A DNA stretch of 64,000 nt from Acrasis kona (Eukaryota > Heterolobosea > Eutetramitea > Acrasida > Acrasidae): the NCBI GenBank assembly GCA_026419775.2, contig JAOPGA020001095.1:1-64000 (forward strand), given 5' to 3'. Shown piece after piece: positions 1 through 64,000 of this stretch. A program made the translations under genes and the position numbers. The notes below the pieces were generated by a model, which worked only from the letters and a program-made list of their open reading frames with translations, was not told where the DNA came from and did not search any database. Each line of letters begins with the position of its first letter. Position 1 is the stretch's first letter.

Positions 1-27
1 TTGTTGTTGTTGTTGTTGTTGTTGTTG
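1..27. repeat. (TTG)9 microsatellite at window edge
   Basis: Nine perfect TTG units open the window. The reverse complement is (CAA)n, which encodes polyglutamine in one frame, so this may be the edge of a Q-rich gene to the left or a plain microsatellite. The window is cut here, so the two cannot be separated. Confidence 0.8.
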
Positions 28-258
28 TACTACACTACATTACAGATATGTCATGCTGTTCGACTGTTCTTCCTTCATTTTGCCAACCAATTATCGAATT
101 TGGAGAATAGGAAAATTTCAAACACCTGTGACAAGGAATCAGAAATAAATATAGCTCATCATCAATCAGATATCTAAAGGGCATCAACAAAACCAGTAGT
201 CAACTAATGATATCCAGTAGCCAACTAGAGATTATAATTGACTGAATATTGCGTTAGT

Positions 259-1392
259 ATGTTGAAAATGATGAGATCACGGGGCGTTCTAACAATATCT
301 TTATTGGTCTCATTAGTGTTTGTGGTCATGTATATGTACCACAAACCATCATCAGGCAGGTTCCACTCTGGCCCGACCAAAGCTCACACAGCACTAACTA
401 CCTCTTTTGATATTATGGAAATGGCGACTAAGAATAGGTTTAAGGGTGTGAAACCAGCACACTCTCTCACATCAAGAGTAGCACTTGTCAGAGACTATAC
501 TAATCCTTACCTTATGGCTTATCCAGGAGAAGTTTGGGACAACGGATTAATGGCTTGGCAGATTGTGAGAAGTATTGGAGATGGAGTTGCGGAGACCATG
601 CAAATGAAAATTGTTGATAGTGTAACACAAAATTGCGATAATTATAGGAAATTGGTCGTGGATGTAGGTTCTCATCTCGGACAGTATTCCATGCTTTCAG
701 GAAGCAACAAGTGTAGAGTTAATATCATTGAGCCTGTATATGAGAATCTAGAATGGCAGAGGCTGAGTAGAATTTTGAGTAATTTCCCACTACAGCACTA
801 CAAAGACTTTGTTGGGGCTTGCAGTGACAAAAAAAAGCTCATCTTCCAAGGTTGGATGGGTTGTGCGGGTGAAGAGTGCGAAAAGAGAAATCTAGTTGAT
901 CATGGTGACATCCAATACGCCACCAATACATTTGCAATCGACGACGTCGCGAAGGAAGATGTGTTGCTTCTTAAAGTTGATGTTGAGGGTCACGAACAGC
1001 ACGGTAAGATTCCATCTTGAAAAAATGTTAATAGTCGTATAGCGTTCAATTCAGCAAAAGGCCTATTTAGGAATTATAGGGTTAACTACATCTTGCATGA
1101 GTACACATACTTCATGAATGGTGTTTACATTCAGGGAAGCAAGGAATATGTACAGAAATTGTATGATTTGGGATATACTCAATACTTGATTGATAATGAG
1201 AACATGAAATTAATCGAAGTGAAGAAGGAACACTTTGTAAGTTGGCACGAGGCTACCGATAGAGTGAAGTGTCACGAATCTCATAAAAAGGTTACCCCAT
1301 GGTGTCAAGAGAATTTCTTCTTGGTCCACAAAGACTCAGTAATGCCAAAGGCGTTGGAAATGCATATTCAACCGCCATGGAAGCCAGAATAA
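259..1392 (+). CDS. FkbM-family methyltransferase, type II membrane protein
   Basis: Predicted SAM-dependent methyltransferase of the FkbM family, about 364 aa. Two exons, 259-1003 and 1043-1392, are joined across a 39-base intron (GTAAGA...TAG). The join restores the conserved segment after KVDVEGHE. Residues 8-26 form one hydrophobic segment (VLTISLLVSLVFVVMYMY) behind a basic N-terminus, a signal anchor suggesting a Golgi or secretory lumen enzyme. SAM motif I is DVGSHLGQYS, followed by an acidic EP, and then the family motif KVDVEGHE. I start at the first ATG (259); the frame is open a little upstream only from a TTG. Substrate unknown; FkbM enzymes O-methylate sugars and other small hydroxyls. 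Family call firm, role inferred. Confidence 0.82.
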
Positions 1393-2035
1393 ACTTTTAA
1401 ATTGACTTTCACCTTAGCTCATCCAATATTTGTAATCGATTTGACGAACTCATTCAGAACTTTCTTGAAAACCATAATGCTATCAAGTAGTATTCATTTA
1501 AAAAACCAGCATATATGCACGGGTGAATTAGTCTTCAAAAGCAACAAACAACGTCTTGCTTAATTGTCATTTTTCGTTTCAATGTTCAGAGTGACAAAGT
1601 CATTCGCGGGATGATGCCATATTCCTGGTTATTGTCCCGTTTATTTAAATAATAGATTACTCAATAACCAATGCTTCATTCTTCGACTTCATCAACACAT
1701 CAAATCCTCCATTTCCACATAATCTAGCAATTCTCCAAACCTTGTGTTGGCCCCAGCGCAAATGCAGCACCAAAAATCCCACATCACTCTCTAATTGGCA
1801 AATCTCCATCAGCGCAACTGTGGTATCAATTGTTTCCTAGCCAGAACAATTCTTGAAGCGTCGGCTAGCTGTTGGAGGGTTTATATAGGTTCTTTTATCT
1901 TCAATTTAAAAAACCAAAGGGAATGAAAATGTAGGTATTTGCTGTAGCCCATAGTTCTATTACAGCATCACTCGCGTGATTGTTGTAATAGTATTTTATT
2001 TATAATAGGTTGTCCACTTTACAGTAAAAACCAAA
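1393..2035. other. Non-coding stretch with one weak minus-strand reading
   Basis: No convincing gene in 643 bases. On the minus strand, 1657-1836 reads open for about 59 codons, ends in TAA and is preceded by a possible AG acceptor. Its peptide looks protein-like (LVLHLRWGQHKVWRIARL), but no upstream exon or family match is visible. It may be a gene relic or a lone 3' exon. The right end, with TTTATTTATAATAG just before 2036, probably holds the promoter of the secreted-protein gene. Confidence 0.4.
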
Positions 2036-3061
2036 ATGGCTAATAGGGTCGTCACTCTGCTTTACCTGTTGCTATGCGTCACGTTCATAGCTTGTCAGTT
2101 CAAAATCAACGGTGGTAGCTTTTCATCCATTATTCAACCAAAGACACAGGCGGCCGCTCCAACAAAGGACGGTTTCACACAGAGGGATGACGTGAAGGAG
2201 GCAGCTGAGGCACTAAACACCTTAATTGAAGGTGAATACAAAGACTTAATCTCCGTTGGAAAGAAAAATTTAGATGACCAGTTAAAAGAACTTTCAAACT
2301 TCCTAAGCAAAAAGGAGTTCGACGAGTTTACTTCAAATCTTAAATTCTCAGTAGCCCAAGACATGGAAGATGGTCACGAAGGAAACTTGGAGCTCCTTTT
2401 GCAGTCAGTAAACCAACTAAAGAAACAAAAGGATAAACTAGGTATCTATATGAGCAAGGCGGCTATAAATCAAATTCCAGAAGATTCCCCCGACCGTGAA
2501 AAATTGACCAAACAGATAGACGACGCTAAGCCAGGTTCACGTATTTTAGGACAAGATTTCCTATCACCAGGTTCATCTTGTACTGACCTCTATCAGAGCA
2601 GAAGTGCAAGCTCCAATGGTGTCAACTGGGTGCGCCCAAATACCCTCACCAGCTCCTTCCATACAAAGAGGGTGCACTGTACTGATGGATGGGATCTTAT
2701 CGGAAAATCATCCTCGGACAACAAATTGCCCTTCACTTTTACTGATGATAGAAACACAGGCGAACTACAAAGCAAAAGATCAATTAGCAACGAGTTATCA
2801 TTAGCTCAGTTTGATTTGACTCAATACGATAATTATAAGGAGTTCGAAGTGAAGATAGAGAGTCAGGTGGCAAGTGTCGCAACCAAATATTATAAAGTCG
2901 ACTCATCCAAATGCCGTATCCAAAACCTTCCAAATCTCTGTGCCCCAAGTTGCCCATGCAAAGTGAGAGTTGGTGAAAACGGAAGTGAGGTTGCAGGTAC
3001 TATCATTGATGGCATTAGGAAAGGAGCTTCAAACATCTTGGTTTACGTTCGTGTGTTGTAA
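2036..3061 (+). CDS. Secreted protein with a fibrinogen-like segment (weak)
   Basis: Single-exon 341-aa protein. Residues 1-20 form a signal peptide (VVTLLYLLLCVTFIAC), so it should be secreted or cell-surface. Residues about 45-165 are charged and helical, perhaps coiled coil. From about residue 180 the pattern SCTDLYQS...VNWVRP...VHCTDGW resembles the opening of fibrinogen-like or collagen C-terminal domains, where a Cys, a Trp and a second Cys-x-x-GW are typical. The rest of that fold is not recognisable. The C-terminus holds a Cys cluster (CAPSCPC). The fibrinogen link is a pattern resemblance only, and function is unknown. Confidence 0.72.
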   Translation: MANRVVTLLYLLLCVTFIACQFKINGGSFSSIIQPKTQAAAPTKDGFTQRDDVKEAAEALNTLIEGEYKDLISVGKKNLDDQLKELSNFLSKKEFDEFTSNLKFSVAQDMEDGHEGNLELLLQSVNQLKKQKDKLGIYMSKAAINQIPEDSPDREKLTKQIDDAKPGSRILGQDFLSPGSSCTDLYQSRSASSNGVNWVRPNTLTSSFHTKRVHCTDGWDLIGKSSSDNKLPFTFTDDRNTGELQSKRSISNELSLAQFDLTQYDNYKEFEVKIESQVASVATKYYKVDSSKCRIQNLPNLCAPSCPCKVRVGENGSEVAGTIIDGIRKGASNILVYVRVL

Positions 3062-3177
3062 TAATAATAAACGTGACTTGTATTTCTAATAATCGTGAAG
3101 CGACAATAATCTCATGTCAACAAACGTCTTGTCTTGTTCCCTATTTTATTACAATTTGAATCAACAAAAAGATTGGA

Positions 3178-3749
3178 ATGTCATACAACAGAAGGGGGAG
3201 TAGGGGAGACCGTGATAGAGATGACAGAGGTGATCGGAGAGATCACCGTGATACCAGAAACAGGGATCCTCCTGCGACGCACAAACCCCTTGAACAGTTA
3301 GATAGAACCAAGGTTAGTTTACATCTACTGTCGCTGAAACTAAAGAAAAGTAGACTTGCCCATTTATGCTGCGATTATTTTGGAAGACGGATGGAAACCA
3401 CTCGCTCGAATTGTTTGACAACCAATCCAAACTTCCGACTGACGAAATGTTAACCATATATACGTGGAAGGACGCTACTCTTAGCGAACTTTTCGAACTA
3501 ATTCAACAACAAGTCCCAGAGGCTAACGAAGATGGCGTGACTATTGAGTTTCGCGTCATTTTTATCAATTTTAACCAGGGGAAGGCTTTGGTAACTACAA
3601 TATTCATTTATGATTTTTAACTTTTATAGTCTAGACCTCTTGGGAAGGTGACGAATAAAAGGAAGACGGAGGACGACAACAAAACATTGCAGTCCCTCAG
3701 GTTTGAAGTAGGAGATTTTATTGATGTGTCCATCATTAGGAACAATTAA
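3178..3749 (+). CDS. SAP18: SAP18, Sin3-associated polypeptide p18
   Basis: Homologue of SAP18, a ubiquitin-fold protein of the Sin3/HDAC complex and of the ASAP splicing-associated complex (nucleus). Three exons, 3178-3312, 3354-3590 and 3630-3749, with introns of 41 and 39 bases, give 163 aa. The first 40 residues are an RD/RG-rich low-complexity leader (GDRDRDDRGDRRDHRD) not typical of animal SAP18. The core TCPFMLRLFWKTDGNH, then IYTWKDATLSEL and TLQSLRFEVGDFIDV, follows the family in order. The C-terminus stops right after the fold. The splice joins are exact in frame. Confident on family. Confidence 0.88.
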
Positions 3750-3904
3750 ACTTTAGAGCAAATTAATTTGAAGCGACTTTATTTTTTTGATCATTCCAAT
3801 AATGAAAAATTTACTGTTATAGATCCCCGAGAAGAAATGACCCGGAGGCACATATTGTCTAAACTTTTTGTGGAAGTTTAGGTATTGTTCTAACTGTAAT
3901 CGCG

Positions 3905-4243
3905 TCACCCCCAATATTCATCACGCTCATAGTGTAATTCAAGCATGGCTATTTCGCTCAATGATCCGGCAAGCTTCTCGCATACTTGATCAAAGGTGTG
4001 TTCTATCTTATTGTTGTCCGATACCAGAAGATTGATCGACTGAATCTTCTTTCTTGATGTCACTTGCCCCATGTATTGTTTTTGATATTCAATTGAAATA
4101 AAGTGGGTTACTACCATTTGTACTGGTGACTTATAAAGAATTTCAGGCATTTTGTGGAATTGTAAAAATATGTCCTTGTGAAAGTGATTGAGTAAGAAAT
4201 GATCAAAAATCAACCATTTTGTTACCAGAATTTGTGTTACCAT
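3905..4243 (-). CDS. Small unknown protein
   Basis: 112-aa reading frame divergent from the phosphatase gene, with 149 bases between start codons. Composition is protein-like, with alternating hydrophobic and charged residues, a central strand-like segment (MVVTHFISIEY) and an acidic C-terminus ending EYWG. The size and pattern would suit a small alpha/beta adaptor, but I do not recognise the family. The start ATG is directly followed by GTAACA, so an additional upstream exon or an ATG-only first exon (as seen in two genes near 56 kb) is possible. Confidence 0.5.
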   Translation of the reverse strand: MVTQILVTKWLIFDHFLLNHFHKDIFLQFHKMPEILYKSPVQMVVTHFISIEYQKQYMGQVTSRKKIQSINLLVSDNNKIEHTFDQVCEKLAGSLSEIAMLELHYERDEYWG

Positions 4244-4392
4244 TCCAATATTTTTTACAAACAGATTTCGAGGCTAAACACGTTCATTCCGAAAAGCCTT
4301 AAGTAGGGGCCCTAACAAGCACCTGAGTTTCTAAAGGTTGGCGAGGTTCTTCTTCGGCAGTTTTTTGTAATGTGACATTTGACATTCTAAAA

Positions 4393-5376
4393 ATGAGCAT
4401 AGCCAACCCCACTGAACCAAAACCAAGAGTACCTATAGTTTTCGAGAAAATTGATAGCAAAAAGTTGTATAACATCCTACAAGAAATTGGAGTAGTGAAG
4501 CTGGTTTTTGATCTTAGAAGTCCAGAAGCGTACGAAAAGAGCCACGCTAGAACAGCCCAACACTTGCATGTTGAGAATGAATTCATAGATGTTGCAGAAC
4601 ACCAGAATAATTTCGCACATGAAGTTTCAAAACATATTGAGGCAGTATTCCCAAACAAGGACCTAAAGAGAAGAGCACTAGTTTTTAGATACATTGTTAC
4701 ATATGGTAGCGCAAGCCATCGTGACGACTTTTATATGGACACTTTGGCGAAGTGGATTAAAATGGAACAATTAAGAACACTGACAGCCCATAACAATAGA
4801 TTACCGATTGTAGAGAAGTTTTATATTGTCAAAGACTCTTATTCTACTTTCGAAAAGAGGTACCCATTCTTGTGTTCCACAAAAGAAAAAGGACCTGCTT
4901 ATGGAAAACCATATCCTTCTGAAATTGTTTCGGACTTTTTATATCTTGGAGACAGAGAGAACTCACAAACTCTCTCCCAACTCAAGGATTGCAAAATCAA
5001 CTACATTTTGAATATGGCTCAAGAACTTCCTAATAAATTTGAAGACACACCAGAGGACCCTGAATATCAAATTAACTACCTTAAATTAGGGACAGGAGAT
5101 ACAATTTTTGATGTAATCCACCCCCTTTTCGAAAAGGCAGTTCAATTTATTGATAAGGCAAGGAGCAACGGCGGACGTGTACTTATACATTGCAGTATGG
5201 GTGTAAGTAGGAGCGCTACAGTCACAGCGGCTTACTTGATGAGGACGGACAAATTAGATGTTGATGAGGCTATAGAAATTATCAAGAAGGAACGGTCAAT
5301 CATTAATCCTAACGAGAGTTTTAGAGCACAGTTAAAGGAACATACTAATGCGATACATAACATTATACTTGAATAA
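4393..5376 (+). CDS. Dual-specificity phosphatase with rhodanese-like N-domain (MKP-type)
   Basis: 327-aa single-exon protein. Residues about 15-115 look like a rhodanese/CDC25-type fold (VFDLRSPEAYEKSHARTAQH) whose active-site Cys position is replaced (RYIVTYGSAS), so this half is probably a docking module, as in MAP-kinase phosphatases. Residues about 180-325 are a DSPc domain with the signature HCSMGVSRSATV (catalytic Cys near residue 267, plus the Arg). An upstream Asp in TGDTIFD is the likely general acid. It should remove phosphate from Tyr and Ser/Thr, likely of a MAP kinase (inference). Start taken at the ATG 4393; a GTG seven codons upstream is in frame. Confidence 0.85.
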   Translation: MSIANPTEPKPRVPIVFEKIDSKKLYNILQEIGVVKLVFDLRSPEAYEKSHARTAQHLHVENEFIDVAEHQNNFAHEVSKHIEAVFPNKDLKRRALVFRYIVTYGSASHRDDFYMDTLAKWIKMEQLRTLTAHNNRLPIVEKFYIVKDSYSTFEKRYPFLCSTKEKGPAYGKPYPSEIVSDFLYLGDRENSQTLSQLKDCKINYILNMAQELPNKFEDTPEDPEYQINYLKLGTGDTIFDVIHPLFEKAVQFIDKARSNGGRVLIHCSMGVSRSATVTAAYLMRTDKLDVDEAIEIIKKERSIINPNESFRAQLKEHTNAIHNIILE

Positions 5377-5479
5377 ATTATTAAACGTTACATTTTATTA
5401 TGCGTAGAATCGACAGCTTCATGATCTCTTTCACTAAGCGTTTCATTTTTTGTAAAACAAATGACAATTTTTTGAAGAC

Positions 5480-8400
5480 ATGGGGACAGCATCGTCTAAG
5501 GACATTGAGATGATGAATGACGTCTATAATCTTGCTTTTGATCCCGGTCCTTGGAAGGCAGTTGTTAACAGATTTTTAAATCAGCCTATGTCTGCTGCCT
5601 TTTATAAGCGTACGTTATAAACAACTCGGGTACAGTGTTAACATTTTAGTTAATATTGATACACACGTATTAAAAACGATGTGCTCTTTATTATCGCAGC
5701 AACAAAATGATGAAGATCAGTGCCTGCTTATTAATGTCATCACAAAACTATTGACAAACCCGTACCTATATAAACAGGTGTTTAAAGACGCCACCACATT
5801 AACCAAAGATAGCAGTGATCATAAAGATCAGGAAGTTCTATTTTCATTTACCCGGTACATTTTGCAACCCATCTTAAACTCTTACACAAAAAAGAAGTAA
5901 GTTAATTTTATTACATTACCAACTGATTTATAGCGTGGTGCTACATTCTATGGAACTGCTTCGGCTTCTTGTGTGCGGAAGAATAACCATCAAAAACGAA
6001 ACATCCACAGAGCCAGAAGAGGAATCACAGATTGTTGACAGTACAAGCATCATAGACATGCGGGAACTTTTTGCCCTTCATAAAGGCTTAGACATGCTCC
6101 AACACATTCTTGATTATTATTACGCTCGACTTGACGAACGTAACGAGAATGTGATTACAATTGTAGAGGTAAATACCTTGAAATACTCAAGTACCCTAAC
6201 AATCAAAGTCAATCCTCGAGATTTTTGTTGAATACTCAAAGGAGCTTCCAACAGAGGGCACCAACAGGAACACAACCATGGGAACCGTTTCAGTGCTCAT
6301 CAAATCATTTTTCGGACAAAAAAAAGCATCTTCCAACTCTTTTTTGTTTTCAACGATTATACCCCTATCTTACTCCTTTCGTTTCAACATTAGACAAAGA
6401 GCCACCGACTTGATCATCAGACTCTACTTTTACGCCACAGTGAACGAAAAGCTATACGTTCATGATTGTGCGGCAGCCAATGGTGCCGTTTTGGAGCAAT
6501 TATTAATTTTATGTACCCATACGGAAATCGAACTACATCAAATGAGCATCGCTCTCCTGAGCGTGTTTTGTGGACACTTGAAGGTTTCGCATAACCCTAA
6601 TCTGAAATTACTTTCGAATTTACTACCCCACAATCTCTTTCTTACATTGTTAGATCGCATCAAGACGTCTAATGCGTTTCAAGAAGTACATCATCAATTC
6701 GAAGAGGCTCATTTAATTTGGAATTCGAACACGAAGGAACACTTGATTAAGGAATTAACGTCAGAGTTGACCGGTAAGATTCGACCATGCTTCCTACAAA
6801 TTAGATCGAGACCCATCGGAATATCGGAATGGAACTTTTTGTGTGATCAAGTTCGTGATTTCCACGTTGACTATTCGGAATTTAATGAAGTTCAATCTTG
6901 TGGGAAATACGTTAGGATTGTTTGTAGAGACGTACAACAACAAGTGTATACTGGTTCTGATCAGATTGAAATTTGTGATGGAATATTTGATCAGATGGTC
7001 ATGTTGGGTGATTCTGAACAAGATGTTAATTTAAGAAATAAAATGATTGGTTATATGACTGTGCTTAGAGGATTTACCTCCAAGCATATTACTTATCTTA
7101 CTAAACAAATGTTATCCGAAAGTTGTAGTCCTGATGTCTTGTCTGCTCTTTTAAATGCGTGTCGTGACGTTTCGCTTGCTAAAGAATGTGATCGAAGTGG
7201 TGGTTTGGGTTACTTGATGATTCATTTAGAACGCATTAACCATGAATATGCACTTTCGCAGGTGGACTCACACCAGGTCACAATCATTTTGCTATTATTA
7301 GATTTATTATCTATTTTGGTAAAGTTGGCGAGAGTAAGGTCGTTGATCTTATCGGATCGATCTTATTTCCATTGTATAGTTAAAACAATTCTCATCCCGG
7401 ATACATTGATTGTTCAACGTAGTTTGGAATTAATTAAGGATTTAATGGAAGGAGTTGGTGCCGCTTCTTTGATTCATTCCAACTTTGATCGCAGTCAGTT
7501 GTACAAGAGCGGTATTTTTGAATTTGTTGTAAGACAAATGAGATTGGGGTGCACAGAAACAATTGCAACCTTCTTGAAGCAATATCACGATATTCAAGAT
7601 CAGCAACAAGAACAGCCAGGATCTTCTTATTTGGGTTGGTTCCTTCCTATGCAGTTAGTTAATTTATTAAATAAAAAAGACAATAGTAGTATAACTAATA
7701 AAAGCGGCAGCGCTAGTAAAACTGGGATAGAATTGTTTACTCTTGCCATTAATCAGATATCAACTAATTTGCGTCCCATTAATCCGTATATGATTTGGAG
7801 TACGGAGCATTGTGACAAAATGATCCAACATGTTGATGATCTGATCAAACCTTTCGTAAAGAAATTATATTCTTCTAATGGCTTTGTTGATTATGAGCAC
7901 GTGAAACCACGTGCAATTACTTTTGATGATATTTCTAATGAATTATGCATCAAGAACGTTTTTGTAAAAAGATTTTTATTGGTTGACTCGCAGATGGTCG
8001 ATGAGCCAGAAGATCTGATGCTCGGGTTAATAGAGGAAACAAGTTTAAAAAAGCACTCCGTTGATGACCTGCTGTTAATTATACAGGCACAAAAAAAGTT
8101 ATATAATACACAGGACTATGAACAAACTAACGCTTCCTCACTTTTTAGAAAGTACACTGCTTACGACACAATATTTAATCTGTTAAGTGGAATTGAACCC
8201 TCAGAACAAATCTACCATCAATTTTTAATTCTGTGTTCACAATTAATTCTTTTAACCATAAGCATGCCTGATACTTTTTCTTATAACAACAAGTTATTGT
8301 TTATTTGTAAATTTAATGGTTTAGAATGGATTTGTTCGAGTTTGACAGGCAACAATATACAATGTCGTGAATTTGTTCTCAACATGATCAGTATAATGGA

Positions 8401-11046
8401 CTGTCTGAGTGATGTAATTTGTGCAGAGACTGATTTAGAACTACCTCCAAACTTTTATATTGTAATGTCGTCCTTCATAAATCCTCAATATTTGAATGAT
8501 GACATTGAAATTGTAAAATGTGCTTTGAAGTGTATGAATAGTTTTGTACATCAGAATGATGCAGTAGGTCTTAAGAGCAGTGCTTCTTCTATTTTGGCAC
8601 TTGTAAGACTGGCGGTGATATGTCCCTACAAAGATGAAGTACAACTAAAAGCATGTTGTCTTGGTGTAGTTATGTTGCGTGATTTGTCGTGTGATCGAGT
8701 TAGATCCATTCTTATCCAAACCCTCACTTATAACATTTACTTGATGATGGTTGACTCCCGAGACAATTTCCGTCCTGATACATTTTGTAAATTTGTAAGG
8801 ACTAACGTTAGACACCCGCTTTATTTATGGAACCAACCAATGAGAGATGAACTTGAAAAATTCATTAATCACAAGTTGAAGAATTGTAATACCGACAACC
8901 AAATTGAACAATGTATCAAAGTTTACCAGCCATTAACATCTAAAGATGAAAAAGAGGTGGTTTTAGCTATTAAAGATTACTCAAACTCTTCTTCTTCAGT
9001 TTTACAATATATTTATGTAGACGCATTTAACGAAACGTGGATAAAAGTTAATCCTCCTTCTTTGTATTCTTTTTTGAATCATCTATCAACAGAGGTTTGT
9101 TGTGAGCAAATAACTGATGCCAGACTGGTTCAAAGTATCTTTGAGAGTATGAACTCTGATCTTCAGGAGTTGGTTAACTCTGATGATCACAGTACATATG
9201 ATCTTAGGTACAGGACCAGTGTAAAATCTGATATGACCAGGTTGATCATGTCTACATCAGAGTCCAAGACCCAAAATCAAGGGTCAGGTAGACCCTTGTT
9301 GTATTATTTAATCGATAATGAATCTTATCTGTCTGTTCTTGTCCACCTATATCATCACACCTTACAAGACGCTCAATTGCACTGTACGTCCGAAAAGGAT
9401 GATGAGAGGCATGTCATACTTGGTAATCTACTATCGGTGTTTAGTTTAATAGCTCAACACTACATAAATGTATTACTTGTAATGAGATTAGAGCAACAAC
9501 AGGAGGACGACGACGATGATGAGGAGCAACAAAATATGATTCAAATTCAGAGGATAATAATTTTCTTTTCTACACATGTTTATCATGTGCATCCACAAAC
9601 TCATGCATTATGTTCCCATCCATACTACATTGTTTCAATTGTGTTTACAAATGTTAGGTCAACTAATAGATCTCTCCTCATCACTTCAAGTCATGTCCGT
9701 CTTCTATTATGACTTTGGAATCATCATAACTCTTCTTCATGTCATGACTTGTAAACAACGCGAAATAAAAAAATGTCCGCGCCCAAGCAGCTCGCATCAT
9801 TGGTGCATGTTGCAATAGCACCGATCCTCGTTGTGAACAACTCATCGTTGAACTCACTGCTCCACAATTCCAACCACTTCTTAGATCTGCTTACGAATCA
9901 CCAGATAATTTGGTTCGGTTCATTGACAGCAATCAAGATAGTCCGCTCATGATATGGAATCAATCTAGTAGAAGTGAGATTAGATCATTTATAGATGCTG
10001 TTATGGCGCAGATTACTTTGCACTTCTTCCCTCCACAAGGAACTATTGTCCACACAAATTATAAATTGGCCTCAGTGCCTCACTTGTCCTCCAAATACAA
10101 TAGGCCGAGCCTTTCAAATGTATTGAAGGTTGGAAGCATTTATGTGGATCAATTTAATGTAGACCCCTCAGGAGATATATGGTCAGATGGTGATGCTGTT
10201 GGAGGTCAACTAGATCCTGACTATAACCAAAAGACAATATCTCCTCTTCATTTTTTACAACAATTGTTATCTTATTTATATGCACATAAAAATGAACCAG
10301 AGGAGTTGTGGCAATCAAAGTGTAGTTCGTGGAAAGCGGTCGTGAATGTTGTAAAGATTATTTTGCAGTCAAATCAAAAACAAATTGATAGAGAAACTGT
10401 TCAAGTGTTTATGAGCGCATTGTTCCCTATGGTTATTAGTCGAATTATTGATGCATCAAAAAACAATAAATCAGAAAACAATAATAGCCGCACGGCGGAT
10501 GAAATTGTACTTGATGACTGCTTGTCCTGTCTTTATTTTATTTCCAATAATGATATTGAGTTGTTATCCAACTACTTGCTAAGTGCTGGTTGTGGTGAAG
10601 GCACTCTTATTAATAATTTTTTGATTGTTATGGACCATTGTGATGATTCAATTCAAATGAAATCAATGTTAAAACTTGTGATTTGTTTGTGCGCACATAG
10701 TAACAAGTTTGCCACGATGGAAGTCGTGATTTATTCTATCAAATGGATATTATCTTGTGGAGTTGTGGATGAAACGTGTCTTTTATGTGCAGATTTGTTA
10801 ATCAGGATCGTAGTCAACTCCAACAAAGTTGATGGTTATGATCTCGGTTCCCTCATATGTAACAAACTGCTTACACCAGAGTTCCAGATTCAATTCGAAC
10901 GCTCTCCAGAGGAATTTTGTTCCTTCTTCTTTTCGGATCATAAAATATCCAGCAGCGAAGAAGCAATGTGGGATGTTGACCGAAGAGCAAAATTATTAGG
11001 TTTCCTAACATCAAGAACAAGTCAAATTGAAAGCGATCATATTTAA
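5480..11046 (+). CDS. RME-8/DNAJC13-like giant protein lacking DnaJ domain
   Basis: About 1,790 aa of helical repeats. Exons 5480-5609, 5650-5896, 5934-6168 and 6242 onward, with introns of 40, 37 and 73 bases. Four family-specific IWN repeats occur in RME-8 order: LIWNSNTKEHL (about residue 362), YMIWSTEHC (719), YLWNQPMRDEL (1064) and LMIWNQSSRSE (1428). RME-8 is an endosomal protein that uses its J domain to recruit Hsc70. Here the PH-like N-terminal third, the GYF-like segment and the J domain with HPD are all absent, and the flanking sequences abut. There are two frame problems: one extra base near 9561-9564 (T4), and at 9751-9790 either a 37-base intron or one extra A in the A7 run. Family call rests on remembered human DNAJC13. 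Confidence 0.75.
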
Positions 11047-11084
11047 TTGTTACTTTATATAAATTCAATTTACATTTTAAACAC

Positions 11085-14000
11085 TCACGAAACAATTGTA
11101 TTAACATACATACTCACAATCTTTGATAACATTGATAAAGCTTCTCTAGATCCATTCTCAAACAATAACTTTAACAGCTGTTGATCATACGGAGATTGAC
11201 AATAAGTAAACACATCATAAGCATGTTCAATAACAGCAAACCTCACACTCTCATCATTATGTTTCAAACAAGAAATATACTTTTCGACAAAACGAACAGC
11301 ATGAGAAGAATTCTTGTCCAACAATTTTAAAAGAACAACAATACACACGGAAGAATATTTCGAACAATTCATCAAATTCAAAACATGACAAGAATAATAT
11401 TCTAATATTTTTTCGTCATCACAACCAGTCAACATTTGTAACAAGTCATCATCGTCATCATCGTCAACAACATGACCACGATTCACAACATTTTGTTGCT
11501 GCTTAAAATGTTTATTAACTTGATCCAACACATTTTGATTCTTTTTTACATAATTTGATGCATTCGAATGATCATAATTCAAAAAATTCAAAAAACGAAC
11601 AGCAAAAGAACGCAATTCAATGTGTTCAGGAGATACATAAGATCGATTAAGATCCGATTCCATGATTACATTTTTAATAAATTTCAAATACGCATCCAAC
11701 AAGATTTCATTTTCGAAATCACCAAGGTGATCGAATACAACTTTTCTAATCAAGATCAAGATGCCCAACACTTGTTGATACCGCTTCAACATTCCGGTGG
11801 ATATAATCTCGCTGGCACTTATGCTGTCGTGATATCCAGTGTCCAACACTGCAACAATGGTCTTCAAGTACCCATAAATTACCAATGGAAATTGTCGAGC
11901 ACATTTCCTCAACATTTCATATGCAAATTGACTCTTTTGTTTGTCTAATAGCGAATCATTGTTATTGATTTGTGAAGATGATGTCATTTTCAAAATCAAC
12001 GAATGTAGAAATTTATTCATTTGAGTAGGCAGTAACACCATGGTAGGTGCTTCGAACGAACTTGGTACCATGCTATACAAAAACTCTCCCAAATGTGAAT
12101 CCGGATCGATTCGAATCGAATTTTTCAAATTTGATTTTTGATGGAGCAAAGGATCAATTGCGTTTTTGGGCACTATGGAATCGACCAACATACAAAGAGC
12201 ATCTGCGTTCGTTTGTATGAATTGATTCAAATTTGATTGTGGTCGAATGCCATTCGAAATTAAATTCGTAACGAATGAATCGTTTACATTTACATTCTGA
12301 ACCATGCTCAACACGGTGCGAGATAAATCTACATTGTGATTGATCAATTTGACCAATTGAGATGCATCTCGATGATAGAGCGCTAACGAGCACAAATAGG
12401 GATCGTCGCGATGATCGATCGATTCTACCGCTGGATCATGTAAAGAAATCAAATCGGCAATGAGCGATCTATTTTTAGAATCTTGGAGATGGAACGAATC
12501 GAATGGGGGTAATTGATCCGATGATGAATTTGATTTGAACGAGAATGGAAGTGAATGATTCTCGAAATGTAATTCTTCATCTCGATCTAATTCTTGTAGA
12601 GACGATGACGATGGATCGTATAGACTAGAAATGTATAAAAATGAAGGATCACATTGAGACGGTAATTCGATTTTTAAATCTTGAATGCATGATTGAATCA
12701 TGAGCGTGATGTGAGGATTGGTCGAATGGTAATTTGATAAGGATCGAAATGGTTCGATCACATCATTTGGTGATCGTAACAAGAGGGAACGCAATTGATG
12801 AATGTGATTCGGATCACTTGTCGTATAACAAGATTTGATCAATTCCATTGGATCTAATTTGGGCAATTCCTCCAATGAGTTCACATCGTCCAAATCCATT
12901 TTTGAATTCGACTCTACATTTTGATTACTTGTAGAATCGTCATCATGATGATCAGATGCAATTTGATCGTTCAAAGATGCCAACAACACTGTCAGATCAG
13001 ATTCCGAAATCAAATCGGAATCGGATTGCAAGTGATGAATCACTTTATCAATTACAGAATGAGCAAATGCACCCAATCCAAATCCATTCTTGATTTTCAT
13101 CAATTGTGATTTATCAATAAAAGGTATGGCCATGGCAATCAGTCGATGATGATTGGTATACAAGTAACGAATGGCAACTGGCACGACGAACAATTCGACA
13201 TTAGATTTGACCACTTGATCAATCACATCGTTCATCATTTGATCGAATCCATTTTCGTCGCCTTCGTTCGGTAACGAAATGTACAAGCTTAGACCCTTGA
13301 TGAATAATTCGGGCATGATGAAAATTCGATCTCCAATCTTCACATCCAACATGGTATACAAATGCTTTTGATTGTTCAATATGCCTTGTATATTTTTCAA
13401 ATAATGAAAAGATTCACAAAAAATGCGTTGTGTTAATTTGAAAATGAATCGATTGAATAATTGTCGACTCAACAATTCTCTATTCATCAGTATGTTGCTC
13501 AATAAACTAGCAATGTCCAATGCATTACGTACGTATGCACTATACAAGAATTGAATCAACGAAGCCATGAACGGAATGTTCGTTTCCATTTCGCACAACC
13601 TTACAAAACTCTTCCAGATCACTTCCTTACATTGCGCCCAACAATTCAAATTGGGTAATTGTTCTAACCATTCGTACTTTTCGTGAGTCACTCCGAACGT
13701 GTTCTTGTTGTAGTCGTCTCCTAATGGATCGTATTGTTCCGTGGCGGTCAATAATTTACCTAATGCTTCTTGGCTCACTCTTCTGGTGTGATATTTATCG
13801 CTCGCCATTCTCTCTATTAAAAAATTGAAATCACCACCAGGGATTGATTCGATTCCGCATTGGAATCGAAAATGGATTCGTTCAATCTGCACGTGATTTT
13901 CTTCATGAGCGGTTGAATTGTGCACGTTGTCGATGCACACGAGCAGCAATTCGCTCAGGATGGGCACTGGTAAAATGTCCAATGTTGAAATTTCTCTCCT

Positions 14001-16440
14001 GATGATGTCGATCAACCAAATTAGAGATTGTTGAGGTCCCTCCTTGTTCATCAAATCCAACAAGAAATCTGGATTTCTACAATTGCGCAGAGCGTGACCC
14101 AATTTCAAATCGTGACTCACTTGTTGTAACGTGTTGATGACATCTGTGGGCGGTGATTTGTTCATGTTGTCGTAATCTCTCAACATGTAGTGACCGATCC
14201 AATGAGATGCATCTTGATCCGATTTGAACATTTCCAAATTCAATTCGTGCTCTCGAACCAATTGGACCATTTGAGAACAATAAGCATTCACGTGTTCTGA
14301 TTCGTGTTGGTGGTATTGATAATCTTCGAGCGCAAATTCCCATCGATTCTTGATCATGCACTCCATGATGGTCCTTAATGTGGGAATTCCAAATGCCAAA
14401 TGACCCATCACCGACGGATTGAAACTCACCAAAATGCAATTCGTGACGCAGGCTTGCCAAAATAAAGTACGATGACAAATGGTGCTGGGTGGTAATTTCA
14501 AATCGACATGATGATGATCAATCACACTTAATTGAAGTAATGCCCTGACCATGTTATCGTCGCATACTTGTATGAAACAATCCTTATTGGTTCGTAAGGT
14601 ACATTTACCAGCTCTATACACCACGTGGTACAAAATATCCAACGCGACGCTATTTTCGATCAAATTTTCCTTGAGCGATGCATAAATGATGTTGACCATG
14701 GTGGAGTGATGCACCGGTAATTCTTGAAACCAATAAACAAAACATTGTTTTTCTTGATCGGTAATTAATGTGTTTGGTAATGCATTATCGGTAGGTAATG
14801 GCAAATAGACCGTGTGTGATTTCAAAAATAAAAAGTGACCCATCAGCGCCGCATGAGATGCAGATGGTAGATTGGGAAGGTACTTTGATAACGTGTTGAC
14901 GCACCAATCGATGCAATCGGATTGGATCCTTGCCATGGTGAATCTGAATTCTTCGTCTCGTTCGTCTCCTGGAGTGAGCGATTGACTGTAGGCTACGCAT
15001 GCCAAGCAAACTAATTCGACTAGTCCATTAATCCACACATGTTTGATTTCCGACGGTTGATGTAACATTTGGTCGCGTGGCGATAATAATGCGTAACAAA
15101 GTTCGGCGACGTCAATGTCATTGATGGACTTGACCACCCTTCGAGCGAGTGATTTCATAATGTTGTTGTGTGGGTCCTTGTATGCATCCATGCTGGCCAT
15201 TTCTTGAAGTACGTATCCTAATCGACGATCTCTAAATGCTATCACTAGGTGTCAATACATGTATTAAAAATCACATACTTGGAATGGACTTGAACACTTG
15301 TTGGAACGTTTTGAAATTGTTGATGGGTCTATTGGTGACCGGTAATGTTTCATTGTGAAGAAAGTATTTGAGCGCATGGGGCGTGATGTGATTTTGATTG
15401 TTTTCGTTTCGCATGCATGCTTGTATGGCCTCTACGTATGCTTGTGCTTGTTGTGATTTGATCTTCATGTTTAAAATGTTTTGAAACGTTTCGCAGTCCA
15501 CAGCATTGGATTCCAAAGTGAATGGACATATTTTCAGGACCAATAAATCTCTTGCCATCTTCATGATGCTGGGACTGTTCAGCCATGACTCCAAATACTT
15601 TGTTGCGGTGATCCTTGCCACTGCCATGCCCGAACAAATGGTGCTGAGCAATTTGATAATGTTTTTGGTCGTCTCCACGTTGTTGGTCGCAACGTTTGCA
15701 GAGATGGTGTTGATTAAATGTTGCGATATTTGTTCGATTGAGTTTGGATCCGTAAAGTGTCCGCTTCCATTGTTAGATGATGATGTTTTTTTCTTTTCGT
15801 CTTGCTTGTTGGCATCTTCTTGGTCCACAAAGGCGGACATGATGCCCGAGACTAAATCTTTGGAAACTTCATGGTCCACCCATAATCTTTCTCCGATCGC
15901 ATCGTTAATGTATGCTTTGACTATTTCGGGAGGCCAATCTTGAACATTTTTGTAGATTGTATAAAGTATGGAGGAAGCTAACAAACAAAGCACGATGCAT
16001 TTTTTAGCAACAATGTTTGATGTGCTTGGCGATAGGAATAAAAATTGAACCAGTTTGGAAATGATTGCTTGCGATTCAAAAACTTGTGGGTTTGTTTTTG
16101 CAAGGTAGGCGAGACTTGTGTAATAGTATTTTTCAGTGTTTATGTTGTTGTTTTTTTGAAGTAGATATTCAAGAGAAGCAACAAATTAGATTTGTTTTTT
16201 GCTCAACGTCATTCTTCTGATCAAACTCAATGGTTGCGCGTACAACATCGTCTACTTCGTTGAGGATGGCGAGCGATGTGGTTTGTGCTTTGTTTATATT
16301 CCTGAGGTGCTGATGTCGCATTTATGGTGTTGGGTCGTACTCTGAACTTGTGTTGGACCAGATGGTGCACCCCTACCCAACGCGATGAAGTCTTGAGGCT
16401 TTGAGGGTGCATTCTTCACCTTCTTTCCACCTGGCTTCAT
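11085..16440 (-). CDS. INTS1: Integrator complex subunit 1
   Basis: Scaffold subunit of the Integrator complex, which cleaves snRNA and paused mRNA transcripts on RNA polymerase II (nucleus). About 1,755 aa. Exon 1 (16440-16341) encodes a short tail with QDFIALG, which matches the start of animal INTS1. Exon 2 runs 16287-15279 and exon 3 15244-11085, separated by a 34-base intron. Diagnostic segments are YLAKTNPQVF, then GERLWVD, then LKLPPSTICHRTLFWQA, LGHALRNCRNPDFLLDL and LDILPVPILSELLL. The rest is HEAT-like helices and acidic loops. Reading from exon 2 needs one base removed near 16183-16190, as no intron fits. The 53-base first intron is a best guess. The 3' end faces the RME-8-like gene, 38 bases away. 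Confidence 0.87.
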
Positions 16441-16500
16441 TGATGTCTGGTTGATCTTTTGTTTACAAAATAGAAGATTGAACTTATTTTTAACAAGAAA

Positions 16501-18633
16501 TCATTTATTGTGCTCCTTTTCTTTGCTTCTCTTTATCCATTCGTCGGATGGATCCAAATCTTCCAAATCTTCCTCATCTTTGGGACTTTCAACCTCTTCA
16601 TACTCTTCAGTCATTTCTTCTCTTTCCTTTCCACTAAGCATACTATCTAAAATACTAACTGTAGTTCTTGAGCTAAAAAGACCTTGAGGTGGGACGGATG
16701 GCTTTCCATATGGCGATGGTGATCCTTTTATAGATGAGGGGGATTTGGCAGAGGGTGAGGTAATTTTATCGTAATTAATGTCAATACCAAAGTCTGCTAG
16801 CGTTAGCGACTCCGATTCATCATCGTAATCTTCTTCCTCTTCATTATTAGATAAATTGAGCGAATTATTCTTCGAGTTATATGGTCTTTGGAGACTTTTA
16901 ATAACTTCACCTGTTCGATTATTAAATTTGAATTCAATAGGCACGGTCTGCTTGTTCTTCCAATTCTCTCCTGTTACAAATACACCTTTATCTTTGTTAA
17001 GCTTTCTATCTCTAGCTTGAGCATGTCTCATGACAAATTCGTCTACTCCAACAGGTTCTTTTTCTGGAGAAAATACTGGCTTCTTCAGTCTGTTAATATC
17101 TGGACTAAAAGTACATCCCTTTAGCTCGTTTTTTTCAATCGTCCTTCTCTCACGGGAGATTTTAACTTTTCTCTTCTCGTCCCACTTCTTAGATCTTTCG
17201 TGGAAGTTTTTAACGTTGTATTCTGTAGTTTTGGACTTTGACGAGGAGCTATTTGGAGAAAAGGTGCAGTTTTGCATTTCTTTTTCTTGAGCAGCTTTCC
17301 TCATGTTGTTTATTCTCTCTTGACTTCTCTCGTATAAACTCATCATATGATTGTACCGATATCCATATGTTCCATTTGAGTATTTATTTTTCTCATGTTC
17401 AATTTCAAGAGATTTTGCATTCAACGATGGTTTAAAAGTGTATTGCTCTAGCTCAGGTGATTCTTTGGACTTTCTATAAAAAAGTCTATCAACAGACGTT
17501 GTAGATAGCTTGGATGCAATTTCTTGAGAAAGCTCATTGATTCGGGGAGTAAACAATATTGATTGTTCTTCTTTGACTTGTTGCTCTATTCTTTCCTGTT
17601 GGTTCTTTCTCTGTTCCTCGCTTCTTTGGAACAGGTCACCCTCTCTCTTTGTAGGTGAGGTAATTTGTTGAGCTTGATGTTTAGGACTCGAAAGTGCCTG
17701 TTCCGTTTTTTGCTCTTCGTAGTCGCCTTGACGTAGCCTCTCATTCTCCTTGTTTCTCAATAAATGAGCCTCCCTAATAGTTAGCGGAGGAATGTATGAT
17801 GCTGGGCGCTCAACTCTTTTAGGAGAGTATTGCTCCTCGAGTTTTCTCTGCTCCAAATATTGTTGGTATTCTGGGTCATTCTTCTGTCTTTCTTTGATTC
17901 TGCTAACCAACTTCAAAGTACGAGGATTCAACTTTGGTGCAAAAGGCTCTTCATTTACCTCTTCTTCATAAGTTGTCGATGGTGAGGAGATTGATACAGA
18001 ATTAACTTCTGAAGATGACTCGTCCTTCTACTTGTGTTACTACTTCAATTCAATTTCACCTTCTTACCCAGAGTGTACCACCCTCTTGAGGTTTAGTAGC
18101 TGGTTTTGATTGGAGGTACGCGTCATCGTCTTCCTCCTTTTCCTCCTCCTCTTCTTCTTCCATCCTTCTATTATGCTGTGCAATCTCCAACCTGAATTGG
18201 TTCAACCTTTGATTCTTTTCTTCTTCTAGTTTATTAACATCAACATCTTCTGATTTGTATTCAATCTGAAATTATTTAAATAACCTAAGCTCCACTAAAC
18301 ACTTACTTCATAATCGCTTAAAACCTCCTTCTTAATTCTCTCCATGTTGTTCTCATATCTTCGACTATAACCCAATAAATGTTCATAGACCGGTTGCGGG
18401 GCATCACCTCTAACAATTTTGGTTCTAACCACGCTTGTGTCATATAATGGAGATGATATATGTTCTAAATCAGAGGAGAGATGTTTGAAGCTTGTTGAGC
18501 TGACTGTATCAGATGCAATCCTCTTTAGCAAGGCACTCTCGAAAGCATTAAAGCTGTCTTGTACATCTGGACTAAAATTATTAGAAGAAACGATGAGCAT
18601 TGAAGCTTGCCTTAGAGGAGAGCTAGTTGACAT
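16501..18633 (-). CDS. Coiled, CTFSP-repeat protein of unknown function
   Basis: 683 aa from three exons (18633-18307, 18265-18068, 18027-16501) with introns of 41 and 40 bases, all joined in phase 0. It is highly charged and rich in Glu, Lys, Arg and Gln, with long predicted helices. A short motif recurs: ILFTPRINEL, YTFKPSLN, CTFSPNSS, CTFSPDINRL. Spaced aromatic-x-P motifs like this are seen in several cytoskeletal or basal-body proteins of flagellates, which suggests a repeated docking peptide (inference). An acidic stretch (EEEEEEEKEEDDD) sits near residue 150, and an acidic/SP-rich tail (SPSAKSPSSIKGSPSP) could be phosphorylated. No enzyme domain seen. Confidence 0.75.
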
Positions 18634-18801
18634 TGTGTCAGTTACAAATGGAAATTGTACAAGGTCAACTATCGCAGTACATTACTTGTGTGATTTGTGT
18701 CACTCAAATATGATTTGAATTAAATTATTCAAAGAGTTACTATTAATAAGATTTGGGACAGTTATAGTTGTTTTGTCATGGTTCTATTTCGAAGTTGACC
18801 T

Positions 18802-20597
18802 ATGTTTTGTGTTCACGTAGAAGTTGATCCTGATATACTAACGCAACTGAAAAGGAACATTAATATGGTCGATCCATATCAAACAAGAAAGAGTTTATTA
18901 AATGGGGAAAAACAAAAAGGATCCATTGATGACGAAGAAATAAGTTACGACGTTAAAATGTTGAACGAAGATGAATCAATGTTTTTTTCAATAGGCAATC
19001 CGGCAGTCGAAATACATACTGGTTATATACATTTGTACAGAGAGTCACATGCAGATTTAAGTCGCACTGACGATAATGGACTACCACAACAGAGAGGACA
19101 GATGATCTGTGTGTTGGCAATTCCTTCTTTTCTATCAATATCATCATTTGTATCATTCATTAGTTGTTTTAAAAATAGAGTATGTTCATCATCAAACAAA
19201 CGTTAACGCAAATAGTTGAACATTATTCGTATACTAAGGGATCAATCTCCAAACAAGTACATGGCGCTCCTCTACTTTAGCGATCAAAAATCAGCAGATA
19301 GCTTCTACAAGCAATATAACGGAAAACCATTCAATTCCTTTGATCCAGAAGATTGCAAACTGGCATTCGTATCGAGTGTTGAAATCACTTCAAAAGATGA
19401 TCAATTTAACCAAACGTTTCTTCCTTATGCGTTCGTTTACATTCTTCCATCTTCTCTCACGTTATAATAGAAACGGACTGAGTGCTCTACATGATTCATT
19501 AAAAGAAAACGAAAGCACAAGCTCATCCACCACACCATTCTCCCATAAAAATGCAAGTAAATGATTTTTACATTTTTCTAACGCGTAGTAGAATGAAATT
19601 CCAACGTGTCCTGTCTGTCTAGAGAGATTAGATTACGAACACTCTGGCATCATTGCAACATTATGCAACCACAGCTTTCATTCCGATTGTTTCACAAAAT
19701 GGGGAGATGGAACATGTCCAGTCTGTAGATTCTCAATAAGCGACACAAGCGTCACTTGCGGAGTGTGCGACACCAACGACAACTTATGGATATGCTTAAC
19801 GTGTGGAAACGTAGGATGTGGACGTTACGCCAACGCACATGCCAGAATGCACTTTGAAATGACACAACATACCTATTCGATGGAAATCGAATCACAAAGG
19901 GTGTGGGATTATTCAGGAGATGGATACGTACATCGATTAGTTGCCAACAAGGCCGATGGTAAATTAGTAGAGGTGGCGAATCCAGGAGAGAAGGGAATGG
20001 ACGAGTTGGCAGAAGCAAGATACAATTCAAAACTAGACATGGTGGCGATGGAATACAATGAATTATTGACGCAACAATTATCGAGCCAACGCATGTTTTT
20101 CGAAGCAAGAATCGGAGAAATTGAAAAGGAGAAGGAATCACAGATTGAAAACTTATTGGCCGAATTGGTTAGTTTTAGAGCGGAGAGACAAAAAATGCAC
20201 AACAAGATGGAGAAGAATCAAAATCAAATCAAAAAGCAAAGCGAGGAAGCTACATTTTGGAAACAATTAAACACTACATTGATCGAAAATCAAAAACAGG
20301 TAAATTGTTTATTTTTGTGTGATTCTCATTATATAGTTTAAAGCTAGAATTGAAAATATGGAAAAACAATTCGAGTTGAAATTATCGCACAAGGATTCAA
20401 TTATTAATGAGCTGAAAGATGAGATTAAAGACTTGTATATGCACCTGGAAACAAAGAGCAAGATTGATTCGAATCCAGAGATTGAAGGCGGCAGTTTGGT
20501 ACTGGTGACGCAACCCAATCACAACCAGTCACATCAGCAGGAGTCTGTGAGTTCTCCCATCAAGGGTCCAAAGAAGAAGGTTGGCAGGAAGAAGTAA
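18802..20597 (+). CDS. BRAP: BRAP/ETP1-type RING E3 ubiquitin ligase
   Basis: Homologue of BRCA1-associated protein (IMP; yeast Etp1), a cytoplasmic E3 that modulates Ras-MAPK signalling. Exons 18802-19179, 19216-19417 (approx.), 19462-19552 (approx.), 19592-20299 and 20337-20597. In order: BRAP2 RRM-like domain (FFSIGNPAVEIHTGYIHLY; IIRILRDQSPNKYMALL), RING-H2 (CPVCLERL...CNHSFHSDC...CPVC), UBP-type zinc finger (WICLTCGNVGCGRYANAHA; HTYSMEIES) and a C-terminal coiled coil. The third intron (19553-19591, 39 bases) appears to be GC-AG, with donor GCAAGT; using the GT four bases on puts a stop in frame. A short extra 5' exon starting at 18778 is possible. Confidence 0.88.
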
Positions 20598-20673
20598 ATG
20601 TGACTTGCAAAAATGTAATGTATTCCCAATATAAAGTCAATCTGTATTTATTATACAACATGGTTCGTTTTCA

Positions 20674-22236
20674 TCAAACTTGTGGTCCGAACATTTCTCT
20701 CATCTCCGCATCACTAAAGGTTGGTGGCATGTCACAAAGTATGGATTGATTTGCGCTTTCGCTCACCGCACTAATAAAGGGTACAAATGATGCATTCGGC
20801 ACGACCTGCTCAAATCGTTTAGGTGTTGTATCGCCATCCTCAAGCATTTCTGTCCTTATTAGAGTTGTGCTTGAATCCAACGGAGCGATCGTGGTGATCG
20901 TCTGTGTGACTGTGGTCAAAGTTCCATCTCTCAGACTCCTGTATCCTTGTTTTGCCAAATTGACTGAGAAAAAGTTCTCAACTTTTGTAATCAATTCTCT
21001 ACCAGCAATTTCAGGGTCGGATGATCCTATCTGTTTTCCAAGTCTGGATATGTGTGGAAATAAAATAGAAGCATCGTCAAAGTTATGATGCTTAGTTCCT
21101 TTTATCTCTTCGTCGTTTACCTTCTCACCACAAAGATCGGACAAGTACTTCATTCGGTTAATGTTCTTCTCCCACTGCCACTCGTCGCTATTGAGGAACA
21201 GCATGGGACTTGGGTGTTTGCGGAACCTTTGGATTCGTGTGCGGAACTTTTCAAACTTTTCATTATATCCGTTCAAATCAAACTCCTCGACGGGAGCCAT
21301 AGGAAACAAGTAAGAGTCAAGAGCGCAGCAACATTTCAAAGTTAAAACATCTGTTCTTGTTTGATCCAGGAACAACATGGAGGAAATGGCTGTGGCACCA
21401 CCAAACGAGTGACCCATTATACCAATCTTATCCAAGTTCATGTGACCGCTGGGCGGGAACTCGGAAGGCTTGGGCTCGAGTTCCAAAAATTGTAATTTAC
21501 ATAGTACGGACTTGATGTTCCTGACTCTTATCTTTAACTGGTGATTTCTATACGTATAACTGTCTTCATGTTCCGCTAGATCGCTGAAACTTAGTCTCTT
21601 TCCATCTGGTCCAATCTTCTTCTTGACTAGTTCGTCTTGCTGTCTTATTTGATCGGTTGAGTAGAAATCACTTCTGTAGGCGTCAAAATCTAAGTGGTCT
21701 CCTGTAGGGTAGAGTACAGCCAAACTACTACCATCTGTGTGATAAGGTGCAATTACAACGTATCCATTGGATGCCATGTTCTCACAAATGTATGTGTAGT
21801 GTTCAGGGACACCGTACAAGCCGTGACTAAAGATGATTACTGGGTAACTGTCGCGTTGAGAGCTAATTGGAATGTAGGGGGCATGTGCACCAGGTTTTTG
21901 TTCATAATGCTTGCGGTGAAGAAGACTAATTGCCGTTCGTCTGTGCTGTACGTGCTTATTTGTAGTGTAGGAGTTCGTCCTCGCGTTCATTATGTGGGTC
22001 TTCACAACAACCTTCGGCATGGGTTTCAAAATGTTCCACATGTAAGGAAACATCTCTTTGGGCATATATCTACTCTTTTTTACGTCCTTGTGCAACTTAT
22101 CTGCATCTATCGGATACCATATTTTGACAAGCAAGCCGTTGGGGGCTGCCTTTTTATCATCAATGTCAGTTGTCCAATGCACTGTCTCGGTCGCAGTGAC
22201 ATAGGGACCTGTAGGTGGGGGTATTGTTTTTGTCAT
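20674..22236 (-). CDS. Platelet-activating-factor acetylhydrolase (PAF-AH II type)
   Basis: 520-aa single-exon alpha/beta hydrolase. PAF-AH enzymes cleave the sn-2 acetyl or short oxidised acyl chain of phospholipids. Family landmarks in order are PVIIFSHGLYG (oxyanion side), the nucleophile elbow GHSFGG (Ser near residue 276), CALDSYLFP (Asp) and TKHHNFDD (His). There is no signal peptide, so it is more like the intracellular PAFAH2 than the plasma enzyme. An extra C-terminal tail of about 80 residues, rich in Thr, has no recognised domain. It ends 76 bases from the BRAP stop, tail to tail. Confidence 0.88.
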   Translation of the reverse strand: MTKTIPPPTGPYVTATETVHWTTDIDDKKAAPNGLLVKIWYPIDADKLHKDVKKSRYMPKEMFPYMWNILKPMPKVVVKTHIMNARTNSYTTNKHVQHRRTAISLLHRKHYEQKPGAHAPYIPISSQRDSYPVIIFSHGLYGVPEHYTYICENMASNGYVVIAPYHTDGSSLAVLYPTGDHLDFDAYRSDFYSTDQIRQQDELVKKKIGPDGKRLSFSDLAEHEDSYTYRNHQLKIRVRNIKSVLCKLQFLELEPKPSEFPPSGHMNLDKIGIMGHSFGGATAISSMLFLDQTRTDVLTLKCCCALDSYLFPMAPVEEFDLNGYNEKFEKFRTRIQRFRKHPSPMLFLNSDEWQWEKNINRMKYLSDLCGEKVNDEEIKGTKHHNFDDASILFPHISRLGKQIGSSDPEIAGRELITKVENFFSVNLAKQGYRSLRDGTLTTVTQTITTIAPLDSSTTLIRTEMLEDGDTTPKRFEQVVPNASFVPFISAVSESANQSILCDMPPTFSDAEMREMFGPQV

Positions 22237-22338
22237 GGTTTGTTTCCCAAGCGCGGCGGGGGCGTCTATTAATATAAGCGGGGCTTTGTCCGAATGTTTT
22301 ATTTAGAACAAACAAATTTCCTTGTAATAAACTATTTT

Positions 22339-23461
22339 TTATGAGATACTTTTTCTTGTTTTTTTTACAGGCGAATAATCTGAATCGTCATCATCGTCGC
22401 TTACATTAGATGTTGACTTCCTCTTCTTTGTTGGTGTCTTGACTCCCGGATCTATCTTCTTCCTTCTTCTCTTTGGGAGCTTTTCTTCTGGAACTAAATC
22501 TTCGATATCCTCTTCTTCCTCCTCCTTCAATTTTTTTTCTTTTTTAACAGATTTCTTTTTAGTTTTCTTCTCCTTGACGTTATTTTCATAGTATGGACAT
22601 AACTTTTCTACTTTTGAAAGCGAACAACGATTACATTTGGGTCCTATAGGAGAACAAACAGTTTGACCGAAGCCTACTAGTAGATAATTGACCCGATCCC
22701 ATTCATCTTTTGGAAGGAATTCTTGGAGTGCTATTCTGGTCTGCTCTGCTACTTTTGTGTGCACCCATTCCAACCTATTAGATATCCGATGTACATGTGT
22801 ATCTACGCCAATCCCTACAACTTCCTTCCAACCTGGCATTAATTAAATAATAAAAATGATGAAAATTACCACAAGACATTGTCAGATAGGCCATTTTCGG
22901 GCCTACACCTGGCAGCTTCATGATTTCTTTAACATCTTTTGGGACGTCACCATTATAAATGTCTTTTAACATTTTGGTAGCTTTTAAAATGTAGACGGCT
23001 TTGCGCTTTGAAATGTAAACGATCAATAATCAATTTCGAAATACTTTATAAAAACTTGCAGGGTATATCAACTTCTCGAGAGTATCTGTTGATGTCTCCA
23101 AAATTTGATCAATTGTACAACCGTGTTGTTTAAGCTTAGCCATTGCAGCAGCAGTAACTTGATCTTTTGTTTGTGAACTCAACATGAGTGAGATTAGAGT
23201 CTGATATCTATATATTTTTTGCTGCTGCTCAATCTCCTCAGGTGTACTACCCTCAACTTTTGCAGCATTTTCTTGACACCCCATTGTATCTACGGGTGCA
23301 TTGTAACCAGGTCCATCTGGATTTTCACGCATTTCTCGTATAAGAGAGTATTGCTTTTGAAAAGTACTTTGTTTAATGTTCACTTCAATTTTTTCACTTA
23401 TGATCTCATTTTCATTGATCTCCTGCTTGACAATATCTGGTTCGCTTTTCACTTCAGCCAT
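22339..23461 (-). CDS. NTH1: Endonuclease III homologue (DNA glycosylase/AP lyase)
   Basis: Base-excision repair glycosylase that removes oxidised pyrimidines and nicks the abasic site. Exons 23461-23045, 23005-22870 and 22832-22339; introns 39 and 37 bases. Catalytic parts are visible: [10 protein letters not shown], the helix-hairpin-helix [11 protein letters not shown] with the Schiff-base Lys, GVDTHVHRI with the catalytic Asp, and an iron-sulfur cluster loop C-x6-C-x2-C followed by a fourth Cys eight residues on (five is usual). A basic C-terminal tail of about 75 residues (PKRRRKK, PTKKRKS) is probably a nuclear signal and DNA-contact tail. Start chosen at MAEVKSEP; an ATG 17 codons upstream would add a hydrophobic leader, possibly mitochondrial. 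Confidence 0.9.
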
Positions 23462-23783
23462 GTTTGAACTTGAAATTATTGTAAAGTAGAGACAACCCGC
23501 TATTAGTTTCATGTCTCTCACATTGACATGCAAATCTATTTATGAAAATGCGAATGATCTTAATTTGTGGCGAATTATGGCGAGGTTTAATCACATTTGT
23601 TCTAGTATTTGGATTGCATTGAACTTGTGCACGATAGGATATAACTTTGTGCATTCATTGCTTTGGCTTTGAAATAGGATCTATTCTAATAGGGGAAATT
23701 TTCGGTGTTGGTCCTGTTCTCCAGTCTAATAATATTATTACAAAAAACAATATTCTAATAGGAAGTTGACTACAATTAACACA

Positions 23784-25829
23784 ATGACTTCAAAAAGGAG
23801 GAAGGAAGTGGCAGAACCAAAGTCGAAATATGATCTGCTCGTGTCATCATTGTCAAACGATGCTGTGAAGGATTTGCGCAAGAGGATTTCAGAGGAGAGC
23901 GAACCTACTACTAAATTATCGATGAGACCAACAAAGAAGATGAAGAGGACTGTCAGCAGAAAAAAACCTGATGAGACACCAATATACATAGATTCCCACG
24001 CATCAACATCACACTTCAAAACATTCAAGTCAAATCAAACTTTTGTTGAACAAACCAAAAATGATGTATCCGATCCCAAATACGATAAATTCAAATTATG
24101 TTTCAACTTTACTCGTCAGCAAAACTCTGTCTGGTATACATTTTTAAACAAACCAAGAACAGAAGAAGAGCTGATTAGATTGAAACAAGATTACGAAAAC
24201 AACAAACGCTTCGCACAAGTAGAAAACATAGACGAACTGTACGCCGTGCTTGGAAAGAAGATGGAATCCAACGTCGTGTTAAATTTACCCTCGCCCATCA
24301 ATGATGTGGTACAAGATGGATTGGTGGAAATTGATTTGGCATCAAAATGGATGGAATACTTACAAGATACCGGCTGCGTCGATCCATTCAGAAACGATTT
24401 TCAAAAATGTTTATTCACATTATTCAACGACTACAGAGATGTGTACTACCCACATTTAAACAACAGAAACAAACAATGTGTGGTCGAGTCATACGTACTA
24501 CATGCCATCAACCACCTCCTAAAAAAGAATAGATACAATTGGTACAATGACGACAAGAGAGACATTATAGGTGATACCTACCAAGTAAGAGATAAAGGCT
24601 ACAACCAACCCTGCGTCTTGTTCCTAGTACCCAACAGAAGGCAAGCTCTGGAGATTGTACAAATCATGTTGGCTCTCATGCCCAAACTAATATCCATCAG
24701 AAGAGAAGAAGCATTCGAGCTCACCTTCTCCGACATTGATGATCTCGAGCATTCCGACGATGAAGAAAGTACTCCTCCTGTAGATAAACACGCAGGAAAA
24801 CCAGAGTGGTTTAAAGAGTTATTCAAGGGAAATACCGATGATGACTTTAGCATGGGTCTCACTCTTCATCATGCACATGGTCAGTTCGAATTGCTTAGCA
24901 AAGTATTGTCATCTGACATTATCATTGCAACGCCAGTGGCCATTCAAAGAGAAAACAGCTCTGGAAGATACGATAAGGTCCTATCTTCCATCGAGCTATG
25001 CATCATTGACCAGAGCGATTATATATTGATGCAAAATTGGGAGTACGTGGTGGAATTGTTCCACAAAATCATCAATCAAGTGCCTACTAACAGGGGCAGT
25101 TTTGATTTGGATTTTACAAAGATTAAAGACTACTTTGTGTATGATTTCGCAAAGCAATTCAGACAGACCATTCTAATAGGTCGCTACGTCAGTCCTGACG
25201 TGAATGCACTCTTAAATCAGTGCAGCAACGTTCGTGGTCAAGTCAAGATTAGAAATCCATGTCCAAACGGTATTGCATCGAGCATACAGGGCGTGGTTAG
25301 TCAGATATTCGAGCGATTCGAATGCAAAGATCTGCACAAGCTCGAAGATGATCGATTTGATTATTTTATAAACGAGATTTACCCAAGAATGAAGAAAAGT
25401 CCCGATGGTATCTTCTTAATCATGGTCAGCAACCATGTCGATTTCATTCGAGTTCGAAATTTCTTACAGTCGGAGCATGCCCCCTTCGTGGGTGTGTCCG
25501 AACATTCTGAAGATGCCACCAACATGTTGGGCAGGTTCAAGAGGCAGACTCAAACCATGAACTACTTGTTGTATACCGAGCGTCATTATTACTTCCATGC
25601 TCCAAAGTTGAAGGATTTTTACTTCAATCAAGTTGTGTTTTATTCTCTTCCTCAAAATGATTTTGTTTATAAGGCTTTTGTGGGTAAGCTGACCAGTAGC
25701 AAGACCGACCATAGCAGAGCGTTGACCATGTTCTGTAATTATGATGCTCTGGCTTTGGAGAGAATTGTTGGAACGAACAGGTGCCGGTCGTTGTTGACCT
25801 CCCAAAATAGTACTCATCTGTTTGATTAA
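23784..25829 (+). CDS. UTP25: UTP25/DEF, SSU processome factor
   Basis: 681-aa single-exon homologue of Utp25 (vertebrate Def/DIEXF), a nucleolar component of the small-subunit processome needed for early 18S rRNA processing. Family features include a basic N-terminal tail, then GYNQPCVLFLVPNRRQALEIV, where a helicase-like core has lost a normal Walker A, KGNTDDDFSMGL, and SDIIIATPVAIQ. Later segments LCIIDQSDYILMQNW and FFLIMVSNH-like strands keep the DEAD-helicase scaffold without its ATPase residues. Shares a short divergent intergenic region with NTH1. An in-frame TTG six codons upstream is ignored. Confidence 0.85.
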   Translation: MTSKRRKEVAEPKSKYDLLVSSLSNDAVKDLRKRISEESEPTTKLSMRPTKKMKRTVSRKKPDETPIYIDSHASTSHFKTFKSNQTFVEQTKNDVSDPKYDKFKLCFNFTRQQNSVWYTFLNKPRTEEELIRLKQDYENNKRFAQVENIDELYAVLGKKMESNVVLNLPSPINDVVQDGLVEIDLASKWMEYLQDTGCVDPFRNDFQKCLFTLFNDYRDVYYPHLNNRNKQCVVESYVLHAINHLLKKNRYNWYNDDKRDIIGDTYQVRDKGYNQPCVLFLVPNRRQALEIVQIMLALMPKLISIRREEAFELTFSDIDDLEHSDDEESTPPVDKHAGKPEWFKELFKGNTDDDFSMGLTLHHAHGQFELLSKVLSSDIIIATPVAIQRENSSGRYDKVLSSIELCIIDQSDYILMQNWEYVVELFHKIINQVPTNRGSFDLDFTKIKDYFVYDFAKQFRQTILIGRYVSPDVNALLNQCSNVRGQVKIRNPCPNGIASSIQGVVSQIFERFECKDLHKLEDDRFDYFINEIYPRMKKSPDGIFLIMVSNHVDFIRVRNFLQSEHAPFVGVSEHSEDATNMLGRFKRQTQTMNYLLYTERHYYFHAPKLKDFYFNQVVFYSLPQNDFVYKAFVGKLTSSKTDHSRALTMFCNYDALALERIVGTNRCRSLLTSQNSTHLFD

Positions 25830-25922
25830 ATAGTCATTCTTGTAAATTGTGTAATCTTTTTGTTGTAATTTCCATCTGTCATCTGTCAAATACACATCAA
25901 AACCATTTAAAAAGCATCAGAC

Positions 25923-26687
25923 ATGCCTGAAGGAAGTGTGACACAGAGTCCCTTTGACAAGGAAGCCTTCAACGCGGTTTGCAACAAGAACTACAAGGGT
26001 CAATGTATTTTCTTCCTCAACGCATTCTGGGCCGAATTCCAAGCTGAAGCTCCAAGAGTCTGGAACGTGTACAAAAAGTTCGTAGAGCTAGACAATGGAA
26101 ACGAGGAAGGAAAGTCTCTTGATACTTTCAGCTCTAATCGCTTGTTGGAAGCTTTTGGTCAAACACTAACCGTGATCCAGCTCCGCGAAGAGATGGCCAA
26201 GGTAGACCAAAACGATGACAAGAAGATGGGTCCTCTTGAGTACTTGGTTTATCACTACAAAGTCCAAATCAAGGAACTATTGTCAAGACCTCAAGGAACA
26301 GATGAAGAAATGGAGAAAGCTAACCTCGCTTTACAAAAGGTTCAAGATGAGATTGATGCCATTGAAAACCAAAAGAAGAAGTTACAAGCGTTGGCAAAGG
26401 GTGAAGACTTCAAGGCAACCAGAGCAAAGAACGAGTTGGCCCAACTATTGGCTCAAGATCCTCTAGCATTGAACAAAGCACAAGTTGACGCCAAAGCAGC
26501 CGTAAAGAAGGCACAAAAGTCAGCAGGTGACAATCTCACATCCCAAGGTCAACTTTGGTGGTTACAAAAACAATTGGAAGAGGCAGCAAGATACAAGCCA
26601 AAGGGTAACTTGAGCTCACCAGCCGCCTTCAGCCCCATGATCTCCCCAAGAGGTTTTGGATCTGCTTCACCAACAACACCAAAATAA
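25923..26687 (+). CDS. Calcium-regulated actin-bundling protein (ABP34/abpB family)
   Basis: 254 aa, related to the Dictyostelium 34-kDa actin-bundling protein, which crosslinks filaments in filopodia and the cortex and is inhibited by calcium. Shared blocks are FFLNAFWAEFQAEAP, then LREEMAKVDQNDDKKMGPLE (EF-hand-like loop), EYLVYHYK, a long helix of about 60 residues (EEMEKANLALQKVQDEI) and QGQLWWLQKQLEEAARY near the end. The EF-hand loop lacks the usual final Glu geometry, so calcium binding is uncertain. Codon use is strongly biased, consistent with high expression (impression only). No introns. ADF/cofilin lies 30 kb away on the other strand. Confidence 0.83.
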   Translation: MPEGSVTQSPFDKEAFNAVCNKNYKGQCIFFLNAFWAEFQAEAPRVWNVYKKFVELDNGNEEGKSLDTFSSNRLLEAFGQTLTVIQLREEMAKVDQNDDKKMGPLEYLVYHYKVQIKELLSRPQGTDEEMEKANLALQKVQDEIDAIENQKKKLQALAKGEDFKATRAKNELAQLLAQDPLALNKAQVDAKAAVKKAQKSAGDNLTSQGQLWWLQKQLEEAARYKPKGNLSSPAAFSPMISPRGFGSASPTTPK

Positions 26688-26699
26688 CAATTTTGCATT

Positions 26700-29600
26700 T
26701 TATAAATCTTCATCGTTTAATAATTCATCAACTTTTCTCTTTTTTTGAACAGGCGTTGTGGTAGAAGGCCTTCTCTCATGAAACAAACCCAAACTTTTTC
26801 TTGCATTCGTTGAAGGTGGCGGCGACTTGGACTGAAACATGAACCGACTCGCATCAAGAATAGTTCCACCACTCTTGTTATCTGACTGCACTATTGGCCG
26901 GTATTTTTTGGAGGAAATCTTGGTGGTGTTACATTTCTTGACGGCGTTAGCTTATTGGCCAACACCGGAGTGCTATTAATGACTGGTGGTGATGTGTTGG
27001 GCGGTGGTGTTGATGGAGAGGGCTTTTTAACAAATGCAGTAGTACTAGGTGCCACAAGGGACGGCGACGGAGCAGGCGGTGGTGGAGGAGTGGTCGGTGA
27101 TTTGATCTCATCGCCAAGATTGGTTGAAAATTCTAAATTCTTCAGAATCTTCTTTGGCTTCCTTAACGTCAGCAAATGTCCTATTGAACTGATACTCCTT
27201 TGTTTTGTTCAACACATTAAAGGGTAACTCATCCGTCGATGATTTCTTGAACAAGAAGTTCTCCAATAAATTCTTGCTGTTGATCGTTGCGCCGGTGACG
27301 CCCGTCGTACTTTTGGTTCTAGTGGTCGGAGGTGGAGGTGTTGGTTTGGGTTCCGATGATAATGGTTGCGTTACAATTTCATCCAAATCATCTTGAAACA
27401 CGAATTCTTCTTCGCTCACGTCCATTTCGATTTCCTCCTCTCGATCAATCTTTACGTCCAATTCATCTTGAATGTCATCAAATTCATCATCTTGATTACT
27501 TGGATCTGATGATTCATCAGAATCGTCATTGTGATCATTTTCATCATCTTGGTCATTTGAATTCATCTTATCGTATGACATGTGCTCTCCGTTCCAATGG
27601 TCGCTCCTGTCGATTTCGCCATCGACTGTCTCTCCCACCACGTTCACCTTCTTCTCCAACAATGGCCATAACTGCGTGTCGTCCAACGTTCCTGCGCCCA
27701 ATAAATATTTTATTGTAACGCTGTTACTTTTTTGACCAATACGATGCACGCGATCTTCGCATTGTAAAAGTACACCTGGTGTGAAATGTAATTCTGCAAA
27801 AATAACCATGCTGGATGCGGTCATGGTATATCCGGTACCAGCAGCCAATATACTTAGAATGGCACATTGACATTTTTTATCGGTTTGGAATCGTTGAACG
27901 AATTCGTCGCGTTTCTTGGGTGGAGTATGACCGTCGATACGAATGTATTCCACTTTGTTTTTTTTCATGCATTCTTCCAATCCATCCATGACGTCGCGAT
28001 GATGTGCGAATATTAAAAACTTTTCCTTGGTCTCCAAAACTGTTTCCTTTAGATATTCCTTGATGGGTTCTAACTTTGCCATTCCTGTTTTTTTGTACAT
28101 TTGCATCCATTGTTTGTTCTTGTCAAAGTTGACATCACTGTAGGTCAGTAGGTCCGTGGCGCGTCGCAACTCGGAAGAAGCACTTTTCATACTTTTGAGA
28201 CCGTCGTCGATCAGATCCTTGTTTTTTCCTGATAATGTGAGGTAGATGCGTTGCCGTTGTTTGGGTGGTAATTCCTTTAGTACTTGATCTTTTCTTCTTC
28301 GGATCATGAATCCCTTGCTGAGCATGTAATTCATTTCTAAAGTGTGGCTGCTTCCGCTTTCGTTGTAACCGTATCCAGCATCATGTCCTTCGCAGTAGCG
28401 CACGGAGAAATCTACTCTGTTCATAAAGTTGGTCTTGACGCAGTTGAGTTGTGAATATAATTCTATGGGACGTGCTAGTGCTGGTGTTCCGGTGATTAGA
28501 ACGACTCGTTTGGCGCATGTGATTAACGGCTGTAGCGTACGGCTTCTTTGTGTCTTGCCGTTTTTAATGTAGTGTGATTCATCGAGGATGATTACTTTGT
28601 AATTGCGTGCTTCAATCTTCTTGTCCATCCTGACCGCTAGATCGTAGCTCAAAATGTCCACCAGTCCTGTCAGCTTGTGGCGACCAGTAAGGCAAATGTT
28701 TATATCTTCTGATCTAATGTGTGGCATTAACCACTGTTCCAATTCATTGCTCCAATTGTATCGCAAACTACTTGGACAAATGACCAAAAGTGGCCACTCG
28801 TCACGATAATACTGTGCTATGGAAACTATAATTGTTAAATGTATGCTGATCGTGCGTACTCACTGGCTTGTATCGTCTTTCCGAGACCCATTTCGTCGCC
28901 AATTAGCAGTCTTCCTTGCCTTTTGACTCCAAAAATTACTCCCTGTTTCTGGAATGGTCTAAGTGAATTTCTAAGCCGTGTTGGTAATTTATCCCAGTTG
29001 ACTGCATCATTATAGGTTGTGAATTAATGTGACGACTTACCGTCTTTTTCATCTCTTTCAAACACTACTGGCTCGAATGACGAAATCAATCTTGACGCGC
29101 TACTGGGAACCATGTAAATGTTAATGGGAGCAGTACTTTTTAGCAGTGTATCTTTGACTTTATCATAATCATTCCAAGGGAATAAATAGTCTCCGAGTCT
29201 GCGCTCTCCATTTAGTTTAACTAGTTCCTTCTCAACCAACTCCGCAGGAGCTTTCTGCTTCGGAAGCCTTACAAGCAAACAATCACTTCCTATCTCTTTG
29301 AAAGTTATCGTAGCATGTTCTTGCTCGAGAGATGAATCTTCACCCTCTGGTTCATCTCCCTGATCTTGCTTAATCATACCATAGCTACTGCTCACCATCT
29401 CAAAGTGTACTTCATAAGCATACCCCTTTGTGTTCGAAACCATGTTCTGTGTAGCTTGAGTGGCTGGTTGAGACTTCGCTGCTAAAAATGATTGATCAGT
29501 GTCCCAGTAGAAGCAGCAATTATTTTCTGACGGGCATACAACAAAATATTTTCCTTGATTCGGCCCCTCTTTTTTTACCTGCCTTCTTACTAGATCTATT

Positions 29601-29908
29601 TGATGTTTTTCGCAGTGTGTGGGTGGTGGTTTATTTGGTGTGTTTGCATTATTTGGTGCAGCATCGGTGGTTTGTGGTCTAGGTTTTGGTGGGGTGTATG
29701 GAGTGTATGGTTTATCTACAGATGATATAACAGCACTTGGAGTCGGTCCAGCATCCGCCCATTGAAAGTAGTTGCATTTGTCAGCAGCGTTAAAGTTCTT
29801 TGGGCATGTATAAAATTTTCTTCCTTGATTCTCATTTGGTTTGTTTGACGTACGAATGGCTGCTAGTTTTCCACAATTGCAAACTACAGCATCTTGTTTA
29901 TAAGACAT
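26700..29908 (-). CDS. GRF-zinc-finger SMARCAL1/ZRANB3-type SNF2 annealing helicase
   Basis: About 1,016 aa from five exons: 29908-29041, 29001-28864, 28825-27196, 27161-26933, 26885-26700 (introns 39, 38, 34, 47). Two N-terminal GRF-type zinc fingers (CNCGKLAAIRTSNKPNENQG and HCEKHQIDLVRRQVKKEG) are each followed by a C...F-W half-site. A HARP-like segment is at about 205-290 (ERRLGDYLFPWNDYDKV). The SNF2 core has Walker A DEMGLGKTIQA, DESH instead of DEAH as in SMARCAL1, SGT-type LITGTPALARP, and motif VI HRIGQ. The tail is acidic then Pro-rich, ending with a KKRKV nuclear signal. These enzymes rewind RPA-coated forks. The GRF fingers should bind ssDNA (family knowledge). Confidence 0.86.
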
Positions 29909-30048
29909 CGAGTAATATGCCACTTGACACCTTGTGTGGTATAAGTTGTCAGCAAAATATTCAAGTTATCATAACAATAATAATTACAATCCCTTGTCAA
30001 CCAATCTTTTCGTAGAGTACATACAAAGGACCGTTTGATGCATGTAAC

Positions 30049-31131
30049 ATGTCCCGCAAGCAAACACGATTATCGCTACCAAACACCACGATCGTATATA
30101 TCATCGAGTATGCATGTGCGGACGCCAAGGTGTTGTCCTCCCTCGAAATTACATGCAAATTTTGCCGCTCGGTCATAACAAACAACCATATAACGAATAA
30201 CAACCAAGATACAAATCGTGTAATACCGTGGAGAGAATGTTTTAAACACAATTTTAGAGACCGTTACGAGTGGATACTGGGGAAGTGTACGAATCGAATA
30301 CCGCCCGTTTTGGACGCTAACACTTGGAAACAGCATTATCAAATGGAAATAAAAGGCTTGGATTTGGAGAGTAGAATGTTAATAGAAACTGCCCCTTACA
30401 ATGTAGACCAATACATGGCCGCTAGAAGCAGTGACCTTTTAGAATATTCAAAAACCGGTAAATATTTCTCGCAACCAAGCATTTTAGTACTCGGAGATCA
30501 GCACGTCGGCAAATCAAGCTTTGTAAGACAATTCGCTCACGGACAGTTTTATAACTTTGGAGGCCTTCTGCCGACGGACCATCAACACACCATACTTTTA
30601 AAAGACGACATTAAACTAAGCAGCAGCTCAATCGATTACGTTTGGTTACATTTAATGGACTCACAACACAGCTCTTGCGTCAAGGAGCCTACGGAGGGGA
30701 ATTGGCCTCGCACCAACCATTGGGTCCGTGGTAAGGGAGAAATACTCGCCGCGGACGCCTACATTATACTGTTCGACATTACTAGACTAAATACATTACA
30801 ATACATTGAAGCCTGCCTAGAACGAATCATGTCGTGGAGACATGCTACATCGCATGATCAAATTCCGGTCGTCATCGTGGCGAACAAGAGGGACCAAGTG
30901 TATTGGGAAAAGTCATTTGACGAAGAGGCTTTGAAAAAAAAGGTTAACGATAAATATCATCAAGCCTATCCTTTTTGTGTTATATCGTGTAAGATACGTG
31001 ACGAAGTTGACAAGACTGTTCGGCAAGTGATACAAGTTTATAGAGAGACCAAGAAGAGAAATGGATTTCAATATTCCAATCATCAACTGGGTCGTGTACA
31101 AAAACTAACTGGAATGATTAAATTATTTTAA
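30049..31131 (+). CDS. F-box-like protein fused to a Ras-type GTPase domain
   Basis: 360 aa, single exon. Residues 8-45 fit an F-box start (LPNTTIVYIIEYACADAKVL), with CKFCRSV after it. From residue about 140 there is a Ras-superfamily domain: P-loop GDQHVGKSS, G4 ANKRD and G5 SCK. The switch II DxxG motif is replaced by MDSQHSS, and an insertion (EPTEGNWPRTNHWVRGKGE) follows, so GTP hydrolysis may be lost or altered. If the F-box is real the protein would link a GTP-dependent switch to an SCF ubiquitin ligase (inference). The F-box assignment is weaker than the GTPase. It lies divergent to the SNF2 gene. Confidence 0.77.
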   Translation: MSRKQTRLSLPNTTIVYIIEYACADAKVLSSLEITCKFCRSVITNNHITNNNQDTNRVIPWRECFKHNFRDRYEWILGKCTNRIPPVLDANTWKQHYQMEIKGLDLESRMLIETAPYNVDQYMAARSSDLLEYSKTGKYFSQPSILVLGDQHVGKSSFVRQFAHGQFYNFGGLLPTDHQHTILLKDDIKLSSSSIDYVWLHLMDSQHSSCVKEPTEGNWPRTNHWVRGKGEILAADAYIILFDITRLNTLQYIEACLERIMSWRHATSHDQIPVVIVANKRDQVYWEKSFDEEALKKKVNDKYHQAYPFCVISCKIRDEVDKTVRQVIQVYRETKKRNGFQYSNHQLGRVQKLTGMIKLF

Positions 31132-31178
31132 TGTTTATTGATGTGAGTGGCAACGATTTTTTTGTCTTTGAAGCAATT

Positions 31179-32621
31179 TTATATTTTATTCCTCAAATTG
31201 AGAAAAGTTGTATACAGCTCTTCAGCTCTGTCATCCACATCAGCGCAAACTCCCTTTGCGTTGGTGACATAAGAAAATGTGACACCTGTTTTAGCATCCC
31301 ACAACAACAATGAACCACCAAGTCCGAACCAACCAGTTGCATTCAAGAAGGTGCTAAACCCACCATAAGTGTACGTAAAGTTTCTGTTAAATGTGAGGTC
31401 GTGATAAGCCCCTGCAACTTTATTCGCCCTGCGAATTATTTTAGGATTCTTAATTAATTTGATCCCATCAACTGCTTCACCATCCAGGGACATGGTGTGT
31501 GCGATTTTAGCAATAGAGTGCGCATTTGAGAACCCATTGGCAGAGAGCATAGACCTAACGCTTCTGTAGTGTTTACTGTCAAGATAATCCAAAGTAAAGC
31601 CTTCGAAAATAGGGGCAGCCTTGGCAAATTCAGAAGACGAGTTTAGGTAAGTCAACATTGTTTCCCTCCCATGAAGCACAGGAAGAAAAGGAATATTAAA
31701 AAACATTCTTGGGACGATTTTTATAAGAATTTTATACATTGGGTATTCATAAAAGGGACTGTACCGATCTTCTTGATGCTCCGGAAGACCATAACTAAAC
31801 TCGACATTTAATTTTGAGGCAATTTCATCCTGCATGAATTGATTGGCATCACGATGCAAAGGATCAACTCTTCTAATCAGTTCATTCAAATAAAATCCTG
31901 ATGAACTAATGTGATATGCTGTTTTACGCTCTCCACCGAAGCAGTGGCTCTGGTTTGAAAGAAATGTAGCAAGTTGGTTTATTTTATCTTCGGCCAGCAG
32001 CGAATATGGTATGAGTGGATTTAAAAATGTCAACCCTCCTGACTACATTTTGTTAGTAATTAAATTATTAACGCCATACATGTTGCAGAAGGTCTGTTAC
32101 TGTAACGTTCTCTTTGTTGTTTACGGCAAATTCTGGCCAGTATGAGGCAATAGGTTCATCGTAGTTTAAGTGCCCTCTATCAACGAGTATTGCTATTATA
32201 ATGTTTGTCTTTTAAATGTTAGTAATTGAGTGAATCAATTTTACTATTGCTTTCCCGACAGAAAATACATTTTGAAGTCCTTCTCTAATGGGTTTGTCTT
32301 TTTTTCCCTTGATGTGACCTCCACACAAATTTACAACTTCGATACCACGATCTGTTATGCTTGATTGTGAGAATTTCTGAATGAATACATACCAAATATC
32401 GATATACATGATGCCATATCCCTTCCTTGATCAAATATATTTTGATATTTTAATTTTAAAGATTCATACTTCTCATTTGTGTATCCCTCTACTTCCACCA
32501 GATCTGGGCAGCTTACCCCAAGCAGAGTACAGAAGGGAGAATGAAAATTTCCACCTTCTATTACTGCATAAAGTAGAACAGCAACAAAACAGAGTGATAT
32601 TTGAAGCCCTATCCGTAACAT
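31179..32621 (-). CDS. Secreted LACTB-like serine hydrolase (beta-lactamase fold)
   Basis: 442 aa, exons 32621-32393, 32351-32245, 32208-32080, 32042-31179 (introns 41, 36, 37; two carry TACTAAC). A signal peptide (ISLCFVAVLLYAVI) opens the protein. Family motifs are VEVEGYTNEKYE, the active-site S-x-x-K in NVFSVGKAI, DRGHLNYDEPIASYWPEF, LLQHSGGL, KTAYHISSSGFYLNELIRRV, YGLPEHQEDR and the final GLGGSLLLWD...YVTN. The usual Tyr of Y-x-N is in AYH, as in LACTB and EstB relatives. These eukaryotic proteins are peptidases or esterases, not antibiotic resistance genes. Good family confidence, substrate unknown. Confidence 0.87.
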
Positions 32622-32826
32622 TACAATTTTTAAAATTATGTTTTGTTGTTTTACAAAGAGCTAAAGTAATGAAAAAATTTATCGATCATGGGGTTATAAT
32701 GGTAAAGAAATCATTTTTAAACCTATTTCAAACACAGGAGCCATGCATCGTGAAAATATTGGATAAGTTAGGTCGCAAGTCCAAGCATCATCATGATGTT
32801 GGCACGGAACACAAGTTGACCTCATG

Positions 32827-33078
32827 ATGGTCATGAAAAACTCATTCGTAAAGACTTTTCACGCGAGAGACCCAGTGCGCCCAGAGTGTTCTTTCTTTGT
32901 TGGCCCTACACAGTAGAACTCCAATCACCTCCTTCCTGTTATCGAAAGAGGAGGACATGTTATACTTTTGGCACCAAGTTCAAGCGGTAAAACAACAAGA
33001 GTCTTGTCTCTAAAAGATCAATTAAACGCCACAGGCAAATATTATTGCATCTACATTGTCGCATCATCCATTCCTTAA
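32827..33078 (+). pseudogene. Broken P-loop NTPase fragment
   Basis: Reading from the ATG at 32827 gives 29 codons, a TAG at 32914, then open frame to TAA at 33076. The peptide either side of the stop is coherent: CSFFVGPTQ before it, and after it HVILLAPSSSGKTTRVLSLK with a Walker A (APSSSGKTT). The ATPase domains attached to Crinkler-like proteins have a similar P-loop neighbourhood (recollection, weak). No Walker B follows. I read this as a decayed 5' fragment of an NTPase gene. An AG directly before 32917 could instead be a splice acceptor, but no donor exon is visible. Confidence 0.5.
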
Positions 33079-33453
33079 CGAATAATATTTTCGAGAGTAG
33101 AACAATCACGCCGCAATTCATCGTCGGATCCGTCATAAATCTAAGCCATTATCGCTTGATGTGAAACAACAATATCCTTCTCTTTGGCCTACTGCGGTTT
33201 CGATAGAAACAATGTCGTTGTCACATCCATTTCATTTCATTATTCCTTGAAACTCTGACTTAATTTCGTATTTTCGTATCCTTTACCGACGGTAAAAGGC
33301 CACTAAAGTGTAATGTCACATCATATCTGTTTTACAAGCACGCACAATTCTATACTGATTGGGCATGTCAGATGTTAGACATTTGAAAGGTTTGATTACA
33401 ATAACAAAGCTTAGGAAGACAATAAGAACAATATGTCAGTGAAAGTAACAAGT
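33079..33453. other. Non-coding stretch
   Basis: 375 bases with no reading frame of note on either strand. Likely the decayed continuation of the P-loop fragment, since short non-contiguous coding-like pieces appear but none can be assigned. Confidence 0.4.
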
Positions 33454-33774
33454 TTATTTCTTCTTTTCAAGACGTTTCAGACTTTCACGTAGTCTCTCCA
33501 TGTATTTTGCTTCCTTCTCCGGATTTGATTCCATGACAGGAAAATGTATTTTGGGTAGTACAATGTTGTTCGGATTGGGTGCTTGTTTGACGTTGTTTGT
33601 GCCTAATTTCATCTGTCTTTTTGTCGCTCGCACGCATCTTGCCATAGTGTCTCCCTCAGAAGTAGGAACAGTCCTTCCGGTTGCANTGTCTATGGCAGTA
33701 ACAGGCACCTCATGGTAGCAAAGTTTGGTAATTGTTGGTTTACCCTGTACTTTTTTGCTCTGTTGCAGGTACAC
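33454..33774 (-). pseudogene. Fragment of a basic protein, contains an ambiguous base
   Basis: The open frame can be followed from about 33810 to the stop at 33454, roughly 118 codons, but no ATG opens it: it begins after an in-frame TAA near 33810. The peptide (KPTITKLCYHEVPVTAID, then GRTVPTSEGDTMARCVRATK) looks like real protein and ends in a Lys/Glu-rich helix. Base 33686 is N, so one residue is undefined and the site may be polymorphic or an assembly gap between copies of a repeat. No family recognised. Probably a 3' exon or a relic within the degraded region. Confidence 0.4.
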
Positions 33775-34025
33775 TGTTAGGGGAAAAGCCAGTCGAGTTT
33801 CGTATTTTTAATGGCAGTGTCGGTGTTGACATCGGCAGATGTAGCGAATTCACCGAAGATGTTCCTAAACTGTTGTTCTATCTTTTTCCATTTTGATATA
33901 TTGTCTTTCTCAACCAAATTAGCCAAAATAAATAATTTTTTTACAAAACGAGCAAAGTTTGGAATACAGGAGTACTTTTATTTTTGATTCACTTGCTCGA
34001 CCTCCGACGATACTAGTTCCTGAAA

Positions 34026-34432
34026 ATGCGTAGTGTCCCAACATTTAGAGTTACTACCTATTTAACAAGAAAGCAGTTGCTTGCACTGTTAATAGATGAT
34101 TTAATTCTTGGTATGAAGAATGGCTACTACGTTTATCATGCAGGACTTGGGAGTATGTTAGAATCAAGATCAACTTGTCATTTGTTATTGCTGACATGCC
34201 CGAGAGAAATGATTTGTGCTCAATGATCGCACCCAACGCAAACAACGGATGCTACAAATGTCATTGTCCACATGATAGTTACCACATGACGTTCAAACAA
34301 ATCAAAGCAGAAAACGCAAATGCAATGAATCGTAGGAAGCATGAGGACCGAAATGTTGATGAACAGGGACTCACGGCTCGGGACTACAAGACTCCTGAAA
34401 ACTCATTCAATCGAATCAAGTCTATTAAGTAG
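34026..34432 (+). pseudogene. Tnp2/CMC-like DNA-transposase relic
   Basis: Two overlapping frames carry parts of one protein. The first (34026-34150) reads YLTRKQLLALLIDDLILGMK. The second (about 34158-34432) reads KINLSFVIADMPERNDLCSM followed by APNANNGCYKCHCPHDSYH. An order of strand, ADxPER, a short linker and a CxxC zinc pair is typical of Tnp2-type (EnSpm/CMC, Plavaka) transposases. A frameshift near 34150-34160 and an early stop mean it is not functional. No terminal repeats or target duplication were found nearby. Confidence 0.55.
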
Positions 34433-34599
34433 CCGAAGAAGCTGCTCCAGCGCAAACAGATCCGAAGACTTTGAGTACATTCTCAGTCAATGAGGTGTGT
34501 TTGTGGCTTCAACAATCTGGATCAGAACCATTCCTTTCATATATATATGATAAACCAATTTATGTTATAATTAATTACACTAAAGTGACCACGTCGTGA
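34429..34599 (+). pseudogene. Short SAM-domain-like reading frame
   Basis: 56 codons without an ATG. The peptide contains FSVNEVCLWLQQSGSEPFL, which matches the first helix pair of SAM domains (W/F-S-V-x-x-V-x-x-W-L-x-x-x-G). The frame ends before the domain could be complete. It overlaps the last bases of the transposase fragment in another frame, so it is either a separate relic or a piece captured by the element. Confidence 0.4.
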
Positions 34600-35321
34600 C
34601 GCTAAAGCCTCACTCCTTACAAACCTATTAACATAGTCATTGGAACATATATCTGAAAACTAAAAACATTAACTTACTGACTTAACAATGCATTGACCAC
34701 GTCATGCACAAACTGTATTTTGACTTTAATAAACAAACGCTTTACTCTTATACCTGTAATGGTTTAGGAGGGCACAAGTCATTCAAAAGTGTCATTTAGT
34801 AAAAACATTTTTATTGTTTCTCAATCAAGAGAACACACGGTCTGTTCACAACAATCTACCAACCACAAACTTATTCACTAAACCAGCCGCGATGACCCAC
34901 AACTTATGATGCTCCCTTTGTACCTCCTTGATATCTGTTTTATATGACCTATAAGTGTACTTGCAGACTTTCCACATTTTAATGTACAAAACCTTCACCT
35001 TACTTTTTAGGGGACGAGGTGTTTTATGATTTTCGTTGTCTAATGACTTCTAATACTTTTGACTAGATCTCTTGATCTTACGTCTTGTGTTGTCGATAAA
35101 AATGCAAGAAAATTTGGTCAAATAAACCCGTCAAACGAAGTGACAACAAAACCAAAATGATCTCATCGATTTTTATAATCGTTCGCGTACAACTGAATCC
35201 GCCAGATCAGCGAAAGGGGTATAATTTGGAATTACGGTTGTTATTATAAGTAGCTAAATACAAAATAAATGTTGTTGATAACACTTCAAGAACAATAGAT
35301 TGACAACAAATCATGGTACAT
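34600..35321. other. Non-coding stretch
   Basis: 722 bases, AT-rich, no gene on either strand. A short near-repeat occurs (GACCACGTCGTGACG near 34588 and GACCACGTCATGCAC near 34695). The right end is 3' flanking sequence of the desulfurase-TtcA gene. Confidence 0.45.
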
Positions 35322-38300
35322 TTATTTCTTTGGTAACTGAATTCCTCTTCTCATCAATTCCTGTACCAACGCATCCGTGTCAACCTTTCTCAACATTTCA
35401 ACAGTGCTTGGAGTCCTCCTCTTATGTTCGTGATCCTTTCCTTTCTTCGTGACCTGCTGCTTCTCCTCTTCCTCTTCCTTCTCCTCCACAACATCAACCT
35501 CCACCTTCTCCTCCACCTGCTGCTCCTTTTGTTCATCGCTCTTCTTGTATTTATTTTCGCTCCTCTTGAATTTTTTATGGCCATCAACAATCATGTCCTT
35601 ATCCATCAATGGTCTCATGGCCTGTTGAATGCTATAAAACAAATGAGGATACAAGTGCTCTTGATTACTCAACAAGGTCTTTACTCTAGCTCTCTCCTTT
35701 GGAATTTCGAAACAAGCAGGGCAGTTCTCGTTAATAACGGGCAACACTTGTTCCTGAGCAAAAATCTTCAAATCCTTTTCTCTAACGTACACCAAGGGAC
35801 GTATCACTCTCAAATCTCCCTCGTCGATGGTGTAATGAGCCTTCATGGTGCGCAAGAATCCATTATGGAATATGCTCATCATGAAGCTCTCTGCCAAATC
35901 GTCAATGTGTTGACCTAGCGCCAGCACGTTATATCCTTCTCTTCTGGCAGTGTTGTAGAGAATACCTCTCTTCATTCGGCTGCACCAACTACAAATACTA
36001 GTGGCCTGGCAGTCCTTCGCCACTTCGATAATGTTTTGACTCTCGAAAAAATAAGGCACGCCCAACTTTGCAAGGTACTTTTTAAGTGGAGATGGATCGT
36101 ATGCATCAGTTTGTGGATCCACGGTACATGCTCCAAATTCAAAATTGACCATACCTGTTCTCTGCAAGTTCTTTAGACAATGTAACAATGTAAGAGAATC
36201 CTTTCCACCAGATAATCCCAATAAAATTCGATCGCCATCTTTGATCATTTCAAACTCTTTGATGGCCTTTTTCATGGGGGTCATTATTTTTTTGGCAGGT
36301 ACCTTCGGCCAAAGTGTTAATTTGTTCTTTTTAGATGGTTGAGTGGGAACGTCAGCCATCATTGGTTGTGGCGATTCTTCTTGTTTGTCGTTGACTGTGT
36401 ATTCGTTATCGTCATATAAATCCAATTCTTGCGGAACGCATATATTCTCTACAGGTGTTAATTCTAGTGGAGAAGATGATGGATAAGTCTTTGGAATAAA
36501 CACAAATGGTCTGTTGCTCTTTGTGTTATTGATTAATTGTCGATAAGCTTCGCTAGGGTACAAGAACCATCTTAGGCGATCCGAATCTACGCTTTGATGT
36601 AATAAATTAGATTGTTCCGGCACGGTATTTGCGTTCGATACTTGATTCAACAACAACAAGGCTTCCTTCTTGTAAGCATCGTATTGTTTGTGCTTTTGGT
36701 TGGCTGCAATTTGTTGATTAACTGGTTGTCTATAAGTCATCTTTCCATCTTGATAACTAACGTTACTTAACCAACGACGAGTCGAGAACTTCTTGTTATT
36801 AATGTGATACCACTCGCCTGTTTCTGGATAAAATGTATATTGTGGTAAAAACTTCCATGCATGTTCACAAGCGAATGAAATGGCCCACAACACGTAATCC
36901 ACTGTTTCTTGATCGAAAAAGTAGTTCAGATTGATTCTGGTGAAACCAGGTCTCAAGAATTCTTGTTCGTTATTGTTTTTTACGTCTTGGAACAGTAATT
37001 CCTTTTCGAAGCTCTTTGCTAGCGGTTGGTCCATTCCTAATAGACGTAATCCATAAGGACCTGCACATGCACATCCTCCTCTCGTTTGAATACCGAACAA
37101 ATCGTTCAAGAAGATGCTCACGAATCCATAGTGTAAGTATTGAGTGTCGTGCTTGATTAGGAACGAAAAGATTGGTAATTTGTCGTGATGGGTGGGACCC
37201 AAGAGTACCAAATTGGGATTTTGTACTAGTTTTTCGGTAGCGCGTTGAGTTAGCGAGCGCTCCGCTTTTGTAATGTAATCATCTCCTACTGCTTTTTTTA
37301 ATTGAAAGATTAAACCCGTGCGCACGCTTCCGACGATGCTCGGAGTGCCTCCTTCTTCTCTTTCATACTTTTTCTTCAAGTAGGTATGATCGTCGTCGGT
37401 GACGAAGAATACGGTACCACCACCTGGATGTTGTGGTTTCTTTTCGTTCAAGAACATGTGCTTCTTGACGATCAGTACACCAGGCGTTTCTACGCCTCCG
37501 ATGAATTTATGAGGAGAGAAGAAGATTGCATCCTTTCTGGCATCAACGTGTTCGTGATCGTCGCTCTCTTGTGATTTGATGTTTGGATTCATGTCAATGT
37601 TTACATAGGGCGCGGCACATGCATAATCCCAAACTGCGAATGCTTTGTATTTGTGAAGCAGGATGGTGATTCCGATGGTGTCGCTTAGAATACCGGTAAT
37701 GTTGCTGGCGGCGCTGAATGCTCCGATGAGTAGGGTGCCTTCTAGATTGGAATGTTCCTTGAGTTGACTCTCCAAGTGAGCAACGTCAATGTGACCTTGA
37801 GATGTCTCCTTGATGTTGACGACCTTGATTACATTTCTTGATTCACGCCATGGCAGAATGTTGGAATGGTGCTCGTATGGACCGACGAACACTATTGCTT
37901 TTTGGCCTCCTTCTGCATCCAGGTTCAACAAGTGGATGAGCTTGTTGAGTGCTGAGGTGGAACCACTACCGGTAAAAAGTAAAATGTCCTTCTTGGAGCA
38001 GTTGGTGTTGTTGCGCACGATTTGTCTTGATTCAAGGCGGAACAAACTAGATTGATACCCAGTGACCGAAGTCGAGGTGTGTGTATTGGCGTACATTGTT
38101 AACACCTGAGACCTCACATAGTCTTCAATAAAAGTAAGGGCTCTTCCACTAGCCACATAATCGCAATATGTGACCATTCTGTATCCGAATGGCGATTTGA
38201 ACATTTCATTGTCTCCTATGATTGAATCTTGAATGTGTCTGACGAGTTGTTCCCTCTTGTCTTGCGTGTATTCGATATCTTGTTGGCCTTCCTGTTCATC

Positions 38301-38366
38301 GATAATATCGTCCAGGCGGAAGAACTTTCTGGAACCCAGCTTCTGCTTGACAACATCAACAGACAT
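35322..38366 (-). CDS. Cysteine-desulfurase-like / TtcA tRNA-thiolase fusion
   Basis: 1,014 aa in one uninterrupted frame. Residues about 20-560: class V aminotransferase fold (PLP enzyme) with TYCDYVASGRALTFIEDYV, GSGSTSALNKL, the PLP lysine in FFSPHKFIGG (near 288) and a Cys-rich RGGCACAGPYG. Residues about 690-930: TtcA-type PP-loop ATPase, with LGLSGGKDSLTLLHCL, CSWCSRMKRGILY (CxxC), GQHIDDLAESF and NCPACF (second Cys pair for an FeS cluster). TtcA makes 2-thiocytidine at tRNA position 32, and cysteine desulfurases supply its sulfur. The fusion suggests one chain does both. The Lys/Glu-rich tail is unexplained. The start is the first ATG, and a TTG ten codons upstream is ignored. Confidence 0.87.
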   Translation of the reverse strand: MSVDVVKQKLGSRKFFRLDDIIDEQEGQQDIEYTQDKREQLVRHIQDSIIGDNEMFKSPFGYRMVTYCDYVASGRALTFIEDYVRSQVLTMYANTHTSTSVTGYQSSLFRLESRQIVRNNTNCSKKDILLFTGSGSTSALNKLIHLLNLDAEGGQKAIVFVGPYEHHSNILPWRESRNVIKVVNIKETSQGHIDVAHLESQLKEHSNLEGTLLIGAFSAASNITGILSDTIGITILLHKYKAFAVWDYACAAPYVNIDMNPNIKSQESDDHEHVDARKDAIFFSPHKFIGGVETPGVLIVKKHMFLNEKKPQHPGGGTVFFVTDDDHTYLKKKYEREEGGTPSIVGSVRTGLIFQLKKAVGDDYITKAERSLTQRATEKLVQNPNLVLLGPTHHDKLPIFSFLIKHDTQYLHYGFVSIFLNDLFGIQTRGGCACAGPYGLRLLGMDQPLAKSFEKELLFQDVKNNNEQEFLRPGFTRINLNYFFDQETVDYVLWAISFACEHAWKFLPQYTFYPETGEWYHINNKKFSTRRWLSNVSYQDGKMTYRQPVNQQIAANQKHKQYDAYKKEALLLLNQVSNANTVPEQSNLLHQSVDSDRLRWFLYPSEAYRQLINNTKSNRPFVFIPKTYPSSSPLELTPVENICVPQELDLYDDNEYTVNDKQEESPQPMMADVPTQPSKKNKLTLWPKVPAKKIMTPMKKAIKEFEMIKDGDRILLGLSGGKDSLTLLHCLKNLQRTGMVNFEFGACTVDPQTDAYDPSPLKKYLAKLGVPYFFESQNIIEVAKDCQATSICSWCSRMKRGILYNTARREGYNVLALGQHIDDLAESFMMSIFHNGFLRTMKAHYTIDEGDLRVIRPLVYVREKDLKIFAQEQVLPVINENCPACFEIPKERARVKTLLSNQEHLYPHLFYSIQQAMRPLMDKDMIVDGHKKFKRSENKYKKSDEQKEQQVEEKVEVDVVEEKEEEEEKQQVTKKGKDHEHKRRTPSTVEMLRKVDTDALVQELMRRGIQLPKK

Positions 38367-38575
38367 CTTCAATTTCACAAACGTATCGAACTTCAAATAT
38401 TGTAAATTATCCGCACTTCAATTGAAGCGACCACACACGCGACTTCATATCGAAGACCAATATAAGAAGACTTGAGATAATAAATAAAATCATGTTTATT
38501 ATATTACATATTTTGTAGGCTTAATCAACATACATTTTGTGCACTGTACAATTTTTCCGTTGGTTTCATTTACAC

Positions 38576-40378
38576 TCAAGAACAAGCCACGAATGTTGAC
38601 TTCTTGCTAGAGGAGTTTTTTACGCTCTTGGGACTCCATAATGATTCTGAAAAGAAGTGTTGTATTTGGTTGGATCCCGAAGGTGTCAAAGAGTTTAGGT
38701 TGGTCGGCGTGCTGCTTGTTGGCGTGGTGGATCTAGTGGTCATGTTGTGAGCTCCTCTTGAACTGTCTTCTCCTAATAACAGACCACTGTCGCTCATGTT
38801 GCCAGTGTTGAAGTTCAATGACTCAAAGTCATAGTCGTTACCTTGTATGGTTTCGTCTAAACTTATGCTGAGTTTGTTGTACTTTCCGCTTTGACTGTCT
38901 AGTTGCTTTGTTGGTGACTTGCAGTAACTCTGGCCGAATGGATTAAATATCCGTTCTTCGCTCTCAAGTTTGAGTTTGTCGCCTTCAAGGTCAAGCACGT
39001 GTGTTTTGAATCTCTTTTCATCTGGTTCTTCATTGTGATGGGAATCTTCGGCACGTAGATGAATGTCATCGAACTGTCCTATGCTCTCTTCAGAGACACC
39101 TTCGTCCATCCTTAGTTTTCTTTTGACACCAACAAAGTTTGCGTTGCTGTACAATTCGAACTTGGGCATGTCTGACACGTATGGAGATGAAGATGTACTT
39201 TGGTTGTTGAACCCTGTCATTATTCCACGATTGTTTACATTGTTGAATCCAGCACCCATCATCTGTACCGGTGGATTGATCACGACGTGTCGGAGTACAT
39301 CTGGCGCTGGACCTTCGGAAACAGCAGAAAAGGGTTCCTCGTCGTCCTCGTTACTACTCAAACTGTCTTCTCCGAGATCCTGAGATGGGGATTCGCCTGG
39401 GCGTGCCTTGTCGTGTCTTCTCGATAGAGTAGAGTTCCAGTGGTTCTTGATGGCGTTGGCAGTTCTTCCGGGAAGGCACCTGCTGATCTTGGCCCATTGG
39501 TTTCCATGCTTGGTGTGCATTTCCACAATGATGCTGTCCTCTTGGTTTGTCCATGCCTTCTTGTTGATCTTTGGATCCAAGTGGTTCAAGTACCTCTCTC
39601 TGCATTGTTTCCCGATTCTACCCTTGAGGTGACTAGCAATGAAGCTCCATCTCTTGGCGCCATATTTTTTCACAAGCTCGACGAGCTTCTTATCCTCCTC
39701 TTCGGTCCACGATCCTTTAATGTGGAACTCGAGCTCGTCCTTTAGGGTAACGTTATTGGGGGTCGTGCTCATCTTTTGCATGAGGGGTAATGACATGGGA
39801 GTAGAAGGCGTAGACGGCGGAGTAGTCAAGTGAATGTGTATGGGTTTTTGTTGTTGTTGTACTTGCTGTACTTGTTGTATCATGTTATTCACAGCTTGGT
39901 GTTGCACTTGCTGGTGTTGCTGCACAAAGGGATTGTTCATCATTGGTGAGGAGGGCATGTGTGGAGGAGTAGAGTGCGAGGGTATTTGTTCTACGGGCAT
40001 GCTCAGCTGCATCATTTCTAATACTCTATTGTATACATGGATGGGTAATTTACACACGACGAAGGGCTCGTCATTTTTTTGTACAAGGTCGACAATCGGT
40101 AGAGAGTCAGTATACATGACGCTGGGCATGCTGTTGCTGTTTTGATTGTGTATCACACTCGACATCATGTTATTATTGTTGTATTGTTGGTCGAGCATTA
40201 CTGCAAAGTGCTGCCCGCTCGGCACCTGATTACTCTGTTGTTGGGGGCTATTAAGGGTAAAGTTTATTTGGTTCTGCTTTTGATTTGCGCTGTGGTTAGT
40301 TTCTTGTTTTACACTAAAGTCGTGAAGGAACATCTTTTGGTTGTGAATATCTCCGAAGTGGTCGGATACCAAGTTCAT
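38576..40378 (-). CDS. R2R3 MYB transcription factor
   Basis: 600 aa, single exon. Two MYB repeats lie at about residues 218-325. R2 has the Trp triad in GSWTEEEDKKLVELVKKYG, KRWSFIASHL and the CRERYLNHLDP recognition helix. R3 has AWTNQEDSIIVEMHTKHG, NQWAKISRCLPGRT and AIKNHWNSTLSR. R2 and R3 resemble animal c-Myb and plant 3R/R2R3 proteins. Upstream is a Q/N/M-rich region (residues 25-190) with homopolymer-like Gln runs and SP/TP sites, probably an activation domain. The C-terminal 270 residues are Ser/acid-rich. Nuclear, binds YAACNG-like sites (family knowledge). About 1.25 kb without genes precedes it. Confidence 0.9.
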   Translation of the reverse strand: MNLVSDHFGDIHNQKMFLHDFSVKQETNHSANQKQNQINFTLNSPQQQSNQVPSGQHFAVMLDQQYNNNNMMSSVIHNQNSNSMPSVMYTDSLPIVDLVQKNDEPFVVCKLPIHVYNRVLEMMQLSMPVEQIPSHSTPPHMPSSPMMNNPFVQQHQQVQHQAVNNMIQQVQQVQQQQKPIHIHLTTPPSTPSTPMSLPLMQKMSTTPNNVTLKDELEFHIKGSWTEEEDKKLVELVKKYGAKRWSFIASHLKGRIGKQCRERYLNHLDPKINKKAWTNQEDSIIVEMHTKHGNQWAKISRCLPGRTANAIKNHWNSTLSRRHDKARPGESPSQDLGEDSLSSNEDDEEPFSAVSEGPAPDVLRHVVINPPVQMMGAGFNNVNNRGIMTGFNNQSTSSSPYVSDMPKFELYSNANFVGVKRKLRMDEGVSEESIGQFDDIHLRAEDSHHNEEPDEKRFKTHVLDLEGDKLKLESEERIFNPFGQSYCKSPTKQLDSQSGKYNKLSISLDETIQGNDYDFESLNFNTGNMSDSGLLLGEDSSRGAHNMTTRSTTPTSSTPTNLNSLTPSGSNQIQHFFSESLWSPKSVKNSSSKKSTFVACS

Positions 40379-41633
40379 ATTACGGATTTGGGGTATAAGA
40401 TTGAACAGTAGGTTTGCTCTACTGACGTGTTCAAGGTTTGTAGATTTTTATCTGTGTTGTTTTCTTGCTCACAGAGGGTGTTTAAAATTATAAATAACAC
40501 ACGGACCAATGAAAAATATTTTCAGTTCCCATGTATGGAATACCAAATCCTTTTTAGATTAAGGGGTCCAAATAATGTAAGGGCGGCGAATATCTCGTAA
40601 AAAGTAATTTTATTGGAGCTTTAAAATTAGATTTTTAAATTTAAATTACAATATCCTTTTTGAGTTGGTTGACTCCCGGGGGACTTGAATTACGAGGGGT
40701 CCAACAGGATATTGTAATCCGTACGTGTCAAGAAATATTGTCGACACTAGCGACTTACGACGAAGCCTGAGACGTTTATGCTTCTTTATTTCAGATCCTG
40801 TAGCGCATCCAGCCAGGTTACGGAGGATTAGACGGAATTAAATAACAAATCATTGCTTATAAGTTTACAGGTAAGGTAGGCGTAGTATCACTACATGCAT
40901 AAGGTGTTGGATTTCTGTCCTGTTGCAACTATTGTTGATCTACCGATTTTGCTATATTTCCCTCATGTTGGTAACAAAGCCATCTTTGCCTTAAATGTTC
41001 CATTATAGCACCTCTGTACCTCACTCTTATTGTGTTTGACGTTGTCACTATTGGTGTGGCCCAATACTTTCATACAATACTTTCCTCCTTAGTCTGTTTG
41101 CATACTCTCTATGCATTACTCTTGTCGTGTGTTTTTGTTTAAAAAGTTTACCGCATCGCAGTTAGTTTCGGTCGGTTATGGTCGTTGATCGGTTAATGCT
41201 TTTCTATAGTTGGATGTGCATTGTAAATGGATCCCCGCAGTCCAGTTTTTCTGCTACCGACATAACACCCGAAGTTTGACAGACAAATTATCACAATATC
41301 AACGAAAAGAGGTTAATTAGGAGCACCAAGAATTTAAAAAGAGTTATATTTTATGTTTTGATTGAACTGAAAAAGGATATTTGAACAACTTAATATTAAA
41401 TGTGAGCACAACATTGTAGAGATCAGATCGGCTTTTGGAAAGTTATCGGTAACTCCTTCTAAATTAATGCGATCATGCGCTTCAGATTCCTCATCTCCCG
41501 AATGCCATTAAAAGAAAAATCTTAGAGCTCTATAGTTTTGCATGCAAATCCAAATACATGAACTTGAATTTTTTATTGCATCTCTCGAATCATCACCCTA
41601 ACGCTAAAGAAATTGTTTCACAAGATTAATTTA
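40379..41633. promoter_or_regulatory. Long divergent intergenic region (MYB / esterase-like)
   Basis: 1,255 bases without a gene, by far the longest promoter-like gap next to an intact gene in this compact window. It contains the inverted repeat at 40645-40718 and two copies of GGGGTCCAA (near 40563 and 40696). The left part probably carries MYB control elements. I cannot assign specific sites. Confidence 0.45.
40645..40718. repeat. 13-bp perfect inverted repeat with inner complementary arms
   Basis: ATTACAATATCCT (40645-40657) is the exact reverse complement of AGGATATTGTAAT (40706-40718). Inside, GTTGG and CCAAC also pair, leaving a TTTTTGA-type bulge, and the 35-base loop has a near-palindromic GC block around CCCGGGGG. 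The whole could fold as a hairpin in RNA or be the end pair of a tiny transposon-like element. It lies 270 bases upstream of the MYB start. Confidence 0.65.
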
Positions 41634-43403
41634 ATGAAAACTGTGCAAAATTTTACAATCCTTTTGAAATGTATGATGTTTAGAATAGTCTTTATTATTG
41701 TGCTGCTTACTTGTGTGAGTGCATCACAAAAATTGAATGTAAGGACAAAAAGCGGACTAGTATCAGGAATAAAAGATTCAGCGTACATGTTTTATGGAAT
41801 TCCCTACGCACAACCACCAATTGGTTCGTTGAGATTTCGCTCTCCTCAATCTGTTTCATCATGGGATGGAGTACTTGATGCCGGGAAACCTGGTAGTATT
41901 TGCTATCAAGAGCAGTACAAAGGTGCAATGAGTGAGGATTGTCTTTTCCTGAACATTTTCGTCCCACCAAGTGTTGGAGTTGGTGAGGAGTATTTGACTG
42001 GGTCTTATCCAATTATGATCTACTTCAGTGGTTTGTTAACAAACTTTGTGTTAAATTCACATAAAAAGGCGACCAACGATTTACAAGCGGAGGTTCCAAC
42101 TTTCTGAAGCCCATTTACTTGACAAAATCAGAAACAACACAGAGGGAGCAAATAATAATAACATTTAATTACCGTGTTGGGGCCTTTTGGATTCTTCTAT
42201 GATGGGAAGGAGGGTAACAGTGGACTTTTAGATCAACTTCAAATGCTTAGCTGGGTGAAGCTAAACATACAACTTTTTGGTGGAGATTCCAAATAGGATT
42301 ACTCTATTCGGTGATGCATCTGGTGCTTATAGTATTGTATGTATTGTTTTTATAATTAAACTTAACATGAACGTTAGCTCTCTCTTCTAGCCTCACCAAA
42401 AGTAGAGGATAATTTGTTTCAATCCATCATCCTACAGAATCCATGGATACAAGTAAAAGAAAAACAATCAGAAGAATCATTGCGTGCATCAGATGAACTA
42501 TTCACAAAAAGTGGTTGCAACGATCTGCTCTGCTTACAAGATCTTACAGCCAATTCTCTATTACAACTCTCGACAAACATTACATTTGCACCAACCATAG
42601 ATGGATCATTCTTAAAGACTTCAATCGAAGAATCGATCCGCAGCAGAGACATTAAAAGAAAACCCATCATTCTGGGGTCAACCAAGTACGGAGATGCTTG
42701 TAAGGAATATGTTCATTTACCTCAAAACACAACTGCAGAGGATGCCATCTTGGAACTTTACAAAGAAAATGGATTATTGACGACGAATCAACTTTTAAGG
42801 TACTATGACCTGATGCAAGAGGGATCACCTAAAGAAGCTCTCATGACCATTTACACAGACAAGATGACGCACTGTCCAACTCGTCACATGGCCTCCAGTC
42901 TGTCGTCGTTGGTACCTGTATACGTTTATCTACTTAATGTAACACTCAACACCAGTCAACCATGCACGTTAAATGGAGGAAGATTAACCGACACATTACT
43001 ACTATTTCCGGAGAGCGTTCGATTAGGGATTATACCTGGATTGAAGGAACTTACATTATCACCAGAACTAAATCATACATCCAATCAATTGGTTGCCCTG
43101 TGGACTAACTTTGCACATTTTCCGAGAGATGTAACGCATCCCTTTGAAAAATATGAGCACTCACATCAGGTCGAGTTATTGATTCACAACACGAACATGA
43201 GCTTGATACACGAGAGGATGAACATAGTATGTGATGTGTGGGATTATCCTAATAAGCAATTAATTATTACTGTCGCCGTTGCCACATCAGTTTTGATAGT
43301 GGTGTTAATAACCTTGTTGTTGGGCTTTTCGGTTCCAAAGTGTGTAAAAATATTAAGAAATAAGAAGAAATCCTCTCCATCTCCCTACGAAGAAATATTC
43401 TAA
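41634..43403 (+). pseudogene. Cholinesterase-like membrane protein, damaged and catalytically dead
   Basis: Carboxylesterase/cholinesterase fold with a signal peptide (FRIVFIIVLLTCVSA) and, at the end, one transmembrane helix (VAVATSVLIVVLITLLLGF) plus a short basic cytoplasmic tail. The N-part (GIPYAQPPIGSLRF, SEDCLFLNIFVPP) and a 329-codon C-part (42414-43403) are intact. Between them are a likely 62-base intron (42031-42092), one extra T near 42185 and one extra A near 42292, and a further intron near 42340-42390. The nucleophile motif GESAG reads GDASG, the oxyanion HGGG is gone, and no His motif is seen. Either a recent pseudogene or a neuroligin-like inactive receptor with sequence errors. 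Confidence 0.68.
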
Positions 43404-43443
43404 TAAAAAATTTGTTTTTGAAATTTGCTTCTTTATTCACACC

Positions 43444-46400
43444 TTATTGCAAATTTTGAATGCTCTGCTTTACATTGTTAACAAACTTTACAATCTGGTT
43501 CTTTTGAACAGGCTTGGTGACATAGGAATTCATACCAGATGCCAACCCATGTTCTTGATGCTCCTGTCTCGCGTTGCCGCTCAAACCAACAATAAAAACA
43601 GCCTTTTTATTTTGTTCACGTTCATATTCTCTAATCTTTTTTGTACAATCCAAACCATTCATTCTAGGCATGGACACATCCATGAGCACCAAATCAAACT
43701 CTCCGCTGGTATACTTTTCGTATCCCTGAACGCCATCATTGGCAGTCTCACAAGTACAATTCAAAGAATTTAACATTTTCACGATCACCCGCTGATTGAT
43801 TAAATTATCTTCCACCACCAACACATTCAAATTAATCAACAATTGTAAATCTTCAACGCTCTTATCCGATATACCAATATCGCTCACTCTCCTCTGGCTC
43901 TGTCGATAATGATTGGCCTGTTCATCTGCCGCCTGTTCGCACACCATTGTAAAGTTAAACTTGCTTCCTACGGTCATTCCGAATTCCTTTCCAGATTCCA
44001 CCCATATCCTTCCGCCCATCAACTCTGATAACATCTTACTTATAAACAAACCTAATCCACTTCCAGAGTACTCGGACATGTCTCTCTGAGTGGCTTGGAC
44101 GAATCGATCGAATATGCTGACGCGATCCAACGCATCGACGCCCATTCCCGTGTCAATCACGCTGAACAACACCTCTAGCTTATTACCAGCTGCCACCTGC
44201 ACCACATCGCAGTGAATCGTCACTCCGCCTGTCTTTGTAAACTTGATGGCGTTGCTCACCAAGTTGATCAAGATTTGAGATAGTCTGTTGAAATCAGCAA
44301 TCACTATCAGTCCCTTCACTGCATCGCTCACATCATCCACCAACGATATTTGTTTCTTGTTAGCATCCGCTATGAACATTTGCTCCACCGATTGGATCAA
44401 ATTAAAAGGCGACATGGGTCTATTTACCAACTTTACCTTGTTCATTTCCAATTTGGAAAGCGTGAGCACGTCGTCGGTAATTACTTTTTGATACAAACCA
44501 CACGCCTGAATAGCCTCTGCGCATGAGTGAATGGAATCAAGGTGATCACCGAACTTCGATACGTATTGAGTTAGATTTAATGCTTCCAACTCTTGAGTAA
44601 TTGTTTTTAATACTTCGCAATTGCCCAATAAACCTTGAATTGGATTTCTAATCTCGTGACAAATTCTATCGACGAATTCTTCCTGTAGCTTATGATACTG
44701 TTGTTCCTTTTTACGATTAGCTTCCGCTTCTGCCAATTCCTTCGTAATTCTCATTTGGCTCGAGAAGAATCGAGCGTTCTCGAGAGAAATAGCCACTTGG
44801 GTGCTGAGTATGGTCATGACGTTAACTTGATCTGGTTTGAAACAATCGGTCGTTAGATTGTTTTCCATGTATAACACAGCTACGACTTTTTGTTTTCTGG
44901 TCACCGGCAAACACATCATTGACTTTATTTTATTTTTCATCACATAGTCATCTTGAGCGAATAAAGCATCTTCGTGAGCACATCGACTCACAATGATTGA
45001 TTTGGTCGCTGATACGTGATTGATGGCATGGATGGATCCATTGGACCACGTACTTAGTGCAATGTTGCACAAAGAGTCTTGATTGCCGTTTGATTGTGCT
45101 TTGACTCTATCGCCCACCACAATGGCTCCCATGCTAGCATTAGCCGTCTTGACTATAATGTTGATAATGTTGAGCAATAGTTTATCGGTGTCAATGTCGC
45201 TGGAGATGATGTGAGAGGCCTTGATGATGTTTTGAATGTCGTAGGTGACCAAATTCATGTTGATTGTTTTCGTGGCGTATTGGTCTGCGTCCTCGCTGGT
45301 GAAGCTAGTGACGGTGATTGGATTGCTGCTGGACTCTCCGTGCGAATGACTAGTAACGAATGGGAATTCGTTCTCCAATAATTCTAATTTCTTGATGGCG
45401 CCCCATTTCTTGTACCGATTATAAGCATCGGTGATGCTCGCGTTTGCAAATCGAACGGAATCCAACGTGAATAAGAATCTGCCCTCTAATTCAAGCGCTA
45501 ATGCTTGTTCATGAATGAATTTTTGTTTTTTGGCCTCCAGAATGGCCTGTTGATAAGTTTCGAGAGCTGCATAGCGGCTCTGTTCCACATAAGCACTATA
45601 TTCTGCCTTTACTAACAATAATTTGTTATAAAAGTTATCTGGACAATATTTTGACCATAAAGTCAATAATCGAATGTCCTCCTTTAGTCTAGTTTTGATG
45701 TTACGGATGGTGCTCTTGTATTGATTGGCATGTGGTTTGATGGCTCTTAGTATTCTAATCATGTTTAGAGAATTAAACATTGCATGATAGGATAGAGCAA
45801 AAAAGGCTCTCGCAAATACGACTCTCTCGTCAATTTCCTTTAGAGAGCTCAACTTTCTGCTCACGAACGAATCCAATGTTTCGGTCTCTGAACAATAATC
45901 TGGCTCCAACATGAACTCTAACATGCTCTTAAAAGCAAATAAAACACCGATGGGCGTTCCGGTCATCATTCTACTCAATATACTCTGCACGGCCTCGCCT
46001 ACGGTTGGTTCTGGTACTTTACCGAGTAATATATCAAAGGTACCGATGGTAGCTGAAGAAATGTCCATCATGGGTTGATTATGATGCTTCACTGCTAATT
46101 GTTGACTATACAACATGTCCTTCATGGCAATATTAATTTCGTAACCTGCATAAATGATTGCAGGACTGCTAACGCTAATGGTAAACATTGTATATAATAC
46201 CTCACCACATTCCATGCCCATATCGAATACTTCTTTACAGCTCTTGATTGAATCGCTGAGTGGATAAAACCAATGACGCACCATACAATTATACAAGTGA
46301 ACAGCTCTCGTACGTTCCGGTAATTGAGTAGGGAACAAATCATCCGCGCAATGGATAATAATCTCTGCTAATTCCTTACCAAGATCGAATTGTTCCTTAC

Positions 46401-49400
46401 TGAGAAGCGTCAGTGTATAAAGAACGGCCACTGCGCTAAATTCTGCATTGATGCACGTGCTAAGCATGATGCGCGCCGATATGCTAGAAATGACTGGATA
46501 CAGCACTTGATCGCCCATGAAACTAGCGATGCACAGTGCCTGGAACGTGGTAAATAACACAGCATCCTCGGGTCGAGGCTCGCCCACAATCTTTTCGATA
46601 TTAATTTTACGAGTGACTGGATCTCGTAGTCCATCCAGTAACTCCTCGATGGCAATTCGATCCTTTTCGAACAATGGATCGGCAATTTCGGCCACGCTAG
46701 GAGGCATCACCAAATTGTAATGCTTGAGAACGTCTCTACCGAATCCAAGTGCCAATGGACAATTAGAGAACGAATTGGCCTTGGTGATGCACAAGCTATA
46801 AACGCTTCCGAGCTCCAATTTCGTTTTGCCCCTCTCGAGCAACATTTCGGTAATTTCGTCCGAGTGAGCGAAATCACTAACCAAAAAATAAGTCACCGCC
46901 AATTCCATGTACAATGGGAAGATCAAATCGTGATACTTTTCCCAACATTCTTCTTGATTGGTGCATAATGCCTTTATGCATTCGATTCCTTGGTGGAAAT
47001 AATTAAATGCGTTGGAGTAGGACGCCGCTTCTTGATTCTTCTTTCCTGCTTGTAAATTCATTCGAGCAATTTCTTCGATTTGAATGGTGACGGGGCGATC
47101 GTCCAACGAAGAAACGTATTGTGCGTATTGTGAATCGTTCACGAGTTGTCTTCCCTTGTTCAGGTGGTCAACCACGTCCAACATGTTCTTTGCTTGTTCC
47201 TTTTGTAAATGACGAGCATCTCTATCGTCCGTTTCGTGTTTCTCCGATAACAACCGATCGTTTGCAAATAACCATCTCTTGCCGATGGACCAATGAATGA
47301 AATTTCTTTCGGATTGATTGGTTCGTAAATGAGCCGCTTCTTGTACTCTATCGTGCGCAAAGTGCATTCGATCGTCGTAAACGACCATCATGCCTGCATC
47401 AAGCACTGGATACAAATCTTGCATCACGTTGTCGACGGGCAAGTCCATGGCGATGGACAGCACTCGAATGTCAAAGTTGTTTCCCATGCACGAGGCCCAT
47501 TTGAGAGCCTTTTCGGTTTGACCTCCGAATTGTTTGATTCGATGGGTCATGAGGGTGATGACGTTGCTGGTGATGCTTTGTAAACGAATCTTGTCCATGT
47601 TCCACTGCCACACCCTTCCCTGTCTCATGATTAACTTTTCGCTGTATAACGTGGTCATGAACAAGTGTACGAAGAATGGATTGCCTTCTGTTTTTAAATG
47701 TACGAGATCGGCAAGTTCAGCAATGTCGTCGGTTGATGTGGAGGGCGTTGGTGATCTTGATCTGGACGTGTTGCAACCGCTTCCTTGTAGCGTATCGGAT
47801 ATCCATCGATTAACTACTTGTGAGGGTAACGGCGTTAATACAAAATCAGTCACTTCCATCAAGGTGCGCATGTGGTCGATCATCTTGACGGCGGGATGTG
47901 ACGGCGTCACTTCATTGTCTCGATAAGCGCCTACGAATAATAAATGTCTTGTTGTTTGTAGGATCATCTGTATCATGGCGACGCTCTCTCTATCGGCCCA
48001 TTGTAAATCATCTGACACGTGTTAAAAATGCGAAAGCAATCGTTACTAACCTAAAAACACTACCAACGGCTTCTCCTCTTGCACGAATACATTCACGAAC
48101 TTTCCGAAAATTAGATCCAGCCTATTTTTGGCCTCCGCAGGTGCTATTTTTAGTACAGCAGGTTGTTCTCCAATCACTTGTTGCACTTCGGGTATCAAAT
48201 CGATAATCAGTGTGCCTAGACCTCCAACAGCCTCCAAAATTCTCTTCTTCCACATCGCCAATCTATTCTCTCCTTCTCCAAGGATTTGTTTGATGAGGCC
48301 TTGAAATGACTCAATGATTGCGCTGTACATTGAACTTCTTTCCATTTGGTCATACTTTGAATGTTATTACTTTGCATTGCTTTGTGCTTACTTTTCCACT
48401 CGCAAAATATCCATAATGCATGTGTGCTGATCTCTGCACTTCTCTCACGAGAGATGATTTTCCTAATGTGTTGTTGAGTGAAACTGAAATGTCGTCATAC
48501 CTATACCAGAATATCCAGACACAAGCATCATTTCTGTAACACCTGTTTTTGACACTTTCTCAAAAGTACTGATCAACTCGCCTATCTGCTTCTCTCTACC
48601 GTATAAATGTTTGGGTATGTTGAAGCGCTCTACATAATCCGTAGAACCTATGGCGAACCATTCAATATTGTTGTTTTCGTCGATTCTATTCTGGCATTCA
48701 CTCAAATCATTCTGAAGTCCCTGCCAAGACTTGTATCTCTCATTTGCATCCTTGTTTAAAAGTTTCATTACGATGTCCGAAATGACTTTCGGTACTTTGT
48801 TTAAAGGAGGAGGTTCGACGGCTATATGACAATGTATAAGCTCCAAAATGTCTTTACTAACAAAAGGCACACTTCCAGTAAGGAATTGATAGAAGGACAT
48901 TCCCTAAAAATGATTAAAAATCAAACTTTCAAGAAAAATTACCAAACTATAAAAATCTGTCCTATAATCTATTCTTCTATTAATTCTACCAGTTTGCTCT
49001 TTAGATTAAGAGTTAGTTTTAACATTCGAGTGACAAATGTACCCGGCGAAAGATATGCTAACGTTCCGTATACTTTCTGTAGAGCTGTCGTCGCCCTTTC
49101 TGTTTCTTCTTGTAGTCGTGTTGCACAACCAAAATCGATCTGGTAGACGGTTCCATCTTTTGTCATTATCATGTTCGCGGGTTTCACATCTTTGATTACA
49201 ATCATTCGACATTCCAATTGATCGCCTTACCTTTATGAATTACATTGTTCAAATGAATTTGTCTTAGTCCCTTGACACATTCAAGTGCTATGGTTAAAAA
49301 ATGTTTAATTGAGAATCCCTCATCAGGAATGCTCGAGGACAATACTCTGCCCCCCACATCCTGCATAACAAGAGCTATCGTGCTCTCATCCTCCGAGTCG

Positions 49401-49648
49401 TTCATTTGCGCCTGAATTAGTTGGATTGGTTTAATGACATGGGTTGCGTCTTTGCTCGCTTGGAGCCCGACACTATATTCTCTTTTTAATTGCCTTATTA
49501 TACCAGCAGTTGCATATTTTTCTGTATGTGTTTTGACAACAACGCTCTGTTGGTCTCTTGTGCATCGAAGCACCTGAATATGTTTCCCTGCGTAAAGTAT
49601 CTCTGTGACCTCGAACTCATCTCCAAAACGTCCACTAAAACTTTCCAT
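43444..49648 (-). CDS. Hybrid histidine kinase: Ser/Thr kinase-AAA-GAF-HisKA-HATPase-REC
   Basis: About 1,988 aa, exons 49648-49231, 49189-49043, 48998-48943, 48903-48501, 48462-48392, 48354-48051, 48011-43444; introns 41, 44, 39, 38, 37, 39. Residues 10-290: protein-kinase fold with VVVKTH, IHKDVKPANM, Q-IDFGCA and YLSPEQTGR; the glycine loop is poor. About 337-345: Walker A GYSGIGKSS, and VVFLDDLQWAD as Walker B of a STAND/AAA ATPase. Then a long helical repeat region, a GAF (from about 1,390), HisKA with phospho-acceptor FVDRICHEIRNP (1,585), HATPase (NLVSNAIKFT, GSGLGLFISK) and a receiver (LVVEDN, LMDVSMPRMNG, KPVQ). This order matches S. pombe Mak2/Mak3 and related stress sensors. Cytosolic, ligand unknown. 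Confidence 0.9.
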
Positions 49649-50207
49649 CGGATGAATCTAATGTGAAGGTGGACAATTGGATTTTTGTAAGCTGACAATT
49701 TTAGGTTAGTTTATCCACGAATACCCAAATAAAAGCAATGTTTCGACTTCCGAATGAATAGTAGATAGTGGTATGTAAGTGTATGTTTTCAATCTTCGTA
49801 ATGGAGGTTAATTATCCCAAATTAATTCTAATTGTCCGCTTATCTGTCAGCTTTTTTTTTATAAATCGCATTCTGCGATAAGCTTTATTAGGTGGAGTGA
49901 AATGATTAAAAGCCGCTCCTAGCGGCGAAGTGCTTCATTAGATTCCCATAGCCATCCCGTTGGGTCTTGTGTGCACTTGATCAAGATGGTTGACCTGACA
50001 CCGTTTATTAGAAATTATTTACATGTGTATAAATGACTCTATACAGCTGAAGGTCCGCCTAGCTTGGCGGATTTGATGGCATGGATTGCGCAGCGCGCGT
50101 GCCAGATGGAATAGGAGGTTTCCATCAAGATGGTTGATATCTTCCTCAACACTTGGAGTGGCTTTTTGACTGGTATCTTATTTGAAAAGCGCTTAACTAC
50201 TTCCATA
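49649..50207. other. Non-coding region with a run of small hairpins
   Basis: No gene. Perfect short stems occur close together: ATCGCA/TGCGAT at 49865-49879, GCCGCT/AGCGGC at 49912-49926 and TCCGCC/GGCGGA at 50054-50071, followed by the alternating GCGCAGCGCGCGTGC near 50087. Base composition is locally GC-rich against an AT-rich background. It lies immediately beyond the end of the LINE relic, so it may be that element's 3' untranslated tail. Confidence 0.5.
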
Positions 50208-50585
50208 CTAACCAAGTAAACTAGCGTAAATAGTAGCTTTGCACTTGTCAGTCATAGGATGTTCATCAAAGTCAAAACCACTTTGGTGTAGTGTGAACGG
50301 AAGACCCCAGAATTTGAAAGAGCCCTTTATGAGTGATCCAGGCAGCATGTTGCTTTGAATCAGATCATTAATTGATCGCATTGCATCATAAGTGTATGGC
50401 AAATTTTTGCGACAATTTAGAAGCACATGGGATTGGTCCTCATATTGCAAACAACACCTCGGGCATTTGGTGTTGCTAATTTGGTTGTTGTTGTCCCAAT
50501 ACTGCATTTTAGAGAGTGTGCAGAGTTGATTGGAACGGAGACGGAGGAGGAAGATCTGTTTAGGTCGTGAACCGCTTATCTGCTG
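50208..50585 (-). mobile_element. Non-LTR retrotransposon (LINE) reverse-transcriptase C-terminal relic
   Basis: About 125 codons open after a TGA at 50586-50588. The peptide IFLLRLRSNQLCTLSKMQYW precedes a zinc knuckle CPRCCLQYEDQSHVLLNC of form C-x2-C-x8-H-x4-C, which is the hallmark of the extreme C-terminus of LINE reverse transcriptases (R...N...L...C..C....E...H.L..C). The remaining reverse transcriptase is absent upstream, as expected for a 5'-truncated insertion, and no poly(A) tail or target duplication was identified. Family call by pattern only. Confidence 0.65.
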
Positions 50586-51299
50586 TCAGCAGATCTCTCC
50601 TCTAAAAATCAACGTACAGATTCTCTAAAATCACAGAGCAAAATTGAAAAAAATAACTTTAAGAATAAAACTGATCTAACAATCTCGACACTTGAAATCT
50701 ATATAGTTGGTGCCTCCGTGGTCTAGTAGAACTTGAAAACAATTTTGAAAAAATGACCTGTGAAAAATTTATGTTGTTAAGTACTTGACCTTTTGAACTG
50801 TTTCGAGTGAGAAAAATAACAACTGACATTGTACAATAACGCTTATCGTTGGTTATCCCACAGCCGAGATTTAGGGACTCAATTATACTTTAATTTCACA
50901 ACATAATCGATATATGGCAATTAATCTGTATATTTTATTAACAACTGTATCACTATATTTTCACGTACCCCGATTATGGCACAATTATTCTACACTCAAA
51001 ATAACTGTCACTAGGGTGGCTTGTGCAATCTTAATCACCAGATAGAATTTAATGTATCTTAAAAAACCTGAGTGAACAATAAGTATAATGGTACGGACAA
51101 TGTGAGGCAAAGGAATATTTAGAATGACTTAAAAAGACAGGACATTTTGATTCTGACTGAAACAGGGTCATACATCAATAAAATGGAAATTATCAAAATA
51201 TCTTACTACTTTTTTATTGTAAATTTTACGAACGAGTGGTTATTGTCCTTTGTCTACTGTTGGACAAAATAGTTAAAAAATACGAGTAGACACAAACAA
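50586..51299. other. Non-coding stretch with a tRNA-like scrap
   Basis: 714 bases, very AT-rich, no gene. ATCTGCTG/CAGCAGAT (50578-50594) form a hairpin at the boundary with the LINE relic. At 50708-50732 the sequence TGGTGCCTCCGTGGTCTAGT has the A-box look of a Glu/Asp tRNA 5' half (TGGTCTAGT), but there is no B box (GGTTCGANNCC) or acceptor pairing downstream. It is a fragment, not a tRNA gene. The right end is the promoter side of the calmodulin-like gene. Confidence 0.4.
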
Positions 51300-52043
51300 A
51301 TGTTGGCGATGGACCACACCACGAGGCCAAGGAGACAATCCACAGTTACAGTCAAGGAGCAAGTAAACCATACCTTAAGCAAAGACGAGCTAGTGATGTT
51401 AAGGCATACATTCAGTCTATTTGACAGAGACGGTGATGGCATCATCACAGCTACGGAGCTAGGAAGCGTTCTTAAGTCCTTGAACCAAGGCATCTCTCAT
51501 GCTGACGTAAAGGCACTTATACATGAGGTGTCCAATTCTGATGTGATATCATTTGATGAATTCGTAACCTTGATGAGAACTCCAGCTTCTCAACCAAACC
51601 AATCACGCTCCACAATGAGGAGAGGTTCATTACCCGGGTCACCCAAGACTCCAAAAACACCAACCAGCCCAACTACTGGTTTATTTGGCGCTTTTAGCAA
51701 AAAAGCTACGATATCTCCAACAACTCCCAAAGCGCCAATTAAACCAACTTCCAAACCATTCTCAATCTCGAACCTTTTCAAGAAGAAGATTGTAGAAGTG
51801 GAAGATGATGTTGTGGAGGACATGGACCCACTTGATGAGATGAGACAGGTCTTCAAAGTGTTCGATATTAATGGCGACGGATTTGTTAGTATTTCAGAAA
51901 TGAAAAACATTATGAGTAAATTAGGCCTTGGAATCATGATGAATGAGGACGAACTTAGGAGTTTGTTCAAGCTTGTGGATAAGGACGACGACGGCCACAT
52001 TAACTTTGATGAGTTCGTGCAACTCTTTAGCATGAGCTCATAA
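51300..52043 (+). CDS. Calmodulin-like EF-hand protein with a long linker
   Basis: 247 aa, single exon. Four EF-hand positions in two pairs. EF1 (DRDGDGIITATE) is canonical, EF2 is degenerate (NSDVISFDEF, loop shortened), and EF3 (DINGDGFVSISE) and EF4 (DKDDDGHINFDE) are canonical. The halves are separated by about 80 residues rich in S, T, P and K (PGSPKTPKTPTSPTTGLFG) with several SP/TP sites, instead of calmodulin's short helix. Calcium binding at three sites is expected. The linker suggests regulation by proline-directed kinases or target tethering (inference). The first ATG (51300) has a second in-frame ATG three codons on. Confidence 0.85.
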   Translation: MLAMDHTTRPRRQSTVTVKEQVNHTLSKDELVMLRHTFSLFDRDGDGIITATELGSVLKSLNQGISHADVKALIHEVSNSDVISFDEFVTLMRTPASQPNQSRSTMRRGSLPGSPKTPKTPTSPTTGLFGAFSKKATISPTTPKAPIKPTSKPFSISNLFKKKIVEVEDDVVEDMDPLDEMRQVFKVFDINGDGFVSISEMKNIMSKLGLGIMMNEDELRSLFKLVDKDDDGHINFDEFVQLFSMSS

Positions 52044-52144
52044 ACTACAAGCCAAGAGAGAGTTGTAGGGGTGTACAGTTGTTTTTGTATATTTTGGTGT
52101 AGTATAACATCATCAAATATTTAATGTAGTAAATGTTGTGTTTA

Positions 52145-53461
52145 TTAATTTATGTTTGACAATTGCTCTTCACTTGCTTCGTCGTTTAAGAACATGTACT
52201 CTCTCGTAGAATTTCCAAACCTAACAAGGTCAAACTGTTTGATTTGATAGTAACGAGAGTCATCCACCCTCGCACCATTTAAAAACGTCCCATTCGTGCT
52301 CGCAAAGTCAATCAAATATGGCTTTATTGTCAAATCAGCCACTTGGTTGTACGCTAAAATTCTTTTATCATTAGGATTAGCCAAAACACTCCTAAACACA
52401 ATGGCAGCATGTTGTTTGCTACAAGAAGGATGGTCGGTCGGAATATCGACAGCATTCCTGTCTCTACCAAACCGAAAAGACACTTTATTCAGCAACACTG
52501 GGTTCTTTTGGTCAGTTACATCCTGACCATCTTTGCTAATATACACACGCCAAACAGGCTTAGAAGGTGGTGGACGAGCTTCTACTGGCTCCGTCCACTT
52601 TAAAACAACACCAGTGTTTTCCATTTTTAATGACTGCTCTGCAAGTTTTCCTGACGGCTCAAAATTTGGTAGCTCTTTTATTATGTCCTCTCCTTTGGTC
52701 TTGTCTTGGTCTCTTGCTTCTTGCTCAGGATTGCCCCACACTTCTTTCCTACCACTTCCACCTCCTCTTCCTCCTCTTCTATCCTCATTTCTTATTTCTT
52801 GTTCTTCTTCTTTCTTGACTGGTCTTCCATACTTTTTTTCTAGTTCCTCCTTTCTTACTCTTTCCTTCTCCTTTTTTTGTAACTCAAAAATCAAATTTTG
52901 TTTTTCTCGATCCAACTTTGTTTCTAAATAAGCTTCTGCATATGTCCTTTTTGTTGACCTTTCGGCATCAGTTAATTTCTTTTTTGAGAAAGGATCGAAG
53001 CGTTCTGGTGATAATTGTCTTTTTCTCCATCTTGCTCTATATGAATCCTCTCTGTCTGCAATACGAGATGTTCTTGTTGATGCAAAAGGATCTTCTGCTT
53101 CTTTACCGATGATTTCTGCAGTTTCGTTTAGAAATTTTTGTGGAGCACCGTAACGATCTTTAACTGCTTTTCGCCAATTCTCTGATTCATCTTCTTCGTC
53201 GTCATTTAGTTTTTTCACATCAGCTAAATTTTTAAACCCCTTGAATTCATTCTTGTTCAATATAGATGTTGGTTCGTATTGGTCTTCAATCACTCTTTCT
53301 GTTGATCCATATAAATGTGCGTCATAGGTTGATTTTGTTGCGGAAAATGCAACACCGCGCGAATCTGTTGATAATCTTTCTCTTCGCAATTTTTCATTTT
53401 TTATTCGTTCCTCCTCGTCCTTTTTCCGCAGCCTACCCTCTAAATCAACCCCACCAAACAT
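52145..53461 (-). CDS. SF3B1-N-like segment fused to SNIP1/Pml1 FHA domain
   Basis: 438 aa. The C-terminal 140 residues are an FHA domain of the SNIP1/Pml1 type (RES complex, nuclear spliceosome): FRFGRDRNAVDIPTDHPSCS, KQHAAIVFR, KPYLIDFASTNGTFLNGARV, REYMFL. The N-terminal 190 residues are not SNIP1-like. They resemble the N-terminus of the U2 factor SF3B1: DRYGAPQKFLNE, DPFAS then SRIADREDSYRAR and QLSPERFDPF, then RTYAEAYLETKL. The middle is a Glu/Lys helix and a GRGGGSG loop. Both parts act at the activated spliceosome, where Pml1/Bud13 contact Hsh155/SF3B1. The FHA call is firm; the SF3B1 link is from memory of conserved motifs. Confidence 0.83.
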   Translation of the reverse strand: MFGGVDLEGRLRKKDEEERIKNEKLRRERLSTDSRGVAFSATKSTYDAHLYGSTERVIEDQYEPTSILNKNEFKGFKNLADVKKLNDDEEDESENWRKAVKDRYGAPQKFLNETAEIIGKEAEDPFASTRTSRIADREDSYRARWRKRQLSPERFDPFSKKKLTDAERSTKRTYAEAYLETKLDREKQNLIFELQKKEKERVRKEELEKKYGRPVKKEEEQEIRNEDRRGGRGGGSGRKEVWGNPEQEARDQDKTKGEDIIKELPNFEPSGKLAEQSLKMENTGVVLKWTEPVEARPPPSKPVWRVYISKDGQDVTDQKNPVLLNKVSFRFGRDRNAVDIPTDHPSCSKQHAAIVFRSVLANPNDKRILAYNQVADLTIKPYLIDFASTNGTFLNGARVDDSRYYQIKQFDLVRFGNSTREYMFLNDEASEEQLSNIN

Positions 53462-53533
53462 TTTTTACTTGAAGTTGACCGACTTCCTAAATATCCAGTC
53501 ATTGCTAGATTATCGTTAAAAATTTAAAATAAA

Positions 53534-55456
53534 ATGGCAGCAAGTGGGAAGGGCAAGAAGCAGAAGACACCAACACCGCAGACACCAACAAAAAACAAGA
53601 TATCAAACTACTTTAATGTTGTAAAGAGTCCTATGAAGGACGCCACACCCAAGAAAGATTCAATTCAGGATATCCGCCCAAAGGAAATGCTTACTGTCGC
53701 TAATAATACCGACAACAATGCCGATAGTGATAACGATGTTGTGAAGAATAGTCCAGTTAGTGATGATGATGACATCTTCAATTTCACTTTCGATTGTATT
53801 ACCACAAAGGCAGAAGACCAAAAGATTTTATCTGAACTTGACGACTTGATTCAATTAAACAAGAACGCCCTAAGCGACACTAAGAGATATTATGAATTAA
53901 AAAGAAGAAGAGAGGAAGGCGAGGAGGAAATCAAACAATTAGAGTTAACAAAGGTCAAAGAAAGAGAACAAGAGCTAAATGGCAATCTTGTCATGCCAAC
54001 AGCCGCCTTCTTCGACGACGATGACGACGCCTCTAGAGATTTAAATAAAGTCACCAAAATGGCCAGGGACACTTCTGTTGGCTTTATTTCATGTGAAGAT
54101 TCAATGCTGAAGCAAGTTCAAGTATACAATCATGTTGGTTTTAAAAGTAATGACTTCACTATGAACCTATCAAATGATGTAAGAGTCTGTATTGCAAACA
54201 ACAAAAGAAGGACAAGGTCACAAGAGGAGGTTCAACTTGTACTGAAGGAACTCACTACATTCATTAACGACGATGACCTAAGCACAGGTTACTTCATGAC
54301 TGGCATGAATCTTTTGAAAAGAGAAGATGTCAAGCTAGACGCCCAACTATTTTTGGACGCATTTGAAAAGATGAACCTATTCAGCACCACACCAAGCGAC
54401 CAACAATTACTAAACGAAGCAGAATCGAGTACGGTCATTATTAGAAACCTAACAAACCTAATTGGAGTGCTAATATCACAACTGTATGATTCAGATTACA
54501 GCACTACGCACATTCTTAAACTGTTGGAAGCAAGTTTATTCATTGAATGCTGCGATACTTTGAATTGTCCACAAAATGCTTCATTGATGTTCTCCTTATG
54601 CGACGTGCTTTCGACACGTTCAGTACAAGAAGAAGAAACACAAAGCAAAGTGATTTCGTCGTTCGTCAAGATTGTCGACATGGGAATACATGAAATTAAT
54701 CTCGAAGGCTGCAAGTACAAGTACATTAACAAGCAAGCCTATCAATTAACCACCAGCGTACTTAATCGTCTTGCATCAAGATTACCAAACTTTATGAATC
54801 GGGTCAGGAGGGCAGTAAACTTACAAGTCATCACACAATTATTGAATATTGAAGCGAGCATTCAACAAGAGGACACACAAATACCAACAAACATTCCAAA
54901 AAGAGAATTAGAATCAAAGAGGGTTCAATTCGACCAATCATCATCTTTCAAGATTACCGACGATGGCAGCATGTGCAGCGATGAAACATTTGTTGTTCTT
55001 GTTTTGGACGCCATTTACAATAACCTTGACCAAGCATCCATGCTAATGAAGAATTCCGTGACCGAACGATATGCACTTTTGAGCGTGGCCTATCAGGGAA
55101 TGGATCTCTTTACAAGATCGTTTTGTATTGACCAAGTAACTGCAAATCAACAATGGTATGATGTCCCATCAATAACGGGTCAAGAACAAAATCAAGCACA
55201 AGAGGTGGGAAAGAAGCGGAAACGCGAGGACAATGACACCGAAACACTATTGAGCAAAGTAAGAAGCAGATGTGAGGAACTTGGTAGAATGATTCAAGAT
55301 CGCAAACGATATGCAGCGAGTTCTCCGCTTGTAGTTCTATTTTCGACATTTATACAAGAGGCTTGTGTTTGTCTGAAATTTACAATAGATGAAAGGATTC
55401 TTCGGAATGAGAGCCGAAAGGAGAAGAAGCAACAAAAACTTGTATTCTATAAATAA
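53534..55456 (+). CDS. Unknown nuclear protein with PIP-box-like motif (SLF2/Nse6-like?)
   Basis: 640 aa, single exon. The N-terminal tail is basic and SP/TP-rich (KTPTPQTPTKNK). KNKISNYF near residue 20 resembles a PCNA-binding PIP box with Lys in place of Gln. An acidic patch and a coiled region (YYELKRRREEGEEEIKQLEL) lead into about 430 residues of helical repeats. A bipartite-like basic signal (KKRKRED) is near 560. The layout (motif-rich tail, coiled coil, helical body) recalls SLF2/FAM178 and Nse6, which tie SMC5/6 to damaged DNA, but I see no decisive sequence match. Its 3' end is 16 bases from the pyrophosphatase stop. Confidence 0.7.
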   Translation: MAASGKGKKQKTPTPQTPTKNKISNYFNVVKSPMKDATPKKDSIQDIRPKEMLTVANNTDNNADSDNDVVKNSPVSDDDDIFNFTFDCITTKAEDQKILSELDDLIQLNKNALSDTKRYYELKRRREEGEEEIKQLELTKVKEREQELNGNLVMPTAAFFDDDDDASRDLNKVTKMARDTSVGFISCEDSMLKQVQVYNHVGFKSNDFTMNLSNDVRVCIANNKRRTRSQEEVQLVLKELTTFINDDDLSTGYFMTGMNLLKREDVKLDAQLFLDAFEKMNLFSTTPSDQQLLNEAESSTVIIRNLTNLIGVLISQLYDSDYSTTHILKLLEASLFIECCDTLNCPQNASLMFSLCDVLSTRSVQEEETQSKVISSFVKIVDMGIHEINLEGCKYKYINKQAYQLTTSVLNRLASRLPNFMNRVRRAVNLQVITQLLNIEASIQQEDTQIPTNIPKRELESKRVQFDQSSSFKITDDGSMCSDETFVVLVLDAIYNNLDQASMLMKNSVTERYALLSVAYQGMDLFTRSFCIDQVTANQQWYDVPSITGQEQNQAQEVGKKRKREDNDTETLLSKVRSRCEELGRMIQDRKRYAASSPLVVLFSTFIQEACVCLKFTIDERILRNESRKEKKQQKLVFYK

Positions 55457-55472
55457 ATCATGTAAATTTAAT

Positions 55473-56226
55473 TTATTGAGGCTTTCCACTGAAAAAGTTC
55501 TTGTAGAGCTGGAATTTGGGGGACATGAAGCCTTCCTTTTGAGAGTTGACATACTCTTGATAGTGTGTAACTCCTTGAACGATGATGGCCTTGGCTTCTT
55601 CTGGACCCTTGTAACCCTCGACGACAACAACCTTCTTCTCAAGCTTCTTGTAGTCTTCGAAGAAGCTAATCACGTTAAAAAGAAATAAAACGTGGTTGGG
55701 CTTACATTTTCAATTCGGCAAGTTTGTGTGACGGAAGCTCGTTGATGTTGTTGTAATCACGGTATTCGGGGTCGTCAGCATGAACACAAATGATTTTGTG
55801 GTCAGGTTCACCACAGTCTAAAATTCATTAGTCAAGAGTGAGAAACGAATACTTACCAACCATAAGCATGACTCCGATAGGTTTGACTCTAAGGAAGGCC
55901 AAGGGTACAACAGAGGTTTGCATGAGAACCAAAACATCGAGGGGATCGTGATCCTCACCGTATGTTTGGGGAATGAAACCATAGTTTGCGGGGTATACCA
56001 TAGAGGAGGAGAGGATACGATCAACCTTGACTAATCCTGTGCCTTTATCTAGTTCGTACTTTACTTTGCTACCCTTTGGGACCTCAATTACTGCATTAAA
56101 AATCTCGGGGGAGTTTTCTCCAATCTATACAATTTATTCATGCTGAAATCATTAATATATACCTCTAAATCGTGCCACGCGTGAGCCTATGTTGATGAGA
56201 AACAATAAACCTATTCTACTTACCAT
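55473..56226 (-). CDS. Soluble inorganic pyrophosphatase (plant/bacterial type)
   Basis: 199 aa hydrolase of pyrophosphate, a cytosolic housekeeping enzyme. Six exons: 56226-56224 (ATG only), 56186-56163 (24 bases), 56124-55857, 55817-55706, 55665-55473; introns 37, 38, 39, 40. Coding exon 1 is just the start codon, followed by GTAAGT. Exon 2 encodes AHAWHDLE, matching plant enzymes (AHPWHDLE). Core motifs are [32 protein letters not shown], the metal-binding [11 protein letters not shown] and [15 protein letters not shown], then FFEDYKKLE. The enzyme is of the hexameric/plant class, not the larger animal-fungal class. Every splice join is supported by the protein alignment. (Five coding exons in total: the list above is complete.). 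Confidence 0.9.
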
Positions 56227-56490
56227 TGTTCGTTTGTTTCAATTGGTTTTGATTAGTTGTTACAATCTTAAATTAAGCCTTCTCTTTATTTGGACATAAT
56301 ATAAAAACATACTATGAATGATGGTCTGGCGTATTTCGATCATGTTTTAGAGCTCATTACATATACTTCTGAGATATATACACGTGCATATAACATAATC
56401 AACATTGCGATCAGTAGAAAAATAATTAACAACTTAGGTTCTTTATCCCTTAAAAATACGAAGATCTCAAAACATTGAATTTCACAAGAT

Positions 56491-56970
56491 TTATTTGTAT
56501 GACAAGCACTTTGCCAAGATAGTCTGCTCGTCAATTTCAGAAAAATCTGTCCCTTGGATTTCGATTTGTAACCCGTTCAACTTCTTCTTGACTTCGCTTT
56601 GGGTTCCAGCGTAGACCATCTTGTGCTTGACCTTTGCTCTATCTGGAATCCAGGCTATGAAAACAATCTTGTTGCGGTCGCCATCGTCAGTTTTATAAGC
56701 AAAATCGAAAACAATGTAGCGTGGAACGGTTGGGCATTCTGTCTTAATCTTTTCAAGTAGCGACTCATACGTGAAATCGCCATTTTCCTTCTTTCCTGCC
56801 TCCTTCAAAACAACATTCTTTGGTTTGTCATCATCATCCATACCTAAAACTAGGTATCTGGAGTCGTGTTTTAGCTTTAAATCGTTGTATGCAGTGACAA
56901 CGTTATCTTCAATTCTTACTCCTGTAGACTTTTGAAAGATTGATACTCAGAACATTTTGGCACTTACCAT
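56491..56970 (-). CDS. ADF/cofilin
   Basis: 146-aa actin-depolymerising factor. Coding exon 1 is the ATG alone (56970-56968), spliced over a 39-base intron to 56928-56491, giving MSTGVRIEDNVVTAYNDLKL. The Ser at position 2 is the conserved phospho-regulated residue once the initiator Met is removed (family knowledge). Further landmarks are RYIVFDFAYKT, IVFIAWIPDRAKVKHKM (the actin-binding long helix) and SEVKKKLNG. Without the ATG-only exon the gene would appear to start at a later Met and lose the regulatory Ser. It severs and recycles actin filaments in the cytoplasm. Confidence 0.9.
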
Positions 56971-57152
56971 GGTGAATAGATTGTTTTTGTTTAGATATCC
57001 TAGCAAATAATATACAGTTTTGGTTAAAGTTGACCGTAGCTTAATAAAAACGCATTTGATTTTCAAGTTGATCGTCAATTATCCAATGCAAATTTCTCTT
57101 TGTAAATGACGTGTCCAGGAACCAACAACACAACAATAAACAAAACAATATT

Positions 57153-58681
57153 TTATTTTGACGTATTTAAAAGTTTCTTCTGCTTTTGTTGCGCCTGTAT
57201 GATATCTCTCACTTCAAACACCTGACTGATGGCTTGCTTGAAACATTGAAAGTTGTAATTAATCAAACCAATCTTATCAAAATTAGATTTGTTGATAAGA
57301 CACACCAGAGCAAGGTACTTATTGACTTCACGCAAGTAGAGAACAGTGCTTTTTGAAAAAATGAATACCAAAAAAAATGTTTCGTTACTTACTCGTTATT
57401 GAGCTTTATAACACTGCTGCTGTCCTCGTCGTAGGCGAAGGAATCGTTTTGGTCCTTCATTCCATAAATGCAAGAAACGTCAATCACTACATCAATCATG
57501 TCGCTACAAAGTTCGTATGTGGTGTTGTCGACGGGTGCACTGTCTGTCGCAATGTATATTTTGCTTACAACGTCGAACAAGAAGGCCTTGTCAAGTCTTG
57601 AACTCTGACGAATGATTAGTAAACATGTGTAAAAGTAGCACTTACTGAGACAAGCATGTCGAGTAAATTCTCAAGAGTTGGTAACTGAGGTATGAGTTTC
57701 TGTATAACTTTGCTAAAGGCTTCAAATATGCTGTGATCGTAAATGCTTGTGAGTTGGTATCTGATGGGAATGTTCTGAGGTATTTGATTGTCCTGTGCAT
57801 GGTCCGCTAATTCTTCTTGTAGGCGCTGTTGAATGTCTTGTTGTATTTCTTTACAAATGTTAGGATTAATGAAAAATGATTTAGACTAACGAATTTTGAG
57901 GTCGTCTGAAATTCCATCCATTTTGTGGATGAATACTTCAAAAATAATGTTTGGGTTAACTTTATATGCTTGACACACTGTTTGATGTAATTTAGAGATT
58001 GCTTCAACACAATTGTCCTGAGCGTCAATAACAAAAACTAGAGCACCACAACCACCAAAAATCAAATCGCTTTCGAAAGTAGAGTCGAAAAAGTCAATCT
58101 GCCCTGGGAAATCCCAGATTTGAAACTGCACAAAGCTATTATTTGAAATGTCTTGAACGTGAGTTTTTTAAAATTCCTGCTGACAAACCATTTTTAACAA
58201 TTTTATTTGTGCTCTCTAAAAAAAGAGTATCATGCGGAGACATTTTTTGGAAGACAACCTTTTGAATGCTTGATTTTCCACTTCGTCTTAGGCCCATCAA
58301 CAATATTCTTGGTTTGTCGTTTCCAGATGTAGATCCAGAACCATTTGTTATGTTCCTAACACTCTATATGGTTTATTAGAATTATGATACGTTTCTAATT
58401 ACGCTTTTAGTAGAGGCGATATTTGTTACAGGACTAAAATTGATGCTGTTTTCCTTTCTACTTATACTTTTTCTTTCAAAGTTCTTGGCATCTGACGAAG
58501 TGTGAATTTGAAATTCATCTTCATCCTCGTAGCCATAGTCATTGGCAAAAGTGTCATCATAGTCGTCCTCATCATCATCATTAAAGCCGCCATCATGAGG
58601 ACCACCATCAATATCATAGTCCTGGTAAAGTGGTGGTGAATTCATTTTTATTTGTAAAGAACACGATTTGAACAATGGCAT
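57153..58681 (-). CDS. RRAGC: RagC/RagD-type GTPase (Gtr2)
   Basis: 441 aa, six exons: 58681-58403, 58363-58189, 58151-57891, 57848-57646, 57604-57393, 57348-57153 (introns 39, 37, 42, 41, 44). Partner GTPase of RagA that brings TORC1 to the lysosome when amino acids are present. P-loop [36 protein letters not shown] (DxxG), FIHKMDG in place of NKxD as in all Rags, and the C-terminal roadblock-like half with [15 protein letters not shown] and [10 protein letters not shown]. The acidic N-terminus of about 95 residues ([13 protein letters not shown]) is longer than in humans. A Met 13 codons in is an alternative start. The first intron could also be read as 27 bases. Confidence 0.9.
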
Positions 58682-58818
58682 TGACCCAAGGTAAACCTTG
58701 GTGTATTCGAACTAAATCGTGTTTGTGTGGATGGATAACAGATTTTTAATTGGCAATAGAACTAAAAGATACACTATGATGACCCAAAATCAATAAAAAA
58801 AGTTCTACATAATAAAGT

Positions 58819-59575
58819 TTATTGCAATGTAAATCTTTCTTGGACACCATGAATCATTGCATTAAAGGTCTCCTGAACATTAGTCTCATTTTTTGCACTT
58901 GTCTCAAAATATCTAATGCCTGCTTTCATAGCAAACTCCTCTGCTGTCTTACTATTAACTACTCTATTCGCCTCATCAGTCTTGTTGCCAACCAAAACTA
59001 CCGCAACACTCCTGTTGCAAAATTGTTTAATACTTTTCAACCATTTTGGTAAGGTTGAAAAAGATTGTAGTGAGGTGACATCAAACACAACTAAAACTCC
59101 TTGCGCCATTCTAAAGGTTACATGCGGGACTTAACAGAAATTTCGACTTACGAGTTTGACTTTTCATCTAAAGTGATCCTGTCCTCAACGTATACCACTG
59201 TTTCTTTTCTATCAATTGATACCCTCTTCTGCCTTCCTCCTTGCCTTGAACTTTAATCAGGTGATGTGGTGCTACTTACTTGACATTTGTCTGTACTTCA
59301 TCTCCAGCGGCCGAAGGGTATGGAGCACCAACGTATGCCTCAACTAAAGAACTTTTTCCAACACCACCGTCACCGATAACTAAAATATGTACTCCATCGG
59401 TTATTGTTGGCTTTTCTCTGTTAGCGTTGCTTTCGACATAATCCCAATGAAGATTTTCTTCCCTGTTGTGACTATTAATAACTTCTGTCTCTTGTTCTTC
59501 GTCATAATCTACATCATCGTTCATAATAGCATCTGTCGTGTCGCTAACGCCAGTCGAGGTAAAGAACTTCTTCAT
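58819..59575 (-). CDS. Atypical Ras/Rab-like GTPase without switch II DxxG
   Basis: 226 aa, exons 59575-59280, 59244-59152, 59110-58819; introns 35 and 41 bases. The acidic N-terminal 60 residues precede a P-loop GDGGVGKSSLVEAYVG, then DVTSLQSFSTLPKWLKSI, G4 GNKTDE and G5 ETSAKNE. Between them, where Ras has DTAGQE, the reading is KETVVYVEDRITLDEKSNS, so DxxG and the catalytic Gln are missing. There is no C-terminal prenylation Cys (ends RFTLQ). It probably binds but hydrolyses GTP poorly, or not at all (inference). A 29-base reading of the first intron is also possible and adds two residues. Confidence 0.8.
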
Positions 59576-59679
59576 ATTGCCTATCAGAAAATATTGATAT
59601 TCCTGGGTTGACTGAAAGTATGATAAGAGAACAAAATGTTGTCATGTAAATCGAAATATACCTTAAAAAGACCAACATT

Positions 59680-60882
59680 TTATTTTGATTTCAGCTTTCT
59701 CTTCTTGGCTATCTTCTTTGGTTCCTTCGGAGCACGGAGAGCAGCTCCACCAGGTTGGAAGTCATCAATTTCATCATCAAACAAATTCTCATCAAATGTT
59801 TCAAATCTTGGAATCGGCTCTTTTGGAGGATGATCCGGTGGCTTTTGGAACACCGAATCAAGATCCTTCGGAACAACAGAATTAAACTTCTCCTCGTCAC
59901 TCGAGTCATCTGCATCAAAGAAGAATCCATCTTCTTCATTCTCCGAATCACCCGAATCAAATTCTCCACCGTAATCATCGTCCTCATGAGCATCATCAAA
60001 TATCCTGATGGGCATTTTCTTTTTTTCAACTTTCTTTTCCGGCTTCTTTTCTGGCTTCTCCCGTTTATCAACTTGTGGCTTGTTGTGCCTATGTACTGCT
60101 TTTTGGTTGAAGTAGAATTGATTTTGGGGCCATAGTTGGAACCCACTGCGCGATTGCACAGAGACGGGAAGACTGTCTAAAAATTCAATGGCTTCATCAT
60201 GTAATTGATTAAGTTGATATCCCTTGATGAGCGCCCCTATTACTCTGCTCGCTGTGGTGGGTTCTTTGAGTAGATGGTCTGGCATTTTTTCGAATACTTC
60301 AACGGCTTTGGTGATGGAACCTACTCTTGAAAATCCATCTATGAGCTCTTGTATGGTGTATGCGCTTGGTGTGATTCCCGCTTGTACCATGTCTTCTTGA
60401 ACACTGAATGCCTGATCTGGTTTGTTGAGAGAGCACATTAATTCAATCAGCCTATTGTATGCGAATAAAGTTGGTGCAAACTCTTTTTGCTTCATTTGTT
60501 CGTACACAATCTTGGCATTATCAAGGTCTTTGTTTTTCGCATATCCATCTATGACTTTCGTGTAGAAATTCGTGGATAATTTTTCTATGGGAAGTGATGA
60601 TACAATCTCATGGGCTTTTTCTACTTGTCTGCTTCTGAGGAGCTCCGATATTTGTTTGTATGATTCTTGATCTCCTAATTGTGCTTGAGATTTATTTTGG
60701 GTTGCATCTTGTGAAGGTTCTCCAGCAGATTGATCAGATGTGTTGTCTGGTTCTCTGGTTGGTTGTGTGTATTCTGATGTTTGCTCTGAAGTTGAGTATA
60801 GTTTGTTAATGTAATTGGTCTTTGGTACAATTACTCTTATTGTTGATATCCGTCTTGGTATAATTCGAACATGTCCCAACAT
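59680..60882 (-). CDS. Pentatricopeptide-repeat protein, probably mitochondrial
   Basis: 400 aa, single exon from the ATG at 60882; an open frame continues upstream but into the TDP1 start region. The N-terminal 35 residues are basic and hydroxylated with no acids (GHVRIIPRRISTIRVIV), a good mitochondrial targeting sequence. About six PPR helix pairs lie at residues 95-255, e.g. FYTKVIDGYAKNKDLDNAKI and FAYNRLIELMCSLNKPDQAF. They should bind organellar RNA. The C-terminal 150 residues are very acidic with KKPEKKVEKK blocks and end basic (KKIAKKRKLKSK), unusual for a PPR protein. Role inferred. Confidence 0.82.
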   Translation of the reverse strand: MLGHVRIIPRRISTIRVIVPKTNYINKLYSTSEQTSEYTQPTREPDNTSDQSAGEPSQDATQNKSQAQLGDQESYKQISELLRSRQVEKAHEIVSSLPIEKLSTNFYTKVIDGYAKNKDLDNAKIVYEQMKQKEFAPTLFAYNRLIELMCSLNKPDQAFSVQEDMVQAGITPSAYTIQELIDGFSRVGSITKAVEVFEKMPDHLLKEPTTASRVIGALIKGYQLNQLHDEAIEFLDSLPVSVQSRSGFQLWPQNQFYFNQKAVHRHNKPQVDKREKPEKKPEKKVEKKKMPIRIFDDAHEDDDYGGEFDSGDSENEEDGFFFDADDSSDEEKFNSVVPKDLDSVFQKPPDHPPKEPIPRFETFDENLFDDEIDDFQPGGAALRAPKEPKKIAKKRKLKSK

Positions 60883-60926
60883 CTTGTGTGTATGATGTAT
60901 GAATTTGAGATTAGCGTTGACCGAAA

Positions 60927-62369
60927 ATGAAGAGATCGAGGACAGAGGAGAACTCACCAACAAGCAATAAGAAGTTCAAGCAACATGAAGTAATCAGCGT
61001 AGATAGCGATAGTAGTTCTGATGAATTTGAACAAGAAGTACAAAAAGCCATTCAAATGAGTTTGGTCAGTGATGAAAAATTCATTCCAAAGTACACAGGA
61101 GATAACATCTATTATAATGAGTTGCCAACAAACAGAGAGAAATCAAATAGTCAGTATCTCATCACCATTAAAGAGTTGTTAGATGTAGACAACTTGGAGA
61201 GTGCAGCACTATCTTCATTCTGTCTAGACTTTGATTTTGTTAGATCTCTGATCCCAATGGAAAAAAGAATGATTCCTCTTACATTAATTAAACATTGGAG
61301 CAAAGGACAAGGAGAAGACGACGAGAAGCAAGGAAGAACATTAGTACAAATAGGGAAATCGCCAGTGTGTATTTGTCATCCATACCTCTTGCCCGCATTT
61401 TCAACCATGCATGCAAAATTAATGTTACTAGAATTTCCAAAATTCCTTCGTGTTGTGGTATCATCTGCAAATCTCACAACTTTTGATTGGGATTGTTACA
61501 CGCAGTGCATATGGGTGCAAGATTTTCCCAGATTAAAAAAGGATCAAAAAGTCACTAGTAATTCGTTCCAAAAAGATTTGTGTGAATTTTGGTCTCATTT
61601 GACTTGTAAACTACCTCATGAGTGGCTCAAGAGATATGATTTTTCTGAAGCCAAAGTAGATTTGGTGCCAAGTGTGCCTGGATACCACACAGGTAAAGCA
61701 AAGACTCAATACGGTCACATGTGCATTAGAAATCTGATTAAAAATAACATAACAGCGCAGCAAGCGCAGGTATTAAAAGATAAAGATTTGTATTTTCAAA
61801 TGTCCAGCATCGGTACTTTGGGTACAAAATGGCTGTCAGAATTTGCAAAATCAGCTAATGTAGATTATGTTCCTGTGTTGCCTGCAAAACAGAAAAAATT
61901 AACTGCAAGCGAAACGTCTTCTTCTTCTTGTGTAAATCAGCTCAAAATTGTATTTCCAAGTGTTGAAACAGTAAAAAGCAGCACTCTTGGTCTTCGAGCA
62001 GGTGGTATGATCCATTTAAAATTGAATGCTTATTCTGGAAAAGAATTTCCTACTCATGCGTTATGTGATTATCAAAGTAATTTGAAATCTCAAGAAGGTA
62101 ATCTTGCACACGCAAAGATCATGGTACATAAGAGCGATCCTACCCTTGCAAATGGACGTGTTGGTTGGGTGTACGCAGGAAGTCATAATTTTTCTATGGC
62201 GGCTTGGGGAAGACTTCAAAAGGATGAAACACAGTTGCAGATCTCAAATTATGAGCTTGGTGTGTTCTTTAAGAACCTGCCACCTAATTTTCAATTGCCA
62301 TTTAAAACACCTGCCAAGTCCTATGGGAAGAACGACAAACCTTTTATTTTGGATGAAGTAAATAAATGA
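60927..62369 (+). CDS. TDP1: Tyrosyl-DNA phosphodiesterase 1 with N-terminal UIM
   Basis: 480 aa, single exon. TDP1 removes topoisomerase I peptides and other blocks from DNA 3' ends. Two HKD half-sites are seen: HAKLMLLEF...SSANLT (about residue 162) and HAKIMVHKS...AGSHNFSMAAWG (about 393). Each supplies the catalytic His-Lys pair and Asn. Residues about 30-48 (DEFEQEVQKAIQMSL) form a ubiquitin-interacting motif (E-x-x-x-A-I-x-x-S-L) after a KKFKQ-type basic stretch, so the enzyme may be drawn to ubiquitinated, proteasome-processed topoisomerase adducts (inference). Starts divergently only 44 bases from the PPR gene start. Confidence 0.9.
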   Translation: MKRSRTEENSPTSNKKFKQHEVISVDSDSSSDEFEQEVQKAIQMSLVSDEKFIPKYTGDNIYYNELPTNREKSNSQYLITIKELLDVDNLESAALSSFCLDFDFVRSLIPMEKRMIPLTLIKHWSKGQGEDDEKQGRTLVQIGKSPVCICHPYLLPAFSTMHAKLMLLEFPKFLRVVVSSANLTTFDWDCYTQCIWVQDFPRLKKDQKVTSNSFQKDLCEFWSHLTCKLPHEWLKRYDFSEAKVDLVPSVPGYHTGKAKTQYGHMCIRNLIKNNITAQQAQVLKDKDLYFQMSSIGTLGTKWLSEFAKSANVDYVPVLPAKQKKLTASETSSSSCVNQLKIVFPSVETVKSSTLGLRAGGMIHLKLNAYSGKEFPTHALCDYQSNLKSQEGNLAHAKIMVHKSDPTLANGRVGWVYAGSHNFSMAAWGRLQKDETQLQISNYELGVFFKNLPPNFQLPFKTPAKSYGKNDKPFILDEVNK

Positions 62370-62370
62370 T

Positions 62371-62742
62371 TTAATATAATTGCATGTTTACAAATTTTCC
62401 GTTAGAGAACCCGTACGCAAAGTTCGCAACACTTGGGTTATCCAAACCTCCATCGATGGTGAGTACTTGTAGCGATGGCTTTACCTTCACGGTGGTTCCG
62501 TTAGTATCTTTGTTCTTATAGGTTGTTAACTCTCCTCCTTCGATTTTTAGTTCTATGAAATCCTTTCCATTTTCGTTACGTAGGAAACCCCATGTCCCTG
62601 TGTACTCCTCCTCTATTTCAGTCTTTTTTGGCTCATCAACGTTGTGATAGGCGGCTGTGAATCGGTTGTTTGCTGTGAGTATGACTCTTTGGTAACCATT
62701 GTCTCTAAGTTGTTGAAAACGCAGTGTTCGGTTTGTAGACAT
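62371..62742 (-). CDS. Small unknown soluble protein
   Basis: 123 aa, single exon, ending one base from the TDP1 stop codon. Alternating strand-like segments (RVILTANNRFTAAYHN, TWGFLRNENGKDFIELKIEG, LQVLTIDGGL) suggest an all-beta fold. No signal peptide, membrane segment or known motif. It is probably real given composition, length and the exact tail-to-tail fit with its neighbour. Confidence 0.65.
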   Translation of the reverse strand: MSTNRTLRFQQLRDNGYQRVILTANNRFTAAYHNVDEPKKTEIEEEYTGTWGFLRNENGKDFIELKIEGGELTTYKNKDTNGTTVKVKPSLQVLTIDGGLDNPSVANFAYGFSNGKFVNMQLY

Positions 62743-62918
62743 ATCGCAACTACTTTTCCTTTATTTTTTGTAAGGCGAAGAGCGAATGAAGTTCAGAAAT
62801 GTCATATCAAAAACAATCATAATTATTAGCTTTTGTGATAAACACTTCTTTAACAACTTAGAATATCACTCCGCAGTGCATCACCTTGAACTGAAACACC
62901 TATCAACATTACAAAAAA

Positions 62919-64000
62919 ATGAAAACTAACATGATCACACAGTGTACATTGTTACTTGTGTGTGCGATAACAACTATTGTTTGCCAAATATCTTTCCCGA
63001 TCAATGCAATTGGAGAACCTTATAAGAACTTTGCAAACGAGAAGACTTTCGGATACTACACGCTGGAGACAAGTCTTCTTCCAACGCTGACTGGTGATCA
63101 GGAGCTATTTTTTTCAGTAACACCATTCGTCGGGGATGCTGATCTATATGTTTCAAACACCAAATTCCCAGTAAATGAAGATGTACCGAGCTGCTCTCAC
63201 TGCTTTCTTCAAGCAGCATCACACAACGAAGAGATTTTATCTATAAAGAGAAGTGATGCCAAGTACCCAACTGGACCTAGAATCTTCGTTGGAGTATATG
63301 GGTATAGACAAACAGAGTTTACAGTTACTGCATGGACTAGTGTCTCAAACGTAACCATGCTGGACGGAATCCCCCAAGTAGGATCGGTTAAAAGCCAAGA
63401 GTATGCTTACTTCAAGTACTCTCACCTGAACAACCAAAATTTTACAATTAGCATTACCCCCCGTAGTGTCGGGTTTGTAGACATGTACATGTATGTCACA
63501 AAAGACCCCACCGTTAAACCAAGTCCAACTTCCCACCAATGGACTGCCACCCCATACTTCAGTGTTGTAGAGGTTGATCCCACTTTGTACTCACAATTCC
63601 CAAACGACTACTACGTTGGTGTAACCATCAACAACGCAGAAGAAAGAAAGTTGTTTACTTTGAGTGTCACAACAGCAAATAACTTTACAAGGATCATGGA
63701 AGGAATACCTTTGAGCAACCACTTGCAGCCAGGAGTCTACAAATACTATACATTTGATGTAATGAGTGATTATCAACAAAAAAGATTAGTAATCCTAGTC
63801 ACCCCAATATCTGAAAGCGATCCTGATGTTTTCGTTGTTTCTAACCTTGATCGTGGGCTACCAAGTAGCAGCAACTGTGAATATTGTCGAACAACTGTTG
63901 GTTCCGATGAAGTCAACATTGAAGCGCCAAAGCAAGGAACCTATTACATTGCAGTCAGAGCATTCTTACATGACTCAGAGTTCCAGATAACAGCCTACAC
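62919..64000 (+). CDS. Secreted PPC-like repeat protein, 5' part (runs off the window)
   Basis: The frame is open from ATG 62919 to the last base (360 codons, no stop). A signal peptide (CTLLLVCAITTIVCQ) opens it. Then about 145-residue units repeat: a strand block such as GYYTLETSLLPTLTGDQELF, SVTPFVGDADLYVSN, a CSHC pair, FVGVYGYRQTEFTVTAW; again from about residue 148, and from about 275 with DVFVVSN, CEYC, YYIAVRAF. This resembles pre-peptidase C-terminal (PPC) or C2-like beta domains found in tandem in secreted protist and bacterial proteins. An adhesion or matrix role is likely (inference). The gene continues beyond 64000. Confidence 0.8.
   Translation, partial: MKTNMITQCTLLLVCAITTIVCQISFPINAIGEPYKNFANEKTFGYYTLETSLLPTLTGDQELFFSVTPFVGDADLYVSNTKFPVNEDVPSCSHCFLQAASHNEEILSIKRSDAKYPTGPRIFVGVYGYRQTEFTVTAWTSVSNVTMLDGIPQVGSVKSQEYAYFKYSHLNNQNFTISITPRSVGFVDMYMYVTKDPTVKPSPTSHQWTATPYFSVVEVDPTLYSQFPNDYYVGVTINNAEERKLFTLSVTTANNFTRIMEGIPLSNHLQPGVYKYYTFDVMSDYQQKRLVILVTPISESDPDVFVVSNLDRGLPSSSNCEYCRTTVGSDEVNIEAPKQGTYYIAVRAFLHDSEFQITAY

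Follow-up and report, generated by a model that had tools for sequence, protein, structure and literature searches.

The N-terminal region of SF3B1 has been described as largely disordered, and the structural basis of a switch involving it as poorly understood (PMC13332222). In the human Bact spliceosome, an SF3B1 N-terminal helix-loop-helix lies between the RT finger/palm and the linker of PRP8 and touches SKIP and the RES complex, and the p14-binding stretch of SF3B1 contacts SNIP (PMC5835773). SF3B1 and PRP8 are reported to frame a cavity in which RES sits, with RES binding SF3B1, PRP8, SKIP, and CWC22 (PMC10208982). SF3B1 residues 121-177 were resolved in the pre-Bact-1 map, residues 30-100 were placed on PRP8-RT by prediction and partial fitting in the pre-Bact-OTS state, which comes earlier and lacks RES, and SNIP1 enters at the interface of SF3B1 394-430 with SF3B6 (PMC13332222). 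Spliceosomal parts that are joined in one lineage can also occur separately in another, as described for RBM22 and yeast Cwc2 and Ecm2 (PMC5835773).

Acrasis kona is a social amoeba that belongs to the heteroloboseans. The gene described here, an Acrasis kona SNIP1/Pml1 with an SF3B1-derived N-terminus, occupies 52145..53461 on the minus strand of the window (the whole 64,000-nucleotide stretch of DNA that was analysed). It encodes 438 amino acids and a stop in a single uninterrupted frame. Searches of PDB chains with phmmer gave human SNIP1 (5z56_X, E 6e-33) and Arabidopsis DDL (3vpy_A, E 1.9e-30) as the nearest chains to the C-terminal half. Two other FHA families, NIPP1 (E 5.3e-08) and Kanadaptin, were rejected as the identity of this protein since both matched more weakly than SNIP1 in the same search. 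Residues 330-416 (52214..52474, minus strand) form an FHA domain (Pfam PF00498, 53.3 bits), which is the sole Pfam family at E<=1 in the protein. No HEAT repeats or SF3B1 family domain were among its Pfam matches; those are carried by a separate Acrasis SF3B1 (P0121). Directly N-terminal of the FHA domain, residues 265-296 (PNFEPSGKL...GVVLKWTEPVEAR; 52574..52669, minus strand) are a conserved SNIP1 segment that aligns with human SNIP1. By their position, they may correspond to the stretch that binds Snu17/RBMX2 in Pml1, whose residues 22-42 are described as binding Snu17 (PMC4515762). The protein is therefore like SNIP1/Pml1/DDL in its FHA domain, its conserved pre-FHA segment, and its top matches to solved SNIP1 and DDL, but human SNIP1 aligns only from residue 217 on, and the first ~205 residues here are SF3B1-like.

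The SF3B1-like part was examined with an HMM built from SF3B1 only (108 of the 115 rows P0126-P0240, the motif bearers), which is independent of SNIP1 sequences. The conserved block (YGAP...DPFA...IADRED.Y...SPER.DPF...RTYAE) spans residues 102-209 (52835..53158, minus strand). It scored 74.1 bits with this HMM. Residues 1-270 were also shuffled 2000 times, and the highest score among the 1999 shuffles reported was 10.0. With P0129 as the reference, the block corresponds to about residues 84-180 of mammalian SF3B1 and thus covers SF3B1 121-177. The N-terminal half also matched SF3B1 in the phmmer search of PDB chains (5ife_C, residues 71-237, E 1.8e-12, 50.5 bits). When a profile of nine SNIP1 N-termini was compared with a profile of 26 SF3B1 N-termini (every fourth of 103) by hhalign, they aligned over 167 columns at 32% identity, with a probability of 99.9% and an E of 1.8e-31 (one-target comparison). 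These results agree with the preliminary description, which had seen an SF3B1 N-terminal motif block on a SNIP1/Pml1 FHA protein. It had pointed to residues 90-190 for a profile search, and the likeness to SF3B1 turned out to be wider. Residues 5-204 (head and block; 52850..53449, minus strand) are collinear with SF3B1 residues 8-176 in the hhalign alignment. The head part of the window protein was not significant when scored alone (4.4 bits vs 7.7 for the best shuffle), and among the relatives a clear head was found only in P0007 (35.5 bits) and P0011 (23.1 bits). Judging from the alignment, the fusion probably took in the entire front of SF3B1, including the head. The fused part resembles the N-terminal region of SF3B1 (SF3b155/Hsh155) in its collinear head and block with the motifs in identical order, but it sits on another protein, is not followed by RW/TP and HEAT repeats, and is absent from the Acrasis SF3B1.

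An AlphaFold2 model of modest confidence (mean pLDDT 67.3, pTM 0.38; block mean pLDDT 65-93 over residues 134-211) has helices at residues 134-137, 140-147, 165-170, and 174-211. Residues 134-211 (52829..53062, minus strand) are thus a candidate helix-loop-helix, with which the modelled helices are in keeping at that modest confidence. We infer that the block is the N-terminal helix-loop-helix described in PMC5835773. The available part of PMC9935549 contains nothing on the block.

Other SNIP1 proteins also carry this segment. The first homologue search found 361 proteins, of which the best 120 were used, and a SNIP1 profile search found 279, of which again the best 120 were taken. In the latter, 14 proteins scored at least 410 bits and the next scored 292, a gap that is partly by construction as 13 of the 14 top rows had made the search profile. 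Since those 13 block-bearing SNIP1s built that profile, the SF3B1-only HMM was the independent test. With this HMM, 13 of 177 SNIP1-like proteins reached at least 10 bits and the other 164 remained below. Thirteen of the 14 top rows passed 10 bits (except for P0012, <6 bits), and nine SNIP1s besides that of Acrasis scored >60 bits. The block is shortened in both P0009 (13.2 bits) and P0012. Altogether, 13 SNIP1-like proteins besides that of Acrasis carry the segment. The close SNIP1 relatives P0002 and P0003 have the block. Twelve other SNIP1s align with the window protein with an identical order of block and FHA domain. The name of P0011 is transcript-style ('ORF type:complete'). In P0005, a WD40 protein (coatomer-like by eye) is joined to a block-bearing SNIP1; by eye this is probably a misjoined model, and it was included in the counts and trees. 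Furthermore, several SNIP1-like proteins (P0056, P0057, P0059, P0065, P0068, P0073, and others) have a KH domain (PF00013) in addition to the FHA domain, and the FHA tree places P0056 and P0073 close to Parachlorella and Nannochloris. The KH domain is a second domain gain on SNIP1.

In the FHA tree (57 rows of 174 excised domains), a branch (97/90) set 12 of the 14 block-bearing SNIP1s and P0015 apart from the remaining rows. P0015 is a block-less SNIP1 from a transcript-style EukProt entry within the Acrasis-type FHA group. We take its accession prefix, GECH01, to be that of Pharyngomonas kirbyi, and if so, P0015 could date the relocation within Heterolobosea. The other two block-bearing sequences, P0013 and P0037, sit elsewhere and grouped with P0285 (99/97). 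They have the block only, with no head seen, and P0013 does not begin with a start methionine and may be cut off. P0285 is probably a truncated block carrier, starting in what appears to be the end of the block after a translated intron. In the AU test, one clade for the 14 block-bearing rows was rejected (p 0.0026) when P0285 was counted as block-less, but one origin was not rejected with P0285 added (p-AU 0.089) or with both P0285 and P0015 added (0.32). The tree of the block itself lacks resolution, and only a weak branch (68/0) separates the SNIP1 blocks, as a set, from the others.

The Acrasis kona assembly (37.35 Mb, 1021 contigs) was searched in six frames. The SF3B1 gene lies on contig C384 and encodes 1056 amino acids in one frame. 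Its product begins with MSGLGSEDRKRKSQWEEQ, at the RW/TP repeats and about mammalian residue 195; it lacks the N-terminal segment and retains both the SF3B1 family domain and the HEAT repeats. A divergent gene lies upstream, with its ATG 51 bp away. P0122 and P0123, close relatives of the Acrasis SF3B1, likewise begin at the repeats. Residues 1-164 of P0142, an SF3B1 from another organism, matched the window SNIP1 in the assembly (E 1.3e-18, with 44% identity across query 33-160), and beyond it only a chance-level match on contig C289 (E 0.66). A search of the assembly with the Acrasis block returned the window gene and then only a chance-level match on contig C79 (E 0.11), which reads as a cullin by eye. 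Neither was accepted as a second copy of the block. Because the segment is absent from the Acrasis SF3B1 and its single clear copy in the assembly is on SNIP1, it appears to have moved from SF3B1 to SNIP1 and not to be an extra copy, as far as the assembly shows. The preliminary description had left a choice between a partner's segment added in cis and a segment moved from SF3B1 altogether. The check it had proposed was whether the SF3B1 of this organism lacks the segment, and the Acrasis SF3B1, which starts at the RW/TP repeats, does lack it. Within the limits of the assembly, the move is thus the right reading for Acrasis, and an extra copy in cis the wrong one. Among the likely partners, BUD13 was found in the assembly. 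SF3B6/p14 has a match with 62% identity at C100:74136-74438, with one in-frame TAA inside that is either an intron or the mark of a broken copy. A search for the SKIP family, run with no positive control, gave no match.

We consider it probable that SF3B1 was split before the RW/TP repeats in the Acrasis lineage, that its N-terminal piece was fused to SNIP1, and that this piece, the peg on PRP8 and SKIP, is now supplied in trans. The break in the SF3B1 gene would lie in the disordered linker, near mammalian residue 180-195, and the part before it was presumably then joined in frame to the N-terminus of SNIP1. With the break between the block and the repeats, no folded part need be cut, and the remaining SF3B1 would start at the RW/TP (ULM) repeats and retain the p14-binding region and the HEAT repeats. 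Most likely, SNIP1 would deliver the PRP8/SKIP peg in trans; it could do so since the peg and SNIP1 are neighbours and the peg is on a long disordered SF3B1 linker. SNIP1 would then be both a member of RES and the dock to PRP8 and SKIP, and the SF3B1 HEAT part would be held through p14-SNIP1 and BUD13 contacts. The early docking of human SF3B1 30-100 on PRP8, before RES, sits badly with delivery by SNIP1. If Acrasis follows the human order, the spliceosome would have no peg before SNIP1 comes in; otherwise, the order would differ or RES would be a standing part of U2.

On the SF3B1 side, the best 120 of 4299 homologues were examined. The block match was absent in nine of these 120 (P0121-P0126, P0130, P0131, and P0224), and 109 scored at least 30 bits, which is by construction as nearly all of them are seeds of the HMM. 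The sequences of P0175 and P0228 begin inside the block with most of it missing, and they were excluded from the losses. In the HEAT tree, P0224, which is the SF3B1 of Acanthamoeba castellanii str. Neff, formed one group (100/99) with P0126 and P0131. These three Acanthamoeba-type sequences, all of them predicted proteins, keep the head (17.2, 36.3, and 27.6 bits for P0224, P0126, and P0131) without the block, and they are thus the complement of the SNIP1 P0037, which has the block and no head. The Acrasis-type SF3B1s have neither. The block-bearing P0142 adjoins the Acanthamoeba type (87/88) and is not next to the Acrasis type. There were two block-less SF3B1 groups in the HEAT trees, but a single block-less clade was not rejected, with a p of 0.15 for 26 rows and of 0.10 for 21 rows (five of the 26 dropped for having no anchor). 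The complementary SF3B1 and SNIP1 pieces suggest a second relocation, with a different breakpoint, in the Acanthamoeba-type lineage, which is a good lead and not a result. A broader proposal, which we put forward tentatively, is that the peg was handed to SNIP1 at least twice, as the whole N-terminus in heteroloboseans and as the block only in the Acanthamoeba type. The peg would then be a self-contained module whose essential work is done in trans, either as RES joins or later. At activation, SNIP1, and not SF3B1, would anchor the U2 snRNP to PRP8 and SKIP, and the U2 snRNP may include RES permanently. As one origin is not rejected when P0285 is included, we consider this broader proposal less likely than not.

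The TP sites that face SNIP1 in human SF3B1 (RTPAR..TATPTP) also differ among these sequences. The first TP is lost in Acrasis, P0122, P0123, P0125, and P0130, all of which keep at least one later TP, and the pattern is kept in P0124 and the Acanthamoeba type. The lost first TP would be consistent with a changed docking of SNIP1, a fit that proves nothing.

Alternatively, an ancient duplication may have placed the segment on both SF3B1 and SNIP1, after which the SNIP1 copy disappeared from most lineages and the SF3B1 copy from the heteroloboseans (and from the Acanthamoeba type). The side-by-side placement of the SNIP1 blocks in the block tree and the two AU tests in which one origin stood are in line with this history. 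However, it requires many losses of the SNIP1 copy, given the small fraction of SNIP1-like proteins that pass the SF3B1-only HMM, and no organism was seen with both copies, the only SNIP1 and SF3B1 pair from the same named organism being that of Acrasis. We regard such a duplication as rather unlikely.

A drifting leftover, or a segment with a new role in a spliceosome that manages without the SF3B1 N-terminal peg, seems still less likely to us. The shortened blocks of P0009 and P0012 are what would be expected of a leftover, but the scores of the Acrasis protein and of the nine other SNIP1s above 60 bits speak for a kept function.

We think it very improbable that the arrangement is a gene-model or assembly error, with the SF3B1 block of Acrasis on an exon that was overlooked or left out of the assembly, and an artefactual join in SNIP1. 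The assembly is in 1021 pieces and the Acrasis genes were read from genome sequence alone, and the three Acanthamoeba-type SF3B1s are known only as predictions. A misjoined gene, which the preliminary description had named as a possible undoing of the fusion, was nevertheless not borne out, as the SNIP1 frame is open throughout, the 12 other SNIP1s have the identical order, and P0011 bears a transcript-style name. Moreover, the six-frame search of the assembly gave no other block, and the truncated SF3B1 start is repeated in P0122 and P0123. The Acrasis SF3B1 may also receive its segment from a distant upstream exon or by trans-splicing. Finally, chance or convergent motifs are hardly conceivable, since even in a region rich in charged residues with individually short motifs, the collinear hhalign columns, the identity to P0142 residues 33-160, and the shuffles far below the real score mean that HMM, phmmer, hhalign, and assembly search all rule against them.

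We found no report of an SF3B1 N-terminus on SNIP1 in the titles and abstract openings searched, a coverage that leaves subscription journals and preprints mostly outside. The individual parts are known, and the arrangement, a SNIP1 with a segment of another subcomplex's subunit and a matching loss from the donor, is new to us. It is like RBM22 and Cwc2/Ecm2 in that spliceosomal parts are joined in one lineage and apart in another, but there two proteins were joined, whereas here a piece appears to have moved between subcomplexes and to have been lost from its donor. The relocation would be a natural experiment in which the job of the peg is separable from that of the RW/TP repeats. It suggests that the peg need not share a chain with the HEAT repeats, predicts that the peg acts where SNIP1/RES sits, and lets one ask where and when the front end of SF3B1 works.

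The SNIP1 gene lies between two genes on the plus strand of the window. On one side, 51300-52043 encodes an EF-hand protein of 247 amino acids, in which a stretch rich in Ser, Thr, and Pro separates the EF-hand regions at the two ends. On the other side, 53534-55456 encodes a 640-amino-acid protein with no Pfam match; 72 bp separate its start from that of SNIP1, which is on the opposite strand. By eye, KISNYF at the N-terminus of this protein resembles a PCNA-binding PIP box. Also by eye, a short open reading frame at 50208-50507 (minus strand) looks like the cysteine-rich end of a reverse-transcriptase protein from a retroelement.
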